Assembly: GCF_001008165.2 (NCBI RefSeq)
Contig: NZ_CP011452.2
Coordinates: forward strand, 806,001-870,000
Direction of reading: 5' to 3'
Source of the DNA: Croceibacterium atlanticum
GTDB lineage: Bacteria; Pseudomonadota; Alphaproteobacteria; Sphingomonadales; Sphingomonadaceae
Length of the DNA stretch: 64,000 bases
A program made the translations under genes and the position numbers. Under the pieces are notes generated by a model, which saw only the letters and a program-made list of their open reading frames with translations, made no database searches and was not told where the DNA came from. Positions 1-64,000 of the stretch are shown one piece after another; within the stretch, counting starts at the first letter, position 1, and the number at the start of each line of letters is the position of its first letter.

Positions 1-289
1 TCACCCCATGTTCGCTCGCCAGCCGCTCGGTCAGTTCGCACAGGGTCAGCTCACCATCCGCCTCGACCCAGCCGATCACCATCTCGCGGTAGGCGCCCAG
101 CTTGCCGCTGCCCGCAGGTCGACCCTGTTTGGCAGGCGCCACCGACCCGGTCTGCGCCTGGCGCTGCGCCAGCCTGACCGCCGTCGCCGCGCTCGCCCCA
201 AAACGCCGCGCCGCTGCCCGTCGCGAACCACCCTCAGCAATCGCCGCATAAATACGGACACGAAGATCAGAAGAATGCGCTCTGCCCAT
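1..289 (-). CDS. IS630-type transposase, N-terminal part (runs off the left end)
   Basis: The minus strand is open from an ATG at 287-289 to the window edge, giving the first 96 residues. They form a basic helix-turn-helix domain containing RRAAARRFGASAATAVRL, followed by a QGRPAGSGKLG linker and a second helical segment. This is the usual two-part DNA-binding N terminus of IS630/Tc1-like transposases. A strong Shine-Dalgarno (GGAGGTGG) lies 5 bases before the ATG, which supports this start. The catalytic DDE domain would lie outside the window, so I cannot tell whether the element is intact. Family assignment rests on the N-terminal pattern only. Confidence 0.72.
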   Translation of the reverse strand, partial: MGRAHSSDLRVRIYAAIAEGGSRRAAARRFGASAATAVRLAQRQAQTGSVAPAKQGRPAGSGKLGAYREMVIGWVEADGELTLCELTERLASEHGV

Positions 290-412
290 GATCCACCTCC
301 AAGGAGGAGGAATCACAAATCGACCCGCCAAGGAAACCTTCGATTCAGGTTATCCGCAGAACGCTCTAGACATGGACTGCGACAGGGTCACGAGATCGCT
401 TCTTGCCTCCCT

Positions 413-1351
413 TCAAAGTCGATGAAGGTGTGCAGCAAGACGCTCCAGCAGCACTGCCATAGAAGGTTGATCATCATAATAGAGAGCACTTGTACTCCGG
501 TATGCAGCTTCGAACCGTGATCGCGTCTCCGGATCGGAAAGCAGGAACGCTTCATTCCGTATAAGTTGCTTTTCGTCGGCCGCCGGGAAGCGAGCTTCCT
601 TGTGTGCAAGGTAAGCTCTGCTGCCTATGAATGCTTGGACATCGGGATCCTCAAGAAGGCAATAGACATCATAATAATGCCGCAGAAAGTTTTGCGGCAT
701 CTCGCCGGTTTCCCCTTGCCGGCGAAACTTGGTTGAGATTGTCTGGAGCTTCTCGACGAGAGTGTACCCTGGCTCATAGCACGGCACGTCGACTGCCCGG
801 TTGTCAGTAATATCCGGAACGCCGCTGGCGGCAGCCATATCATAGGCTCAAGATGAAATCAGACACGGTCGATTTGGAGAGACCTGATCGAAGCCTGCCT
901 CAAGCAGAATACCCGACTTTATGCCTGCGGGAAGATGGTTGAGTTCGGGATAGAGCAAGCGAATGCCAGCACTCCGCAGTCGCTCGTCGTCGAAATTGTG
1001 ATCGCGCTCCGCTGTGAGGAAGCCCGGAATGCTCAACCGAGGCGGCAGGCTATCATAGAACTGCCGCCGCTCATCGACATGGATCCGCTTGTTCTGGTTC
1101 CTTCCTGTCGGGAGTTCACTATCGGGATGGATAAGAATGTCGATGTCTTCGGAAAAGCGGTGGATCAGGCGGAAGCCCTTTGACAGCGAGGTGCCGCCCT
1201 TGAGCTCGAAGCCAAAACCCAACTGCTGCAAACCCCAGATACCATGCATGATCCAATAGTCTTTTTCGACTAGGCTTGGGTCGATTGCGTGGTTTCGGGC
1301 AGTCACGGCAATCAGATCGCCGAAATCAGGCAAGTTGTGCAGCAGCGTCAT
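413..1351 (-). pseudogene. AbiEii-type nucleotidyltransferase toxin with internal TGA
   Basis: Two minus-strand segments (1351-848 and 838-413) lie in the same reading frame, separated only by a TGA at 848-850. Together they would encode about 312 residues. The N-terminal half carries the nucleotidyltransferase pattern GGTSLSK followed by SEDIDILI, typical of AbiEii/AbiGii toxins of type IV toxin-antitoxin systems, which are known to transfer nucleotides to cellular targets. Around the stop the protein reads ISS-stop-AYDMAAASG, where a Trp (TGG) is the likely ancestral codon. The ATG overlaps the stop of the upstream antitoxin gene (ATGA), a normal AbiE arrangement. As written, only a 167-residue fragment holding the catalytic core would be made. 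A sequencing error at one base is the alternative. Confidence 0.8.
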
Positions 1352-1926
1352 GTGCTGTGCAGCACAGGCGACAATAACCGCTCCGCTCGAGCCGAGCCAA
1401 AGTCGCGGACGGCCCGTGCCAGGCGTTTGCGATCCATTCCTCGCGCGCGCGCTAAGGCTTTAGGCAAGATGCTGGATGCATCTTCAGGCAGCCGCTCGAG
1501 GTTATGAAGCAGGTCTACGAGCAAGACCTCCTCGGTCAGATGAGCCGGTAAGGTGGCGCGCATACGAAAATCATACTCGCGACCATCGAGCTTGAAGCGC
1601 CCATGCCGCTTGTGGTTGTAGACGACCGGCACGTTGTGAAGCTGCGTGGTGCCCACACCTAGGCCATTGTAGGCATTGGGCGACACCATGAGAAAACGTT
1701 CATCCCCAAGGAACCTCCCCACCAGTTTCTCCGGCTTTGCCGGAGCATTACCAAAGCGGGTCCGGCGCGGCGCCATGTACAGACCGTTCGCCACCTTCTC
1801 AAGGCGTCCTTTCGCGACAAGCTGACGCAGATGCCGGTCAACGGCAGTTGACCAGCGTGCAAGATCTTTACGCCGGTAAACTTGCCCTGGTCGCAATTTT
1901 CGCGCGAGTTCCGTCACTGCCGACAC
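1348..1926 (-). CDS. AbiEi-like (DUF6088-type) antitoxin / winged-helix regulator
   Basis: This encodes 192 residues from a GTG at 1924-1926. That start has AAAGGAG six bases upstream and is preferred over the ATG at 1983, which has no such site. The first 60 residues form a winged helix (ELARKLRPGQVYRRKDLARW... AVDRHLRQLVAKGRLEKVANGLY), the layout of AbiEi/DUF6088 antitoxins that repress their own promoter. The C-terminal part is the less conserved body domain. The stop overlaps the toxin start by 4 bases, so the pair is translationally coupled. Because the toxin is broken, this gene may now serve only as a repressor. Similar winged-helix starts occur in other regulators, so the antitoxin role rests mainly on the neighbour. 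Confidence 0.8.
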   Translation of the reverse strand: MSAVTELARKLRPGQVYRRKDLARWSTAVDRHLRQLVAKGRLEKVANGLYMAPRRTRFGNAPAKPEKLVGRFLGDERFLMVSPNAYNGLGVGTTQLHNVPVVYNHKRHGRFKLDGREYDFRMRATLPAHLTEEVLLVDLLHNLERLPEDASSILPKALARARGMDRKRLARAVRDFGSARAERLLSPVLHST

Positions 1927-2065
1927 TGAATGCTCCTTTGGTTTCCAGATAGGATCATTCAGACAAAAATGCAATTTTCTCATTAAAAATTCATGCACAC
2001 GTTGACGGCGATGGCACCAAAACACCCAGTTCTCCTGAAGCAAATCTTGCCTACCTGCACGCGAA

Positions 2066-3193
2066 TCACGCCATCGATGCGATCGTCTTACGGAAGCGCG
2101 AGAGCGCAATTGCAAAGAACACCACACCGATCGCTGCCGCCGCAGCAAACTGCGGCCAGACCACATCGATTCCGGCTCCGCGAAACAGAATCGCCTGCCC
2201 CAGTTCAACGAAATGAGTGGTTGGCGCAGCGAGCATGACGGTGCGCACCACCTCAGGCATGCTTTCGCGAGGTGTCGTACCCCCTGAAAGCATCTGCAGC
2301 GGCAGAAGCACAAGCACCGCCAACATCCCAAACTGCGGCATATTGCGCGCAATGGTTGCCATGAATATGCCCATTGATGTCGTCGCGAACAGCACCAGCG
2401 CCGCGCCAGAAAAAAACAGTGTTAACGATCCTGCGACCGGGATGTCGAGCGCTCCGCGTACCACCAGGTTGAGTGAGGCAAACGACGCCACCAGCACGAC
2501 AAGGCCCATCGACCAGATCTTGCTCGCCATGATCTCGAAAGGCGTCACTGGCATGACCAGCAAATGCTCGATAGTGCCGTGTTCGCGCTCTCGGATCAAC
2601 GCGGCCCCGGTCAGAATAATCGAGAGCATCGCGATGTAGTTGATGATCTGAGACAGGCCACCGAACCATTTTTTGTTCAGCGTCGGATTGAACCGTGCGC
2701 GCACTTCAAGGTCTACCGGGAGGCTTGTCTTGCTGCGGTATCGCTGCATGAAAGCAGTCACTTCACCCAGCGCAATTTGCTGGATGTAGCCGCTCCCGCT
2801 AAACGCCTGAGTCATGCGCGTCGCGTCAGTGTTAAGCTGGATTTCCGCCTTACGCCCTGCGAGAATATCCTGCTGGAAACCCGAAGGGATGTGCAGCACG
2901 AACGTATAGATTCCTGCATCCAGGCCGGGGTCGATCTGCGACGGAGCGATGCGATCGGGTGTCTTGAATTGGGGCGGATAGAATGCCGAAACGATCCGCT
3001 GCGACAGCGGCGAATTGTCCTCGTCGACGACGGCGATTGCCGCCTTGTTGAGGGTTTCCGGCATTGAAGAGGCGGACGTGTAGACCGACGCCGTGAACAG
3101 GAACAGGATCAGCACCAGCATTGTCGGGTCACGCCAAAGACTCCACAGCTCCTTGACGCCAAGCCGGTAGATGTTGGAGAGCTTCTGGCGCAT
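2066..3193 (-). CDS. ABC-2 type transporter permease (YhhJ-like)
   Basis: This encodes 375 residues starting at the ATG 3191-3193, one base after the stop of the ATPase fusion gene. The layout is that of ABC-2 permeases: a first membrane helix at about residues 22-42 (MLVLILFLFTASVY), a large extracytoplasmic domain to about 165, then five or six closely spaced helices. The linker contains LIREREHGTIEHLLVMPV, the conserved coupling segment of this family. In Enterobacteria the equivalent gene is yhhJ, next to rbbA and yhiI. It is the last gene of a four-gene minus-strand operon and probably forms the membrane channel with the permease half of the upstream fusion. The substrate cannot be read from the sequence. 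Confidence 0.93.
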   Translation of the reverse strand: MRQKLSNIYRLGVKELWSLWRDPTMLVLILFLFTASVYTSASSMPETLNKAAIAVVDEDNSPLSQRIVSAFYPPQFKTPDRIAPSQIDPGLDAGIYTFVLHIPSGFQQDILAGRKAEIQLNTDATRMTQAFSGSGYIQQIALGEVTAFMQRYRSKTSLPVDLEVRARFNPTLNKKWFGGLSQIINYIAMLSIILTGAALIREREHGTIEHLLVMPVTPFEIMASKIWSMGLVVLVASFASLNLVVRGALDIPVAGSLTLFFSGAALVLFATTSMGIFMATIARNMPQFGMLAVLVLLPLQMLSGGTTPRESMPEVVRTVMLAAPTTHFVELGQAILFRGAGIDVVWPQFAAAAAIGVVFFAIALSRFRKTIASMA

Positions 3194-3194
3194 G

Positions 3195-5945
3195 CTACTG
3201 CTCCTGCTTGCGCAACAGCGCAATCGCGACACCGATGATGACCGGGATTGCCAGCATCAGCGGCCAGAATGATCCCGCCAGATCGCCGAAACCCAGTGCC
3301 TTGTTGAATACCCCTCGGCTGATCGTGAACATATGGCTGGCCGGATAGACTTCACCGATGATACGGCCCGTACCCTCCAATGAGGAGACTGGATCGAGCA
3401 TGCCCCCGTAGGTAACCGTGGGAATCAGCGTGCCGATCATCGCCAGGAACATCGCGGCGATCTGGCTTTTCGTGACGGCCGAAGCCAACAGCCCCATACC
3501 CGTGGCGATAACGCAGAAAAGCAATGCGGCCACCACCAGAGTCAACACGCTACCTGTGATGGGCACGTCGAACAGAAACACACCCAACAGCACCATGACC
3601 GTGAAATTCAGCATCGCAAGTCCGACATAAGGCAATTGCTTGCCCAGCAGGAATTCCGTTCGCGTGACCGGCGTAACATAAAGATTGATGATCGAGCCCG
3701 TTTCCTTTTCGCGCACCACGGCAAGCGCTGCGAGCATCGCGGGCAACATCAGAAGCAGCATTGGAATGACGACCGGCACCATCGCTGGCAGGCTCTTGAC
3801 GTCGGGATTGTAACGGAAGCGGTTCTCGACCGATACCGACGAAGCGGTCGTCATGCCGGCCATGCGCATTTGCTCGGAGAGCCAGAGCTGATGCATGCCC
3901 TGGATATAACCCTGCACGGTTTCCGCACGAGACGGCATCGCGCCATCGAACCAGGCGCCAATGGCTACCGGCGCGCCACGCATTACATCCCGCCCGAAGC
4001 CGGGTGGAATCTCGATTGCAAGCGCTAGTTCGCCGCTGCGCATCCGCTTGTCGAGGTCGTCATAATCGGTGATCGGGCGTCGTTCGATGAAATACGGAGA
4101 CCCGGAAATGTCAAGCTGATAGCTTTGACTCATCGCACTCTGGTCGCGGTCGAGCACGGCGTACCGTAAATCGTTTACGTCCATGCTGATGCCGTATCCC
4201 ATCACGAGCAGCAGGATGACAGAACCTGCAATCGCCAGTGTACCACGGACGGGGTCGCGTCGCAGTTCAAGCGTTTCACGCCAGACGTAACTGAACAGCC
4301 TTTGAAGGCTGAACCGGCGTCTCGCAGGAGGTTGATCGTGAACTGGCTCGGCCTGTGCCTGGAGTTCAGGGATGTCCTCCGCTGGCGCCCCGCCTTCTCC
4401 GGCAGCCTCGAGCAGATAACCGATGAAGGCATCCTCGAGCGACTTCGCGCCCCGCTTTTCGACAAGCTTTGCGGGCGCGTCGCTGTCGAGTACCTTGCCT
4501 GCGTGCATCATCGACATGCGATCGCAGCGTTCGGCCTCGTTCATGAAGTGGGTGGAGATGAATATTGTCACCCGGTCGCGCCGCGACAGTTCGACAAGCA
4601 GGCGCCAGAATGAATCGCGCGCGACCGGATCCACGCCCGACGTTGGCTCATCGAGGATCAGTAGCTCCGGGTTGTGAACCATAGCCACGGCAAGACTAAG
4701 TCGTTGGCGAATGCCCAGCGGCAGACGCTCGGGCAATTCCTCCATCTCTGACTCAAGGCCAAAGCGGCCGGCGATCTCGACAACACGTCTGGCGATCTCT
4801 TCAGCCGGAACGTGGAACAAGCGCGCATGGAGTTCCAGATTCTGCCGCACCGTCAACTCGCCATAAAGCGAGAAGGACTGGCTCATATAGCCCACCCGGC
4901 GGCGTGTAGCGATGTCGCGCGGGTCCACCTCGTGGCCAAACAGCCAGGCCTGCCCTTCCGTTGCGGGGAGCAGGCCTGTCAGCATCTTCATCGTCGTCGA
5001 CTTGCCGCAGCCATTGGATCCGAGAAAACCGAAAATCTCGCCGCGGCGGATGCGGAACGAAACATGGTCGACCGCAACGAAGTCCCCGAAACGCATGGTC
5101 AGCCCTTGCGCCTCGATGGCAATGTCATTCTCCTCGACATCGAGCGGCGGAATGACCACCGGTGCGTGGCCATCTTTGCGCTCTTCGGGCAGAAGTTCGG
5201 CGAAAGCGGCGTCAAGATCGTTGCAGCCCGTGCGCTCGAGCAGCTGGGCAGGTGTGCCGGTGGCTAGGATCGCGCCATCGTCCATCGCTACCAGCCAATC
5301 GAAGCGTTGCGCCTCGTCCATATAGGCGGTGGCGACGATTACGCTCATGCCGGGGCGCTGTTTGCGGATGCGCGCGATGAGATCCCAGAATTGCGCGCGC
5401 GCCAACGGATCGACGCCGGTCGTGGGTTCGTCGAGGATGAGCAGGTCCGGATCGTGGATCAGCGCACAGCATAGACCCAGCTTCTGCTTCATTCCGCCCG
5501 AAAGCTTACCCGCCGGACGCGACAGGAAGGTTTTAAGGCCGGTACTGCGCGTCAGGTCATCGATGCGCCGGCGTCGCTCGCCCGCGTCGTGACCGAACAG
5601 GCGAGCGAAGAACTGGAGGTTCTCTTCGACCGAAAGCGTTGGATACAGGTTCTTGCCCAAGCCCTGCGGCATATAGGCGATGCGCGGACAGACATTCTCA
5701 CGATGGCGTCTGTCGGCCATATCGCCGCCCAGCACTTCCACCGCCCCGCCCTGCACGGCCCGCGCGCCGGCGACGAGAGAGAGAAGACTCGACTTGCCGA
5801 CCCCGTCAGGGCCGATCAGGCCGATCATCCGTCCTGAAGCGATCTCGAAATCGATGCCGCGCAGGGCTTCCGCCTTGCCGTAGTGCAGATGCACTCCGGC
5901 AAGGCGGACGACCGGCGGTCCGCTCGGGGGCTGGGCTGTCGCCAC
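3195..5945 (-). CDS. rbbA: RbbA-type ABC transporter: two ATPase domains fused to a permease
   Basis: This encodes 916 residues. The first ABC domain (about 10-245) has Walker [10 protein letters not shown], signature LSGGMKQK and Walker [14 protein letters not shown]. The second (about 275-510) has Walker [10 protein letters not shown] and Walker [14 protein letters not shown], but its signature is degraded to LPLGIRQR. A permease domain follows from about 545 to the end, with a first helix, a large extracytoplasmic loop and a cluster of helices after [17 protein letters not shown]. This architecture matches E. coli RbbA (YhiH), described as ribosome-associated, although the domain order points to an export ATPase. 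It sits 5 bases after the HlyD gene and 1 base before the second permease. The gene symbol is by architecture. Confidence 0.9.
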
Positions 5946-5950
5946 CGGTC

Positions 5951-7027
5951 TTATTCCTTAACGAGGTTGCTGAGATTTGCGGGCCAGTCGGCTTTCGGAT
6001 CAATTCTGACATAGGCCATGCCCGGAAGGCCAGTCTTTACGATATCGAGATGGCGCTGCAACAGGGCCGGATCGATCCGCGCGCGCACGCGGAACATCAG
6101 CTTCTGACGCTCACTTTCCGTCTCCACCGTCTTGGGCGTGAACTGGGCGACATCGGCAACGAAGCTGATCTTCGCAGGGATCACGATATTGGACGCTGCA
6201 TCGAGAACGAGGCGCACCTCGCTGCCGATACGCACCTTGCCCGCCGCCGTCTCAGGCAGGAAAAAAGTCATGTAAACGTCCGTCAGGTCGACAAGGTTCA
6301 TGACGCGTCCACCGCTTGCCACCACCTCGCCCGGTTGTGCAACACGGTACTGGATGCGACCAGAACGGGGCGCGCGAAGATCACTGTCCGCGATATCCGC
6401 CTTGATACGCACGATCGTAGCCCTGACGGCATCGACATTTGAGCGTGCGCCGATGACCTGGCTGCGTGATGCGGCGATGCTGGCGTCGACCGCCGCCAGC
6501 TGAGCTCGAGCCGCTTCGACGGTGGCCGCTGCGCCCTCAACCGAAGCCAGATTGTCATCCCGCTCCTGAACCGCCGTAGCGCCTTCGCGCGCCAGAGTTT
6601 CAGACCGTCCATAACGCTTGCGCGCGGCATTGAGTTCAGCCTCTCGCTGGCGGACTGTCGCCATGGCGGAGGCGCGCTCGCTTTGACGCTGGCTGACCTG
6701 GGTTTCGGCTATCTGGACATTGTTGATAGCCTGGGCGAGCTGGGCTTCGGCTTCGGCCAACTGGGCGCGCATGGTCTCGGTATCCATATGGGCGACAACA
6801 TCACCCGCTTTGACCAGTTGTCCCTCTTCGGCGACGATGTCGCGGATACGCCCAGCGGTCTTGGCGGCAATGTCGATCTCGACCGCCTCGATGCGCCCGT
6901 TGCCGCTGGCGATACCTTCCGGAAGTTCCGCCGGCTTGAGCAGCAGATAGAGTGCTATGCCTGCCGCGATAATGGCCACGGCGATCCCGCCCAGGACAAG
7001 CCTGCTTTTGCTCTTGGCCTGCGTCAT
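5951..7027 (-). CDS. HlyD-family periplasmic adaptor (YhiI-like)
   Basis: This encodes 358 residues. A signal-anchor helix (about 9-27, [20 protein letters not shown]) is followed by the biotinyl-lipoyl half-motif [13 protein letters not shown], a long alanine- and glutamine-rich coiled coil (about 80-215), the second lipoyl half ([13 protein letters not shown]) and a beta-barrel domain. This is the standard layout of membrane fusion proteins that link an inner-membrane pump to an outer-membrane channel in the periplasm. The ATG overlaps the stop of the outer-membrane channel gene by 4 bases, and the ATPase gene follows 5 bases after its own stop. All four genes are therefore probably translated from one message. 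Confidence 0.94.
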
Positions 7028-8466
7028 TGCGTCTGTCCCCTATCGCTTTCTGTCGAGTTCGTCTGGAAGGTCTGATCGGCTACGAAGCCGCCGCCAAGCG
7101 CCGAATAGAGCGCGACGATGCTGGAAATTTCAGCGCGCCGCAGCTGGACCAGCGCCTGTTCGGCATCGAACAGATCGCGCTGGGCATCGAGCACTTCGAG
7201 ATAGGCGGAGCGACCGTTGTCAAAACGTAGCTGAGCAAGGCGCGCGCGCTCGCGCTGCGCGCCCAGCATGTCACGGGTAGTTTCGATCTGCTTTTGCAGC
7301 TGGCGCCGCTGAACCAGCGCATCGGACACATCCCGAAAACCGGTCTGGATCGCCTGCTCATATTCGGCAACGGCGCGCACCTCGCGCGCTTTTGCGACGT
7401 CAAGGTTGCCCTTCAAGCGCCCGGCATTGAATAGTGGTAGCCTCAAGCTGGGCGTAAAGCTCCATGCTTCACTGCCGCTTGAGAACAGACCATCCAGTTG
7501 ATCGCTCATGGTGCCATAGGCGCCAGTCAATGAGATATTTGGCAGAAACGCTGCGCGTGCGGCACCGATATTGGCGTTGGCGGCACGAAGCCCATATTCC
7601 GCGGCCAGGATATCAGGGCGATAGAGCAGCAATTCCGATGGTAGCCCAGGCGGAAGGACCAGGCCTTCAGGCGCCTCGGCGAGAGATAGGTGTCCGGGCG
7701 CGATGCCAATCGAATGACCGACAAGAAGCGCCAAGGCGTTACGGTTGACCGCGCGATCCTGCTCCAGTCCATAGAGGGTCGTGCGGGCCTGGGCGAGCAG
7801 GGTCTGCGCCTGCATCATGTCAAGTTTCGAGCCGGAGCCCACTTCATAACGTCGCCGCATGATCCGCAGCGATTCCTCACGCGTGGAGATCGAGTTGCGG
7901 GCAAGGGCTATGCGTTCTTCATATTCGCGCTCCAGGAGGTAACCGTTCGCCACCTGTGCCACCAGTCCGGAGGCAACCGACCTGCGCGCCTCCTCTGTTG
8001 CCAGATACTGCCAGCGCGCGGCATCGCGCAAATTGCGCAAACGGCCCCAAAAATCGATTTCCCAGCTTGCGCTCAACTGCGCGCTGATCTGCTCGGAACT
8101 GACCATTGTCGCCCCAGCTCCGGGAATATTGGCTAAAGTGCGCCCACGGCTATAGCCACTCACGGCGTCAAGCTGCGGATAGAGCGCAGCCCCTTCGATC
8201 CGCCAGGCGGCCCGCGCTTCGGACACACGGCTTGCCGCAATACGAATATCCCGATTATTTTCGAGCGCTTCGCCAATCAGCCGCTGAAGTTCAGGCTCGC
8301 GAAAAAATTCGCGCCAGCTCGTTCTGGCGATCGATCCGCCCGACGCATCAGGCGCATCATATGCAGTAGGTACCGGCATGGCCGGCGCGACATAATCGGG
8401 CGTGAACGAGCAGGCCGACGTACCGAGGAGCAAAAACGCGGCGAGCAAAAGCCGCCGCCTTTTCAC
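7024..8466 (-). CDS. TolC/NodT-family outer-membrane efflux lipoprotein
   Basis: About 480 residues from a GTG at 8464-8466. The start gives a compact lipoprotein signal, VKRRRLLLAAFLLLGTSAC, with lipobox TSAC, so the mature protein would begin at a lipidated Cys. The rest shows the two repeated outer-membrane efflux domains of OprM/NodT proteins, with long amphipathic helices (e.g. LRNLRDAARWQYLATEEARR) and the repeat-end pattern LPSELLLYRPDILAAEYGLRAAN. An in-frame ATG at 8512-8514 would add 16 residues, and neither start has a strong ribosome site. The gene is first in the export operon and overlaps the adaptor start (ATGA). It supplies the outer-membrane exit for the tripartite pump. Confidence 0.9.
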   Translation of the reverse strand: MKRRRLLLAAFLLLGTSACSFTPDYVAPAMPVPTAYDAPDASGGSIARTSWREFFREPELQRLIGEALENNRDIRIAASRVSEARAAWRIEGAALYPQLDAVSGYSRGRTLANIPGAGATMVSSEQISAQLSASWEIDFWGRLRNLRDAARWQYLATEEARRSVASGLVAQVANGYLLEREYEERIALARNSISTREESLRIMRRRYEVGSGSKLDMMQAQTLLAQARTTLYGLEQDRAVNRNALALLVGHSIGIAPGHLSLAEAPEGLVLPPGLPSELLLYRPDILAAEYGLRAANANIGAARAAFLPNISLTGAYGTMSDQLDGLFSSGSEAWSFTPSLRLPLFNAGRLKGNLDVAKAREVRAVAEYEQAIQTGFRDVSDALVQRRQLQKQIETTRDMLGAQRERARLAQLRFDNGRSAYLEVLDAQRDLFDAEQALVQLRRAEISSIVALYSALGGGFVADQTFQTNSTESDRGQTQ

Positions 8467-8600
8467 GGCGATGCCCGGCCCTTTCCCATAGGGCCATTCC
8501 CGAGATTGCAACATTGGTACACCGTCCCTCGTCAACCCAACCAGGCAAGCAGTCCGCGTTACCACAACGCTGGCCACTTGCGACGACTGGTCGTCAAATT

Positions 8601-8678
8601 TTAGTTTGCCGCCGGAGCCTTGGCTTTGGAGCCCGGACGGCATCCGCAGGAGCGGCAACGGCATCGCCCCCCTGGAAG
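8601..8678 (-). pseudogene. Relic of the phasin C-terminal tail
   Basis: Directly after the phasin stop, the same frame reads to a TAA at 8601-8603 and ends RPGSKAKAPAAN. The middle of the stretch instead makes sense in a second frame (GDAVAAPADAVRAPKP). Ala/Pro/Lys-rich tails of this sort end many alphaproteobacterial phasins. The pattern suggests a premature TGA plus one or two small indels around the run of six G (about 8668). No other gene is supported here. Confidence 0.4.
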
Positions 8679-9026
8679 TCACCGCGTCCAGACATCGAAA
8701 ACTCTACGAGCCCGCTGCTGCGCATCCTCTATCGAGAATGCGGCCCCGACGGCATCTCGCCATTCCGCAACCGCAGCGCTTACATCCGCCAGCGACGCCT
8801 GTCGGTTTTGCTCTACCTCCATAACAATTTCCGGCCATTGCGACAGCAATGGGAATTGAAACGGGGACACCTGCGGTGCGGCACCTGCCTGCGTAAATAC
8901 CGCAAGACCTTGGGACGCAATTTTCGCCTGTCGCTGCGCGGCTACGCGGGCGACCTCGAACAAGGCCTGCCCCAGTTTTTGATTGGCACTTACAAGCGAA
9001 GTCATTTGATCAAATGGATAGCTCAT
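8679..9026 (-). CDS. Phasin-like PHA granule-associated protein (apparently lacking its tail)
   Basis: This encodes 115 residues, mostly amphipathic alpha helix with few charged patches, beginning MSYPFDQMTSLVSANQKL. That helical pattern (KLGQALFEVARVAAQRQAKIASQGLAVF) is typical of phasins, which coat polyhydroxyalkanoate granules. It lies between a broken phaB-like gene and the export operon and points away from the PHA synthase gene. The TGA after VFDVWTR is followed in the same frame by bases that still encode an Ala/Lys/Pro-rich tail ending KAKAPAAN. The present product therefore seems to have lost about 25 residues. The phasin call is from pattern and context. Confidence 0.68.
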   Translation of the reverse strand: MSYPFDQMTSLVSANQKLGQALFEVARVAAQRQAKIASQGLAVFTQAGAAPQVSPFQFPLLSQWPEIVMEVEQNRQASLADVSAAVAEWRDAVGAAFSIEDAQQRARRVFDVWTR

Positions 9027-9093
9027 CCGAAAACTTTCCTGACTGAAACGATAGGCATATCTGGAGAATGATCGCCCAAGGAAGAAATCAAAG

Positions 9094-9373
9094 TCACCCG
9101 TTAACCATATACTACCCGCTATTCATGGTAGGAACGGATCCTGCAAAAAAAGCAGCTAGCGCCGAAGTAAGGCAGACCACGGCCTGAGCAATTTCTTCGG
9201 GCCCTCCTCGCCGGCCAACCGGAATGGAAGATATTATCTTCGCGCGCACAGCGTCAGGCACAGTAGCCACCATGGCAAACCGAGACCACATCGCAGCCGA
9301 CTGCCTTCAAAGCTTTTGCAATTGCGGTGCCAATGCCGCGCGTAGCGCCAGTGACGAGTGCCAAACTAGACAT
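9094..9373 (-). pseudogene. Wrecked acetoacetyl-CoA reductase-like SDR gene (phaB remnant)
   Basis: An ATG at 9371-9373 begins a classic Rossmann N terminus, SSLALVTGATRGIGTAIAKA, with the TGxxxGIG cofactor motif, then stops making sense after about 37 codons. From 9273 a shifted frame gives the C-terminal pattern VRAKIISSIPVGRRGGPEEIAQAVVCL... GSVPTMNSG, as in PhaB reductases. This is followed by a TAG where Gln is expected and then YMVNG and TGA at 9094-9096. About 150 codons, including the catalytic Tyr and Lys, are missing. PhaB supplies (R)-3-hydroxybutyryl-CoA to PHA synthase by NADPH reduction of acetoacetyl-CoA. The position beside the phasin and synthase genes fits a former phaB. Confidence 0.72.
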
Positions 9374-9439
9374 AAGAATCCATATTCTCAGCGCGACTTT
9401 AACTCCGGAACAGATTTTTCTGTTCGCGAAGAATCATAT

Positions 9440-9457
9440 GTATACGCACGAGTATAC
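9440..9457. promoter_or_regulatory. Candidate TetR operator (GTATAC-N6-GTATAC)
   Basis: Two copies of the palindromic hexamer GTATAC lie 12 bases apart centre to centre, in the 148-base gap between the divergent phaB remnant and the tetR gene. Spacing of this order and the location suit autoregulation by the TetR protein encoded 65 bases downstream. No experimental site is known to me for this regulator. Confidence 0.4.
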
Positions 9458-9521
9458 CTTCGCTTATGATTGAGGTCCAGCGGATGCGAATCGCATTCCT
9501 AAAAAAGGAGATTTTGCGATC

Positions 9522-10181
9522 ATGCCTGACCGCACTCCCAATGCTGCGCCCCATGCCCGTACCGGTCGACCAACAGTGACGGCCGGCAAGCGGCTTGGCG
9601 CTCATATTCTGGAGGTCGCCAGCAAGAATTTCCTTCAGCATGGGTACGAAGGCGCGAACATGGATGAAATCGCAACAGACGCTCAAGTTACGAAGCGGAC
9701 ACTATATCGGCGATACGGATCGAAGATCGGCCTATTCGGGGCTGTCATTGACCATGAACGGACCTGCTTTATCGAAGCGCTGGTTGTCCAGACGGAAGGA
9801 ACCAGCGTTCGTGAGCGCATTTCGGTTGCTGCCCAAAACATCCTAGATGGATTTTTAACGCCGAAAGTGATCGACTTTGACAGGCTTAAGGCGGAAATTG
9901 AAAGACTTGTCCCCGATTATTCGGACAATGCACTGCAGATTGTAACAAGCCATTGGGTCGATATCATACGCGAGACGCTCTTGGCCGATCCGGAAACTGC
10001 AAAATACGATAACGATGAGATCGAAGACATTGCTTCGTTACTGCTGGACACGCTCGTGCTCGCGCCACGTATGCGTATTCGTATGCTTAAAGTTCTCGAT
10101 AACACGCCTGCAGCCAAGTCAGCCCATATTGACCAAGCACTGGACTTGCTTGCGGCAGGGATACCCTCCCTGCGCCGGTAG
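9522..10181 (+). CDS. TetR/AcrR-family transcriptional regulator
   Basis: This encodes 219 residues with AAGGAG 11 bases ahead of the ATG. Residues about 25-75 form the TetR helix-turn-helix, ILEVASKNFLQHGYEGANMDEIATDAQVTKRTLYRRYGSK. The remaining 140 residues are the helical ligand-binding and dimer domain, which is not conserved enough to name a ligand. It is transcribed away from the phasin/phaB side and towards the PHA synthase gene 60 bases downstream. It probably controls PHA or acyl-CoA metabolism and its own promoter, through the inverted GTATAC pair just upstream. The target is inferred from position only. Confidence 0.92.
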   Translation: MPDRTPNAAPHARTGRPTVTAGKRLGAHILEVASKNFLQHGYEGANMDEIATDAQVTKRTLYRRYGSKIGLFGAVIDHERTCFIEALVVQTEGTSVRERISVAAQNILDGFLTPKVIDFDRLKAEIERLVPDYSDNALQIVTSHWVDIIRETLLADPETAKYDNDEIEDIASLLLDTLVLAPRMRIRMLKVLDNTPAAKSAHIDQALDLLAAGIPSLRR

Positions 10182-10241
10182 TCGGGACCTGCGCGCCCGC
10201 CCCTCTCGATTTAAGATACACGATCAGGATGCAAGAATCTC

Positions 10242-11996
10242 ATGGTAGATAGAGACCCGCAGCATAGCGATCCCCTGGACGGTTTCGCCCAGACTTTGGA
10301 CCGTATGGCCGCTTCTTCAATCGCTCAAGCAACCAGCGGATTGTCACCTGCTACCCTCTTCATGGCAATATCCGATTGGGCCATTCACATGGCGAGTTCT
10401 CCGGGCAAACAGCTTCAGCTTTCTGCAAAAGCAGCGCGCAAATCTGCCCGGCTGCTCGACTACGCGGTACGAAAAGCCCGTGATCCTGACGCCGCGCCCG
10501 CAATCGAGCCTTTGCCGCAGGATCATCGCTTCGTCGATCAAGCCTGGCAGAAGCCCCCCTTCAACCTTATCGCCCAGTCTTTCCTGCTTAATCAGCAGTG
10601 GTGGCATGCGGCGACGAGCGGTATCGATGGCGTCTCACGCCATCATGAGGATATTGTGAATTTTGTGGCGCGCCAGTTTCTCGACTATTTTTCGCCCAGC
10701 AATTTTATCGCTACCAATCCCGTTCTTCTCAAGCGCATCGCCGATACCGGAGGGCAATGCCTGGCGGACGGCGCCGCCCATTGGCTCGAAGATATGCAGC
10801 GCCAGTTCCGCGGCGAACCGCCAGTCGGCACCGAGGCTTTCAAACCCGGTGAAACCGTGGCGACCGCCAAGGGCAAAGTCGTCTTCCGCAACCAGCTGGT
10901 CGAACTTATCCAGTATGAACCGACAACAGACAAGGTGCGACCGGAGCCCGTGCTGATCGTACCTGCATGGATCATGAAATATTATATTCTGGATCTGTCG
11001 CCGGGAAATTCGATGGTCAAATGGCTGACTGCGCAGGGTTATACCGTCTTCATCCTGTCCTGGCACAATCCCGGAACGCAAGATCGCGACCTTGATCTCG
11101 ATGCCTATCGCCGCCTTGGTCCAATGGCGGCGCTCGACGCCATCACTACCATTACCGGTGCGAGCAAGATTCACGCGGCTGGCTACTGCCTGGGCGGTAC
11201 GTTGCTCTCAATCACTGCAGCCGCAATGGCGCGCGATCATGACGAACGCCTGGCCAGCGTCACCCTTTTGGCGGCACAGACGGAGTTCAGTGAACCGGGC
11301 GAGCTTGGTCTCTTTATCGATGAAGCGCAGTTGCACATCCTCAAGAACATGATGTGGAGCAAGGGCTTTCTCGACAGCAGCCAAATGGGCGGCGCCTTCC
11401 AGATATTACGGTCGAACGATCTGGTCTGGTCGCATGTACTTGGAACCTATCTGATGGGCGAGCGCGACGAGATGATCGACCTGATGGCGTGGAATGCCGA
11501 CGGGACCCGCATGCCCTATGCGATGCATAGTGAATATCTGACACGGCTTTTCCTCAACGACGAGCTTGCCGAGGGGAAATATACGGTCGAAGGGCGCAAT
11601 ATCACCTTGTCCGCTATCCGCGCGCCGTTCTTTGTAGTCGGTACCGAACGCGACCATGTCGCGCCATGGAAATCGGTACACAAGATTCATATGCTGACAG
11701 GCGCGGAAGTGACGTTTGTTTTGACGAGTGGTGGCCACAATGCGGGCATAGTTTCTGAACCCGGCCACAAGAACCGGCGCTATGAAGTACTGACCCGCCC
11801 GGCTGATGGCCCCGCCTATGACGCGGACGAATGGCGCGATGGCGCCCAGAAGAAGCAGGGTAGTTGGTGGACCGAATGGGACGCATGGCTGGATGCGCGT
11901 TCCGGAGAGCCGATCACGCCCCCCGCCATGGGTGCCGCAGATAAGGGGTATGCCCCCATTGCCGACGCTCCCGGTCATTATGTGCTGGAGAAATAA
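10242..11996 (+). CDS. phaC: Poly(3-hydroxyalkanoate) synthase, PhaC-like
   Basis: This encodes 584 residues, the length of class I/II synthases. The N-terminal PhaC_N region is followed by an alpha/beta hydrolase core. The lipase-like box is GYCLGG with nucleophile Cys316, and Asp471 (TERDHVAPW) and His499 (SGGHNAGI) complete the triad. These positions are read from the codons. The enzyme polymerises (R)-3-hydroxyacyl-CoA on cytoplasmic granules. It opens a plus-strand chain: the MaoC-phosphotransacetylase gene begins 4 bases after its stop. Together with the phasin and regulator it marks a PHA locus. The class cannot be fixed by eye, and a few family members act on other short acyl-CoAs. 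Confidence 0.92.
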   Translation: MVDRDPQHSDPLDGFAQTLDRMAASSIAQATSGLSPATLFMAISDWAIHMASSPGKQLQLSAKAARKSARLLDYAVRKARDPDAAPAIEPLPQDHRFVDQAWQKPPFNLIAQSFLLNQQWWHAATSGIDGVSRHHEDIVNFVARQFLDYFSPSNFIATNPVLLKRIADTGGQCLADGAAHWLEDMQRQFRGEPPVGTEAFKPGETVATAKGKVVFRNQLVELIQYEPTTDKVRPEPVLIVPAWIMKYYILDLSPGNSMVKWLTAQGYTVFILSWHNPGTQDRDLDLDAYRRLGPMAALDAITTITGASKIHAAGYCLGGTLLSITAAAMARDHDERLASVTLLAAQTEFSEPGELGLFIDEAQLHILKNMMWSKGFLDSSQMGGAFQILRSNDLVWSHVLGTYLMGERDEMIDLMAWNADGTRMPYAMHSEYLTRLFLNDELAEGKYTVEGRNITLSAIRAPFFVVGTERDHVAPWKSVHKIHMLTGAEVTFVLTSGGHNAGIVSEPGHKNRRYEVLTRPADGPAYDADEWRDGAQKKQGSWWTEWDAWLDARSGEPITPPAMGAADKGYAPIADAPGHYVLEK

Positions 11997-11999
11997 GAC

Positions 12000-13421
12000 G
12001 TGTCCGGCACTGACATGATCGAAAATCGTACCTTCGACGAGATTACTGTCGGCGAAACCGCCAGTATGACCCGCACTCTCTCGCAAAAGGATATTCAGCT
12101 ATTCGCATTGGTTTCCGGTGATGTGAATCCGGCCCATCTGGATGCAGACTTTGCCGAGGGCGACTTTTTTCGCCGGATCATAGCTCATGGCATGTGGGGT
12201 GGCGGTCTGATTTCAGCAGTATTGGGAACCGAACTGCCGGGGCCTGGAACCATCTACCTGGGTCAGTCGCTGCGCTTCAAACGTCCGGTCGGCATTGGTG
12301 ATATCATCACGGCATCCGTGACAGTCACGGAAAAGCGGCCCGACAAACATATCCTCCTGCTCGACTGCCGCTGCGAGAACCAGGCCGGCGAGACCGTTAT
12401 CACGGGCCAGGCCGAAGTTATGGCGCCGACGACGAAGATCAGCCGGCAGCGCGTGGCTTTGCCGGAAATCCGGCTGTCGGATCATGGCGCCTATCACCGG
12501 CTGATTGAAACGGCTTCGAATGCTTTCGTTCCCACTGCCATCGCCCATCCCTGCACTGCGGCTGCACTTCTTGCGGCAGTGGAAGCGGCTGAGGCCGGAC
12601 TGATCGAGCCAATACTGGTCGGCCCGGAAACCCGCATTCGCAACGCGGCAGAAGAAGCCGGCAAGGACATCTCCGCATTCCGCATCGTTCCGACTGCTCA
12701 TAGCCACGATTCCGCCGCCAAAGCGGTCGAACTTGTGCGGTCGGGCGAAGCGGCACTGCTGATGAAGGGATCACTTCACACAGACGAACTGATGGCTGCC
12801 GTGGTCAGTCGCAGTTCGGGGTTGAGGACCGAGCGGCGCATCAGCCACGCCTATATCATGGATGTCTCTGGCCATCCCGAACCGCTCATCATCACGGATG
12901 CGGCGATCAACATCGCGCCCACACTGATCGAGAAAGCCGACATCATCCGCAACGCGATCGACCTTGCCCATGTCATCGGGCTGGCAGAACCGCGCGTCGC
13001 AATTCTTTCCGCGGTGGAAACGGTCAACCCCGCCATGCCGACCACGCTTGACGCAGCCGCATTGTGCAAGATGGCCGACCGGGGACAGATTACGGGCGCC
13101 CTGCTCGACGGCCCGCTGGCCTTCGACAATGCGATCAGCGAAGCGGCGGCGCGGGAAAAGGGCATCGTATCCTCCGTCGCCGGAAAGGCGCAGATTCTCG
13201 TCGTGCCCGATCTGGAAGCTGGCAACATGCTGGCCAAGCAGCTCACCTTCCTTGGCGGAGCGGATGCGGCAGGCGTGGTTCTGGGTGCGCGCGTTCCCAT
13301 CATCCTCACCAGCCGGGCTGACAGTCTGCGGACGCGGCTCGCCTCCTGCGCGGTCGCGACCCTGCTTGCGCGCGCAGCGACCAACGCAGCCCCGGGCCTT
13401 CCACAAGGCTCCGCCGCATGA
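12000..13421 (+). CDS. Bifunctional MaoC-type enoyl-CoA hydratase / phosphate acetyl(butyryl)transferase
   Basis: This encodes 473 residues from a GTG with GGAG nine bases upstream, 4 bases after phaC. Residues 1-145 are a MaoC hot-dog domain with the (R)-hydratase motif GDVNPAHLD (Asp41, His46). Residues about 160-470 are a phosphotransacetylase/phosphotransbutyrylase domain (LVGPETRIRNAAEEAG near its start). The hydratase half can make (R)-3-hydroxyacyl-CoA for the synthase. The transferase half exchanges CoA for phosphate on short acyl groups, feeding the kinase encoded next. The stop overlaps the kinase start by 4 bases. Such fusions are known in alphaproteobacteria next to ackA. The acyl-chain preference is not visible. 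Confidence 0.92.
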   Translation: MSGTDMIENRTFDEITVGETASMTRTLSQKDIQLFALVSGDVNPAHLDADFAEGDFFRRIIAHGMWGGGLISAVLGTELPGPGTIYLGQSLRFKRPVGIGDIITASVTVTEKRPDKHILLLDCRCENQAGETVITGQAEVMAPTTKISRQRVALPEIRLSDHGAYHRLIETASNAFVPTAIAHPCTAAALLAAVEAAEAGLIEPILVGPETRIRNAAEEAGKDISAFRIVPTAHSHDSAAKAVELVRSGEAALLMKGSLHTDELMAAVVSRSSGLRTERRISHAYIMDVSGHPEPLIITDAAINIAPTLIEKADIIRNAIDLAHVIGLAEPRVAILSAVETVNPAMPTTLDAAALCKMADRGQITGALLDGPLAFDNAISEAAAREKGIVSSVAGKAQILVVPDLEAGNMLAKQLTFLGGADAAGVVLGARVPIILTSRADSLRTRLASCAVATLLARAATNAAPGLPQGSAA

Positions 13422-14608
13422 AGGCGATTGTCAGCCTCAATTCCGGCTCGTCCAGCATCAAGTTCGCCCTCTACGTCCTCGACGCGGATCGTGCCCCCTC
13501 CCTCTCGGCTGCCGGTAAAATCGAGCGCATTGGCATTTCCCCGCACCTCACGATCCGGGATACGTCGGGCGAGACGCTGGTCGTACAGGACTGGCGGGAC
13601 CAACATGGCCTTACGCATGCCGACCTGCTCGCCTGGCTGTTCGACTGGGCAATCTCCCATCTGGACGGGCGCGAGGTGATCGCCATAGGCCATCGCATCG
13701 TTCATGGCGGTGTCGATTTCGCCGTCCCCTGCCTGATCGACGATCTTGTGCTGGACGAACTTGAAAGGCTCTGTCCGCTGGCGCCGCTGCACCAGCCCCA
13801 CAATCTGGCCGCAGTCCGGGCGATTACCGCGCTCGCACCAGACCTGCCGCAGGTCGCCTGCTTCGACACGGCCTTTCACCATGACCGGCCAGAACTCGCC
13901 ACGCGCTTCGCCATCCCGCGCGCATTCCACGATCAGGGGATCAGACGCTATGGCTTCCATGGCCTGTCCTATGAATATATTTCCCGTCGCCTCGCAACGA
14001 TCGATCCGGCGCTTGCGGCCGGTCGCGTGATCGTCGCGCATCTGGGCAACGGCGCATCGCTGTGCGCCATGGCCGATGGCAGGAGCGTGGACACCAGCAT
14101 GGGCTTCACCGCGCTGGACGGCCTGATGATGGGCACACGCTGCGGCACGATCGATCCAGGCGTGGTACTGCACCTTCAAACACAGATGCGAATGAGCCCG
14201 CAGGAAGTTGAAACTCTTCTGTACAACAAGTCGGGCCTGCTGGGCGTATCGGGCATTTCGAGCGATATGCGCGCCCTGTCCGAGAGTGGCGCACCCGAAG
14301 CGCAGGATGCGATCGACCTGTTTACCTGGCGGGTAGCGCGGGAGGCAGGCGCTCTCGTCAGCATCCTCGGCGGGGTGGATGGAATCGTCTTCACGGCCGG
14401 GATTGGCGAAAACCATGCCGATGTGCGATCGCGCATCTGCCGCAGACTCGAATGGCTGGGCATCAGGCTGCAGGCGCATGGCAATATGTCCAATGACACC
14501 ATCATTAGCCATCCCGACAGCAAGGTAAAGGCATTGGTCATTCCGACCGATGAAGAGCGCATGATCGCCCTTCACACCCTCTCGGTTCTATTTGGAGTAG
14601 CGCAATGA
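13418..14608 (+). CDS. ackA: Acetate (propionate/butyrate) kinase
   Basis: This encodes 396 residues, normal for the family. It begins with the phosphate-binding signature LNSGSSSIKFAL and has the second acetokinase signature GHRIVHGG. The ATP-site segment AHLGNGASLCAM and the C-terminal GIGENHADVRSRIC are also present. It interconverts acyl phosphate and ADP with carboxylate and ATP, and with the phosphotransferase domain encoded just before it completes a Pta-Ack route. It overlaps both neighbours by 4 bases (ATGA), so translation is coupled through the chain. The acyl specificity may be broader than acetate. Confidence 0.95.
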   Translation: MKAIVSLNSGSSSIKFALYVLDADRAPSLSAAGKIERIGISPHLTIRDTSGETLVVQDWRDQHGLTHADLLAWLFDWAISHLDGREVIAIGHRIVHGGVDFAVPCLIDDLVLDELERLCPLAPLHQPHNLAAVRAITALAPDLPQVACFDTAFHHDRPELATRFAIPRAFHDQGIRRYGFHGLSYEYISRRLATIDPALAAGRVIVAHLGNGASLCAMADGRSVDTSMGFTALDGLMMGTRCGTIDPGVVLHLQTQMRMSPQEVETLLYNKSGLLGVSGISSDMRALSESGAPEAQDAIDLFTWRVAREAGALVSILGGVDGIVFTAGIGENHADVRSRICRRLEWLGIRLQAHGNMSNDTIISHPDSKVKALVIPTDEERMIALHTLSVLFGVAQ

Positions 14609-15378
14609 ACCCTCTGGTAGACCTGCGCGGCAAGCGCGGCCTCGTCATCGGCGTCGCAAACGAACATAGCATCGCTACTGGCTGCGCCGACGCCTTCGCC
14701 CAATGCGGCGCGCGCCTGGCCGTGACCTATGTGAACGAGAAGGCTAGGAGCTGGGTCGCGCCTGTTGCCGAAAAGCTTGGCGCCGAGTGGAGCGCGCCTT
14801 GCGACGTGCGTGAACCGGGGCAACTGGAAGCCCTGTTCGAAGAGGTGCGGGAGCGCTGGGGCGGGCTCGACTTTCTGCTTCACTCCATCGCCTTCGCGCC
14901 AAAGGAAGACCTGCACGGCCGCGTAGTCGACAGCTCGGCAGAAGGTTTTGCCATGGCGATGGACGTGTCCTGCCACAGCTTCCTGCGCATGGCAAAACTG
15001 GCCGAGCCGTTGATGAATGAGGGCGGCTGCCTGCTGTGCGTCACCTTCTATGGCTCGGAGCGGGTAATCGAACATTACAACCTGATGGGGCCGGTCAAGG
15101 CAGCGTTGGAAAGTGCGACCCGCTATGTGGCGGCTGAACTCGGTCCCAAGGGCATCCGCGCCCATGCGATCTCGCCCGGCCCGATCGCCACACGCGCGGC
15201 CAGCGGGATCGATCGGTTCGACGAACTGCTCGATCGGGCAGCCGCGCAGGCTTCGCAAGGGCAACTGGTGGATATTGGCGACGTGGGTTCCCTTGCCGCC
15301 TTCCTTGTCAGCGATGCGGCCAGACGCATAACCGGCACCGTCATTCCCGTCGACAATGGACTGCATCTCCACGCATGA
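14605..15378 (+). CDS. Enoyl-[acyl-carrier-protein] reductase, FabI-like
   Basis: This encodes 257 residues of an SDR protein with the divergent FabI cofactor site (GLVIGVANEHSIATG). It has the FabI-type active site: Tyr149 in TFYGSE, Tyr158 and Lys165 in YNLMGPVK with the FabI spacing Y-x6-K. The C-terminal segment ISPGPIATRAASGI matches FabI. It would reduce enoyl-ACP or enoyl-CoA with NAD(P)H. Its place inside the PHA/Pta/Ack chain, overlapping both neighbours by 4 bases, suggests a specialised paralogue, with the housekeeping fabI elsewhere. The role may be to divert crotonyl-type intermediates. That is inference. Confidence 0.9.
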   Translation: MNPLVDLRGKRGLVIGVANEHSIATGCADAFAQCGARLAVTYVNEKARSWVAPVAEKLGAEWSAPCDVREPGQLEALFEEVRERWGGLDFLLHSIAFAPKEDLHGRVVDSSAEGFAMAMDVSCHSFLRMAKLAEPLMNEGGCLLCVTFYGSERVIEHYNLMGPVKAALESATRYVAAELGPKGIRAHAISPGPIATRAASGIDRFDELLDRAAAQASQGQLVDIGDVGSLAAFLVSDAARRITGTVIPVDNGLHLHA

Positions 15379-16583
15379 AACACCTGCCCAACTTTCCCGC
15401 CGCCCTGCTGGCTGCATCCGTCCTCCTGCCCTTTCAGGCGCAGGCCAGGGAAGATGTCGAAATATTGATCAGGAATGTTGATGAGCGTGATGCCAATGGC
15501 TTTGCCCTTGTTGATATCCGCCTTCTGAATTCCGATGATGCAGCGCAAACGGTCCCCCTGCCCGACCGGATCGAGGCGCGAGTGACGCTGCCTGGCGGCA
15601 CACACAGCGTCTGGCTCGACCGTGGGCCGACCGTTCCCGCACAAGTGATCGTGGCCGCCCATGGCTTTGCCTGCGCGCAGTACCGAGTTTCCGATGCATC
15701 GGTAAACCAGGGCGCGTTGCTCTCTGTTCCGGCATGGGGTCGCCAGCAGATCGCTCTTTCCGCACGTCATGGGCTTATGCCAGACCAGCCCGGCGAACAG
15801 GCGCAAGCAACCGTGCCGGTGCCGCCCCCTACGCCATCCGCCGCCGATCGTTCAGTCGGCAATGCCTTTATAGACAATCTCTCGCCTTATGAGCCGATCT
15901 ATGCCGTCTATGGCCCTGGAACCAACAGCGAGGCCCGTATCCAGCTGAGTTTCAAGTATCAGCTTTTCGGCAGCCGGCTGCGGGAAGACCAGCCTGCCTC
16001 CCTCAAGGATGGCCTCTATTTCGCTTATACCCAGCGTATGTTCTGGGATCTGGGCGCGGACTCCTCACCCTTTCGCAATATCGATTTCCAGCCCGAAATC
16101 TTCTACCTTGCACAGCCCAAGGCCCTATCCGATACAGCGACTCTCAGTGGGCAGGTGGGCCTGCGTCATGAATCCAATGGCCGAGATGGCGATGCATCGC
16201 GCAGCATCAACATGGTCTATGTGACGCCCATGGCGGCATTTTCGCTAGGCGGCGATTGGCGGCTGACTGCCGCACCACGTTTCTGGCTCTATGTCGGCGA
16301 CCGCTCCGATAATCGCGATATCCGCCGATATCGGGGCAATAGCGGCTTCTTTATGGAAGTTGCGGAAGTTAATGGACTGCGCCTCTCCACCTCCACCCGG
16401 TTCAACTTCGGGAGTGGCAAGGGAGCAGTGTCAGCCGATATTTCCTATCCATTGCGCCGCATTCTGGGCGACGGCCCCGACTTTTATCTCTTTGGCCAAA
16501 GCTTCCACGGCTATGGCGAAAATCTTCTCGATTATAACAAACGCGCCACGCGCCTACGCATCGGTGTGGCCCTTGTTCGATAA
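15375..16583 (+). CDS. Outer-membrane phospholipase A (PldA-like) with long N-terminal domain
   Basis: This encodes 402 residues with signal peptide KHLPNFPAALLAASVLLPFQ cleaved near QAQA. Residues about 25-150 form an extra beta-rich domain, and from about 165 the OMPLA barrel begins. The active-site motif is RHESNG with His265 and Ser267, and Asn279 lies exactly 12 residues on, as in E. coli OMPLA (His142, Ser144, Asn156). The product hydrolyses outer-membrane phospholipids. It is the last gene of the PHA/acetate chain and overlaps the reductase gene by 4 bases. Phospholipase in this operon could supply fatty acids for storage, which is only an inference from linkage. Confidence 0.88.
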   Translation: MKHLPNFPAALLAASVLLPFQAQAREDVEILIRNVDERDANGFALVDIRLLNSDDAAQTVPLPDRIEARVTLPGGTHSVWLDRGPTVPAQVIVAAHGFACAQYRVSDASVNQGALLSVPAWGRQQIALSARHGLMPDQPGEQAQATVPVPPPTPSAADRSVGNAFIDNLSPYEPIYAVYGPGTNSEARIQLSFKYQLFGSRLREDQPASLKDGLYFAYTQRMFWDLGADSSPFRNIDFQPEIFYLAQPKALSDTATLSGQVGLRHESNGRDGDASRSINMVYVTPMAAFSLGGDWRLTAAPRFWLYVGDRSDNRDIRRYRGNSGFFMEVAEVNGLRLSTSTRFNFGSGKGAVSADISYPLRRILGDGPDFYLFGQSFHGYGENLLDYNKRATRLRIGVALVR

Positions 16584-16681
16584 AAAACGTGATTTAGCCC
16601 TCTGGATGCCGAAGTCGTCCTCGAATTAAAATCCCATTATCTCGGAAGCGACCTGCAGGTGAGACGGGTGGCCAGGGCACG

Positions 16682-17113
16682 TCAGCGCGAAGAGTGAGAT
16701 TCGGCAACCCGGTACCACTGCTGGGACCGACAGCCCAACTTGCCGAGCAGGCATCCCTTGGCTTCCAACCGGTTGGCATCGACGACACGAATAGTACCGG
16801 TAAAAGTCCGGCCAATGTCCGGTACAAAGACTTGGCCGCGCCAGACACCTGGCCGCTCCTCTACAAAATCACGAAACAACTGCGATCCCACCAGCGGATT
16901 CTGACTGCCTTTGCGTGCATCTGCTTTCGCCTTCTCACTGGCCCAGACAACAACGCCGCACATTCGGTCCCCACAACGTTCTGCACGGATATGTACGCTG
17001 TTCTTTGGATTTCTCCACACATCGAATGACGATTCCTGGGCCGTGGCTGCCACATGCCCGGACCCCGCCATCACGACCGCGATAGCGAAAACCTTGAGCC
17101 ACATACGGTTCAT
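16682..17113 (-). CDS. DUF2147 domain secreted protein
   Basis: This encodes 143 residues from the ATG at 17111-17113. A signal peptide (WLKVFAIAVVMAGSGHVAATA) precedes a DUF2147 domain: VWRNPKNSVHIRAERCGDRMCGVVVWAS, then QLFRDF and GRTFTGTIRVVDANRLEAKGCLLGKLGCRSQQW. Four Cys residues in two pairs suggest disulfides in the periplasm. The function of the family is not known. It converges with the phospholipase gene, leaving about 100 bases that show no clear terminator. Confidence 0.88.
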   Translation of the reverse strand: MNRMWLKVFAIAVVMAGSGHVAATAQESSFDVWRNPKNSVHIRAERCGDRMCGVVVWASEKAKADARKGSQNPLVGSQLFRDFVEERPGVWRGQVFVPDIGRTFTGTIRVVDANRLEAKGCLLGKLGCRSQQWYRVAESHSSR

Positions 17114-17352
17114 CCGCAGACCGACTATAGCGTGTTCAGTTGGCGGCCCGGGGGACTTAATAGCGCAAGATGCTAGTCCACAGATAAGGCGTAATACGCT
17201 GAACATGGCTTCCCTCGAGTTTTACCTGCGCCCGATCGACTGCTTCGAAATGGCGATCGGGATTGTCGGTATAATTCGCGCTGAGACTACCGGGTACTGA
17301 CCTGATCCGGTACCCGCGTCTCTACCGCATGTACTTGGTCGTGGGCCTGCGG

Positions 17353-17742
17353 TCATCGTCGCACCGTATCCGCCACCAGAACCCCATCCACCATCGCAAA
17401 CTGCATCACCGCAGCACAGCCCCCGGAGTTTCGGCAGTCAATCGCCGCGATCTGCGTGTTTTGTAGTGCGAACCGGATCACCGCGAAAGTCGCAGCGTCG
17501 GCGTCCACGACAAATGACGCGAACAACGCCTCGGGGGTTGGAAGGTTACATTCGCTTCCTGAATGCCCGCCATCAACCGAACGCTCAGCCAAGTCCCCAT
17601 GCAATTTCGTCTGTTTCCCGTTCCATTGCAGGCTAGAATAGGCAAGCCTCATTGACAAGCACGGCAAGACAATCTCGCATCGGCAGACTAATAAGGACCA
17701 ATCCACCTCATTGCACCTGCTTGCCCAAAGCGATAGATACAT
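17353..17742 (-). CDS. Uncharacterised small ORF, doubtful
   Basis: A minus-strand frame of up to 129 residues. The C-terminal 65 residues (e.g. PTPEALFASFVVDADAATFAVIRFAL, in part) have a credible protein composition. The N-terminal part is rich in Cys and Trp and looks non-coding. A start near 17652 (MRLAYSSLQW) is possible but has no clear ribosome site. I recognise no family. If it is not a gene, the interval 17114-17775 holds nothing else that I can support. Confidence 0.3.
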   Translation of the reverse strand: MYLSLWASRCNEVDWSLLVCRCEIVLPCLSMRLAYSSLQWNGKQTKLHGDLAERSVDGGHSGSECNLPTPEALFASFVVDADAATFAVIRFALQNTQIAAIDCRNSGGCAAVMQFAMVDGVLVADTVRR

Positions 17743-17775
17743 GCGTTGGATAGGCAGACAGATAGGACCGATTGC

Positions 17776-18324
17776 ATGACCGAGAATGACAACGGCGCCG
17801 TTCGTCCCACGACAGGCTGGGGCTGGGTTCTAGCTTATGGCATAGTTGTCATTCTGGTCGGGCTTCTGGCCCTTTCCAATCCGCTCGCCACTGGCGTGGC
17901 GACCGGTTTTCTGATCGGCACACTGCTGATTGTTTACGGCGCTTTCGCAACATTTGCCAGCCTATCGTATTTGTCCGGCCGCGCGCGCTGGATCGAACTC
18001 ATTTTGGGCATTATGGGCCTTCTGGCCGGGGCAGTCACAATCTTCAACCCGTTTGCCGGCGCTCTCTCACTGGTGATGCTGATAGGCGCCTGGCTGCTCA
18101 TCAGCGGAATCCTTGAGGCCATCAGTGCATTCCGGAGCGAGCATGACTGGGGCTGGCGGCTGCTGCTCGGCATTTTGGATCTTGTGCTGGGCGGACTGAT
18201 TCTGTTCAGCGGCCCTGCGACTGGCCTGATCTTCCTCGCCTTTTGCGTCGGAATCAGCTTTCTGATCCGGGGCGTCTTTCTCTTTATCCTGGCTTTGGGA
18301 TTGCGGCGACTTGCGCGCATTTGA
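17776..18324 (+). CDS. HdeD-family (DUF308) membrane protein
   Basis: This encodes 182 residues with six hydrophobic segments in three pairs: VLAYGIVVILVGLLALSN, GFLIGTLLIVYGAFATF, then WIELILGIMGLLAGAVTIFN and onward. Each pair ends in a similar NP or GP turn, the repeat structure of HdeD/DUF308 proteins. Members are inner-membrane proteins linked to acid or general stress in Enterobacteria, and the molecular function is unclear. The start chosen is the ATG giving MTENDNGAV. An upstream TTG at 17746 is less likely. The gene stands alone just before the IS5-type element. Confidence 0.88.
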   Translation: MTENDNGAVRPTTGWGWVLAYGIVVILVGLLALSNPLATGVATGFLIGTLLIVYGAFATFASLSYLSGRARWIELILGIMGLLAGAVTIFNPFAGALSLVMLIGAWLLISGILEAISAFRSEHDWGWRLLLGILDLVLGGLILFSGPATGLIFLAFCVGISFLIRGVFLFILALGLRRLARI

Positions 18325-18380
18325 GCTCGATACCCCGTCTCCACAAATATATGCTGCTGGTCTTCCAAGGGCTTTGCGGG

Positions 18381-19157
18381 CTAGGTGGTAAACTCATAAA
18401 CTGGCTTGCGAGATGTAGATTGGATTGATTCAAGGCATTTGAAGGAGCCTTGGATGAGCCGTCGCAGATTTGAGCTTACGGATTTCGAGTGGTCGGTGAT
18501 CGAGCCGTTGTTGCCGAACAAGGTGCGCGGTGTTCCGCGTGTTGATGATCGTCGGGTGATCAATGGGATATTGTGGCGGTTTCGCACAGGCAGCCCCTGG
18601 GCGGATATCCCGGAGCGCTATGGGCCATACACGACGTGCTACAACCGTTTCGTGCGTTGGCGCAAAGCTGGCGTATGGGACCGGCTTCTGTCCTCCGTCA
18701 GCGCCGCTTTCGATGGCGAACTGGTCATGATCGACAGTTCCTCGATCCGGGTCCACCAGCATGGTGCGACCCTAAAAAGGGGGCCCCCAATCGCTGCATG
18801 GGACGTTCCCGGGGCGGCCTGACTACCAAGATCCATGCGCTGGTTGATGGCCGGGGTTTACCGGTCGGCCTGCATCTGTCGGAAGGACAAGCCAGCGATT
18901 GCCGCGAGGCTATCCGCGCACGGATCGAAAGCAACGGCGGCTTCGCCAACATCCCGGCAAAGCGTAATCGACGAAAGGGCTTCGCCTTCAGCGCCTTCCT
19001 CTACCGCTATCGCAACCTGATCGAGCGCTTCTTCGGAAAACTCAAACACGCCAGAGGCTTGGCGACACGCTACGACAAACGCGCCGATAACTTCCTCGCT
19101 GCCATTAAGCTCTTCTCAGCACGGTTATGGATCGCAACTAATGAGTCTACGGCCTAG
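18381..19157 (+). mobile_element. IS5-family (IS427-type) insertion sequence, internally deleted
   Basis: The element is bounded by CTAG at 18381-18384 and CTAG at 19154-19157, matching the YTAR target of the IS427 group. Inside these, the ends are imperfect inverted repeats: GTGGTAAACTCATAAA on the left against GCCGTAGACTCATTAG on the right. The length of 777 bases is short because the transposase has lost roughly 20 codons. No second copy lies in this window. Confidence 0.75.
18454..19157 (+). pseudogene. IS5-family transposase, two-frame and lacking the second catalytic Asp
   Basis: Frame 1 (18454-18822) gives the N-terminal domain and first catalytic Asp (VMIDSSSIRVHQHGA). The product continues in the -1 frame from the A5/G5 run at 18774-18783 (KGAPNRCMGRSRGGLTTKIHA) to the final Glu region (IERFFGKLKHARGL) and a stop at 19157. 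A -1 frameshift at such a run is common in IS427-type elements and may be programmed. Between DCREA and IRARIESNG an in-frame deletion removes the segment that normally carries the second catalytic Asp (DKAYD). The transposase should therefore be inactive. The TAG stop lies in the right-hand CTAG target copy. Confidence 0.82.
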
Positions 19158-19201
19158 AATGGGCCTATGAACATTCAAGCTTAATCTTTTTAGGGCGAAT
19201 T

Positions 19202-19832
19202 ATGAGCGAGAAGCATCCATACGACGTTGAAGTTCTTGAAATATTCAAAGATCCAAAGAACAGGCTAGAAGGCAAGAAACATGTTCTGATTGAGCACGTG
19301 ATGTCGATGGGGGAATACTACCTTGGTGCACATAAAGATGAAGTGCTCATTATTTTTGCCGGATATGATGAAAAGAACAAAGTCATACGTGCTTCGGAGA
19401 GATCGCGTACACAATATCCACCCCAATATTTTGTCAAACACATCCAAGATGCCAAGGGGCGTTGGGAAGGATGGAGTGACACGAAAAAAATATACAGTCT
19501 TTGTAGGCACTGTTGACAAGATCATTAAACCTGAGGATAGGAAAAATACAGCAATTGTCTTTAAAGATGTTTCTCTTGTCTCAGGCTCGCTTGAAGGAGA
19601 ATCAACAGATCATTTGAACGTAAGCTTTCAATATGACACCCGCTGTGCAGATTTGTACAATGAACAAAATCGATATGTTGTACTTGTATCAAAACAGTAT
19701 AAACCGCTGGACGGGTGGGAAAATGGAAAACAAAAAAGCGCATTCAAGAATTTTTATAATCCTGGATGCAATTATTTTCAGCCATATGATTTCGATATCA
19801 TAGAAAAAATGCGTAACACACGAGACAAATAA
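19202..19832 (+). pseudogene. AT-rich unknown gene, frameshifted at an A7 run
   Basis: Two plus-strand frames join naturally at the run of seven A in 19484-19490. The first (from ATG 19202) reads ...GRWEGWSDTKK and the second continues YTVFVGTVDKIIKPEDRK and runs to 19832. With six A the whole would be a single protein of about 210 residues. The sequence is soluble, rich in Lys, Asp, Tyr and Asn, and much more AT-rich than its surroundings, so it was probably acquired. I do not recognise a family. The C-terminal half has a beta-rich look (HLNVSFQYDTRCADLYN). Polymerase slippage could still yield some full-length product. Confidence 0.55.
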
Positions 19833-19875
19833 TCACCGTGTTTTGATCTAAGCCGTTGATTTTAAAAGAAAAACT

Positions 19876-19890
19876 TGGTACGGAGGAGGG
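19876..19890 (+). other. Degenerate att-like copy of the tRNA-Met 3' end
   Basis: TGGTACGGAGGAGGG matches TGGTAGCGGAGGAGGG at the tRNA 3' end (34,967 onward, same strand) with one base missing. Direct repeats of a tRNA end are what site-specific integration leaves at the far side of an element. The rest of the tRNA is absent here. Confidence 0.5.
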
Positions 19891-19950
19891 GTCCACCAAT
19901 CTCGCTTAAACAGCTGTTAAAAAGTCATTTCTCTATCAGCTTCGCCAAAA

Positions 19951-19970
19951 ATACCCCCTGTGATACCCCC
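19951..19970 (+). repeat. Two ATACCCCC motifs, 12 bases apart (left end of element)
   Basis: ATACCCCC occurs at 19951-19958 and 19963-19970. The same doublet occurs at 34823-34841 next to the integrase start. Read on the minus strand this stretch also resembles the integrase 5' leader (GGGGGTATTTTTGGCGAAG against GGGGGTATTTTCGCGGAG). It is either a pair of integrase arm-type sites or a relic of a second integrase leader. Confidence 0.45.
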
Positions 19971-20085
19971 AGCTTGGGACCTTTGCGATGAGCGGAAATT
20001 CGATCGCGGCAAACCGTTCACTTACCCCGAGTAGTGGGCATTCACTTCGCAACTTGGCGTATGTCGCAGGCAGCTTAGCTCCCAC

Positions 20086-20700
20086 TCACGACACCTGAGA
20101 TCCAATCCAGATCACTCTGCCGACGACATTGATCGCCTTTCGCTGAACACCGTTCCAGCTTGGATAGGCGGGATGGTCGGTCAGGACAGAAATGCGATTT
20201 TTGGTCGGATCCAGAGCGATCCGCCTGACGAACGTCTCTGACGATCCCCGGACAGCGTAGAGCCCGTCTTGAAGGGCATCGTGAGAGCGCAGCCTTTGGA
20301 TTATGACTTCGTCGCCATTCTGCAGGGTCGGCTGCATAGCCTCACCAGCAATGGGTAAGATCGCCAAACCTGCAGGCCTGTTGCATAGGCGTCTTAGCCA
20401 GGCTTCATCGACGATCCGAGATCGTTCCTGTGCGATTTCCAAGCCCTTGGCCTCAATTACCGGCACAGTGATGACCGAACGTCGCGGAGTTGAAGAACTC
20501 TCTTTTCCGCCGAGCAGTTTGGCAGGAACGTCGAAATGCAGAGCCAGCTGAGCGATGTCGCTTTGATCGAGACGCGCGGGCGTGCCGCGCTTGATGTATT
20601 GCTGGATATAGGCGGAGTTTCGGCCTAGCAGACGCGAAACCGCAGCGTACGTCTCTTCCCGCTCGCGGATCAAATCATCAAGCGCTTGCCTTGGGGTCAT
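20086..20700 (-). CDS. XRE/S24-like repressor with non-catalytic peptidase domain
   Basis: This encodes 204 residues from the ATG at 20698-20700, with AGGAG eight bases upstream. A GTG three codons earlier is less well placed. The N-terminal 60 residues are a helix-turn-helix for operator binding (ETYAAVSRLLGRNSAYIQQYIKRG). The C-terminal half is a LexA/CI-type S24 domain (AGLAILPIAGEAMQPTLQNGDEVII... DGLYAVRGSSETFVRRIAL). The catalytic Ser of the G-x-S-M-x-P motif is Ala121 here, and the catalytic Lys is Arg159. The repressor should dimerise but not self-cleave. It lies at the left end of the element and may control its transfer genes. Confidence 0.85.
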   Translation of the reverse strand: MTPRQALDDLIREREETYAAVSRLLGRNSAYIQQYIKRGTPARLDQSDIAQLALHFDVPAKLLGGKESSSTPRRSVITVPVIEAKGLEIAQERSRIVDEAWLRRLCNRPAGLAILPIAGEAMQPTLQNGDEVIIQRLRSHDALQDGLYAVRGSSETFVRRIALDPTKNRISVLTDHPAYPSWNGVQRKAINVVGRVIWIGSQVS

Positions 20701-20721
20701 CCTATCCACTCCTAGCGTATC

Positions 20722-20820
20722 CTATTCCACTATCACGCCCGAGCGGACAATTCCTACTCGGCGAGTTGCGCGGGCCAACCTAAGTTGGGCTTTCTGGATA
20801 GGTTTCGAAGGAGGCGCTGG
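20722..20820 (+). other. Structured leader of the IS110 transposase, candidate bridge-RNA region
   Basis: Two short perfect hairpins lie in the non-coding stretch before the transposase: CCGAG/CTCGG at 20739-20743 and 20757-20761, and CCAAC/GTTGG at 20775-20779 and 20784-20788. IS110-family elements are known to carry a bridge RNA in a non-coding end. Which end is used differs by subgroup, and I cannot fold the RNA here. Confidence 0.25.
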
Positions 20821-21942
20821 TTGGTTTATCAGCACTACTGGGTGGGGCTCGATGCGGGGCATCTCGAAACAGCCGTTTGCCTCATCGACGCAGAGGGCGT
20901 GATCCTCTTTGAAGCGATATGCGAAACGAAATCCGGTCCCATCAGAGATATTCTGCGGAGGTTTGGCGTCGAGGCAGCGCAGTGCCTCACGATCGAGGCC
21001 GGCAATGGCATCCAGATGGTTCGAGAACTGCGTGCATACGGATTTCCTGTTCAGGTTGTCGATGTACGCAAATCGAGCAAGTTCCTGGCAATCAGGCGAC
21101 AGAAAACAGATGTCCACGATGCGCGAGGGCTCGCAGAGCTCGGGCGGCTCGCTCGATCGATGGGGTCGCAGGTTTTCGTGAAGCCGATGGAACATCAGAA
21201 TATCCGAACCCTGATCAATGTTCGGAGAACAATGCTGAAGAACCGCGCCAGGACCGATGCGCTCATCCAATCGATTTTCAGGTTATACGGCGGGAACGTG
21301 AAACTCCTGAACGGAAGGGGTGCGCTAGCCGCCGAGGTGAACGACCAGGTGCGGAAAATGCGACAGCACGGGCTTGAGATCGGGGTCAATCTGCAACCGC
21401 TCGTCGAGATTTCCGAGGCTCTGAGAGAGCAGATCTCCATTCTTGACCGGCAGATGCGCGACATCGCATCGAACAATCCTACATGTCGCAATTTCCAGAC
21501 GATCCCAGGCGTCGGAGCTGTGATCGCGCTTTCGTTCTACAGTGCCATCGGCGATCCACATCGATTTGAGCGGAGCCGTGACGTTGGAGCATACTTGGGC
21601 CTGACCCCAACCCTATATCAGTCAGGCGCCACTTCACGCCGGGGGCGTATCAGTCGGCACGGGAACAAGCTGACACGGATGCACCTGATTACCGCTGCCA
21701 CCGTGCTACTTTGCAGGATTGAGATCGAAAGCCGTCTTCGCACCTGGGGTCTCGAGCTGGCCCAGCGGGTTGGGTTCCTGAAGGCGCGCGTTGCAGTGGC
21801 CAGGAAGCTTGCGGTGATCATGCTCGGAATGTGGAAATCAGGTTCACCGTTTCGCCCAGACGGCACCCCTTCGCTTTTCCTCCAGCAGGAGGAGGCAGGC
21901 TTGGACCCCGTTCTGATTTCTGGGACGCAGATCTCGTTGTAG
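20821..21942 (+). CDS. IS110-family transposase (DEDD recombinase)
   Basis: This encodes 373 residues from a TTG at 20821 with a strong AAGGAGG six bases upstream, which decides the start. The RuvC-like N-terminal domain shows the DEDD residues: WVGLDAG, LTIEAGNG and KTDVHDARGLAEL. The C-terminal half is the transposase_20 domain with the conserved Ser region (FQTIPGVGAVIALSFYSAIG... AYLGLTPTLYQSG). Such enzymes move DNA through a serine-dependent, RNA-guided mechanism and leave no inverted repeats. Element ends are therefore not obvious. The gene lies directly upstream of the S24 repressor gene and may separate it from its promoter. The reading frame is complete and may be active. Confidence 0.93.
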   Translation: MVYQHYWVGLDAGHLETAVCLIDAEGVILFEAICETKSGPIRDILRRFGVEAAQCLTIEAGNGIQMVRELRAYGFPVQVVDVRKSSKFLAIRRQKTDVHDARGLAELGRLARSMGSQVFVKPMEHQNIRTLINVRRTMLKNRARTDALIQSIFRLYGGNVKLLNGRGALAAEVNDQVRKMRQHGLEIGVNLQPLVEISEALREQISILDRQMRDIASNNPTCRNFQTIPGVGAVIALSFYSAIGDPHRFERSRDVGAYLGLTPTLYQSGATSRRGRISRHGNKLTRMHLITAATVLLCRIEIESRLRTWGLELAQRVGFLKARVAVARKLAVIMLGMWKSGSPFRPDGTPSLFLQQEEAGLDPVLISGTQISL

Positions 21943-22017
21943 GTAATTGGGCCAAGTCTGCCATGACCAATTCGATCATTTGCGCCAACAGACATGACGG
22001 CGTCCGCAATCGATAAT

Positions 22018-22065
22018 GTGTCAAAGTTGACGCATTAAGCCGCAAAACCGGCTTACGGTGTCAAA
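22018..22065 (+). repeat. Hairpin flanked by GTGTCAAA direct repeats
   Basis: GTGTCAAA occurs at 22018-22025 and 22058-22065. Between them TAAGCCG (22036-22042) and CGGCTTA (22049-22055) form a perfect stem with a 6-base loop. It lies between the IS110 transposase stop and the next gene. It could be part of the IS110 right end or a regulatory site of the downstream gene. Confidence 0.4.
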
Positions 22066-22109
22066 ATCGCATCATTATAGCAGTAGCCGAAATAGGTCTG
22101 ACGGACAAA

Positions 22110-22742
22110 ATGACTCTCTCGCGCCTCCGGAATATCGTGAACCTCGCTGTGCCTACGCTTTTTCGCCAGATCAATGGTGGGCGAGTACGATGCGAAAGCG
22201 AGGCGACGCTTCAGCTACACCTCGGCCGCATAATTTCGTTGGCCGCCGATCTCGAGATTATCAGCGAGCGAGAGACGTTTTCCGTCGAACTCGAAAAACC
22301 TTTGCGGAACCACGGAGGCAAACGCGGGCGGATAGACGTCTGGTTCCGCCTAACGGACGATGACGGTCGCCAATGGCGCTGCGCCATCGAGATCAAGTTC
22401 TTCAAGCGGGAAAACCACCGCGAACCAAACAATCGTTACGACGTGTTCAAGGACATCGCCCGGCTGGAGCAGTGCGCAGATGTCGCGGATCTAGGGTTCA
22501 TGTTGGTGGCGACCGATCATCGACATTATGTCGACCAGACAAGCTATTCCAGCGACACGAGCGATTTCGATTTTCGCCATGAGCGAGAATATGCCGCAGG
22601 AAACGCCCTTACCTACAAAACCGGCGCGTATGGGCCACCGATTACCCTCGCTGGGAATTATGCGTTTCGCTGGTCAGAGTGCACCTCCGCGCTCCCATAC
22701 TTGCTAGTCGAGGTTCCCCCGATCCGGCTTGGCCCCGCCTGA
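22110..22742 (+). CDS. Unknown protein with PD-(D/E)XK nuclease-like motif
   Basis: This encodes 210 residues. The central part has the restriction-endonuclease-like pattern GRIDVWF (Asp76) followed by WRCAIEIKFFKREN (Glu94, Lys96), on two predicted beta strands about 18 residues apart, with a helix before it (LQLHLGRIISLAADL). This D...ExK layout is the hallmark of PD-(D/E)XK nucleases. The rest (LGFMLVATDHRHYVD) fits the same alpha/beta fold. No family name comes to mind. The gene stands alone and converges with a truncated helicase, so a defence role is possible but only inferred. Nuclease activity is likely but not certain, since some relatives are inactive. Confidence 0.6.
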   Translation: MTLSRLRNIVNLAVPTLFRQINGGRVRCESEATLQLHLGRIISLAADLEIISERETFSVELEKPLRNHGGKRGRIDVWFRLTDDDGRQWRCAIEIKFFKRENHREPNNRYDVFKDIARLEQCADVADLGFMLVATDHRHYVDQTSYSSDTSDFDFRHEREYAAGNALTYKTGAYGPPITLAGNYAFRWSECTSALPYLLVEVPPIRLGPA

Positions 22743-22771
22743 GAAATTGACACTCAAACAAACCGAACCAA

Positions 22772-25049
22772 TCACGGTTCGAGCTTGATCTGCAATTCTT
22801 CTAGAGCAGCCACGTCGACGCCCTCGTCAACGAGACGGTCAAGATAAGCCAGCAGGTCGTCTTGCCGCGGCTGACCAAATGCCAGCCGGTAGAGTGTCAG
22901 GCTGCGTTTGAGCCAACGTAGCCGCGTGTTTTCTCGACTCATCGGTAGCATTGGTACGCGGCGCTCGACCTTTACCGGACCATCAAAAACCCAGTACGGG
23001 ACAAGTTCGGATTTGCTTGTCGTCGCGCGCTTGGCCGCGTTGAACATCGCCTCCCATGGGTCCGCAGGTGGCTTTGTAGAAGTGCGGATTGCATCGGCGT
23101 GTGCCCGGGCAACATTATGCCGGACCGCATGTCCTTTGAACCGGTGAACACGCCCTTCCCTTTGCTCAAGATCGACCGGGTTCCCCGGGAGATTCCAGTG
23201 GTAGACTCGATAGCAATAGGGATGAAAATCCAAGCCTTCCTGACCAATCGATGTCGTGGCCAGCACGAACGGTCTGAAAGGCGAATTGAACGCATCGCGC
23301 ACGCTTCCGAGCCGCACGGTTCCGCCTTCATCATCCTTGTATTCAGCCAATCGCATAGCGAAGCGACCGCGCAACCTGATGGACGGATGAAAGACGACCT
23401 TGCCGTCCTCAACTCCCACATCATCGACATCAATCTGGGAGGGGCGGACTGACAAGGCGTGGGTCATGGCTGCGGCCACGCCGGCGACACGTTCACGCTC
23501 GGAGCTCCCGGCCAAACCCTCGCCTTCGACGAGATAATGGGCGTACTCGTCGAGCACCGACTGGAGGTTGTGCTCGACACCATGCGTCAATGCGCTGCGC
23601 CAGTAGTGGTCATCGCGCTCTTGCCGTAGGAGAGCAACGGCGTCGTGTTGATTGAAGAGCGCCCGAAAACCCCAGGCGACTGATGCCGCGGCGTCCATCA
23701 AATGCGGGTCATCCCAAGCCAGTCCTGGCGCAATGCGATGGAGCGCGCGCAATGCACAGACAGCCGGACTTCCCAAGGCTACATCGACCAGCAGATCCAG
23801 CGTGTCGTTGTCGAGCTCCCCCAGCGTTGCCTCGGTTGCAGTCCTTCGCAACTCGGCGATGTGTTCTCGAAAGCCTTCCTCCTGGATCGTCCATCTGTAA
23901 CCCAGATACTGCAGCCACCCGGAAGACTTGGTCTTCAACAATACGTCGATCGTTGCCGGCGTGGACCATTCTGCATCCCTGCCAGCTGCTTCTCCGCCAT
24001 TTCCCTTGGCGAACAGGTGCCCCAGTGCAGCACGAATACGATCCGCAATCGCTGCGCGCATTTCGGCAACCGACAATTGTTCCGGAGCGCCAGAAAACAC
24101 GCTGAGCGGATCACAGATTCTGGCCAGTGTTGGTGACGGATAGATCAGGTGTAGCGCGCGCATCGCAGCCGGGCGACCATCGACCAGCTTGAACTGAAGC
24201 GGACGGCGGCGCGTGGCTTCCGAGTAGGACCGAACCACCGACGCTGCCCCCATCCGCCGTTCGGCTTCGTAGGAAAGCAGTGCGGCAAGCGCATCGGGCA
24301 CCATCTGCCATGCAGAAAAGACAAGCGCTTTCGTAGCCGGTGTGCCCTCAGATGCTGGGCCATAGTATGTGACCGCTGGGGGAAGCCAGAGGTGCTGATG
24401 GAGCCCTGAATCAAACAAATCAGCCATCAACGCTCGAAGGCGCCCATTAGCCGGATCAATCGGCTGATAAGCTTCGACCTGTTCGCGACGGATGCCCAGC
24501 GCCTGCGCATCGCTCAACGCTGATATCAGGGCCCGGTTCGAATTTGCGGCTTTATCCTTCAGGCGATGCTTAAGCGTGTAATCACGCATAAAATTCAGGA
24601 GGTAAGGGGCGGACTTCCAATACTCGATGATTTCGCGCGCATCGACGGCTCGCGCTACGCGGGCAAACGCTTCGGCCTGATGGAGATCGGCAGGTGCGAG
24701 CGGCACGTTGATCGATGGCTCAGCCAGCATCGAATCTCGCTCAGCCGTACTGCCAACGCGCTCGGTGCGCGCCATAACGCGCTTCAGTGTACGCTGAACC
24801 TTGTTGCGCGCGCGCTTCGCGTCGGTCGCGCTAGACGGCAGTTGCTGGAGTAGCTTACGGAAGCGGCGCATTTCGCGGTCAAGTTCGACCTTGATGGTCG
24901 CCCCCTTATCGCGGCCGTAGAGGAACTCGATTGTTTCGAGGAAGTCCTCGTAGTGATCGCCGTCATCGGGCTCATCGCCCGAAAGCGTGAGCATCTTGTA
25001 GGGAGTTGCGGAGAGTAGAAGGGTACGTGCGCTGGCTGTATCGTCAGAA
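22772..25049 (-). pseudogene. Superfamily 2 helicase, C-terminal part only (5' end removed at IS21)
   Basis: The open frame on the minus strand begins at the IS21 inverted repeat and gives about 758 residues. It opens inside the helicase core at motif III (TLLLSATPYKML) and continues through ALVFSAWQMVPDALAALLSYEAERR. A second RecA-like domain follows, with ATTSIGQEGLDFH and motif VI EQREGRVHRFKGHAV. The Walker A and DEAx-box half is missing, and its place upstream is taken by the insertion sequence and a different gene. Large helicases of this type occur in phage-defence loci, but I cannot assign a named system. The remnant cannot be an active ATPase. Confidence 0.8.
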
Positions 25050-25134
25050 TGTTGATTTCCACTGAGAGCTGACCCGGGATTTCCATCGAGAATTGACCCG
25101 GGTGGGTATTATGTCCCGCTGTGCGGGCGGTGGG

Positions 25135-25914
25135 TCAAGCGGGTGATTTTTCCTTTCTGGATTTGGGCGCTGCCGAACTGGCGCGGAAGCGGAAGCTGTC
25201 GTTTCCGGTTTCGAGGATGTGGCAGTGATGGGTGAGCCGATCGAGCAGCGCTGTGGTCATCTTGGCATCGCCGAACACACCGGCCCACTCGCTGAAGCTG
25301 AGGTTGGTGGTGATGATGACGCTGGTACGCTCATAGAGCTTGCTCAGAAGGTGGAAGAGGAGCGCACCGCCTGACGGGCTGAACGGCAGATAGCCAAGTT
25401 CGTCGAGGATCAGCAGATCGAGGCGCAGCAGCCGGTCGGCAAGCTGACCGGCCTTGTTCATCGCTTTTTCCTGTTCCAGCGCATTGACCAGATCGACCGT
25501 GGCGAAGAAGCGGACCTTTTTGCGGTGATGCTCGACAGCCTGAACGCCAAGCGCGGTGGCAATGTGCGTCTTGCCGGTTCCGGGACCACCGATCAGCACG
25601 ACGTTGTGAGCCCCATCGATGAACTCGCCGCGATGAAGCTGGCGGACCATGGCCTCGTTCACCTCGCTGGAAGCGAAGTCGAAGCCGGCCAGGTCCTTGT
25701 AGGCCGGGAACTTGGCGGCCTTGATCTGGTAGGCGATGGACCGGACTTCGCGTTCGGCGACTTCGGCCTTGAGCAACTGGGAGAGAATAGGGACGGCCGC
25801 ATCAAACGCGGGTGCCCCTTGCTCGATGAGTTCGCCGACGGCCTGGGCCATGCCGTACATCTTGAGAGAACGCAGCATGACCACGACGGCGGCGCTGGCG
25901 GGGTCATGACGCAT
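25135..25914 (-). CDS. istB: IS21 helper ATPase IstB
   Basis: This encodes 259 residues from the ATG at 25912-25914, with AAGGA eight bases upstream and an 11-base overlap with the end of istA. The AAA+ core has Walker A GGPGTGKT, Walker [14 protein letters not shown], and the sensor region [13 protein letters not shown]. This is typical of DnaC-like IstB proteins that promote strand transfer by the transposase. The N-terminal helical domain ([21 protein letters not shown]) binds DNA and partner. The frame is intact and the element is probably mobile. Confidence 0.96.
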
Positions 25915-27442
25915 GACGCAGATCCTTATTCCGCAGGGTATCGTAGCGGGCGACGTTGGCCTTGGGTTCACGCTGCAAGGTCAAGGCCTGCGGGGCATCG
26001 ATTCTGGGCGGCGTGCCATCCTTGCCGTCAATCAGGCGATGCAGGATATTGAGAACATGGGTCTTGGTCGCGACGCCGGCCTCGAGAGCCAGTTCGACGG
26101 CACACAACACGGCTTGTTCGTCATGGTGCAGGACCAGCGAGAGGATTTCTACCATCTCCCTGTCGCCGCCGGAGCGCTTCAGAAGCTGGCCCTGTAGTTG
26201 CCGGAACGCCTCCGGCATCTCGGTAAAGGGGGCGCCATTGCGCAAGGCTCCCGGTTTGCGCTGGATCACCGCAAGATAGTGCCGCCAATCATAGATCGTC
26301 CGTCCCGGTTGATCATGGGATCGTTCGATGATCCGCCCATGCTCGCACAGGAGCTGCCCCTCGGCGGCAATGACGATCCGATCGGGATAGACCCGCAGGC
26401 TTACCGGCCGATTGGCGAAGGAAGCGGGGACGCTGTAGCGGTTGCGCTCGAAGGATATCAGGCAGGTCGGCGACACCCGCTTGGTGTGTTCCACAAAGCC
26501 ATCGAAGGGGCGCCCCAGTGGCATCAGGCTTGCGAGTTCGGCGGCATGCACATCAGCGATGGTGCCGGGCAGCACGCCATGCGGGATCTCTCCCCACTGC
26601 GCGATGCATTGCTCCTCGAGCCAGGCATTGAGCGCATCGATGTCCGGGAAGGCGGGCCCGGAAGGACCATGGGCCTGCCACAGTCGCCGCCGCGCATCCT
26701 GAACGTTCTTCTCGACCTGACCCTTCTCCCATCCCGCGGCGGGATTGCAGAACTCCGGTTCGAACAGGTAATGGCTCGCCATGGCTGCAAAGCGGGCGTT
26801 GACTTGCCGGGCCTTACCGCTGCCGATCTTGTCGACTGCGGTTTTCATATTGTCGAAGATTCCACGCTGCGGCACCCCGCCCAGCACCCGGAAGGCCTGG
26901 GTCATGGCATCGAACAGCATCTCATGGGTCTGGAGCGGATAGGCCCTGACGATAAAGGCTCTGCTGTGCGACAGCTTCGTATGTGCGGCCTGCAGCTTGG
27001 TCTGCTTGCCGGCGATCATGGCCCAGTCCTCGCTCCAGTCGAACTGGAACGCCTCGCCAGGCTGGAATACCAGTGGGACGAAAGTTCCACGCCCAATAGT
27101 CTGGGCGTCGCGCTGGCGGTCCGCCTTCCAGGTCCGCGCGAAAGCCGCAACGCGGTTGTAGGAACCGTCGTATCCCAAGGCCACGAGATCGACATGCATC
27201 TGCTTGACCGTGCGTCGCTGCTTGCGCGACTTGCTGGCCTCGATCCTCAGCCAGGCCGAGAGCCTCTCGGCAAACGGGTCCAGCTTGCTCGGGCGATCGG
27301 GAACCTTGAACTTCGGCTCCACCGTATCCGCCCGCAGGTACTTGCGGATCGTGTTGCGCGACAATCCCGTGCGCCGTTCAATCTCACGGATCGGGATGTT
27401 CTGCCGGAAATGCCAGCGTCGAATTACACTCAGTAACGCCAT
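25904..27442 (-). CDS. istA: IS21 transposase IstA
   Basis: This encodes 512 residues from the ATG at 27440-27442, with GGAG eight bases upstream. A helix-turn-helix ([19 protein letters not shown]) is followed by the DDE integrase core: Asp in FQFDWSEDW, Asp in [10 protein letters not shown] and Glu in [13 protein letters not shown]-terminal beta domain ([20 protein letters not shown]) completes the protein. It excises and inserts the element together with IstB. All catalytic residues appear present. Confidence 0.96.
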
Positions 27443-27539
27443 GTCGATCACTCCAGGATCTCCCGACCTGCAAGCCAGGAGAACGATCAAAACATGGGTC
27501 AATTCTCAGTGGAAATTTATGCCCCTCCCGGGTCAGCTC

Positions 27540-30500
27540 TCAGTGGAAATCAACAGCCTGGCATAGTTCGGGCACGCAATGGAGCGGAACCTCCCGGCCT
27601 AACAGCGAGCGTCCGTCTCGCGCCGAGATCCGGCTGACCCGAACATAGTCGGAAGGTAGTGTGTCCCACACCGGAAGCAGCAGGCCGGTTGCAAGGTGCA
27701 ATCGCTCGCGCTTGAGATGGGAGGCGGCGTCATCGACCTCAGCCTGCCAGAGGCGGCGAAATTCGGTTGGATCCACCGTTTCCCAGTTGCTCTCCTCGAG
27801 TTGATCGGCGGTGATGTGCCCATGCTTCAAGGGACGGACAAGCTCGAAGCGGGCCACACGCATACCTTCGTCGGTGAGCAGGCTGCGCGCTGGGACAAGC
27901 AGCCCGATCCGGCCTGAGCGCGCATTACGCAGAAGCTGCTGACGCGAACCTGAAAGGCCGTAGAACTCCTCGAGCCGTTCGAGACGCAAAGGCTTGAGCG
28001 CGCGGGCGATTTCGAGTTCCAGGAGATGCGTGGTCGCACCCGACAGCGCATCTGTGCGCAGTAGCGTGTCGGTCAGCACCTCGTAATGCTCTACCGCAAT
28101 GGTTTCGACCCCAATGTCGAGCGTACCGGCCTGGCGTGCTGCATCGATCCGCGCTTCGACTAGGCCGAGAAACTCGTCAAATATGCCGTTTTGCAAAACA
28201 ATCGGCAACGCGAGGATGCGATTGAGCCAGCGCTGGATTGTTGGCAGGTCATCGACCATCCCGCCGTCGGCTCCTTCGACCCTGAGCCCGCTCAATTCCT
28301 CAAACCGAGAAAGCGTAACGGCTTCCAGCTTGCCTGCGAACAACAGGCCGAACCAGCGGTGAAGCGCCTCCTTGGCGTATGTGCTCTCGAGATTGTCGGC
28401 AGGATCGAAGAGGTTCTGCCCACCCGTCTGGCGCTGCCCGCGGGTCAGTGCGCCGAGGCTGTCGAGCCGACGTGCAATGGTCGATATAAACCGACGTTCG
28501 CCACGCACATCGGTGGTCACCGGGCGGAACAGAGGGGCCGATGCCTGATTGGTGCGGTTGGTACGGCCAAGGCCCTGGATTGCGGCATCGGCCCGCCAGC
28601 CCGGCTCAAGCAGGAAGTGGACCCGGCGCATCTGGTTCTTTGCGGCGAGGTCGGCATGATAACTGCGGCCGGTGCCACCAGCATCGGAGAAAACGAGAAT
28701 TCGCTTTGTCCCGTCCATAAAATCTCGCGTCTCGGCGACATTGGCGCGCGGAGAGCGCGACTGGAGCACCTGGCGCCCATTGCGTCCGACGATCAGGCGG
28801 CGGGTACGGCCGGTGACTTCGGCAACCTGATCGACACCGAACCGTTCGATGATCGCATCGAGCGCCGTCGCGATCGGCGGCAAGGCACAGAGCTGCTCGA
28901 TCATGCGATCGCGCGCGGCAAGCGCCGAACGACAGAGAACAGGGGCACCGTTCTCATCACTCATTGGTTCGGACCGAGCATTGCCGTTCTCGTCCGTAAA
29001 CACGGACATCAACCGCACAGGAAAGCTTTTGGTGAGGTAATCGACCACGTATTCGCGGGGGAGAGATCGATTTCGAGTGCTTCACGTTCCGCATCGGAGA
29101 GATCAGCGAGGCGGCGGTTAAGCATGGCTTCGGCGGTCGAGACGAGTTGCACTACAACAGCGTTGCCGTCGGCAAGTGCCGTATCAATCGCAGGCAGCAG
29201 GCTCGGCAGCTTCATGGATAGAAGGAGCTGCGCGAAGAAGCGCTGCTTGGTGCCCTCAAACACCGAAAGCGCAGCCGATTTGGCACCTGAATTCAGGGTA
29301 TCGCCACTGTCAGTGTCGACGATCCGAGTTGCCTCGAGTGCCTCGCGCAGGTTGGCATGGATGATTGCCCAGGCGTCTGCATAGGCGTCATAAACCGCTA
29401 CCTGGTCGGGGGTCAGGCAATGCTCCAGAATCTCGTACTCAACTCCGGCGAATGAGAGTGCCCTCGCCGCGTACAGCCCGAGTGACTTCAGATCGCGCGC
29501 GACCAGTTCCATGGCAGCGATACCGCCATCGCGGATATCTGCGACAAAGGCTTCGCGATTGGCAAAAGCCGTCTCGGGACCCCACAGCCCAAGGCGGGTG
29601 GCATAGGCGAGATTATTGACGTCGGATGCCCCGGTCGCCGAAGCGTAGAGCACGCGGGCGCGCGGCAGCAGATTCTGGATGCGAACACCGGCAATGCCCT
29701 GCTCCGATCCCTTGACCTTACCACGTGAGCCCTCCCCGCCTGCGGCGTTGGCCATCGCATGGGCTTCGTCGAAGACGATGAGCCCGTCGAAGTCCTCCCC
29801 TGCCCATTCGAGAATCTGATCGAGCCGGGTCGCGTCGCTTCGACCCGAACGCAGTGTCGGATAAGTCACGAAGAGTATGCCCTCGCGCATCCCGATCGGG
29901 ACACCGAGCTTCCATTGGCCAAGGGGCTGGACGTCGATGGGAAGGCCGCCGAGCGCGCTCCAGTCGCGGCGGGCATCTTCGAGCAAAGCTTCGTTCTTGG
30001 AAATCCAGATGTGGCGCCGTTCGCCCCTCACCCACCGGTCGAGGATGACGGAAGCGACCTGCCGTCCTTTCCCTGCACCAGTTCCGTCACCAAGAAAGTA
30101 GCCCATGCGGTAGGCGTGCCCCTCGGCGCTCGCCTTCAAGGCGCAGCCCTTGTCGTCGGGCTCAAACCGTCCCGGCAGATCGCGGGCATGCGCGCTTGCG
30201 GCATAGATCAGGGTCTCGGCCTGCGCAGCGGATAGGACGCCCCCAGCAATGAGGCTCGACGGAAGCTGAGGCACCACTTCGGGCACGGGTGCGGTTATCG
30301 AACCCATCGCAACGGATTCGACTAGGGGGGTCGGATGCGGGACAGCATCTGCAATTGAGATCCGGCTCGGCCGGTAGGGCAAATAATGCCCAACCTGGCT
30401 TTCGATCGGCGCAGGTGCTTCGAGCGGAGTAAAATCAAGCGGCAGGATCGACGGCGCCGCATTGGTTGGATGGACCTTAAGTGGAACTGGTTTCGTCCTG

Positions 30501-31510
30501 TTCGCAACCAGCCGTAGCGGCAATGCTGGCTTGATGCCGATGCTGGGTCCCGCGGGCAGGCTTACCCGGTTAGGGAGCATATCGATCAGCAGATGAAGCT
30601 CGGCAAAGTTTGCCGGCTGGGCGATGATCGGGCTGGTACCATCCTCAGCCTTGTCGAGAATCAGGAGCCGGGATGAGATTGAGGTGCCCTGCTTGACGAA
30701 ACCGCGCTCGATCGTCGCGTTGAGACGCAACGAGACGGGACCGGCGATCCCGACAAGAAACTTCGGAAGCTCGAACCATTCGGGCATCACTGCGACCAGG
30801 CGGCCACCAAGCAGAAGGCGCTTCCAGGCAGAACGCAAGTGCCGGTCGCCAGTGCGGCTATCGTGGCCCCTCTCGATACTGTGTGAGTAGGGCGGGTTCA
30901 TCAGCACCACGCTCGGACCCACGTCGGGCGTGAGAAGTTCGTCGATCAGTTCCCCGTCAAACCCCGTGACTGTCGCCTCGGGAAACACGGTGCCCAGGCA
31001 TTCGCGGCGCAGCGGCGAAATCTCGTTGAGAGCAAGACGCGCAGCTGCCTTTGCTGCCCATACGCCCAGCATGCCGGTCCCGGCCGACGGTTCGAGAACC
31101 AGTTCATTGGCAGAAATCGCGCATGCCCTTGCAGCCACCCAGGCCAGACGGGGCGGCGTTGCGAATTGTTGCCACTCGATCTGCTCGTCACTCCGGTTGG
31201 ACTGGGTCGGGACCAGACCTTCAAGGCGTGTAAAAGCCTCATCGGCAAAGCTGGATGACATCGCAGATGAGAATTCAGTTGCCTGCGCCAGGAACAACAC
31301 CTGCGCCAATTCAAGTGCAGCATGGGCATCGCGTACGGACCAGTGTCCTTCGGCGTCGCTACCGCCGAAGTGATCAGCCATTGTTGCATTCACAGTGAGC
31401 CGCGAAATTGCTTGATCTGCAGCGAGCCGCGCGGCCAGCGTCCTCGCCGCTGCCAACACTTGCGGCTCGGCTGGATCGGAGAATGCGAAAGCGGTATTTG
31501 CGTCTGACAT
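27540..31510 (-). pseudogene. Methyltransferase / strawberry-notch helicase fusion, frameshifted and 3'-truncated
   Basis: ATG 31508-31510 has an excellent AGGAGG site. The first segment (to 29009) holds an adenine-methyltransferase-like domain (EPSAGTGMLG, then MNPPYSHS) and the helicase N half (Walker A GDGTGAGKGRQ, DEAH box LIVFDEAHAMA, motif III LYASATGAS). Near 29050 one base is missing in a CCCCCGCG run: the natural reading DLSPREYVVDYLTKSF needs one more base. The second frame (29048-27540) carries the strawberry-notch C-terminal domain (SDAGGTGRSYHADL, IQGLGRTNRTNQ). Its stop lies inside the IS21 repeat, so the true C terminus is lost. Such fusions are common on alphaproteobacterial plasmids and integrative elements. 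Their role is not established. Confidence 0.82.
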
Positions 31511-31613
31511 GGGAGACCTCCTGAAGAGGCCCTGGGTTTGTCCGGGTGTCCGTTCAGATGGATCCGTCCGGGGGCCTCACAAGGCCCCAAGCCCGCTTTC
31601 CTCTCACCGACAT

Positions 31614-32522
31614 TCAGACCGCAGCTCGGACTGAGCGCATGAGCACGTCATTCCAGTCGTCGCCGGTTAGCTCCGGACGCCTGGTGACAATCAGCCGCCC
31701 TTCGCAAGCGTAAGCCTTTCGCGCACGCTCTTCAGCAAGGCGGCCGCCCGCATCATTATCGACAAAAAGAAACAGCTGCCGCACCGATTCCGGGATTGTG
31801 GCCAGGCCGAAGCGTTCGTTTCCCAGCGTCGCCCAGCAGGGAACATTGAACATTTGCATCGCTGAGAGGGCTGTTTCGTTTCCTTCTGCGAGGCCAAGGC
31901 GTCCACCATCGGGGTACGCGAAACGCACCGCGCCAGAGCCGGGACTGCCTAACGCACGCCTAGGCTGATCGAAAGAAGCCAAGCTAGTTTTGTCGAGGTC
32001 GAGGAAGGAGCGATGCAGCGCGAGAATTCCGGCATCATTGCGCACGGCCGCGACCATCGCGGGAAGAAACCGGACAGCACTCTTTGGCCCCAGAGGCATA
32101 CGCGGGTGGAAACGCAGCTCCGGCGAAACAATCGTGATGCCTCTGGACACGAGGTACTTCTCGGCGGGGCTGCCAATGATGGTCGACGCCTCATGCCAGA
32201 GCCTCAGCGCATTGCGATTGGCGACTTCCTGGCGCGGTTCGGTCACGATCGGATCACTCGTGCCATCGAAAAGGTCCGCAATTCGTATTCCGAGCCCGGC
32301 CATGGCTTCTATCACCGCCTCGTTCGCACAGCCGGCAAAGCAATGAACGAGGATTGCACGCTTTCCGAGTGTGATGCTTAGCGAAGGAGTGCGATCGTCG
32401 TGGGCCGGGCAGCAGCACATTCCGCGCGAACGCGACCAAGCACCGCCCAGCTGCTCGACTATCTTGCGCGCGCGGTTTTCCAGTTGCAGACCTTGGAATT
32501 GGGATGATCGGTGTTGGTGCAT
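31614..32522 (-). CDS. Toprim-domain primase/DNA-processing protein
   Basis: This encodes 302 residues from the ATG at 32520-32522, with GGAGAGG five bases upstream. The N-terminal part has a zinc-ribbon-like motif (CCCPAHDDRTPSLSI then VHCFAGC), as in CHC2-type phage and plasmid primases. The C-terminal third is a Toprim domain with the conserved Glu (LGLAEGNETALS) and DxD (LFVDNDAGG). Such proteins prime or process DNA in mobile elements. The gene precedes the methyltransferase-helicase gene by about 100 bases on the same strand, so both likely share the promoter that faces the transglycosylase gene. An operator for LexA lies in that promoter region. Confidence 0.9.
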   Translation of the reverse strand: MHQHRSSQFQGLQLENRARKIVEQLGGAWSRSRGMCCCPAHDDRTPSLSITLGKRAILVHCFAGCANEAVIEAMAGLGIRIADLFDGTSDPIVTEPRQEVANRNALRLWHEASTIIGSPAEKYLVSRGITIVSPELRFHPRMPLGPKSAVRFLPAMVAAVRNDAGILALHRSFLDLDKTSLASFDQPRRALGSPGSGAVRFAYPDGGRLGLAEGNETALSAMQMFNVPCWATLGNERFGLATIPESVRQLFLFVDNDAGGRLAEERARKAYACEGRLIVTRRPELTGDDWNDVLMRSVRAAV

Positions 32523-32603
32523 GGGGGCCTCTCCATCGTAACGTGCCTCCACCCGCGCAACCTCCTCTCTGCGTCGCTGACGTTTCATTTTCCTACATCA
32601 GAT

Positions 32604-32618
32604 GTTCTATATATGTTC
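32604..32618. promoter_or_regulatory. Candidate LexA box (GTTC-N7-GTTC)
   Basis: GTTCTATATATGTTC lies in the 127-base gap between the divergent primase and transglycosylase genes. GTTC-N7-GTTC is the established LexA operator in Alphaproteobacteria, and the spacing here is exact. The AT-rich spacer could also form the -10 region of one of the two promoters. Confidence 0.6.
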
Positions 32619-32649
32619 TTTCCCGATTCGACCACCAAAGGATTTGGGA

Positions 32650-33309
32650 ATGAGACTGAAATGGGCAGTAGTTGCAGGGGCAACGACAGGATTTGGGTCC
32701 GTCCTCCCCGCTCACGCGCAGGAGATGGAGCCCCCTCAGATGACCGTTGCCTCGGAGTTGACGACCGACGGCTTCCGCGTTGCAGAAGGGACTGATGGCT
32801 TCCTGCTCGTCGAACATGGCATTTGGAGAAAGCCTCCAACGGCCTCGTCCGAGCCGCCGGCTACCGATGCGGGTCGAACCTATCTGCCCTATCGATATCC
32901 AAAGCCCCAAGGCAGCGCGCCATCGGGCTTCCGTCGGGCTAGCTACCTTCCTCATGTTTACGCTGCTGAGGCTCAATACTCGCTACCAAGCGGCCTTCTC
33001 GACGCTCTTGTATGGACGGAATCACGATATAATCCGATGGCCATCAGCAAGGCCGGGGCCGCAGGCTTGGGGCAATTGATGCCAGGGACAGCGCGGGACC
33101 TTGGCGTTTCAAATCGCTTCGATCCCAAGGCGAACATCTTGGGTGCGGCCCGATACCTACGCCAGATGCTGGACAAGTTCGGGGTGGTTCATCTGGCCCT
33201 CGCTGCCTACAACGCAGGTCCAGGTGCCGTCGAGCGCGCAGGCGGTATTCCTCGCAATGGCGAGACGCCGGCCTATGTGCGCGAAGTGCTGCGCCATTGG
33301 CGTTTTTGA
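32650..33309 (+). CDS. Lytic transglycosylase (SLT domain), mobile-element type
   Basis: This encodes 219 residues from the ATG at 32650 with AAAGGA seven bases upstream. A signal peptide ([20 protein letters not shown], cleavage near AHAQ) precedes a low-complexity linker and the SLT fold from about residue 98. The catalytic Glu124 lies in VWTESRYNP, followed by [14 protein letters not shown] and [15 protein letters not shown]. The enzyme would cleave peptidoglycan in the periplasm. In conjugative elements and phages such enzymes open the wall for DNA transfer. Divergence from the primase gene across the LexA box suggests common control. Confidence 0.92.
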
Positions 33310-33321
33310 ACGGGGGGTGTT

Positions 33322-33519
33322 GTGAGCGCGGGTCGAATACGCGTCTCGGGAATTTTAAGCCGCGGTAGACGCGGGATGTTCCTGACCACGACAGACGAAG
33401 TCGTCTGGATCATCGAGAGCGAAGAACCCGAATGCGAATTCGTCGGATCAGCGGTGATTGTCGAGGGGGTTGTCGCAGGTCGAGATCGTTTGCGCGCAGA
33501 CTGGATTGGACCGGTCTGA
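33322..33519 (+). CDS. Small protein of unknown function (possibly DUF5818-like)
   Basis: This encodes 65 residues from a GTG, 12 bases after the transglycosylase stop. The sequence alternates short beta strands (RIRVSGILSRGRRGMFLTT, VVWIIES, SAVIVEGVVAG), suggesting a small beta barrel similar in length and pattern to DUF5818 proteins of sphingomonads. It is likely co-transcribed with the transglycosylase gene. I cannot name a function. Confidence 0.55.
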   Translation: MSAGRIRVSGILSRGRRGMFLTTTDEVVWIIESEEPECEFVGSAVIVEGVVAGRDRLRADWIGPV

Positions 33520-33534
33520 TCGAAGCCATAGTTA

Positions 33535-34788
33535 TCAGGCTGCGCGCTTCCCTGCCTTCTTGATGTCGATCACCTTCCCGCCGCTCAGATAGTCAGCCCA
33601 GTCCTGCATCATCCGGCGCCGAGGAGCCAGGTATTCAGCGGCATTGTAAGCTCCACGCACGTCGTTTTTCTCCGAATGCGCGAGCTGTAGTTCGACCCAA
33701 TCCTCATGGTATTTCCTGATCCACATGGGCGGCTTACCGAACTCGACCAACTGCTCATTGGCCCAAGTGCTCGCCAAGCCCCGGAAGCCGTGTACGGTTT
33801 GGCGGCTGTGGTATCCGAGGCGATAGAGCGCGTAGATCATTGTGTTCTCTGAAAGCGGCTTGTTCGGGCCGTTGCCCGGGAAGAGAAACTCGCCAGGCGC
33901 TGCTGCTATCATGGATTTCGCGATGTGCGTTGCCTGCTGCGAGAGGGGTACCAAATGCTCTCGTCCCATCTTCATTCGCTCGGCTGGTATCCTCCAGACA
34001 GGTGATTTTCCGCCCAGGTCTTCAAACTCGGATTTGGCGGCGAAACGCAGTTCCTTGGTTCGAACCCAAGTCAGGAGCGCAAAGAGAACTGCGTCACGGG
34101 TGATCGCGGACCGTCGTTCGCCCTCTTCCTGATAGGCATGCAGCTTCTCGATGAATGCGGGCAACTCGCTGAGCGGCAGCCGGCTCATATGCTTCACTCT
34201 TGGACGCGGCTTTAGAGCCCCGCGCAAATGCGTCGTCGGATCGTTCGAGGCAAGACCACACGCGATTGCGAACTGGAAGACTTGCCCCACCCCTTGTTTC
34301 GCACGCCGGCTGATATCGAGCGCGCCTCTTGCTTCGATCTTGCGGATCATTGCCAGGACGTCGGGTGCCGTGATTTCATTCACGAGTTTCTCGCCGATGA
34401 CTGGAAAGACGTCCCTTTCCATGCGCGACCAGACGCGTTCGGCGTGCGCGGCATTCAACGCGCTCTTTCGATTTTCATGCCAACGCTTTGCGACCTCGAA
34501 GAAGGTGGCTCCTTCCTGCGAGATCACTTCTCCCTTGGATTTCATTGGATCCTTGCCCTCGGCTAGCAACGCCTTTGCGGCTGTGCGCTTGTCGCGCGCG
34601 GCAGCTATCCCGAGATCTGGGTAAGCGCCGAACGAGAGCAACTTCTCCTTGCCCGCGAAGCGGTACTTCATCCGCCATAACTTTGACCCGTTCGGCTGTA
34701 CGAACAGGAATAAGCCCTCCCCGTCGGCCATCTTGTAGGCGCGCTCGCGTGGCTTGGAATTTCGGGCCTGAATCTCCGTGAGAGGCAT
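33535..34788 (-). CDS. P4-type tyrosine integrase (DUF4102 family)
   Basis: This encodes 417 residues from the ATG at 34786-34788, with AAAGGAG upstream. The frame stays open back to 34962, so a longer start cannot be excluded. The N-terminal DUF4102 domain (ADGEGLFLFVQPNGSKLWRMKY, in part) binds arm sites, and a SAM-like core-binding domain follows. The catalytic set is visible: Arg243 (WVRTKEL), His333 and Arg336 (TVHGFRG), His371 (LAHSE) and Tyr381 (GAYNAAEY). It sits 178 bases from the 3' end of tRNA-Met and reads away from it, the standard arrangement for islands inserted into a tRNA gene. It should be functional. Confidence 0.94.
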   Translation of the reverse strand: MPLTEIQARNSKPRERAYKMADGEGLFLFVQPNGSKLWRMKYRFAGKEKLLSFGAYPDLGIAAARDKRTAAKALLAEGKDPMKSKGEVISQEGATFFEVAKRWHENRKSALNAAHAERVWSRMERDVFPVIGEKLVNEITAPDVLAMIRKIEARGALDISRRAKQGVGQVFQFAIACGLASNDPTTHLRGALKPRPRVKHMSRLPLSELPAFIEKLHAYQEEGERRSAITRDAVLFALLTWVRTKELRFAAKSEFEDLGGKSPVWRIPAERMKMGREHLVPLSQQATHIAKSMIAAAPGEFLFPGNGPNKPLSENTMIYALYRLGYHSRQTVHGFRGLASTWANEQLVEFGKPPMWIRKYHEDWVELQLAHSEKNDVRGAYNAAEYLAPRRRMMQDWADYLSGGKVIDIKKAGKRAA

Positions 34789-34789
34789 T

Positions 34790-34841
34790 GGGGGTATCGC
34801 TCCTTTCCGATACTCCGCGAAAATACCCCCAAAATACCCCC
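34790..34841. repeat. ATACCCCC motifs at the integrase start (right end of element)
   Basis: The 11-base unit AAAATACCCCC is repeated perfectly in tandem at 34820-34830 and 34831-34841. An inverted copy GGGGGTAT lies at 34790-34797, next to the integrase ATG. The same ATACCCCC doublet occurs near the left end of the element at 19951-19970. Likely functions are integrase or Xis arm binding, or control of the integrase promoter. Confidence 0.5.
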
Positions 34842-34966
34842 ACACCAAATCTGGCTGCATGTGGAAGACCATGGGCGCATGCGGACGCGAATCACCCGCA
34901 ACCCTCTGCTTTTCTTTCGATTTTTGGAAAAATGCGGAAGCTAGTGGAAGCTTCCGGATCAAGGAA

Positions 34967-35043
34967 TGGTAGCGGAGGAGGGACTCGAACCCCCGACACG
35001 CGGATTATGATTCCGCTGCTCTAACCACCTGAGCTACTCCGCC
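34967..35043 (-). tRNA. tRNA-Met (anticodon CAT)
   Basis: A 77-base cloverleaf. The acceptor strands GGCGGAG and CTCCGCT pair (one G-U), with A73 and an encoded CCA. The D arm is AGCTCAGGTGGTTAGAGC. The anticodon stem GCGGA/TCCGC holds loop ATCATAA (anticodon CAT), and the T arm contains GTTCGAGTC. It is not the initiator type, since it has a paired first acceptor position and no three-GC anticodon stem. An Ile2 (lysidine) identity is less likely but not excluded. Its 3' end is the attachment site for the neighbouring integrase. Confidence 0.93.
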
Positions 35044-35177
35044 CCAGAAGGGCATTCCGCGATGGGAATGTGGCGCTGCCAGAGCGCCGGTAGGCGGCGC
35101 ATTTAGGGCGGCCCCGCCCCCCGGTCAACCGCCTTTATGACTGTTTTCAGCCTGGCAGTCGAACCGGGGAAATCCGG

Positions 35178-36149
35178 TCACATTTCCCCCCGCTCGCGCC
35201 GCAATGCAAACCACTTCTCCACATTGCGATTATGCTCCTCCAGCGTATCGCTGAATACGTGCCCGCCCGATCCGTCCGCCACCATGAACAGGGCGTCGGT
35301 CTGGGCCGGGTTCACCACGGCTTCTATCGATGCGCGGCCGGGATTGGTGATCGGCCCCTTGGGCAGGCCCACCATCGCATAGGTATTATAATCGTTCACC
35401 GCGGCGATTTCCGACTGCCTGATTCGCCGGCCGAGCGGCTTGCCCCTGGTGATCGGGTAAATGATCGTGGGGTCGGCCTGCAGCATCATGCCCTGCTTCA
35501 ACCTGTTCGAATAAAGCCCGGCGACCATGCGCCGCTCTTCAGGAACGCCGGTTTCCTTCTCGACAATGGAGGCCAGTACCACCGCTTCTTCCGGCGTATC
35601 GACGGCAATGCCGGAGGATCGCTTCTTCCACAGTTCCGCCACGGTTTCGCTCATCGCAGCCTGCATCCGGGCCAGCACAGCAGCGCGAGTCTCACCGCGT
35701 TCGAAATCATAGCTTTCGGGCAGGACGGAACCTTCTGCGGGAACGTCCACCTCTCCCGTCAGGAGCGGTTCTGCCAGCAATCGTTCGCGTACCATGATCG
35801 AAGGCAAGCCCTCGGGGATGGTAACGTAGCGGCGGATCACCTCGCCATGCTGGAAAGTGTCCAGGATCGTCGCGGGGCTTGCGCCGGCAGGCAGCAGGAA
35901 TTCGCCGGCCTTTACCGGATCGGAACTGCCAAGAATCTTGGCCCGCAGCAGGAATGATTCGGAAGAGCCAATCAGCCCTTCTTCCTCCAGCTTTCCTGCA
36001 ATGGCTGTCAGGCTCGACCCGGAAGGCACGACGAAGCTGGTGTCTTCCTCCACTTCGGAGGAACCCCACCAGCTCCAGCCGAACCAGCCCAGCGCCAGCA
36101 ATGCCGCCGCCAGCAACGCGACCACAAGCAGGCAGCCGCGCTTCGCCAT
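35178..36149 (-). CDS. mltG: Endolytic murein transglycosylase MltG
   Basis: This encodes 323 residues with a single N-terminal membrane anchor (CLLVVALLAAALLALGWFG). A LysM-like region (VPSGSSLTAIAGKLEEEGLI) and the YceG catalytic domain follow, with ASIVEKETG containing the catalytic Glu and GLYSNRLKQGMMLQADPTIIY. MltG cuts nascent glycan strands in the periplasm and sets their length. The gene begins 1 base after fabF ends, the common fabF-mltG arrangement. The length is normal. Confidence 0.96.
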   Translation of the reverse strand: MAKRGCLLVVALLAAALLALGWFGWSWWGSSEVEEDTSFVVPSGSSLTAIAGKLEEEGLIGSSESFLLRAKILGSSDPVKAGEFLLPAGASPATILDTFQHGEVIRRYVTIPEGLPSIMVRERLLAEPLLTGEVDVPAEGSVLPESYDFERGETRAAVLARMQAAMSETVAELWKKRSSGIAVDTPEEAVVLASIVEKETGVPEERRMVAGLYSNRLKQGMMLQADPTIIYPITRGKPLGRRIRQSEIAAVNDYNTYAMVGLPKGPITNPGRASIEAVVNPAQTDALFMVADGSGGHVFSDTLEEHNRNVEKWFALRRERGEM

Positions 36150-36150
36150 G

Positions 36151-37410
36151 TCAGTCGACCCGTTTCATCACCAGGCTGGCATTCGTGCCGCCAAAGCCGA
36201 AACTATTGTTGAGCACGGCGCGCACTTCCCGCTTCTTCGCGGTCAGCGGCACGAGATCGACGCCTTCAGTGCCCTCGTCCGGATTTTCCAGGTTGAGAGT
36301 CGGCGGCACGATCTGATCGCGCATGGCGAGAATGCAGAAAATGCTTTCCACAGCCCCGGCCCCGCCAAGCAGATGGCCGATGGCCGATTTGGTCGAGCTC
36401 ATGGATGCACCAGACAGATCGTCACCCATCAGACGCTTGACCGCACCCAGTTCGATCGTATCCGCCATGGTCGAAGTGCCATGCGCGTTGATGTAATCGA
36501 TATCGGTCGGCACCATGCCGGCCTTGCGCAGCGCCATTTCCATGGCGAGGAAAGCGCCCAGCCCTTCGGGATGCGGCGCGGTAACATGATAGGCATCGCC
36601 CGACAGGCCATAGCCAACCACTTCGGCATAGATCGTCGCGCCGCGAGCCTTGGCGTGCTCATACTCTTCCAGCACCACAACGCCCGCGCCTTCGCCCATG
36701 ACAAAACCGTCGCGGTCCCTGTCATAGGGGCGGCTGGCCTGTTCCGGCCGGTCATTATAACTGGTGTTGAGCGCGCGCGCCTGGGCGAAGCCGGCCACAC
36801 CCAGCGGGTTGATCGTGCTTTCCGAACCGCCCGCCAGCATGATGTCGGCATCGTCATCCTTGATCATCCGCGCGGCGTCACCGATCGAATGTGCGCCGGT
36901 GGAGCAGGCAGTCACGACTGCATGGTTCGGCCCCATCAACCCGTATTTGATCGACACCTGGCCACTGATCAGATTGATCAGGCGGCCGTGAACAAAGTGC
37001 GGAGATACGCGGCCGGGGCCACGTTCATGCAGGACGATCGATTCCTTTTCGATCCCCGGAAGTCCGCCGATTCCCGAACCGATCGAACAGCCCGTGCGCC
37101 GCTTCAGCGCATCGTCCATATCGGTAAGGCCGGCATGTTCAAGCGCCTGCCCGGCGGCATCGATGCCGTAAACAATGAACGGATCGACCTGTCGCTGGAT
37201 CTTGGGATCGACGCGCTTGTCCGGATCGAAACCCCAGGGATGGTCCTTGGGCTTCACTTCACAGGCGATGTGGCACTTCTGGTCGGACACATCGAAACGG
37301 GTGATCTTCCCCGCCCCGCTTTTCGAAGCGAGTATATTCGCCCAGGTCGTCTCGACATCGCCACCCAGGGGCGTGACAAGGCCCAGGCCGGTTACCACCA
37401 CACGACGCAT
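36151..37410 (-). CDS. fabF: 3-oxoacyl-ACP synthase II
   Basis: This encodes 419 residues. The Cys-His-His triad of elongating ketosynthases is visible as Cys169 (VTACSTGA), His310 (INAHGTST) and His346 (SAIGHLLGG). The enzyme condenses malonyl-ACP with acyl-ACP in fatty-acid elongation in the cytoplasm. It lies downstream of acpP by about 100 bases and just before mltG, all on the minus strand. Length and motifs are fully normal. Confidence 0.98.
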   Translation of the reverse strand: MRRVVVTGLGLVTPLGGDVETTWANILASKSGAGKITRFDVSDQKCHIACEVKPKDHPWGFDPDKRVDPKIQRQVDPFIVYGIDAAGQALEHAGLTDMDDALKRRTGCSIGSGIGGLPGIEKESIVLHERGPGRVSPHFVHGRLINLISGQVSIKYGLMGPNHAVVTACSTGAHSIGDAARMIKDDDADIMLAGGSESTINPLGVAGFAQARALNTSYNDRPEQASRPYDRDRDGFVMGEGAGVVVLEEYEHAKARGATIYAEVVGYGLSGDAYHVTAPHPEGLGAFLAMEMALRKAGMVPTDIDYINAHGTSTMADTIELGAVKRLMGDDLSGASMSSTKSAIGHLLGGAGAVESIFCILAMRDQIVPPTLNLENPDEGTEGVDLVPLTAKKREVRAVLNNSFGFGGTNASLVMKRVD

Positions 37411-37429
37411 ATTAACTCTCCAAAATCAC

Positions 37430-37456
37430 GAAAGGCCCAGCCTGTTCGGGCCGAGC
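37430..37456 (-). terminator. Short hairpin between acpP and fabF
   Basis: On the minus strand GGCCC (37448-37452) and GGGCC (37434-37438) form a 5-bp stem around a 9-base loop, followed by TTTCGTGATTTT. It may partly terminate the abundant acpP transcript before fabF. The stem is short, so this is tentative. Confidence 0.35.
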
Positions 37457-37510
37457 CTTCCATCCCCGTCCGCGTCCGGCGGGACCTTTCGCGGCGGGGG
37501 CGAGCCGGGC

Positions 37511-37747
37511 TTAGCCCTTGTGCTCTTCAATATACTTGTTGGCGTCACCAACCGTGTTGATCTTCTCGGCCGCATCGTCCGGAATTTCGACGCCGAATTC
37601 TTCCTCGAACGCCATGACCAGTTCGACGATGTCGAGGCTGTCGGCACCGAGATCATCAATGAAGCTGGCGTCCGGCGTGACCTTGTCTTCCTCGACGCCG
37701 AGATGTTCGACGACGATCTTCTTCACGCGGTCGGCAGTATCGCTCAT
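37511..37747 (-). CDS. acpP: Acyl carrier protein
   Basis: This encodes 78 residues, strongly acidic, with the phosphopantetheine attachment site Ser37 in [11 protein letters not shown]. It carries growing acyl chains for the fatty-acid synthase in the cytoplasm. The start MSDTADRVK is the standard length, and an in-frame extension upstream is not part of the protein. It is encoded upstream of fabF as in most proteobacteria. Confidence 0.98.
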
Positions 37748-37823
37748 GTTTTGCCCTCTCGAAATCTGGCAGATTGAAAATTGATCTCGCCGTACTGCGC
37801 CCCGTGCAGGCTGGCAAGGGGGA

Positions 37824-37860
37824 TGGACCACTGGCTGTAACAACTCTTCCCAGCGGTCCA
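37824..37860 (-). terminator. Inverted repeat downstream of aspS
   Basis: TGGACCGCTGG and CCAGTGGTCCA (minus strand) pair over 11 positions with one G-U, around a 15-base loop, starting 13 bases after the aspS stop. There is no T run after it. It may protect or end the aspS message, or act in the acpP leader. Confidence 0.45.
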
Positions 37861-37873
37861 TGTTCCATCGGTC

Positions 37874-39694
37874 TTACGGTTTGCCGGCCATGTCCACCCG
37901 GGCCTTGTCCTCGCCTTCGGCCTTCGGGCGTTCCGCCAGGCGGATATGCAGTTCGCGCAACTGCTTCGCGCTGACCGTATTCGGCGCGCCCATCATCAGA
38001 TCCTGCGCCCGCTGGTTCATCGGGAAGGCAATCACTTCGCGGATATTCGGTTCATCCGCCAGCAGCATCACGATACGGTCGATACCCGGTGCGGAGCCGC
38101 CATGCGGCGGCGCGCCGAGCTTGAACGCTTCGATCATGCCCGAGAAATTCTCGTCCACGGCCTCGCGCGGATAGCCCGCGATCTCGAACGCCTTGTACAT
38201 GATATCCGGCCGATGGTTCCGGATCGCGCCGGAGCTCAGTTCGTAACCATTGCAGACAATGTCGTACTGCCAGGCAAGGATATCCAGCGGGTCCTGCGTT
38301 TCCAGAGCCTCCATCTCGCCCTGCGGCATGGAGAACGGGTTGTGGCTGAAATCGACCTTCTTCTCTTCCTCGTCATATTCGAACATCGGGAAGTCGACGA
38401 TCCAGCACAGCTTGAAACAGCCCTGCTCGATCAGTTCCAGCTCTTCGCCCACCCGGGTCCGGGCAGCACCGGCCAGCTTGGCGGCGTCCTTTTCCTTGCC
38501 GGCGGCAAAGAACAGGCCGTCATTTTCACCCAGGCCAAGCTCGTCATAAATCTTCTGCATGTTCTCGGCGCCGTGATTCTTGGCAATCGGACCACCGAAT
38601 TCACCCGATTTGCGGGTGACATAGCCAAGCCCCGCGAATCCTTCGCGGCGCGCCCAGTCATTCATGTCGTCGAAGAACTTGCGGCTCTTTTCATTGGTGC
38701 CCGGCGCGGGAATCGCACGCACCACGCCGCCCCCGCCCACGATCTTCTCGAACAGGCCGAAGCCGCTCTTCTCGAAATGCGCGGAAACATCGGAAATGAT
38801 CAGCGGGTTGCGCAGGTCCGGCTTGTCGGAACCATATTTCAGCATCGCCTCGCGATAGGGGATACGCGGGAACTCGCCAGCCGGCGTCACCGCCTTGCCG
38901 CCGCCGAATTCCTCGAACACACCGGCCAGCACCGGTTCTATCGCATTGAATACGTCATCCTGGGTGACGAAGCTCATCTCGAAATCGAGCTGATAGAATT
39001 CCGGGCTGCGGTCCGCGCGCAGATCTTCATCGCGAAAACAGGGCGCGATCTGAAAATAGCGATCGAATCCGGCAACCATCAGCAGCTGCTTGAACATCTG
39101 CGGAGCCTGCGGCAGCGCATAGAACGTGCCCGGATGCAGACGGCTGGGAACCAGGTAATCGCGCGCGCCCTCGGGGCTCGACGCGCCTAGAATCGGGGTC
39201 TGGAACTCGGTGAAACCCTGATCCTGCATCCGCCGCCGCAGGCTGGAAATGACCTGGCTGCGCAGCATGATGTTGCGATGCATGGTTTCGCGGCGAAGAT
39301 CCACGAAGCGGTATTTGAGGCGTATATCCTCGGGATAATCCTGCTCCCCCGCCACGGGCAGGGGCAGTTCTTCTGCGCGGCTCTGCACGGTCACGCCGCG
39401 CGCGAACACTTCGATCGCGCCGGTGGGCAGATTGGCGTTCACCGTCCCTTCGCTGCGGGCTTTCACCTCGCCATCGATGGTGACGACGCTTTCCAGTTTC
39501 AGGGCATCGAGCACGGGAAGAGCGGGCGAATCCTCGTCCGCCACGATCTGGGTTATTCCGTAATGATCGCGCAGATCGACGAACAACACACCGCCGTGAT
39601 CGCGCTTGCGATGAACCCAACCGGACAGGCGGACGGTGTCGCCGACATTCTCGGCGCGTAGAGCGGCACAATTGTGGGTACGATAAGCGTGCAT
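37874..39694 (-). CDS. aspS: Aspartyl-tRNA synthetase
   Basis: This encodes 606 residues, full bacterial length. The N-terminal OB domain ([25 protein letters not shown]) binds the anticodon. The class II catalytic core carries motif 2 ([18 protein letters not shown]) and motif 3 ([14 protein letters not shown]). The bacterial GAD insertion lies between. It charges tRNA-Asp. In bacteria that lack asparaginyl-tRNA synthetase the enzyme may also charge tRNA-Asn, which cannot be judged here. It is divergent from rnd across a 115-base gap that should hold both promoters. Confidence 0.98.
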
Positions 39695-39809
39695 CGCTGA
39701 CTCTTCCGTTTCTGGGGTCTATGGCGCTAGGAAGCCGGGGCTAACAGGGGATGGCTGCCCGCTTGTCAAGCGGGCGGCTTGGCAATCGCCGCCGTATAGA
39801 AAAGCTGAG

Positions 39810-41024
39810 ATGAAAATACACCCGCTGATAACAACTACCGAAGATTTGGCCGATTTATGCGAAAGGCTCGCAAAATCGGAGTTCGTCGCCGTCGACACCG
39901 AGTTCATGCGCGAGAACACCTATTACCCATTGCTGTGCCTGGTCCAGGTCGGCAACGAGGAGGAGGCCGCGGCAATCGACCCGCTGGCAGAAGGGATCGA
40001 CCTTTCGCCTCTTCTCGAATTGCTGACCGAGAATGAGGATGTGCTGAAGATCTTTCATGCCGGCGGACAGGATGTGGAAATCATCTACAACCTTACCGGC
40101 AAGACTCCGCACCCCATTTTCGATACGCAGGTGGCGATGATGGCCATCAGCCAGAGCGAGCAGATCGGCTATGCCAACCTCGTCGAAAGCTGGCTGGGGA
40201 AAACGATCGACAAGGGCGCCCGCTTTACTGACTGGAGCCGCCGCCCGCTGACCGACCGGCAGATCGAATATGCGATCGGGGATGTCACCTATCTTTCAAC
40301 GATATTTCCCAAGATCCTGAAGAAGCTGATCAAGACAGGCCGCGGCATGTGGCTGAATGTGGAGATGGAAAAGCTCGCCGATCCGGCAAACTACGCCAAT
40401 GATCTGGATCAGGCCTGGCGCCGGATTCGCGCCCCAAGCCGCAGTGCCATCGTGCTCGGCCGGCTGAAGGCGCTGGCTGCGTGGCGCGAAACCGAGGCGC
40501 AGGGCAAGAACATACCGCGCGGACGCATCATGCGCGATGAAACGCTGGCCGATCTCGCTAGCCATCCGCCCAAGAAGCAGGAAGATCTGGCCAAGGTCCG
40601 CGGCCTGTCCCAGGCATGGAAGGAAAACGACATCGGCAAGCGATTGATGCGCGTTATGCGCGATGCCGAACCGCTCCCCAGCGAGGAAATGCCGGAAAAA
40701 CCGAAGCGCGGCGCCCCGCTGGGCAAGGAAGGCGCGCTGGTGGCCGATCTGCTGAAACTGCTGCTGAAAATCCGCGCGCGCGAGATCGATGTCGCGGCCC
40801 GCCTCCTTACCCGTTCGGACGAGCTGGAAGCGCTTGCCGCCGGAATGCGGAACCTGCAGGTTCTGGAAGGCTGGCGCTACGAGGTATTCGGCCGCGATGC
40901 ACTGGAACTGGTTGAAGGGCGGCTGGCTTTCGCGGTGGAGAACGGAAAGCTGAAAATGACGCATATTAACGAGATCGAGCAAGAAGCCGCTCCCGAACCG
41001 ACTGAGCCGCAGATAGCCGAGTGA
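39810..41024 (+). CDS. rnd: Ribonuclease D
   Basis: This encodes 404 residues. The 3'-5' exonuclease domain has the DEDD residues Asp29 and Glu31 (VAVDTEFMRE), a second Asp in KIFHAGGQDVEII, and the Tyr/Asp motif IEYAIGDVTYLS. An HRDC domain follows (about 210-290), then a C-terminal helical region. RNase D trims tRNA 3' ends. The stop overlaps the oxyR GTG start (GTGA), so the two are translated together. Confidence 0.96.
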   Translation: MKIHPLITTTEDLADLCERLAKSEFVAVDTEFMRENTYYPLLCLVQVGNEEEAAAIDPLAEGIDLSPLLELLTENEDVLKIFHAGGQDVEIIYNLTGKTPHPIFDTQVAMMAISQSEQIGYANLVESWLGKTIDKGARFTDWSRRPLTDRQIEYAIGDVTYLSTIFPKILKKLIKTGRGMWLNVEMEKLADPANYANDLDQAWRRIRAPSRSAIVLGRLKALAAWRETEAQGKNIPRGRIMRDETLADLASHPPKKQEDLAKVRGLSQAWKENDIGKRLMRVMRDAEPLPSEEMPEKPKRGAPLGKEGALVADLLKLLLKIRAREIDVAARLLTRSDELEALAAGMRNLQVLEGWRYEVFGRDALELVEGRLAFAVENGKLKMTHINEIEQEAAPEPTEPQIAE

Positions 41025-41917
41025 GCACATACCTCCCCACGATCAAGCAGCTGCAATATCTGGTCGCGCTGCACGAACATGGGCATTTCGGCCGTGCGGC
41101 GGATGCCTGCTTCGTCTCGCAATCGACATTGTCGGCCGGGATCAGGGAGCTCGAATCGCTGCTGGGCGTAACATTGGTCGAACGCAGCCGGCGGGTGGTG
41201 CGTTTCACGCCGCTCGGCAATGCAGTTGTAAGCAAGGCGCATCGCCTGCTGCGGGAGGCCGAGGAACTTTCCGATCTGGTCCAGGCATCGGGCAAACCAT
41301 TATCCGGCGAATTGCGGATGAGCGTGATCCCCACGATCGCACCATTCCTGTTACCCAAGATCCTGCCGCGCCTGCGCAAGGAACGCCCTAACCTCAAGCT
41401 CTTCCTGCGGGAGGAAACCAGCGACCATGCGGTCGAATCGCTTCATCATGGCAGGGCAGATTGCGTACTGCTCGCCCTGCCCTTCGCCACTGGCGATGTG
41501 GATAGCGAACATATCGCCGATGACCGGCTCTTCGTGGCCTTCCCCCAGAACGATCCCCGCGATCCGCCCGACCTGATTCCTCCGGCCATGATCGATGAAG
41601 GCCGGCTGCTGCTTCTGGAAGACGGGCATTGCCTCAAGGAACATGCCCTCGCCGCCTGCAACCGGCCGGAACTGCGTGCCAGCGCCACCATGATCGGCAC
41701 TTCGCTGCACACGCTGGTGCAGATGGTGGATAATGGCCTTGGCCTCACCATGTTGCCGGAAATGGCCATCGAGGCCGGAATATTGAACGGCACCCATGTC
41801 ATCGCCCGCCCGCTCAAGGCACAGAATGCCAGCCGCGAAATCGCTCTGGTATGGCGCAAGAACTCCCCCCGCGCGGACGAATTCCGCCTGCTCGCCCAGG
41901 AATTGCGACAGGGCTGA
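41021..41917 (+). CDS. oxyR: Hydrogen-peroxide sensor OxyR (LysR family)
   Basis: This encodes 298 residues from a GTG that overlaps the rnd stop. The N-terminal LysR helix-turn-helix (HFGRAADACFVSQSTLSAGI) is followed by a periplasmic-binding-type sensor domain. Cys204 and Cys213 in EDGHCLKEHALAAC match the spacing of the redox pair Cys199/Cys208 of E. coli OxyR. The protein should form a disulfide with peroxide and activate catalase and peroxidase genes. Its position behind rnd rather than beside a catalase gene is notable. Many LysR proteins are similar, but the Cys pair supports OxyR. Confidence 0.93.
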   Translation: MSTYLPTIKQLQYLVALHEHGHFGRAADACFVSQSTLSAGIRELESLLGVTLVERSRRVVRFTPLGNAVVSKAHRLLREAEELSDLVQASGKPLSGELRMSVIPTIAPFLLPKILPRLRKERPNLKLFLREETSDHAVESLHHGRADCVLLALPFATGDVDSEHIADDRLFVAFPQNDPRDPPDLIPPAMIDEGRLLLLEDGHCLKEHALAACNRPELRASATMIGTSLHTLVQMVDNGLGLTMLPEMAIEAGILNGTHVIARPLKAQNASREIALVWRKNSPRADEFRLLAQELRQG

Positions 41918-41929
41918 TTGGCTTCGCGC

Positions 41930-42496
41930 CTAATCCATGTGCCTGAGGCCAACGCGGAGATAGTCCCAGCCGGTAATCAGCGTCAGCACTGCCGCTGCCC
42001 ACAGGCAGGCCAGGCCAACCAGATGCACCCAGGCGAAATGCGGCACGGCACCGCCTAGGATCAGGGCGCCCAGGGCGACGAGCTGGAATGTCGTCTTCCA
42101 TTTGGCCAGCTTGCTGACCGGCATCGACACCTGCAATCCGCCCAGGAATTCGCGCAGGCCGGATACGGCGATTTCCCGGATCAGAATGATGAGACCCGCG
42201 ATCACATGCAGGTCCCCCACATGCGGCCCGGTCAGCATGCCCTTGGCGGTCAGCACCAAAATCACGGCCGCAACCATGATCTTGTCCGCAATGGGATCCA
42301 GAAACACGCCCAATTTGCTGACCGTACCGCTGGAGCGCGCCAGCATCCCGTCAAAATAATCGGTGATCGCCATCGCGCAGTAGAGGGCGAAGGCCAGGCC
42401 ATAGCCCAGTTCCCATCGGGGCCACCACAACAAGGCGGCCAGCAGAGGAATCGCGAGGATGCGCGAAAGGGTCAGAATGTTGGGAAGCGTCAGCAT
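41930..42496 (-). CDS. pgsA: CDP-diacylglycerol-glycerol-3-phosphate 3-phosphatidyltransferase
   Basis: This encodes 188 residues, mostly membrane helices. The CDP-alcohol phosphotransferase motif is complete: DYFDGMLARSSG followed by GVFLDPIADK, which supplies the four Asp residues that bind the metal and the CDP-lipid. The enzyme makes phosphatidylglycerol phosphate in the inner membrane. It converges with oxyR (12-base gap) and diverges from the LplT-like gene. Confidence 0.96.
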   Translation of the reverse strand: MLTLPNILTLSRILAIPLLAALLWWPRWELGYGLAFALYCAMAITDYFDGMLARSSGTVSKLGVFLDPIADKIMVAAVILVLTAKGMLTGPHVGDLHVIAGLIILIREIAVSGLREFLGGLQVSMPVSKLAKWKTTFQLVALGALILGGAVPHFAWVHLVGLACLWAAAVLTLITGWDYLRVGLRHMD

Positions 42497-42613
42497 CGGT
42501 CACATGCCCTAGCCGGTATGGCCAGAAGGAAAAAGTGCCCTCTACGCTTGTCCTTAACCGAGAGGAGGCTAAGGCGGCTCTCGTTAACGGCGATAGGCTG
42601 AACCGGGCGGTAC

Positions 42614-44014
42614 ATGCTGACTTCCACTTACCTGCTGCGGCAAAGGCGTTTTCTGCCGCTCTTTGCCACTCAATTGCTCAATGCATTCAACGACAATCTG
42701 TACAAGAACGCCATGGTGCTGTTCGTCGTGTACAGCGTCTATAACTCCGCCGAAGCGGAAGCCCAGTTCAGCGCAATTGCGTCCGGGCTCTTCATCCTAC
42801 CCTTCTTCCTGCTTTCGGCCCTTGCCGGACAGATGGCGGACATGCGCGACAAGGCGATGATCATCCGCATGGTGAAGACGGCGGAAATCCTCATCATGGC
42901 AGTCGGCGCTGCGGGACTGGTCATGGCATGGCAGGGCATACTGACCACCAGCGCGGCGATACCCCTGATGCTGGTTGCCCTGTTCGCGATGGGCATTCAT
43001 TCGACATTTTTCGGGCCGATCAAATATGCGATCCTGCCCCAGCATCTGAACCATCGGGAAGTGCTGGCGGGCACCGGCCTGGTCGAGGCAGGTACCTATA
43101 TCGCCATCCTCGCCGGAACTATTCTGGCTGGCTTTATCGAGGTGGAAATCGCCGCGATCGTGGTCATCGTCACCGCATTTATCGGTTTCGTCACCAGCCG
43201 GATGGTTCCCGCTGCGCCGCCGATGACGGAAGAGGACCCGCGCGAATTCGAAACCCTGGCGAATCTCAAGGCCATGGTCACAAATTTCGGCGGCCTGCGG
43301 CGCACTGTAATGGCGCCCTTCACCTTCCTTTACTGGACGGTGGGATCATCGGTGAAGCTGGTGAAGAAGACCATGCGCCAGCGCGAAGTGTTCTATGCCA
43401 TCCTGGCCATCAGCTTCTTCTGGACGATCGGTGCGGTGCTGTTCATCCAGTTCCCCCCGCTGGCGAAAAATGTCCTCCTCGCCAGCAAGGAAGTGGCGAG
43501 CCTGTTCCTGGTGATCTTTTCCATCGGCGTCGCCATCGGGTCGGTGGCGATCAATGCCCTGCTGAAGGGGGAAGTTTCGGCCCGCTATGCCCCGATATCC
43601 GTCATCGCAATGGGCGCCATGGTGGCGGCCTTCTACTTCGTCTGCCGGATCTGGGCTTCGAGTGTCGGCGCGGGCCCGCTGATGGGCATCGGGGAGTTCA
43701 TTCTGCAACCGCTGGCGCCTCTCGTGCTGGTCACACTGCTGCTGATCGCCATTGCCGGCGGCATGTTCGTGGTGCCGCTCTACGCCTTCCTGACGACCAA
43801 ATGTGAAGCGTCGGAGGCGGCGCGTACGGTCGCGGCGAACAATATCGTGAATTCCGGGGCCATGGTTGCAGGTTCGCTGCTGGCCGGCGGGTTGAGCGCA
43901 GCCGGCATTCCCATTGTTGAACAATTGCTGCTCAGCGCATTTATGTGCCTTGGTTCGGCCTGGCTGGGTTCCCTGCTGCACCGCGCGGAGAAGACGGCTC
44001 TCGCCGCGGCCTGA
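42614..44014 (+). CDS. MFS transporter, lysophospholipid transporter (LplT)-like
   Basis: This encodes 466 residues with about twelve membrane helices. It starts with FLPLFATQLLNAFNDNLYKNAMVLFVVY (in part), and IHSTFFGPIKYAILPQHL is a signature shared with LplT, the flippase for lysophosphatidylethanolamine. In many proteobacteria this domain is fused to the Aas acyltransferase and acyl-ACP synthetase. Here it stands alone. It lies opposite pgsA, so both flanks concern phospholipids. Substrate assignment is by family resemblance. Confidence 0.85.
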   Translation: MLTSTYLLRQRRFLPLFATQLLNAFNDNLYKNAMVLFVVYSVYNSAEAEAQFSAIASGLFILPFFLLSALAGQMADMRDKAMIIRMVKTAEILIMAVGAAGLVMAWQGILTTSAAIPLMLVALFAMGIHSTFFGPIKYAILPQHLNHREVLAGTGLVEAGTYIAILAGTILAGFIEVEIAAIVVIVTAFIGFVTSRMVPAAPPMTEEDPREFETLANLKAMVTNFGGLRRTVMAPFTFLYWTVGSSVKLVKKTMRQREVFYAILAISFFWTIGAVLFIQFPPLAKNVLLASKEVASLFLVIFSIGVAIGSVAINALLKGEVSARYAPISVIAMGAMVAAFYFVCRIWASSVGAGPLMGIGEFILQPLAPLVLVTLLLIAIAGGMFVVPLYAFLTTKCEASEAARTVAANNIVNSGAMVAGSLLAGGLSAAGIPIVEQLLLSAFMCLGSAWLGSLLHRAEKTALAAA

Positions 44015-44015
44015 C

Positions 44016-44052
44016 CGGGTCGGTTGCCGCGCCATTCGCTGCAACCGACCCG
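44016..44052. terminator. Perfect 12-bp inverted repeat after the MFS gene
   Basis: CGGGTCGGTTGC (44016-44027) and GCAACCGACCCG (44041-44052) form a perfect stem with a 13-base loop, beginning 2 bases after the transporter stop and ending just before the convergent small gene. It likely terminates both transcripts, although neither side has a clear T run. Confidence 0.5.
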
Positions 44053-44053
44053 A

Positions 44054-44260
44054 TCAGACGATGAAGGTAAAAACCGCCACGAAGCAGGCGCAATAAGTCG
44101 TCAGAAAATTCCGGACATCATCGCTGTAGAGCGCGAAACGGGCGCGCCAGGGTGCGAGATTTTCCACTTCCTCTGCCCGCCGCTCGAACACATGGGGCGG
44201 CAGGGATGCCCTGAACGGGTGCCGGGCGGACTCGGTCGTGAGGACAAGTGAGCGGCGCAT
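44054..44260 (-). CDS. Small predicted membrane protein
   Basis: This encodes 68 residues with a basic, soluble N-terminal part and a C-terminal hydrophobic segment (TYCACFVAVFTFIV) ending at the last residue, which suggests a tail anchor. No ribosome-binding site is clear before the ATG at 44258-44260. I recognise no family. Its stop lies 2 bases from the convergent terminator stem, a tidy arrangement that favours a real gene. Confidence 0.5.
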   Translation of the reverse strand: MRRSLVLTTESARHPFRASLPPHVFERRAEEVENLAPWRARFALYSDDVRNFLTTYCACFVAVFTFIV

Positions 44261-44332
44261 GACTATTGGTTAACCCGGTGGTAACCATTTGCGAGCGCTC
44301 CGGAGGCGCTGTCCATAGCCGGGACACAAGCA

Positions 44333-44368
44333 CGCAAAAGAAAGGCCGCTCCTTTCGAAGCGGCCCTT
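44333..44368 (-). terminator. Rho-independent terminator of csbD
   Basis: On the minus strand GGCCGCT (44359-44365) pairs with AGCGGCC (44344-44350) around an 8-base loop, and TTTCTTTTG follows. It lies 29 bases after the csbD stop. Confidence 0.75.
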
Positions 44369-44393
44369 CCTTGTTTCAGACATGCGGAGGCGT

Positions 44394-44564
44394 TCAGATC
44401 TTGTCGCCCAGAGCGCCCTTCACTTCGCCGGAAAGGTTCTGGGCTTCGCCCTTCTTTTCCTGGGCGCGGCCTTCGGCGCGCGTTTCCGGATCGCCTGACT
44501 GCTGTTTGACATTGCCGGCCGCTTCGTTGGCGATGCCCTTGGCCTTGTCCTGCAGTTCTCCCAT
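44394..44564 (-). CDS. CsbD-family stress protein
   Basis: This encodes 56 residues, very hydrophilic, with alternating Lys, Glu, Gly and Ala (MGELQDKAKGIANEAAG ... GEVKGALGDKI). CsbD-like proteins are small, abundant, general-stress proteins of unknown mechanism. AGGAG stands seven bases before the ATG and a good terminator follows the stop, so it is probably a single-gene transcript. The start has no credible upstream alternative. Confidence 0.88.
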   Translation of the reverse strand: MGELQDKAKGIANEAAGNVKQQSGDPETRAEGRAQEKKGEAQNLSGEVKGALGDKI

Positions 44565-44647
44565 GATGCTTCTCCTGTATCGGCGGGGCGGCGGAATGCC
44601 TGCCCTCTTGCCCGATCAACATCTGGGCCGGACGTCGAGTTCCCGGA

Positions 44648-45061
44648 CTAATCCTTTGCCATTGAACAAATTTTTTCCCATTCTTCTGGCCGCACTTCCG
44701 CCACGGACAGACGCGAAAGCCGGACCAGTTCCATGTCCTGAAGCGTTGGTTCGGCCTTCACTTCCTTCAGCGTAACCGGCCGTTCCAGCGCCCGCACGGG
44801 CTTGATCTTGACCGTCGCCCATTTGCCTTCGGGATCGGTGGGATCGGTCAGGCCTGCCTCGCTGATCGTGGCGATACCTACGATCTCCTTCCCGGTGACG
44901 GAATGATAGAAGAAGGTCAGATCCCCAACTTCCATCGCGCGCATATTGTTGGACGCGCGGTGATTGCGCACCCCGTCCCAGATCGTTTCTCCATCGCGGA
45001 TGAGATCGTCCCAGCTGAAAGCTGCGGGTTCCGACTTCATCAGCCAGTAGCGTTCGGCCAT
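44648..45061 (-). CDS. EVE-domain protein
   Basis: This encodes 137 residues from the ATG at 45059-45061, with GGAGG five bases upstream. The family start YWLMKSEP, the segment WDGVRNHRASNNMRAM and DLTFFYHS are hallmark EVE/thymocyte-nuclear-protein motifs of a PUA-like fold that reads modified bases in nucleic acid. The cellular role in bacteria is not settled. It diverges from the GGDEF/EAL gene with about 110 bases between. Confidence 0.94.
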   Translation of the reverse strand: MAERYWLMKSEPAAFSWDDLIRDGETIWDGVRNHRASNNMRAMEVGDLTFFYHSVTGKEIVGIATISEAGLTDPTDPEGKWATVKIKPVRALERPVTLKEVKAEPTLQDMELVRLSRLSVAEVRPEEWEKICSMAKD

Positions 45062-45170
45062 CGGGTCCTCCTTTGCAGCGGACGCCCTAACGGCTGCACC
45101 GATAGGGCGCAATTAACCGATTCTTGAGCAAGATGGCGCATAGGGGCCCCAGACCATTTGGGGATGTGAC

Positions 45171-46838
45171 TTGGCCAATTCGTCAGCTGGCAAAACCGAC
45201 GAACCAACGCGCAGTTTCGGTAAGGCGGAACGCGATGTCGTTGCGCTGGGCATCGCCGTGGCTGCGCTCATCCTGTTCGTGGGAACGGGCGGCACGGTGA
45301 TGCCGCAAATCGTCCGGTCATGGCTGGGCACGGGCGCCGCACCGGACATGCTGCTGACCAATGCTGTCCTGCTCAATATCGCTTTGCTCATTTTCGGCTG
45401 GCGCCGCTATGCCGACCTGCAGAACGAGGTGAAGGAGCGCCGGAAGGCGGAGGAACGCGCCCGGCAGCTTGCCGAAACCGATCCGCTGACCGATTGCCTG
45501 AACCGCCGCAGTGGCGGCCCCGCCATTGACGCGCTCTGCGCCCGCGCCCGCGCCAGCCGTTGCGATGTTGCGGTGCTGTTGTTCGACCTCGATAATTTCA
45601 AGCAGATCAATGATCTCAATGGCCACAAGATGGGCGATCGCGTGCTGGTGGAAGTCAGCCGCCGCGTGAGAGAATTGCTGCCGGAAGATGCAATCCTGGC
45701 GCGTATTGGCGGTGATGAATTCGTGTGCGCCGTGATGTTCGAAGCACTGCAGCGCGGACAGATCGACCAGCTGGCAGAGGATCTGATCGAAAGCGTATCC
45801 CGGCCCGTATTCGATGACGGGCTGCGCGTGGAAGCCACCGTTTCCATCGGCATTGCCCGTCGCAGCGAGGATAGCGGGGCGGAAGAACCATTTGGCGGCG
45901 AGGAACTGATCCACCGCGCCGATATCGCCATGTATCAGGCCAAGCGCCGCGGCAGGAACCGTTACACCTGGTTCGAAACACAGATGGAAGACGAAATGCG
46001 CTTCCGCAACGATCTCGAGACCGGGATCCGCAGGGGCATTTCGCGCGGCGAATTCGTTCCCTATTACGAACAGCAGATCGATCTCGCATCCGGGGAGCTG
46101 GTGGGCTTTGAAATGCTTGCCCGGTGGCGTTCGCCGCAATTTGGCCTGGTAAGTCCGGAAACCTTCATCCCCATCGCCGAGGAGATCGACCTGATCTCCG
46201 AATTGTCGGAATCGCTTATCAGGCAGGCGCTCAAGGATGCACGGGAATGGGATCCCCGCCTGACTCTTTCGGTCAATATCTCTCCCTTGCAGCTGCGCGA
46301 TCCATGGTTTGCCCAGAAGCTTCTGCGGATGCTGGCCGATAGCGGCTTTCCGCCGGGCCGGCTCGAGATCGAAATTACCGAGAGCTGCCTGCTGGAGGAT
46401 ATCAATGCCGTCCGCACCATGGTCTCCAGCCTGAAAAATCAGGGAATCCGCATCAGTCTGGACGATTTCGGCACCGGATATTCCAGCCTCACGCAATTGC
46501 GATCCCTGCCTTTCGACCGATTGAAGATCGATCGCAGTTTCGTAGCCGAACTGGCTTCTGGCGGTGTCAGCAGTTCGCTGGTCAAGGCGATCATCTCGCT
46601 CGGCCGCGGGCTTGCTCTGCCGGTGACGGCGGAAGGGGTGGAAAGCCCGGATGTGCTGGACGCCTTGCGCAAAATGGGCGAACTGAAGGGCCAGGGCTAT
46701 CTTTATGGGAAACCGGAAGACGCCACCACCACGCGCGAACGTCTCGCCCAGATGCATCTGCTGGTCCAGGGCGAGCTGGCGGCTGATGCCCCGGCGGCCC
46801 TGACTTCAGGCAACAGCCAGCAATACAAGGCAGGCTGA
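45171..46838 (+). CDS. Membrane-bound GGDEF/EAL cyclic-di-GMP enzyme
   Basis: This encodes 555 residues from a probable TTG. Two membrane helices (about 27-45 and 62-78) precede a short coiled coil. A diguanylate cyclase domain (about 98-260) follows with an intact active site RIGGDEFV. The EAL domain (about 290-540) has FEMLARW in place of EAL. The key residues Glu, Asn (LSVNISPLQL), ITES, LDDFGTGYSSL and LKIDRSFV are retained, so phosphodiesterase activity is likely. It sets c-di-GMP levels at the inner membrane. No sensor domain is present beyond the helices. Confidence 0.93.
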   Translation: MANSSAGKTDEPTRSFGKAERDVVALGIAVAALILFVGTGGTVMPQIVRSWLGTGAAPDMLLTNAVLLNIALLIFGWRRYADLQNEVKERRKAEERARQLAETDPLTDCLNRRSGGPAIDALCARARASRCDVAVLLFDLDNFKQINDLNGHKMGDRVLVEVSRRVRELLPEDAILARIGGDEFVCAVMFEALQRGQIDQLAEDLIESVSRPVFDDGLRVEATVSIGIARRSEDSGAEEPFGGEELIHRADIAMYQAKRRGRNRYTWFETQMEDEMRFRNDLETGIRRGISRGEFVPYYEQQIDLASGELVGFEMLARWRSPQFGLVSPETFIPIAEEIDLISELSESLIRQALKDAREWDPRLTLSVNISPLQLRDPWFAQKLLRMLADSGFPPGRLEIEITESCLLEDINAVRTMVSSLKNQGIRISLDDFGTGYSSLTQLRSLPFDRLKIDRSFVAELASGGVSSSLVKAIISLGRGLALPVTAEGVESPDVLDALRKMGELKGQGYLYGKPEDATTTRERLAQMHLLVQGELAADAPAALTSGNSQQYKAG

Positions 46839-46887
46839 ACGCTCTCTGGCCATTGCGGTTGCGCCCTGCCGCCCCTAGGTGGCTGGA

Positions 46888-47697
46888 ATGCGCGCCTCCT
46901 TCGTCAAGATGCATGGACTCGGTAATGATTTCGTCGTGCTGGATGCGCGGGAAAAGGCCCTGCCCCCCATCACGGCTGGCCTTGCCCGTGCATTGGCCGA
47001 TCGCCGCACCGGGATAGGCTGCGATCAGTTGGTCCTGTTGCAACCCAGCGCGGTCGCGGATTTCCGGATGCGCATCTTCAATTCGGATGGCAGCGAAGTT
47101 GGCGCCTGCGGCAATGCCTCGCGTGCGGTTGCCCTGCTCCATGGCGCGCCAGCCACGGTGGAAACCGGCGGAGGGACGATCGAAGTCCGCCCCAGCCAGG
47201 GTGGTGCCGCTGTCGATATGGGCGAACCGCATTTCGGTTGGGATGAAATTCCGCTCGCCTATGCGATGGATACGATGGCCCTTCCGGTCGGGTGGGAAGA
47301 ACTGTCGAACCCGGTCGCGGTCAATGTCGGCAATCCGCACGCCATATTCTTCGTCCCCAATTGCGAAAAGGTGGACCTGGAAGAACTTGGCCCGATGATC
47401 GAACGGGACGCGATCTTCCCGGAACGGGTGAATGTGAATGTCGCCACGGTCGACAGCCGCGATTCGATCCGCCTGCGCGTCTGGGAACGCGGAGCCGGCC
47501 TGACACGCGCCTGCGGCACCGGGGCCTGCGCCACTGCGGTTGCGGCCATGCGCCGCGGGTTTGCCGACCGTTCCGTGACCGTCACCCTTCCCGGCGGGCC
47601 GCTCCACATCGAATGGGGCGAAGATAATCGCATCACCATGACGGGGCCCGCGACGGAAAGCTTCCGCGGCAGTTTCGACTGGGGTGACTTCGCATGA
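46888..47697 (+). CDS. dapF: Diaminopimelate epimerase
   Basis: This encodes 269 residues from the ATG giving RASFVKMHGLGNDF. The two catalytic Cys residues are Cys74 (GACGNASR) and Cys209 (RACGTGAC). The enzyme interconverts LL- and meso-diaminopimelate for lysine and peptidoglycan synthesis in the cytoplasm. The stop overlaps the mtaB start by 4 bases, opening a coupled run dapF-mtaB-ftsY-yciB. Confidence 0.97.
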   Translation: MRASFVKMHGLGNDFVVLDAREKALPPITAGLARALADRRTGIGCDQLVLLQPSAVADFRMRIFNSDGSEVGACGNASRAVALLHGAPATVETGGGTIEVRPSQGGAAVDMGEPHFGWDEIPLAYAMDTMALPVGWEELSNPVAVNVGNPHAIFFVPNCEKVDLEELGPMIERDAIFPERVNVNVATVDSRDSIRLRVWERGAGLTRACGTGACATAVAAMRRGFADRSVTVTLPGGPLHIEWGEDNRITMTGPATESFRGSFDWGDFA

Positions 47698-48890
47698 CCC
47701 CCTCTGCGAAACTCGCTGATTCTGTTGAGGTCGTGTCACTCGGCTGCCGGCTGAATATCGCCGAAAGCGAACGCATCCGATCCCTGCTTGCGAATGAAAA
47801 CGACATCGTGGTCGTCAATAGCTGCGCCGTGACGTCTGAAGCCGTGCGGCAGACACGGCAGGCAATCCGCCGCGCGCGCCGCGCCCGGCCGGAGGCCCGC
47901 CTGCTGGTGACCGGATGCGCCGCCGATATCGAACGCAGCCAGCTTGCCCATATGCCAGAGGTCGATGGGCTCGTGCCCAATGCCGACAAGCTGGACCCCC
48001 GGGCCTGGAACGTGCCGCCCGCGCCGGTGCCGGTCCTGCCCGGACGCACCAGGGCTTTCGTGGCGGTGCAGAACGGATGCGACCATGCCTGCACTTTCTG
48101 CGTCATACCGCGGGGCCGCGGGCCGAGCCGTTCGCTGACCATCCCGCAGATCCTGCGAGAGGTCGAACGCCATATGGACCGGGGCGCGCCCGAAATCGTG
48201 CTGACCGGGGTCGATGTGACAAGTTGGGGCCATGATCTGGCCGACAAGCCGAAACTGGGCCGTCTCGTCCGGGCCATTCTGGATGAATTCCCCGCCCTTA
48301 CCCGGCTTCGCATGTCCTCGCTCGACGGTGTCGAAATCGACGAGGAACTGTTCGAGCTATTCGCGGAAGAGAGCCGCTTGATGCCGCATCTCCATCTGTC
48401 GCTGCAACATGGCCATGATCTGATCCTGAAACGGATGAAACGCCGCCATTTGCGTGCCGATGCGCTGTCGCTGGTCGAAAATCTGCGAGCAAGGCGACCG
48501 GATATCGCCATCGGCGCCGATCTGATTGCCGGTTTTCCCACCGAAGATGAAACGATGCACGAGGCGAATTTGTCCATCATTCGCGAATTGCGCATCGTGC
48601 ATGGTCATATCTTTCCCTATTCACCGCGCCCCGGAACGCCGGCTGCACGGATGCCGCAGGTCGAAAAGCCGGTGATCAAACGGCGCGCCGCGCAATTGCG
48701 GGAACAGGTTTCCGCGCTCCGTGCCGAATGGCTTGCATCCTTGCTGGGGCGCCCGCTTTGCGTTCTGTCCGAAGCGGATGGCACCGGCTATTCACCCGAT
48801 TTCGCCCGCGTGGCCGTGCCGGAAGGCACGCAGGCGGGCAGTATCGTCAATATCACACCAGGCAAACTCGAGGACGGCCTCCTTCGATGA
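47694..48890 (+). CDS. mtaB: tRNA t6A37 methylthiotransferase MtaB-like
   Basis: This encodes 398 residues. The N-terminal UPF0004 domain holds Cys18, Cys44 and Cys75 for one [4Fe-4S] cluster. The radical-SAM motif Cys129-x3-Cys133-x2-Cys136 (NGCDHACTFC) holds the second. The final 50 residues are a shortened TRAM-like region. The enzyme adds a methylthio group to t6A37 of tRNAs reading ANN codons. It overlaps dapF and ftsY by 4 bases each. MiaB and RimO are related, but the sequence around the radical-SAM site fits MtaB. Confidence 0.94.
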   Translation: MTPSAKLADSVEVVSLGCRLNIAESERIRSLLANENDIVVVNSCAVTSEAVRQTRQAIRRARRARPEARLLVTGCAADIERSQLAHMPEVDGLVPNADKLDPRAWNVPPAPVPVLPGRTRAFVAVQNGCDHACTFCVIPRGRGPSRSLTIPQILREVERHMDRGAPEIVLTGVDVTSWGHDLADKPKLGRLVRAILDEFPALTRLRMSSLDGVEIDEELFELFAEESRLMPHLHLSLQHGHDLILKRMKRRHLRADALSLVENLRARRPDIAIGADLIAGFPTEDETMHEANLSIIRELRIVHGHIFPYSPRPGTPAARMPQVEKPVIKRRAAQLREQVSALRAEWLASLLGRPLCVLSEADGTGYSPDFARVAVPEGTQAGSIVNITPGKLEDGLLR

Positions 48891-49810
48891 GCGAATCCAG
48901 CTGGACGGACCGCATTTTTGGCGGCTTCCGCAAGACTTCCGAACGCCTGTCCGACAATCTGACCGGAGTGGTCGGCACGGCCAGGCTGGACGATGCCACT
49001 CTCGACGATGTCGAGGATGCACTGATCCTGTCGGATCTCGGCCCCAGCGCCGCCGCCCGCATTCGCACGAAACTGGCGGAAAAGCGCTTCGGACTGAGCA
49101 TTACCGAGCAAGAGCTGAAAGAAGCCGTGGCGGAAGAAATCGCCGCCATCCTGCGCCCGGTGGCGAAGCCGCTGGAAATCACGGCATTTCCCCGCCCGCA
49201 AGTGATCCTGGTGATCGGCGTGAACGGCAGCGGCAAGACCACCACCATCGCCAAGCTCGCCCACTGGTTCCAGGAAGATGATTACAGCGTGCTGCTGGCA
49301 GCAGGCGATACATTCCGGGCGGCGGCAATCGGCCAGCTTGCCGTCTGGGCCGATCGGATCGGGGTGGACATCGTGAAAGGCCCCGAAGGCGGCGATCCGG
49401 CCAGCATCGTGTTCGATGCGGTGAAGCAGGCGACCGATACGGGCATCGATGCGCTGGTGGTCGATACGGCCGGGCGGTTGCAGAACAAGCGTGAACTGAT
49501 GGACGAGCTGGCCAAGATCCGCCGCGTCCTCGGACGCCTCAATCCCGAAGCGCCGCATGACGTGGTGCTGGTGCTGGATGCGACAAACGGCCAGAATGCG
49601 TTGAACCAGATTGACGTGTTCAAGGAAGTGGCTGGCGTTACGGGCCTCATCATGACGAAGCTGGACGGCACGGCACGCGGCGGCGTCCTGGTGGCCGCGG
49701 CAGAACAATATGGCCTGCCGATCCACGCGATCGGCGTGGGCGAAAAGATCGACGATTTGCGCCCCTTCGATCCGGACCTTGTCGCGCGCGTGATTGCGGG
49801 AGTGGCCTGA
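48887..49810 (+). CDS. ftsY: Signal recognition particle receptor FtsY
   Basis: This encodes 307 residues, lacking the long acidic A domain of E. coli, as is usual in Alphaproteobacteria. The N domain helices are followed by the SRP GTPase G domain: G1 GVNGSGKTT (about 111-119), insertion-box region LAAGDTFRAAAIGQL, G3 DTAGR, G4 TKLDG. It receives ribosome-SRP complexes at the inner membrane. The start overlaps the mtaB stop, and the stop shares one base with the yciB ATG. Confidence 0.97.
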   Translation: MSESSWTDRIFGGFRKTSERLSDNLTGVVGTARLDDATLDDVEDALILSDLGPSAAARIRTKLAEKRFGLSITEQELKEAVAEEIAAILRPVAKPLEITAFPRPQVILVIGVNGSGKTTTIAKLAHWFQEDDYSVLLAAGDTFRAAAIGQLAVWADRIGVDIVKGPEGGDPASIVFDAVKQATDTGIDALVVDTAGRLQNKRELMDELAKIRRVLGRLNPEAPHDVVLVLDATNGQNALNQIDVFKEVAGVTGLIMTKLDGTARGGVLVAAAEQYGLPIHAIGVGEKIDDLRPFDPDLVARVIAGVA

Positions 49811-50454
49811 TGGCTGACGAAACGAAGAAAAAGGGTTCCGGCTGGCTGAGCGTGGCCATCGATTACGGGCCGCTGATCGCCTTTCTCGGCGTCTATTGGC
49901 TCTATGCGCCGGAAGACAATACCGATTCCATCGGCGTGGTCCTCGCCGTGGTGCGCAGCACGGGCGCCTTCATTGTCGCCGCGCTGATCGCGCTGGCCCT
50001 GTCCAAATTTGTGCTCGGCACGATCTCGCGCATGTTGATGCTTTCCACGGTGCTGATCGTGGGTTTCGGCGGGCTGACGATCCTGCTGCGCGATCCCTTC
50101 TACGTGCAGATCAAGCCGACCGTGCTCTATCTCTTCTTCGGCGCGGTGCTGCTGGCTGGCTGGATGCGCGGCAAGGCCTTGCTGCAATGGCTGCTGGAAG
50201 CCGCGTTCGAGGGATTGAGCGACGAGGGCTGGCTCAAGCTATCCCGCAATTGGGCGATCTTCTTCTTCTTCCTCGCCGCGCTGAACGAAGCCATGCGTCT
50301 GTATCTCAGCTTTGGGGACTGGCTGACTGCCAAGGTCTGGGTCTTCATGCCGCTGAGCTTCCTTTTCACCTTCAGCCAGCTGCCCATGCTGCTGCGCCAC
50401 GGCCTCGCGGTGGAAAAGGAAGAGGAAGTGGTGCAGAATCCGCCATTCGAGTGA
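49810..50454 (+). CDS. Inner-membrane septation protein YciB/IspZ
   Basis: This encodes 214 residues with five or six membrane helices (e.g. YGPLIAFLGVYWLY and WAIFFFFLAALNEAMRL). The late segment NEAMRLYLS... WVFMPLSFLFTFSQLPML is typical of YciB (IspZ) proteins, which help envelope integrity and division. It ends the coupled run with ftsY. The N-terminal Lys-rich segment is cytoplasmic. Confidence 0.92.
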   Translation: MADETKKKGSGWLSVAIDYGPLIAFLGVYWLYAPEDNTDSIGVVLAVVRSTGAFIVAALIALALSKFVLGTISRMLMLSTVLIVGFGGLTILLRDPFYVQIKPTVLYLFFGAVLLAGWMRGKALLQWLLEAAFEGLSDEGWLKLSRNWAIFFFFLAALNEAMRLYLSFGDWLTAKVWVFMPLSFLFTFSQLPMLLRHGLAVEKEEEVVQNPPFE

Positions 50455-50546
50455 ATTGCGGGGACGGCAAGCCCTGTGAGCATCGAAGATAATGGGCCGT
50501 CAGTGCACAGCGCAATCGGCCCTGCAAGGCAGCCAGGCTTGAGAAG

Positions 50547-51068
50547 CTAGGCGCCAATATTCTTTCGCAGCGCAGCGAATTCCAGTTCCTGCGTTTTGGG
50601 CAAGCCATAACGCGGATCATCCAGCGGAAAAGGACGCCGCTCCTCCGTTAGAACATATCCGCGCCGCTGATAATAAGCGATCAGTTCGCCGCGTTGCCGG
50701 ATGACAGTCATCTCCATGGCGCGGGCCTGCCAGTTTCCGGCGGCAAATCGTTCCGCTTCATTTATCAGAATTTTGCCCAGCCCGGCTGCCTGCCTGTCCG
50801 GATCGACGGTCAGCAATCCAAGATAGGCGATGGCTTCATCGACCCGGACCAGTTGCACGCAACCGGCAATGTCCGCGCCGTCCATGGCGAGCAATATAAC
50901 CTGATCCGTATGGCCGATAATCTCTCGCAATGCCGCCACGTCGGTTCTTTGTCCGCCCAGCAAATCAGCTTCATGCGTCCAGCCACGCTTGGCACTATCG
51001 CCGCGATAGGCGCTTTCGACCAGCTTGTGCAGCGCAGGGATATCCTGCTCCTGCGCCTTGCGGATCAT
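50547..51068 (-). CDS. GNAT-family N-acetyltransferase
   Basis: About 173 residues from the ATG at 51066-51068. GTG codons at 51095 and upstream are possible alternatives, and none has a clear ribosome site. The fold pattern is normal: IRKAQEQDIPALHKLVESAYRG, then YLGLLTVDPDRQAAGLGKILINEAE with the acetyl-CoA pyrophosphate loop, and YYQRRGYVLTEERRPFPL. The substrate is unknown. It follows kup at a gap of 50 bases or less and may be co-transcribed. Confidence 0.88.
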   Translation of the reverse strand: MIRKAQEQDIPALHKLVESAYRGDSAKRGWTHEADLLGGQRTDVAALREIIGHTDQVILLAMDGADIAGCVQLVRVDEAIAYLGLLTVDPDRQAAGLGKILINEAERFAAGNWQARAMEMTVIRQRGELIAYYQRRGYVLTEERRPFPLDDPRYGLPKTQELEFAALRKNIGA

Positions 51069-51117
51069 GATGTCCGCGGCGCCGATAGCGTTCACCCCCA
51101 ACCCTGGCACGGACAAG

Positions 51118-53013
51118 CTAGATCTCTACCTGGCTGCCCAGTTCCACCACCCGGTTGGTCGGCAGGCGGAAGAATTCCATCGGGGTTGCCGCATTGCGCA
51201 TCATCCAGGCGAAGATCTTTTCCCGCCAGACGGCCATGCCCGGTTTTTCGGCGCTGAGCAGCGTCTGGCGCGAGAGGAAGAAGCTGGTCTGCATCATTTC
51301 GAACGGCGCGCCGCATGTGCCGATCGTCTTCAGCGCATCGGGCACGTCGGTTTCTTCCATGAAGCCGTAATGCAGCTTCACCTTGTAGAAACCGTCGCCC
51401 ACTTCCTTGCATTCCACGCGTTGTGACGCGTCGACATAGGGCACATCGGCAATCTGCACCGTCAGCACCACCACGCGTTCATGCAGCACCTTGTTGTGCT
51501 TGATATTGTGCAGCAGCGCCGAAGGTGTGCCGCTGGTGCCGGAATTCATGAAGATCGCCGTGCCGGGCACGGTCGCCGCGCTGTTGCGGGCGGATTTGGC
51601 GAAGATGTCCAGCGGCAGGCTGACCTCCGTCATCCGTTCGCGCATCAGGCGGCGGCCCTTGGCCCATGTCGTCAACAGCGTGAAGGCAATCGCGCCGATC
51701 AGCAGCGGGAACCAGCCGCCATCGGCCACCTTGGTCAAATTCGCAGCGAAATATACACCGTCAACAACGAAGAAGACCAGGACCGCCGGCAGCCCATACC
51801 ACCATTTCCAGCGCCACACCGCCATCAGCAACACCGCCAGCAGGCAGGTATCGATCAGCATCGCACCGGTCACCGCGATGCCATAGGCGGAAGCGAGGTT
51901 GGAGGAGTTACCGAAGAACAGAACCAGCAGGATGACCGAGAAGCAGAGCACCCAGTTGATCAGTGGAATGTAGATCTGGCCGTGATGTTCGTCATTCGTG
52001 TGCAGGATCGAAAGCCGCGGAATGAAGCCGAGCTGGATTGCCTGATGCGTCACCGAGAATGCGCCGGTGATCACGGCCTGGCTGGCGATGAACGTCGCTG
52101 CCGTGGCGAGCAGCACCAGCGGCAGGCGCAGATATTCCGGAGCAAGGAAGAAGAACGGATTTTCGATCGCTTCGGCGGCGGAGGCATCGCCCATGCCGAT
52201 GATCATCGCGCCCTGGCCAAAATAATTGATCAGCAGACAGGGCATGACGAAGCCAAACCAGGACAGTCGCATCGGACCACGGCCGAAATGGCCCATATCC
52301 GAATAAAGCGCTTCCGACCCGGTCACGGCCAGCACGACCGAACCCAGCGCCAGGAAGGCCAGCCATTTGTCGACTACGAAGAACTGGACCGCGTACCACG
52401 GGTTCAGCGCGAACAGGATTTCGGGCATCTGCACGATGTGGATGATGCCCAGCACCGCCAGCACCGTAAAATACAGGATCATTACAGGTGCAAACAGCGC
52501 GCCAACCTTTTCCGTGCCGCGCTTCTGAAGCAGGAACAGCGCGATCAGCAGCACCAGCGCGATTGGGATGACAAGGCCTTCCATCCGCCGGTCCACCACG
52601 GCCAACCCTTCCACGGAAGAGAGTACCGAAACGGCCGGCGTGATCATGCTGTCGCCATAGAACAGGGCCGTGGCAAAGACCCCCAGCAACACGGTGAGCC
52701 AACCGTAGCTGGACTTGCCGATATAGCGCGAAATAAGCGCCACCAGCGCCAGGGTGCCACCCTGCCCGTTATTATCCGCCCGCATCAGCAGCGTGACATA
52801 CTGGATCGAAACCACCAGCGTCATCGACCAGAAGATCAGGCTGACGACACCCAGAATATGAGTATCGTCGATTGCAAGCGGGTGCGGCCCGACAAAAGTC
52901 TCACGGAAGGCGTAAATCGGGCTTGTGCCGATATCGCCAAAAACGATTCCAATCGCACCGGCCGCCAGTTTCAGCTTGGCGGAAGTGCGCTCTTCACCTT
53001 GTGCAGCGCCCAT
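51118..53013 (-). CDS. kup: Potassium transporter Kup
   Basis: This encodes 631 residues, the family length. About twelve membrane helices occupy residues 15-450, with the signature [18 protein letters not shown] at the start and [14 protein letters not shown] in the second loop. A soluble C-terminal domain follows ([27 protein letters not shown]). It takes up K+ with protons across the inner membrane. It is a single gene with about 90 bases between its start and the ccm operon end. Confidence 0.97.
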
Positions 53014-53105
53014 CGGGTTAAAAGCCCCTTATGCAACTCTTGCGCAGCGAAGCGCGGCGCTTAGCAGCGGCTGGCCCTGCCTGCAACGTGCTGCGCCGCA
53101 GCATG

Positions 53106-53768
53106 TCATTTCTGCCCTTCGGCCGGTGAATTGGCCGCCTCGATCTGGACCAGCAAGGCATCCAGCCGCGCAAGGCGTTCTTCCATCACCGCGCGCCCGG
53201 CCGCATCTTCGGGAGCGCCGGCCAGCGCTTCCGCCCAGATCTGCCTGCCTTCCAGCAGGCGCCCGTTGCGGATCAGCGCCAGACCCAGGAAATAGCCCGG
53301 TCCAAGTCCACCCTTCTCCACCTGCGAAGCGCGGCGGAAAGCCAGCAAGGCCGGCTGTGTCAGGATACCGCCGGTATGTTCAACCAGGGCATTACCCAGC
53401 GCAAGCCACGCCTCGCCATCCTGCGGGTCATCTTCGACCGCACCGCGCAGCAGGGCTGCGGCATTGGCATATTGCCCGTTTCGGGCCATCGCATCGGCCA
53501 CCAGCAGCTTCTCGTTGCCGGAGCGATCGCCTTCCGCGAACAATTCCTTGCGCGCGTCAACCAATGCCCAGCCCTCTTCGCCCTCGGGCTCGGAACGGGG
53601 GGCCTTTGGCGCACCGGGCAGATTCGGGCTTGCCTGCAGGGCATAGCCAGCCAGCCCGAACAGCAATGCGGCGCCCATGCTGGTCCAGCCGCGCCGGTCG
53701 ACCCGGAAGACGAGCGCCCCCAGAGCGAAGGCGCAAAGTGCCAGCGAAATGGCAAGCAGCCAGGTCAT
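53106..53768 (-). CDS. ccmI: Cytochrome c maturation TPR protein (CcmI/CycH-like)
   Basis: This encodes 220 residues: two N-terminal membrane segments (WLLAISLALCAFALGALVF and a second at about 32-47) and a periplasmic TPR domain (NGQYANAAALLRGAVEDDPQDGEAWLALGNALVEH, in part). In system I cytochrome c biogenesis CcmI binds apocytochrome and presents it to the heme lyase. It overlaps ccmH by 4 bases and is the last gene of the operon. The sequence is shorter than classical CcmI but the context is decisive. Confidence 0.9.
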   Translation of the reverse strand: MTWLLAISLALCAFALGALVFRVDRRGWTSMGAALLFGLAGYALQASPNLPGAPKAPRSEPEGEEGWALVDARKELFAEGDRSGNEKLLVADAMARNGQYANAAALLRGAVEDDPQDGEAWLALGNALVEHTGGILTQPALLAFRRASQVEKGGLGPGYFLGLALIRNGRLLEGRQIWAEALAGAPEDAAGRAVMEERLARLDALLVQIEAANSPAEGQK

Positions 53769-54193
53769 GCCGAGCCTTTCAGCCTGCGGCGGATGATCAA
53801 CAGACCCACCGCGAGCAATAGAACGGGAATTACGAAGAGCGGCCAGGTCTTGGCACTGACTTCAGGCTTGTAACTGACATAGTCGCCATAGCGTTCCATC
53901 AGCCAGCGGCGGACCTCTTCCGGCTCTTCCCCGGCTGCAATGCGGGAACGCACCTGGTGGCGCATATCGCCGGCCATGGGTGCGTCGCTATCGGCGATGG
54001 ACTGGCTCTGACACTTGAGACAGCGCAGCGTTTCCATCAAGGCCTGAGCCTTAGCTTCCTGCTCCGGATCGTCCAGCTGCGTATAGGCATAGGGCGCCGG
54101 CGGCAGGGAATCCTGCGCCAATGCGGGGCCTGTGCCGGACAATGCGGCGGCGAAGATGGCCAAGGCTGCCAGAAAGACGTGGAACCGCCGCAT
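53765..54193 (-). CDS. ccmH: Cytochrome c-type biogenesis protein CcmH
   Basis: This encodes 142 residues with a signal peptide. The redox motif LRCLKCQSQSIADSDA (Cys58, Cys61) reduces apocytochrome in the periplasm, and a C-terminal helix (WPLFVIPVLLLAVGLLII) anchors the protein. The start shares bases with the ccmG stop (TGATG). Length is normal. Confidence 0.96.
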   Translation of the reverse strand: MRRFHVFLAALAIFAAALSGTGPALAQDSLPPAPYAYTQLDDPEQEAKAQALMETLRCLKCQSQSIADSDAPMAGDMRHQVRSRIAAGEEPEEVRRWLMERYGDYVSYKPEVSAKTWPLFVIPVLLLAVGLLIIRRRLKGSA

Positions 54194-54729
54194 CAGGACG
54201 CCGCCTTGCGCAATTCGTCGAGCAGGATCGGCACGTCACGTTCACGAATATCGCCGATATGCTGATAACGGACGATGCCCTCGCCATCGACGACGAAGGT
54301 TTCCGGCACGCCGGAAGATCCGATGGAAAGTTGCACGGCGCTGATATCGTCCGCGCCGATCCGGCTGAACGGATTGCCATAGGCGTTGAGGAAGGCCGTC
54401 AGATCTTCCGGCCGGTCGCGGATGGCGACGCCAACGATATTGGCGCCATTGCTCTCCAGCTCGGCAAGCTGCGGCGCCTCCGCCGCGCAGGGGACGCACC
54501 AGCTGGCGAAGATATTCACCAGTTTGGGCTGGCCATCGGCCAGATCCGCGCGGGAAAGGCCGGGTCGTTCAGGGATGGCAGCGCGCAGATCGAATTCCGG
54601 GATCGGTTTGCCGATCATCGCGGAATGGATGAATTCATCCTTGGGCTGCGACAATTGATAGGCGAACAGGCCCAGCAACGCCGCGACCAGCGCAACAATC
54701 ACCCATACTGCCCAGCGCAAGCGTATCAT
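54193..54729 (-). CDS. ccmG: Periplasmic thiol:disulfide oxidoreductase CcmG/DsbE
   Basis: This encodes 178 residues: one N-terminal membrane anchor (WVIVALVAALLGLFAYQL) and a thioredoxin fold with active site WCVPC (Cys78, Cys81). The family segment GVAIRDRPEDLTAFLNAYGNPF is present. It keeps the heme-binding Cys residues of apocytochrome c reduced. It overlaps ccmF by 4 bases. Confidence 0.97.
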   Translation of the reverse strand: MIRLRWAVWVIVALVAALLGLFAYQLSQPKDEFIHSAMIGKPIPEFDLRAAIPERPGLSRADLADGQPKLVNIFASWCVPCAAEAPQLAELESNGANIVGVAIRDRPEDLTAFLNAYGNPFSRIGADDISAVQLSIGSSGVPETFVVDGEGIVRYQHIGDIRERDVPILLDELRKAAS

Positions 54730-56681
54730 GTCGCCGCCTCCGAATTTCTGCGGCCATTCGCCTTACGGAGCACACTCCGCCTTTTCACATCACCCGCGAC
54801 GCGGCCGATCAGTGCCAGCAATCCGCCCAGCGCGATCAGGGCGCCGCCATACCAGACGAAGGTCACGAAAGGCTTCCACCACAGGCGCAATTGCCAGCGG
54901 TCGCCTTCGGCCTCCCCTCCCAGAACGGCGTAAAGCTGCCCGTTCCAACGGGTAAGCAGGGCACTTTCGCTGGTTTCCTGCGGGGGCGCCCAGAAACTGC
55001 GCGCCTGCGGCCCGACTTCGTGTACCGCCCCTCCGCGATAGCTCGCGCTCAGCCGTGCGTCCAGCGCGGTCCAGTTAGGACCGGCCACGGGCACGACCGA
55101 AACGAGGGTGACATCCCACGGGCCAACCTGCGCGGAATCACCCGGCTTTGCCGCCACCAGCTTTTCCTGCGTAAATGCGCTGTCCGCCGACATGCCGAAC
55201 AACGACACCGCCACGCCGAAATGGGCAATGACCATGCCCCAGACGGGCAGCGGCAGGCGGCGCAGCGAACGGCCCCAGAGTGGAAGGAAGCTCCCCACCG
55301 CAACGCATGCGGCGAGCGCAATGCCCAACAAAGGCAGGACAGCGATGCCGGTTACCGCCCACATCGCCAGCGCAACCACTATCGGAATGGCCAGCAGCAC
55401 GATGACAGGGATTCGCACACGCCTGAAGCTGTCGCTACGCCAGCGCAGCAGGGGACCGATCGCCAGCACTATCAGCATCGGCAGGAAGAAGATCGCGCTG
55501 ACGGGGTTGAAATAGGGCGGCCCCACGGAAACCCGGACATCGAATGCTTCCGTCAGCAACGGATAGAGCGTGCCGAGAAGGACGATGCCGAGAATGGCGG
55601 AAAGGGCCACATTGTTGATGACCAGCGCCCCTTCACGGCTGAGCACGGAAAAACGCTGCCCTTCCGTAACCGTGCTGGCCCGCATGGCGAACAGGGTCAG
55701 CGCGCCGCCGATATAAATCGCCAGCAGGAGAAGAATGAAGGACCCACGCTCCGGATCGACGGCGAAGGCATGAACGCTGGTGAGAATGCCGGACCGGACA
55801 AGGAACGTCCCGATCATGCTCATGGAAAAGGCGACGACGCCGAGCATGATCGTCCAGGCACGCAGCGCATCGCGCGCGGCCAGTACGCTGGCGGAATGCA
55901 ACAGGGCGGTCGCCGCAAGCCACGGCATGAGCGAGGCATTCTCGACCGGATCCCAGAACCACCAGCCGCCCCAGCCAAGCTCGTAATAGGCCCAATAGGA
56001 ACCCGCCGTGATACCGAGTGTGAGGAAGATCCACGCCCCCAGCACCCATGGGCGCATGACACGGGCAAATTCCGGCGTGACCTGCCGCGTCAGCATTGCG
56101 CCGACAGCAAAGCTGAAAGCGACGGAAAGGCCGACATAACCGACGTAAAGCGTGGGTGGATGGAAGGCGAGGCCGATATCCTGCAACAACGGGTTAAGCC
56201 CCGCCCCTTCCTGCGCGGCAGGGTTGAGCCGTTCGAACGGGTTGGAGGACAACAGCAGAAAGGCATAGAAACCAAGCCCCACAAAGGCCTGCGCCGCCAG
56301 TGTCGCCAACATGGTCCGTTCCGGCAGGCGCCGTTCGATCAGCGCAATCAAGCCGCCCGCAAGCGCCATGATCGTGATCCACAGCAGCATCGACCCTTCA
56401 TGGTTTCCCCATGCGCCGGCCAGCTTGAAGATCATCGGCTTCATCGAATGCGAATTGGCGGCGACCAATGCCACCGACAGGTCAGTGCGGGCAAAAACCA
56501 GCAGCAGGCAAAGAAAGGCTATTCCGCTGAGCAGGCCCTGCACAATCGCCGCCGGGCGCACCAGATCGGCCACGCCGCCCGCTTCGCCATCGCTGCGCAG
56601 CGCAATGAGCCCGGCGAGCAGCTGCAGGGCAGCAAGCGCCGCGGCCAGCCACAGGGCTACCAGGCCGAGTTCGGCAATCAT
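54726..56681 (-). CDS. ccmF: Heme lyase subunit CcmF
   Basis: This encodes 651 residues with about fifteen membrane helices. The tryptophan-rich heme-handling motif is present (WAYYELGWGGWWFWDPVENAS, in part), as is an early GAWGNHEGSMLLW loop with a conserved His. CcmF takes heme from holo-CcmE and joins it to apocytochrome c with CcmH and CcmI. It overlaps ccmE by 4 bases and ccmG by 4. Confidence 0.98.
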   Translation of the reverse strand: MIAELGLVALWLAAALAALQLLAGLIALRSDGEAGGVADLVRPAAIVQGLLSGIAFLCLLLVFARTDLSVALVAANSHSMKPMIFKLAGAWGNHEGSMLLWITIMALAGGLIALIERRLPERTMLATLAAQAFVGLGFYAFLLLSSNPFERLNPAAQEGAGLNPLLQDIGLAFHPPTLYVGYVGLSVAFSFAVGAMLTRQVTPEFARVMRPWVLGAWIFLTLGITAGSYWAYYELGWGGWWFWDPVENASLMPWLAATALLHSASVLAARDALRAWTIMLGVVAFSMSMIGTFLVRSGILTSVHAFAVDPERGSFILLLLAIYIGGALTLFAMRASTVTEGQRFSVLSREGALVINNVALSAILGIVLLGTLYPLLTEAFDVRVSVGPPYFNPVSAIFFLPMLIVLAIGPLLRWRSDSFRRVRIPVIVLLAIPIVVALAMWAVTGIAVLPLLGIALAACVAVGSFLPLWGRSLRRLPLPVWGMVIAHFGVAVSLFGMSADSAFTQEKLVAAKPGDSAQVGPWDVTLVSVVPVAGPNWTALDARLSASYRGGAVHEVGPQARSFWAPPQETSESALLTRWNGQLYAVLGGEAEGDRWQLRLWWKPFVTFVWYGGALIALGGLLALIGRVAGDVKRRSVLRKANGRRNSEAAT

Positions 56682-57139
56682 TCGGACGTTTCAGCCACGG
56701 TTGCGCGGGCCTGGGCCGCGGTCATGTCTTCCAGTTCACGCGGCATGTAATTCTCATCATGCTTGGCCAGAAGCTCATCCGCAACGAAGACTCCGTCCGA
56801 CCGCATCGAACCATCGGCGACAACCCCCGACCCTTCGACAAACAGATCCGGCACGATACCCGAAAAGACCACCGGAACCCGCGCCTCGCCATCTCCCACG
56901 ATGAACCGCACGGTCACGCCATCTGCCTCTGTCCGGATCGAGCCTTCCTCTACCATGCCGCCAAGGCGCACGGCCTGGCCAGGCGAAGGCGGATTGGCCT
57001 GTATGTCGCTTGGCACATAGAAATAGCTGGCCTGGTTGCGCAGGGCCCAGGCCGCCAGCAGCCCAGCGCCGATCAGCGCCACGAGAGCGAGAACAAGCAG
57101 CACGAGCCGCTGATGCTTCGGTTTGAATGCGGAGGTCAT
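56678..57139 (-). CDS. ccmE: Heme chaperone CcmE
   Basis: This encodes 153 residues: an N-terminal anchor helix (LVLLVLALVALIGAGLLAAW) and a periplasmic OB fold. The covalent heme site is His127 with Tyr131 in LAKHDENYMP. It receives heme exported with CcmC and passes it to CcmF. The start lies 7 bases after ccmD ends. Confidence 0.98.
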   Translation of the reverse strand: MTSAFKPKHQRLVLLVLALVALIGAGLLAAWALRNQASYFYVPSDIQANPPSPGQAVRLGGMVEEGSIRTEADGVTVRFIVGDGEARVPVVFSGIVPDLFVEGSGVVADGSMRSDGVFVADELLAKHDENYMPRELEDMTAAQARATVAETSE

Positions 57140-57146
57140 CGGTCCA

Positions 57147-57287
57147 TCACTTCCTTCTGGCCTCTTCGCGCCGCTTTTCCGCGGCGCGCATGGCCAGCCA
57201 GCTCCATGCGACAAGCACAAGCGTGCCGATTACCGTCACCGCATAAGCGGCGATCACGAAATCCCATTGATCGAGCCCTTCACGCAT
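57147..57287 (-). CDS. ccmD: Heme exporter protein CcmD
   Basis: This encodes 46 residues with one membrane helix (FVIAAYAVTVIGTLVLVAW) and a basic C-terminal tail (RAAEKRREEARRK), exactly the CcmD pattern. It stabilises the CcmC-CcmE complex. Its ATG shares a base with the ccmC stop (TGATG), which fixes the start. Confidence 0.94.
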   Translation of the reverse strand: MREGLDQWDFVIAAYAVTVIGTLVLVAWSWLAMRAAEKRREEARRK

Positions 57288-58009
57288 CAGCCCGTCCCCA
57301 TCGCCTTGCGCCGCAACCGCGCTTCTGCCTGCATATCGGCCAGAAGGGTGCGCATTCGCATCAGAATCACTCCCCCGAACAGCAAGGAGAAGCCGAGAGT
57401 GGCCGCCAGCAACGGCCAGAGAAATACAGAATCGATGGCGGACTTGCCCATGGTCAGGCTGGGCGGTTGGTGCAACGAATTCCACCATACGACCGACCGG
57501 TTGATGATCGGCACATTGATGGCCCCAACCAGCCCGAAAATCGCCGGCAGACGGCTCGACGCGCCCTCCCGGCTCGCCGCGCCGGAAATGGCGATATAGG
57601 CAAAATAGAGAAACAGCAGCACCAGCATGCTGGTCAGCCGCCCATCCCAGACCCACCATGTTCCCCAGGTCGGCCGGCCCCAGATCGAACCGGTCGCCAG
57701 GCAAATCGCGGTAAAGGCAGCGCCCGGCACGGCGGCCGCGCGCGCGGCAATGCCGGCGAGCGGGTGGCGCCAGACCAATTCAACCAGACTGGCAATGGCA
57801 ATGGTCGTCCATCCACCCATGCCGAGCCATGCAGCGGGCACGTGGATAAACAGAATCCGCACTGTTTCGCCCATCAGGCGGTCCGGCGGGACATTGGCCA
57901 GCCCCCAGGTGACTGCAATGGCAGCCACCGCAAGGCCGAACAGCACGAGCACTGGCGTAAGCCAGCGGGCGATCCGGAGAAAACGGGCGGGATTGGCGAA
58001 AGCGTGCAT
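57287..58009 (-). CDS. ccmC: Heme-handling protein CcmC
   Basis: This encodes 240 residues with six membrane helices. The WWD-like heme motif (WGRPTWGTWWVWDGRLT) is present, together with the two conserved His residues (LFIHVPAAW and WWNSLHQPPS). CcmC delivers heme to CcmE on the periplasmic side. It is the first gene of this ccm row. ccmA and ccmB are not in the window, so the ABC exporter must be encoded elsewhere. Confidence 0.97.
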   Translation of the reverse strand: MHAFANPARFLRIARWLTPVLVLFGLAVAAIAVTWGLANVPPDRLMGETVRILFIHVPAAWLGMGGWTTIAIASLVELVWRHPLAGIAARAAAVPGAAFTAICLATGSIWGRPTWGTWWVWDGRLTSMLVLLFLYFAYIAISGAASREGASSRLPAIFGLVGAINVPIINRSVVWWNSLHQPPSLTMGKSAIDSVFLWPLLAATLGFSLLFGGVILMRMRTLLADMQAEARLRRKAMGTG

Positions 58010-58127
58010 CGATCTATGTGCGTGTCGCTGGGAGCGGCCGCTTTGGCAGGTGCAGCCCCACCCGGCAAGGGCATAGTCAACGAAGCGTTGACACTCCTGT
58101 GCAGGAAAGAGCCACCAAAATCGCCGC

Positions 58128-59192
58128 TTAGCCCCGGCCGATAAGCCTCTGGGCCATACGGTCGGCCACGGCATCGGCGCTGATTCCGGTCTCTTCGCTC
58201 TCACGCCAGATCGCCGTCAGCCGGTCGGGAATCTGGCCGATGCGTTCCCGCAGATCGTCCATCGAATAGGGTTTGCCGTCACGGCGACCGAGATATTCCA
58301 GCCCCACATCGATGATTCCGCCCGCATTGATGACATAATCGGGCGCATACAGAATGCCCCGTTCCGCCAGCAATTTGCCATGTTCCGCGCGGAACAGCTG
58401 GTTATTGGCGCCACCGGCCACGATCGCGCAATTGAGCGTCGGTATGGTCCGTTCGTCGAGAATCGCGCCCAGCGCATTGGGGCTGAACACATCGCATTCG
58501 GTGGACATGATCGCATCGGGCGAAATCGCCTCCCCACCGATCTGCGCCGCGAGATCCTGCGCGCGAACCGAATCGATATCGGATACTTTCAGGACCGCAC
58601 CTTCTGACGCGGCGAGTCGCGCAACACCGCCACCCACGCTGCCGCAGCCTTGCAGGGCGATGCGGACCCCATCGAGGTCGGCCCTGCCCAGCCGGTGCGC
58701 CACGGCAGCCTTGATACCCAGGAAAATGCCCATCGCGGTAAAGGGGCCAGGATCGCCGCCGACAGCGCCCTCCTCCACAGGAAGACCGCAGACATGGATG
58801 GTCTGGCGGGAGATTTCGACCATGTCCCGTTCACTGGCGCCGACATCTTCAGCCGTGACATAGCGGCCGCACAGATCGTTCACTGCCTTGCCGAAGGCGG
58901 CCAGCATTTCCGGCGTCTTGGTGCGGTTTTCATCCAGCAGGACCACCGCTTTCCCGCCGCCCATCGGCAGCCCGGCCATGGCGTTCTTGTAGCTCATCCC
59001 GCGCGACAGGCGCAGCGCGTCCCGCATTGCGGCGGAAGGATCGGCATAATGCCAGAAGCGTGTCCCGCCTGCGGCCGGCCCGAGATGAGTCGAATGGAGT
59101 GCGATGATCGCAGTCAGGCCGGATTCGCGGTCATGCACGAGCTCCACCTGCTCGTGTTCATCCCAATCGGCTTCAGTCCAGAAAGCGGCCAT
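58128..59192 (-). CDS. Leu/Phe/Val-type amino-acid dehydrogenase
   Basis: This encodes 354 residues of the Glu/Leu/Phe/Val dehydrogenase family. Catalytic Lys69 and Lys81 lie in MSYKNAMAGLPMGGGKAVV (LeuDH Lys68/Lys80 numbering is close), and the NAD-binding fold begins at IALQGCGSVGGGVARL. It would reversibly deaminate a branched-chain or aromatic amino acid to the 2-oxo acid with NAD. The motif TLNCAIVAGGANNQL matches leucine dehydrogenases. Precise substrate is uncertain. It stands alone upstream of the ccm operon. Confidence 0.93.
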   Translation of the reverse strand: MAAFWTEADWDEHEQVELVHDRESGLTAIIALHSTHLGPAAGGTRFWHYADPSAAMRDALRLSRGMSYKNAMAGLPMGGGKAVVLLDENRTKTPEMLAAFGKAVNDLCGRYVTAEDVGASERDMVEISRQTIHVCGLPVEEGAVGGDPGPFTAMGIFLGIKAAVAHRLGRADLDGVRIALQGCGSVGGGVARLAASEGAVLKVSDIDSVRAQDLAAQIGGEAISPDAIMSTECDVFSPNALGAILDERTIPTLNCAIVAGGANNQLFRAEHGKLLAERGILYAPDYVINAGGIIDVGLEYLGRRDGKPYSMDDLRERIGQIPDRLTAIWRESEETGISADAVADRMAQRLIGRG

Positions 59193-59239
59193 TGCCCTGC
59201 CTCTCGCAAAGGAGTGTCATATCGACGGCAGGAAGGGGA

Positions 59240-59317
59240 TGGGGCGATTGACGGGGTTCGAACCCGCGACCTCCGGTACCACAAACCGGCGCTCTAACCA
59301 ACTGAGCTACAATCGCC
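59240..59317 (-). tRNA. tRNA-His (anticodon GTG)
   Basis: The acceptor stem pairs GGCGATTG with CAATCGCC, including the extra G at position -1 opposite C73 that marks tRNA-His. The D arm is AGCTCAGTTGGTTAGAGC. The anticodon stem CCGGT/ACCGG has loop TTGTGGT (GTG), and the T arm GGTTCGAAC and CCA are encoded. Confidence 0.95.
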
Positions 59318-59507
59318 ATACCTATGCCGCTGGAGGCGGCTGTTAGGGACCTGCGCCGGCCGGTCAAGCGGCATCGACGCGGGGGCGAGCCTGTTGCACA
59401 GCAAGCGCGCGAAGCAAAGTGAAAACTGCGCCGATATGACAATCACGCAATATTATTTCTCACCCGCGACTGGTTGCGGCGGCGATCAGGCAAGCTATCA
59501 CCCGGTC

Positions 59508-60143
59508 ATGGCGAATCCGGGCAACACTTCGGCCGAACGACTCCTGTCCCAGCCGGGGATTCGCCGCGTGCCCACGGCTCGTCTCGAACTGTTCGATCGG
59601 CCGGACTTCCTCCCTCCGGATCGCTGCGCGGAGCTGATCGAACTGATCGACCGAAGCCGCCGCCCCTCCACAATCGCGGATGAAACAGGCGATAATTATT
59701 TCCGTACCAGCGAAACCTGCGATCTCGAATCAGGGGATGCAGCAGTGCAGGATCTGGAAAACAGGCTTTTCGCACTGAACGGAATCGATCCGGCCTATGG
59801 CGAACCTGTCCAGGGGCAGCGCTATGCCGTGGGGCAGGAATTCAAGGCCCACACGGATTATTTCGAACCCAATGGCCAGGATTTTCAAAAATTCTGCTCC
59901 GTCGCCGGAAACCGCAGCTGGACCTTCATGATCTATCTGAACGAGGTCGAATCGGGCGGCGCCACACGGTTCAAGGTCATCAACAAGACTTTCCAGCCGG
60001 AAACGGGAAAGCTCGTCTGCTGGAACAATAAACGGCCGGATGGAAGCCTGAACGCGGCCACGCTCCATCACGGCGTGAAAGTGCGCAGGGGCACCAAATA
60101 CGTGATCACCAAATGGTATCGCGAACGGGAGTGGGGCTGGTGA
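59508..60143 (+). CDS. 2-oxoglutarate/Fe(II) dioxygenase (prolyl 4-hydroxylase-like)
   Basis: About 211 residues from the ATG giving MANPGNTSAERLL. An upstream in-frame ATG at 59436 is possible but its added sequence is not typical. The double-stranded beta helix has the iron-binding HxD (KAHTDYF), distal His (LHHGVKV) and a basic residue near TKYVITKWYRE for 2-oxoglutarate. The family hydroxylates prolyl or other residues in proteins, and the target is unknown. The stop overlaps the GTG of the GFA gene. Confidence 0.88.
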   Translation: MANPGNTSAERLLSQPGIRRVPTARLELFDRPDFLPPDRCAELIELIDRSRRPSTIADETGDNYFRTSETCDLESGDAAVQDLENRLFALNGIDPAYGEPVQGQRYAVGQEFKAHTDYFEPNGQDFQKFCSVAGNRSWTFMIYLNEVESGGATRFKVINKTFQPETGKLVCWNNKRPDGSLNAATLHHGVKVRRGTKYVITKWYREREWGW

Positions 60144-60565
60144 TCTCCGCCCCCGCAACGCGCGAATGTTCCTGCCATTGCGGCGGCGTGCGCTTTACCA
60201 TCAACTTGCCCGAGAAGCTGCGGGCGACACGCTGCGATTGTTCAATCTGCAGCATGAAGGGCGTCGTGATGGTGGGCGTGCCGCTTGACGATCTAACCCT
60301 TGCCGCGGGGGAGGAGTTGCTGAGCTGTTATGAATTCAACACCAGGGCGGCAAAGCACTTCTTCTGTTCGCGCTGCGGCATTCACTGTTTCCACCGCCGC
60401 CGTGCCGATCCCACGCAATATGGCGTGAACGCGGCCTGCATCCACGGCATGAGCCCTTATTACGATTTTCCGGAACTGCCGGTCGTGGATGGGGTGAACC
60501 ATCCGAGTGACGGTGCAAGACCACGCCTTGCCGGACGGCTGATATTCCTGCCCGAACCGAAATGA
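60140..60565 (+). CDS. GFA/CENP-V family zinc protein
   Basis: This encodes 141 residues from a GTG overlapping the dioxygenase stop by 4 bases. Seven or more Cys residues bind two zinc ions in the family pattern: CSCHCGGV, CDCSICSMKG and FCSRCGIHCF. Some relatives bind glutathione adducts of formaldehyde, but most have no assigned function. Coupling with the dioxygenase, whose reaction can release formaldehyde in some subfamilies, is suggestive only. Confidence 0.9.
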   Translation: MISAPATRECSCHCGGVRFTINLPEKLRATRCDCSICSMKGVVMVGVPLDDLTLAAGEELLSCYEFNTRAAKHFFCSRCGIHCFHRRRADPTQYGVNAACIHGMSPYYDFPELPVVDGVNHPSDGARPRLAGRLIFLPEPK

Positions 60566-60595
60566 AAAAGGGCGGCCCCGCAAGGCCGCCCCCTT
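60566..60595 (-). terminator. Terminator of rpmE (also ends the GFA gene)
   Basis: GGGCGGCC (60570-60577) and GGCCGCCC (60584-60591) form a perfect 8-bp GC stem with a 6-base loop. On the minus strand CTTTTTCATTT follows, giving a canonical terminator for rpmE. On the plus strand it begins 5 bases after the GFA stop. Confidence 0.85.
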
Positions 60596-60618
60596 CAAAG
60601 TCTCGCCGTTACGAAGAC

Positions 60619-60846
60619 TTATTTCTTCTTCAGCGACAATCCGCCGAAACGCTTGTTGAACTGTGCAACGCGGCCGCCTTCCTGGACCTGCTGCTTGCCG
60701 CCGGTCCATGCCGGGTGGCTGGTCGGATCGATTTCCAGCGTCAGCGTATCGCCTTCGCTGCCCCAGGTGGAGCGCGTCTGGAATTCGGTGCCATCCGTCA
60801 TCTTGACGGTGATCATGTGGTAATCGGGATGCGTATCGGCCTTCAT
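60619..60846 (-). CDS. rpmE: 50S ribosomal protein L31
   Basis: This encodes 75 residues. It starts [19 protein letters not shown] and has the L31 core [25 protein letters not shown] (in part), with a basic tail [13 protein letters not shown]. The zinc-binding Cys residues of the C+ form are absent, so this is a zinc-independent L31. It is a single gene with a strong terminator 24 bases after the stop. Confidence 0.97.
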
Positions 60847-60979
60847 GGCATATCGTCCTTCGTGCGTGAGGCCGGTTCCGACCGGCCGGCAATGTCGGGA
60901 AAGCGGCGCCCTTACGGGCCTCCCGGTGAATTTGCAAGCCCTCCCCGCAGCTTCCGCTGCAGGAAAGGCCGCAGAAACG

Positions 60980-61438
60980 TCAGTCGGCAGGCGCGTCAGC
61001 GATCATGGCGGTGAACTTGACCTCACAGGTCGTCTTGCCGTCAACGCTGGCCTCACCCCAGAACTTGCACACGCGTGCGCGTTTCTGGACAAAGCCGGCG
61101 CGCAGATCGAGCAGGCATCCCGGTTCCACCGGATTGCGGAACTTGGCTTCCTCGATCGCCATGAAATAGACGAGCTTGCCGCTGCCGGCGAGTTCCAGCG
61201 TTTCCACCGCCAGGATACCCGCCGCTTGCGCCAGCGCCTCGATCTGCAGCACGCCGGGCATGATCGGGCGACCGGGGAAATGGCCCTGGAAAAAGCCTTC
61301 GTTGAAGCTGACCGCCTTGATCGCGTGGATTTCCTCGTCAACCTTCAGGCTCTTCACCCGGTCGACCAGAAGCATCGGATAGCGATGCGGCAGTGCCATC
61401 AGCACTTTTGCGATATCGTAGGCGGTCTCTTCACTCAT
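60980..61438 (-). CDS. fabZ: 3-hydroxyacyl-ACP dehydratase FabZ
   Basis: This encodes 152 residues of a single hot-dog fold with catalytic His53 ([13 protein letters not shown]) and Glu67 ([10 protein letters not shown]). It dehydrates 3-hydroxyacyl-ACP in fatty-acid synthesis. The start MSEETAYDI lies 29 bases after the ompH stop, so it is part of the bamA-ompH-fabZ operon, which usually continues with lpx genes. Here rpmE follows instead. Confidence 0.97.
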
Positions 61439-61466
61439 GATCTGTCCCCGATCAGCCCGTGCCGGA

Positions 61467-62153
61467 TCAGCGGCCGGAGACGGCCGGAGCGGCCGGCTGC
61501 TGCTGTGCGGGCGCCTGCGCGGCCTGGGCCGCCTGCTGCTGGGCCTGCTGTTCGCGAACTTCGCGGGGGACCCAACCTTCCGGCGGCACGATCTGAGCGG
61601 AGGGGAGCAGCGTGTTGAGTTCGTCCAGAACCGCCTGATTGATGTTGTAGCTGTTGTCGGCATAGACGACCGTATCGGGCGTCAGCACCAGCGAAACGCC
61701 CTTCTTCTGGGCCGCCGCCTGCAGGGCCGGCTGCAACTGATCGTTGATCTGTTCTTCGACATAGGCCTGGCTGCGGATCACCGGGGCCAGGATCTGCTGA
61801 AGTTCACGCTGGCCGGCTTCCTGGATCTGCTGGATCTGGGCGGCCTGCTGCTGCAACGCTGCCTGATCGACATTGCCGGACTGGCTATCCGTCTGCAGCT
61901 TCTGCACCAGCGGCTGCAACTGCTGCTGGATCGCCGTGCGGCGGGCATTGGCCTGGTCGATCTGCGCCTTGTAAGTCGTCTGGCGCTGCTCCTCCGCCGT
62001 GGAATAGGCGGCAGAATTGACCACGATCGCGCGAAGATTGACGATGCCGATTGTCGGCGCGGACTGCGCAGCCGCGGGCGCGATGGCGAGCGGCGCGGAA
62101 AGCGATGCAATGGCGATCCCGGCAGCAAGCGCGGGCTTCAGAATGTTCTTCAT
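61467..62153 (-). CDS. OmpH/Skp-family periplasmic chaperone
   Basis: This encodes 228 residues with signal peptide [20 protein letters not shown] and cleavage near AAAQ. A long helical, glutamine-rich segment (about 60-130) forms the tentacle-like coiled coil of Skp. The C terminus is an Ala/Gln/Pro-rich tail longer than in E. coli. It holds outer-membrane proteins unfolded on the way to BamA. The ATG shares a base with the bamA stop (TGATG). Confidence 0.93.
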
Positions 62154-64000
62154 CAGAATTGGGTCCCTACGTTGAAGGAGAATTTCTTGGTGTCATCGCC
62201 TTCCTGCTTCAGCAGCGGATAGGCGAAGTTGATCCGGAACGGCCCGAACGGCGAGTTCCAGTTGACCCCGATGCCAATCGCGACACGCGGCTTCCACGTA
62301 TCGCCGACGAATTCTTCCACGAAGGGCGAAATCGTATTGCCGATCGCGGTATTTTCTTCACCGTCGGGGTCGAGGGGGCTGGTCACAATGGTTGTACCAG
62401 TAATCTGGCCATCATTATCATAGATGTTCTGGTAATAGAGCGCGTTACCATCTGCATCACGACGCGGGATGAACAGGCCATCCGGATAGGGGCTGTTCAC
62501 CAGGACCGGATCGGTAATGTTGTAGACCGCACCGGCATCAAGGAAGATCGAAGGCCTAAGGCCCATTTCCCGCGCGCCGGAACCGAGCGGAATTTCCAGT
62601 TCGGCCTTGGCAAGATACATCGCCTTGCCGCCCAGCGCGTCATCATAATTATTGTTGGCGTCATAGGGCTGCAGCACCACTTCGCCATCTTCGTTCTGGC
62701 CGTAGAAACGGCGGATAACGCGCGGCCCCACACCGCGAATGTCGAAACCGCGTATCTGCGGCTCGCCCAGGAAGAAGCGATCGGTCAGCAGGACGTCATC
62801 CTGCCCTTCCCCGCGATCCTTCAGGCCCTGGATCAGGCCCGTTTCACCCGTAAGCGAGAAGATGAAGCCACTGCCCAGCGACCAGTATTTTGCCGCCTGC
62901 GCGCTGAAACGCAGATAGCGCGTATTGCCGCCAAGACCGGCGAAATCGACGCCGATCTGCGCCGATTCACCGCGCGTCGGGCGAACCACGCTGTCGAGAT
63001 TGCGATAGACCAGCGACATGCCGAGGATGGAACTGGTGCGCGTGCCGATCGCCTCGCAGAGATAGCGGCCCGCCAGCAGCGGTTCGCAGGTGCGCACACC
63101 GTCACCATCGAGATCCGCGAAATAGCTGTTCTCGTCTATCGTGATGTCGTCATAATTGAACGTATATCGGCCCAGTACCGACATATATTCGGTCAGCGGC
63201 ACGCCCACGCGCGCCTGGAAGCCGGTCGTCGCCGATTCATATGTGGCGGAACGGCGGTTGTAATAGCCGTTATTGTAATCGCGGCGGTAGATATCGATGC
63301 CGGCCGAAATGTTCTTGTCGAACAGATAGGGTTCGGTGAAGCTGATGGAGCCGGACCGCGAATAGCTGGAATAGCTGAGCGACAGGCCGACAGTCTGGCC
63401 GCGACCACGGAAATTCCGCTGGCGGATCGAGCCCTGGAAGATGAAGCTTTCCAGGCTGGAGAAACCGGCGGACAGCGACAATTCGCCCGTCGCCTGCTCT
63501 TCCACATTGGCTTCGAGAACGATCCGGTCAGGCGCGCTGCCCTCCACCTGGCTGATCTCGAAATTCTCCTGGAAATAGCCCAGGGAGTTGATCCGCGCGG
63601 TGGAACGCTTGACCTGCAGCGAGTTGAACGCATCGCCTTCCGCGAGGCGAAATTCGCGCCGGATCACCTTGTCCTGCGTCAGCGTGTTGCCGTTCACATC
63701 GACGGATTCGATATAGACGCGCGGCGCTTCGCGAATGACGAAGGTGACGCCCATGGTCAGATCTTCGCGACTGCGCGAGAAATCCGGCTGGACATCGGCA
63801 AAGGCATAGCCAAAAGCCCCGGCCGTCTCGCTCAGCGATTCAACCGTATCCTCGACCAGCTTCGCATCATACCAGTCACCAGCCTTCATCGGCAGGGAGC
63901 GGGTCATGCGATCGCTGTCGAAATCGCGCAGCTGGCTGTCGACCTCGACATCGCCGAATTTGTAACGCTCGCCTTCTTCCACCACGTAAGTGATGATGAA
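62153..64000 (-). CDS. bamA: Outer-membrane protein assembly factor BamA, C-terminal part (runs off the right end)
   Basis: The frame is open to the window edge and gives the last 615 residues. It starts inside the POTRA region (EEGERYKFGDVEVD and AGDWYDAKLVEDTVESL), continues through the last POTRA (VYIESVDVNGNTLTQDKVIRREF) and the 16-strand barrel, and ends NVGTQF with the C-terminal Phe needed for assembly. The barrel contains the lid-loop motif VIRRFYG (family VRGF equivalent: IRGFDIRGVGPR). BamA inserts beta-barrel proteins into the outer membrane. The N terminus and start codon are outside the window. Confidence 0.97.
   Translation of the reverse strand, partial: FIITYVVEEGERYKFGDVEVDSQLRDFDSDRMTRSLPMKAGDWYDAKLVEDTVESLSETAGAFGYAFADVQPDFSRSREDLTMGVTFVIREAPRVYIESVDVNGNTLTQDKVIRREFRLAEGDAFNSLQVKRSTARINSLGYFQENFEISQVEGSAPDRIVLEANVEEQATGELSLSAGFSSLESFIFQGSIRQRNFRGRGQTVGLSLSYSSYSRSGSISFTEPYLFDKNISAGIDIYRRDYNNGYYNRRSATYESATTGFQARVGVPLTEYMSVLGRYTFNYDDITIDENSYFADLDGDGVRTCEPLLAGRYLCEAIGTRTSSILGMSLVYRNLDSVVRPTRGESAQIGVDFAGLGGNTRYLRFSAQAAKYWSLGSGFIFSLTGETGLIQGLKDRGEGQDDVLLTDRFFLGEPQIRGFDIRGVGPRVIRRFYGQNEDGEVVLQPYDANNNYDDALGGKAMYLAKAELEIPLGSGAREMGLRPSIFLDAGAVYNITDPVLVNSPYPDGLFIPRRDADGNALYYQNIYDNDGQITGTTIVTSPLDPDGEENTAIGNTISPFVEEFVGDTWKPRVAIGIGVNWNSPFGPFRINFAYPLLKQEGDDTKKFSFNVGTQF

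What the first reader, a model, noticed from the sequence alone, without database searches (positions are those of the whole stretch)
20086..20700. S24 repressor with both catalytic residues replaced
The LexA/CI fold is intact but the Ser of G-x-S-M is Ala121 and the Lys is Arg159. Such a protein should be unable to self-cleave, so induction of the element would need another route, such as an antirepressor, or the separate LexA box at 32604. The loss of both residues together suggests selection rather than random decay, as the rest of the frame is clean.
Basis: partly seen in the sequence, partly recalled or inferred. Interest (0 to 1): 0.5.

Follow-up and report, generated by a model that had tools for sequence, protein, structure and literature searches.

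The report
Cleavage-dead repressor paired with IS110 transposase
A LexA-like DNA-binding protein that has lost the parts needed to cut itself rides beside the gene of an IS110-family transposase and probably keeps that gene switched off whether or not the cell's DNA is damaged; it is a new twist on known parts rather than a new kind of system.

Summary
The frame 20086-20700(-) is an S24/LexA-fold regulator with Ala121 and Arg159 where Ser and Lys belong. All 23 distinct full-length sister proteins found (50-100% identity) share Ala/Arg, with synonymous codon changes; 46 of 46 rows of more distant Sphingomonadales relatives read Ser/Lys. The sisters also lack 9-10 residues where relatives carry the Ala-Gly cleavage loop, form one clade (100/100) and are under purifying selection: a conserved cleavage-dead subfamily, not decay.

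It is probably not the repressor of the surrounding island. In 23 of 24 copies with a complete 5' end it is divergent from an IS110-family transposase; 8 of 8 transposases at 54% identity or more have it, 0 of 7 testable ones at 38-43% do. The shared intergenic region holds TAGGA boxes, also found before the Ser/Lys host paralogues. At the transposase 3' end lies a conserved RNA fold, a bridge-RNA candidate. Best reading: an SOS-deaf autorepressor of an IS110 element, derived from a host-type regulator. DNA binding, repression, mobility and RNA function are inferred, not shown. The LexA box at 32604 is at chance level.

The parts
20086..20709 (-). S24/LexA-fold regulator (GTG start; ATG at 20700), N-terminal HTH, C-terminal S24 fold without Ser-Lys dyad
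   Evidence: subfamily
20338..20340 (-). Ala121 codon (GCT) at the position of the catalytic Ser
20224..20226 (-). Arg159 codon (AGG) at the position of the catalytic Lys
20431..20463 (-). region where 9-10 residues, including the Ala-Gly cleavage loop of Ser/Lys relatives, are missing (residues about 80-90)
   Evidence: alignment
20700..20756 (-). putative operator array: TAGGA boxes at 20700-20704, 20710-20714, 20720-20724 and 20752-20756, same orientation, steps of 10, 10 and 32 bp
20785..21942 (+). IS110-family transposase/recombinase ORF (longest frame; a start near 20821 is likelier), DEDD_Tnp_IS110 and Transposase_20 domains
21877..21962 (+). conserved structured RNA candidate (5' hairpin plus long stem closing at 21962), bridge-RNA candidate; overlaps the transposase 3' end
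20066..20085 (.). stretch in which the left end of the IS110 element should lie (inferred, not mapped)
22014..22077 (+). two palindrome-like 24-bp sites (22014-22037, 22054-22077) 40 bp apart, also beside the right end of most group a copies and some group b copies; role unknown
19876..19894 (+). imperfect copy of the 3' end of the tRNA-Met gene: probable far attachment end of the surrounding integrase island (context, not part of the module)
33535..34962 (-). tyrosine integrase of the island, beside tRNA-Met 34967-35043 (context)

Best explanation
The protein is an element-borne autorepressor that has been uncoupled from the SOS response. It descends from a Sphingomonadales family of HTH-S24 regulators that carry the full self-cleavage machinery. 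One lineage became the divergent partner of an IS110-family transposase and lacks the cleavage loop, the Ser and the Lys, but kept the DNA-binding helices and the TAGGA operator boxes. A dimer bound at the boxes between the two genes would hold down its own promoter and the transposase promoter, and because it cannot cut itself, RecA filaments would not lift this hold. Shown from sequence: the residues, the missing loop, the clade, the purifying selection, the gene pairing, the shared boxes and the RNA fold. Inferred: direction of descent (the tree is midpoint-rooted), DNA binding, repression of the transposase, lack of cleavage, mobility of the element, and that the RNA is a bridge RNA.
For: Residues and fold. 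Ala/Arg in 40 of 40 rows with both sites (23 distinct full-length proteins; some genomes fetched twice), Ala codons GCT 19, GCG 15, GCA 6, Arg codons AGG 33, CGT 4, CGA 3; Ser and Lys in 46 of 46 other rows. Loop: V-P to G-x-S/A length 40-41 in 23 of 23 Ala/Arg proteins against 46-51 in 45 Ser/Lys proteins; A-G or C-G dipeptide in 43 of 45 Ser/Lys and 1 of 23 Ala/Arg proteins. One clade, 100/100. dN/dS 0.07-0.28 in 13 informative of 15 S24 pairs, 0.11-0.29 in 11 of 13 transposase pairs. Pairing: 23 of 24 copies with a complete 5' end; 8 of 8 transposases at 54% or more have the S24 gene, 0 of 7 at 38-43% with that flank in view; no Ser/Lys locus among L002-L057 shows the transposase in the flank held. 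Boxes: two or more TAGGA/TCCTA in 22 of 22 distinct Ala/Arg upstream regions (1.1 expected) and in 40 of 45 Ser/Lys ones (2.0 expected, Markov-resampled control). SOS link: GTTC-N7-GTTC upstream in 24 of 45 Ser/Lys genes (0.14 expected) and 0 of 22 Ala/Arg genes.
Against: No binding, expression or cleavage data. No sigma-70-like promoter was found in 20600-20950. The boxes lie closer to the regulator's own start codon than to the transposase, so autoregulation alone is possible. The transposase is single-copy at E<=1e-70 in the 8 genomes listed at 54% or more, which is unusual for a mobile IS; one other assembly, Porphyrobacter sp. TH134, holds two different lineages (L066, L073). No empty site was found: 0 of 397 genomes carry the two L087 flanks joined. 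One copy with complete S24, L069, has lost the transposase. L089 has one A-G dipeptide in its shortened linker.
Confidence: 0.66

Rival explanations
1. It is the immunity-type repressor of the whole tRNA-Met integrase island, inactivated by an antirepressor or by other SOS-linked island genes.
For: It lies inside the island, between the att-like copy at 19876 and the integrase 33535-34962. Phage 186 CI, among the top fold matches, is switched by an antirepressor (PMC7708051, passages).
Against: The gene goes with the transposase in several contexts: beside tRNA-Met or tRNA-Lys attachment ends, and beside hipA-like genes in L087-L089 where no tRNA was found in the stretch held. In the window it sits at the end away from the integrase. 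The LexA box is at chance.
Confidence: 0.12
2. The S24 fold is kept for another job, such as sensing a ligand or a modification, as proposed for a cyanobacterial LexA without a dyad; it is a regulator with an unknown inducer.
For: Synechocystis LexA lacks the Ala-Gly site and the Ser and is suggested to be tuned by modification (PMC7567884, abstract and passages). Purifying selection acts on the gene as a whole.
Against: I identified no ligand or modification site; this is compatible with the main reading and only adds an inducer.
Confidence: 0.15
3. It is a chance passenger fixed next to the transposase, with no regulatory link.
For: Transposons pick up passengers; there are no functional data here.
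Against: Tight pairing (23 of 24), matching divergence of the two proteins and boxes conserved across 50-100% identity.
Confidence: 0.05

Closest known systems
Phage 186 CI (PDB 2fjr, 2fkd, 7jvt)
   Same: HTH plus LexA/CI-like C-terminal fold, among the top structural matches; induction goes through the LexA-controlled antirepressor Tum (PMC7708051, passages).
   Different: Prophage switch; no transposase partner. That 186 CI lacks a working dyad is recalled, not tested here.
Synechocystis PCC 6803 LexA
   Same: Lacks the Ala-Gly site and the catalytic Ser, yet is a working regulator (PMC7567884, passages).
   Different: Chromosomal regulator of many genes, not tied to a transposon; here Lys is replaced too and the loop is missing.
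Gifsy GfoR/GtgR repressors
   Same: Repressors described as non-cleavable (PMC3121763, abstract and passages).
   Different: They are about 150 residues long and are inactivated by antirepressors; here an S24 domain is kept but disarmed.
IS110/IS1111 elements with bridge RNA
   Same: DEDD_Tnp_IS110 and Transposase_20 domains; structured RNA at the right-end side, as reported for the IS1111 group (PMC11208160, passages).
   Different: A divergent S24 gene lies between the left end and the transposase; the 12 of 24 passages shown mention no such gene.
Toxin-antitoxin genes in Tn3 transposons
   Same: Accessory genes suggested to regulate the transposition module (PMC7157771, abstract and outline).
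   Different: Other protein families and another transposon family.

Membership tests
Self-cleaving S24 (LexA/CI/UmuD) regulators | S24-type C-terminal fold | tested here: met
   Pfam E=5.2e-8; AlphaFold2 pLDDT 85; LexA, 186 CI and lambda CI matches, Z up to 13.0 with rmsd 2.5 over 115 residues
Self-cleaving S24 (LexA/CI/UmuD) regulators | Ser-Lys catalytic dyad | tested here: not met
   Ala121 and Arg159
Self-cleaving S24 (LexA/CI/UmuD) regulators | Ala-Gly (or Cys-Gly) cleavage loop | tested here: not met
   linker shorter by about 9-10 residues, no A-G or C-G in this protein's stretch
Self-cleaving S24 (LexA/CI/UmuD) regulators | RecA-stimulated self-cleavage | not testable with these tools
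   needs purified protein
HTH-type repressors (lambda CI, P22 c2, 434 Cro kind) | N-terminal HTH DNA-binding domain | tested here: met
   model residues 1-66 match CapH, P22 c2 and 434 Cro DNA-binding domains; no Pfam HTH model was listed
IS110 family (transposase partner) | RuvC-like DEDD domain plus Transposase_20 domain | tested here: met
   PF01548 E=2.2e-13 and PF02371 E=2.6e-22
IS110 family (transposase partner) | bridge RNA with target and donor loops | tested here: inconclusive
   conserved covarying fold in the right place; complementarity of its loops to target and donor was not tested; no Rfam match
IS110 family (transposase partner) | defined ends and empty sites | tested here: inconclusive
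   ends narrowed; no site with both L087 flanks joined in 397 genomes
Phage 186 CI-like repressors | antirepressor (Tum-like) control | not tested
   no search for a Tum homologue was made

The most novel reading that the evidence does not exclude
An RNA-guided IS110 lineage captured a host SOS-linked S24 regulator, stripped it of all three parts of its self-cleavage machinery and kept its operator code. The element-borne copy then does two things: it insulates the recombinase from DNA damage, and, since the host paralogue's own promoter carries the same boxes (own genome included), it acts as an SOS-deaf competitor that damps the host regulon.
Probability: 0.27. Interest if true: 0.72.

Novelty: new variant of a known kind. 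Interest (0 to 1): 0.52.

Why it matters
As far as I know, how IS110 recombinases are kept in check is little explored, and many prophages and integrative elements link their exit to SOS (recalled). A lineage that bred a damage-deaf regulator out of a damage-responsive kind, with clear sister proteins as controls, would let one ask directly whether escape from SOS is selected. The shared operator boxes also make cross-talk between a transposon and a host regulator testable.

Tried and rejected
First idea, a 2.1-kb IS110 element with ends at 19876 and 21962: the left border turned out to match the 3' end of tRNA-Met and is probably the attachment end of the island; the left end of the IS should lie nearer the S24 stop codon. 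A reading of GCAGGC at 20066 as a terminal repeat was weakened, because in group c the comparable letters belong to the 3' end of the neighbouring gene.

Ala-Gly read off pairwise alignments looked absent from many Ser/Lys relatives; a multiple alignment reversed this, so one search is not used for the loop.

A first AlphaFold2 job with 15 close sequences gave a poor model (pLDDT 47); the second, with phage relatives added, worked. phmmer of the single protein found no solved structure. The single-protein query found no relative in viral contigs. In plasmids the S24 query gave 4 records, all under 60%, the transposase 3 records at 38-40%, and the module DNA no near match. PADLOC and Rfam gave nothing.

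Results that do not help the RNA reading: the count of further pair types was no higher than in shuffles (332 of 500); the structure came from the same sequences; the stretch overlaps coding sequence in groups a and b; only 1 of the 8 S24-less transposase loci searched gave a clear match, one more a weak one at E=0.33.

Literature: the searches listed no title or abstract on an S24 or repressor gene inside an IS110 element; the library holds open-licence papers only and I opened five papers. One search returned none.

Rows dropped before counts: from the tree and loop counts, L017, L079, rows lacking the N-terminus and identical proteins; from the box counts, regions with a missing 5' end and repeats of identical regions. 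Viral relatives (best 80 of 347) were typed only by a loose pattern: 62 Ser/Lys, 1 Ala/Lys, 1 Ser/Arg, 16 not resolved. In dN/dS the pairs WIN-L066 and WIN-L071 were left out as saturated or undefined, for both genes. L100 was left out of the transposase comparison because only 35 bases of its 5' flank are held.

Full report
What was claimed and what is there. The frame at 20086-20709 on the minus strand (GTG; ATG at 20700) encodes 207 or 204 residues. Its C-terminal half matches Pfam Peptidase_S24 at E=5.2e-8. With ATG numbering, Ala121 stands in G-E-A-M and Arg159 in F-V-R-R. A profile of the family aligned to UmuD' shows that these columns hold the catalytic Ser and Lys in that protein. AlphaFold2 with 55 sequences gives mean pLDDT 85; the closest solved folds are LexA, phage 186 CI and lambda CI.

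A conserved subfamily, not decay. Of 397 family genomes, 11 carry the Ala/Arg kind; with the GTDB contig set this gives 32 loci, in genera that include Stakelama, Novosphingobium, Croceicoccus, Sphingobium, Blastomonas, Porphyrobacter and Qipengyuania. All 40 rows with both sites read Ala and Arg (23 distinct full-length proteins; some genomes were fetched twice); 46 of 46 rows of more distant relatives read Ser and Lys. Ala is written GCT, GCG or GCA and Arg AGG, CGT or CGA, so the residues are held while the codons drift. In a tree of 68 proteins the 23 Ala/Arg proteins are one clade with 100/100 support on a long stem; the bootstrap had not fully settled and the root is a midpoint. dN/dS is 0.07-0.28 in 13 informative pairs of 15, like that of the neighbouring transposase, 0.11-0.29 in 11 pairs of 13.

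A third loss. In a multiple alignment the stretch between the V-P motif and G-x-S/A is 40-41 residues in 23 of 23 Ala/Arg proteins and 46-51 in 45 Ser/Lys proteins. The missing residues cover the Ala-Gly loop: 43 of 45 Ser/Lys proteins have A-G or C-G there, 1 of 23 Ala/Arg proteins does (L089). In LexA a Ser-Lys dyad cuts an Ala-Gly bond (as summarised in PMC7567884, passages); all three parts are missing here. That the protein cannot self-cleave is inference from this.

The true partner is an IS110-family transposase. Of 24 subfamily copies with a complete 5' end, 23 have a divergent IS110-family gene beside them; the exception, L069, departs from its relatives just after the transposase start. 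Eight further copies are cut short in the S24 gene, four of them at a contig edge, and none of the eight shows the transposase. Seen from the other side, 8 of 8 transposases at 54% identity or more have the S24 gene; of the 8 loci at 38-43%, none shows it, and 7 of these have the flank in view. No Ser/Lys locus among L002-L057 shows the transposase in the flank held, about 1.5 kb. The transposase carries PF01548 and PF02371. It is single-copy at E<=1e-70 in the 8 genomes at 54% or more; the Porphyrobacter sp. TH134 assembly holds two lineages, L066 and L073.

Where the element ends. Against eight loci the DNA match runs from about 19876 (19884 in L063 and L065) to 21962. The left border is an imperfect copy of the 3' end of tRNA-Met, whose gene lies at 34967-35043 beside a tyrosine integrase at 33535-34962. 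It is therefore probably the far end of a genomic island, not of the IS. Homology with the more distant copy L066 begins at the S24 stop codon, and in L087 the neighbouring gene is intact to within about 14 bp of that stop, as relatives without the module show. The left end of the IS is thus probably within some 20 bp of 20086. No genome among 397 had the two L087 flanks joined; 19 genomes other than the two carriers matched the left flank alone. Mobility is therefore inferred.

An RNA at the right end. The last 86 bases before 21962 fold into a 5' hairpin and a long stem (window -41.2 kcal/mol, z -3.9; z -2.0 to -4.9 in six copies). On 15 distinct sequences 97.9% of pair cells pair, and 6 of 25 pairs change on both sides; 0 of 500 shuffles reach either value, while the count of further pair types is not raised (332 of 500); sliding one column drops pairing to 52-59%. 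The structure was derived from these sequences and overlaps coding sequence in groups a and b. A covariance model found the RNA in 8 of 397 genomes: seven with the S24 partner, and G422, whose 41% transposase has no S24 gene. So the RNA may be older than the S24 partnership; but among 8 S24-less loci only that one gave a clear match. Bridge RNAs of the IS1111 group lie at the right end (PMC11208160, passages); position and shape fit, but loop complementarity was not tested.

Operators shared with the host family. The region between the two genes holds TAGGA boxes at fixed offsets (-47, -15, -5, +5 from the GTG in group a), all in one orientation, kept with losses and one-base shifts down to 50% identity. 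At least two boxes occur in 22 of 22 distinct Ala/Arg upstream regions (1.1 expected) and in 40 of 45 Ser/Lys ones (2.0 expected). The Ser/Lys paralogue of the window's own genome has them too. The DNA-reading helix region is nearly unchanged between the two groups. The simplest reading is that both kinds bind the same box. GTTC-N7-GTTC, the alphaproteobacterial LexA box (recalled), lies within 150 bp upstream in 24 of 45 Ser/Lys genes (0.14 expected) and 0 of 22 Ala/Arg genes.

Mechanism. Most likely the dimer sits on the TAGGA boxes and represses its own gene and the transposase. Without dyad and loop this hold is deaf to RecA. Steps shown: sequence, clade, pairing, boxes. Steps inferred: binding, repression, lack of cleavage. 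Against: no promoter consensus was found, and the boxes lie nearer to the regulator's own start.

The LexA box at 32604 exists, but is the only match in the window against 1.87 expected by chance, and nothing I saw links it to this protein.

Known relatives. Disarmed or non-cleavable repressors are known: Synechocystis LexA (PMC7567884), Gifsy repressors (PMC3121763), and phage 186 is switched by the antirepressor Tum (PMC7708051); I saw passages of each. What the searches did not list is an S24 regulator as the constant partner of an IS110 transposase. I rate this a new variant of a known kind.

Noticed in passing
window 22014-22037 and 22054-22077: Two palindrome-like 24-bp sites 40 bp apart beside the right end; the same pair is seen in nine group a loci besides the window and in L070, L072, L076 and L081 of group b, but not in L071, L073 or L066. 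An exact form of the core was found in only 2 of 119 genomes, both module carriers.
   Followed up: partly
window 19876-35043: A probable tRNA-Met integrase island: integrase 33535-34962, transglycosylase, Toprim protein, Strawberry-notch-type helicase pieces, and an imperfect att copy at 19876.
   Followed up: partly
window 25135-27502: An IS21-type pair apparently cuts off a helicase gene (22772-24994), whose relative in L060 is one 1065-residue frame.
   Followed up: no
L104 (G422): An IS110 transposase at about 41% identity, without S24 gene, has a matching RNA fold at its 3' end (E=1.2e-6), and a second weaker match at its 5' side.
   Followed up: partly
L002, L004, L006, L008, L013 upstream of the Ser/Lys gene: A small divergent ORF of unknown function lies opposite these Ser/Lys regulators; 24 of 45 Ser/Lys regions hold a LexA-type box.
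   Followed up: no
L089: The most distant transposase reads GRVGRFGNK where the other four shown read GRIS-type motifs, so a Ser kept in those is missing.
   Followed up: no
L063, L065, L069, L073, L076, L078, L079, L081: These copies lie near a tRNA-Lys gene; the group b left border in L081 falls inside it, so a second island family may use tRNA-Lys.
   Followed up: partly
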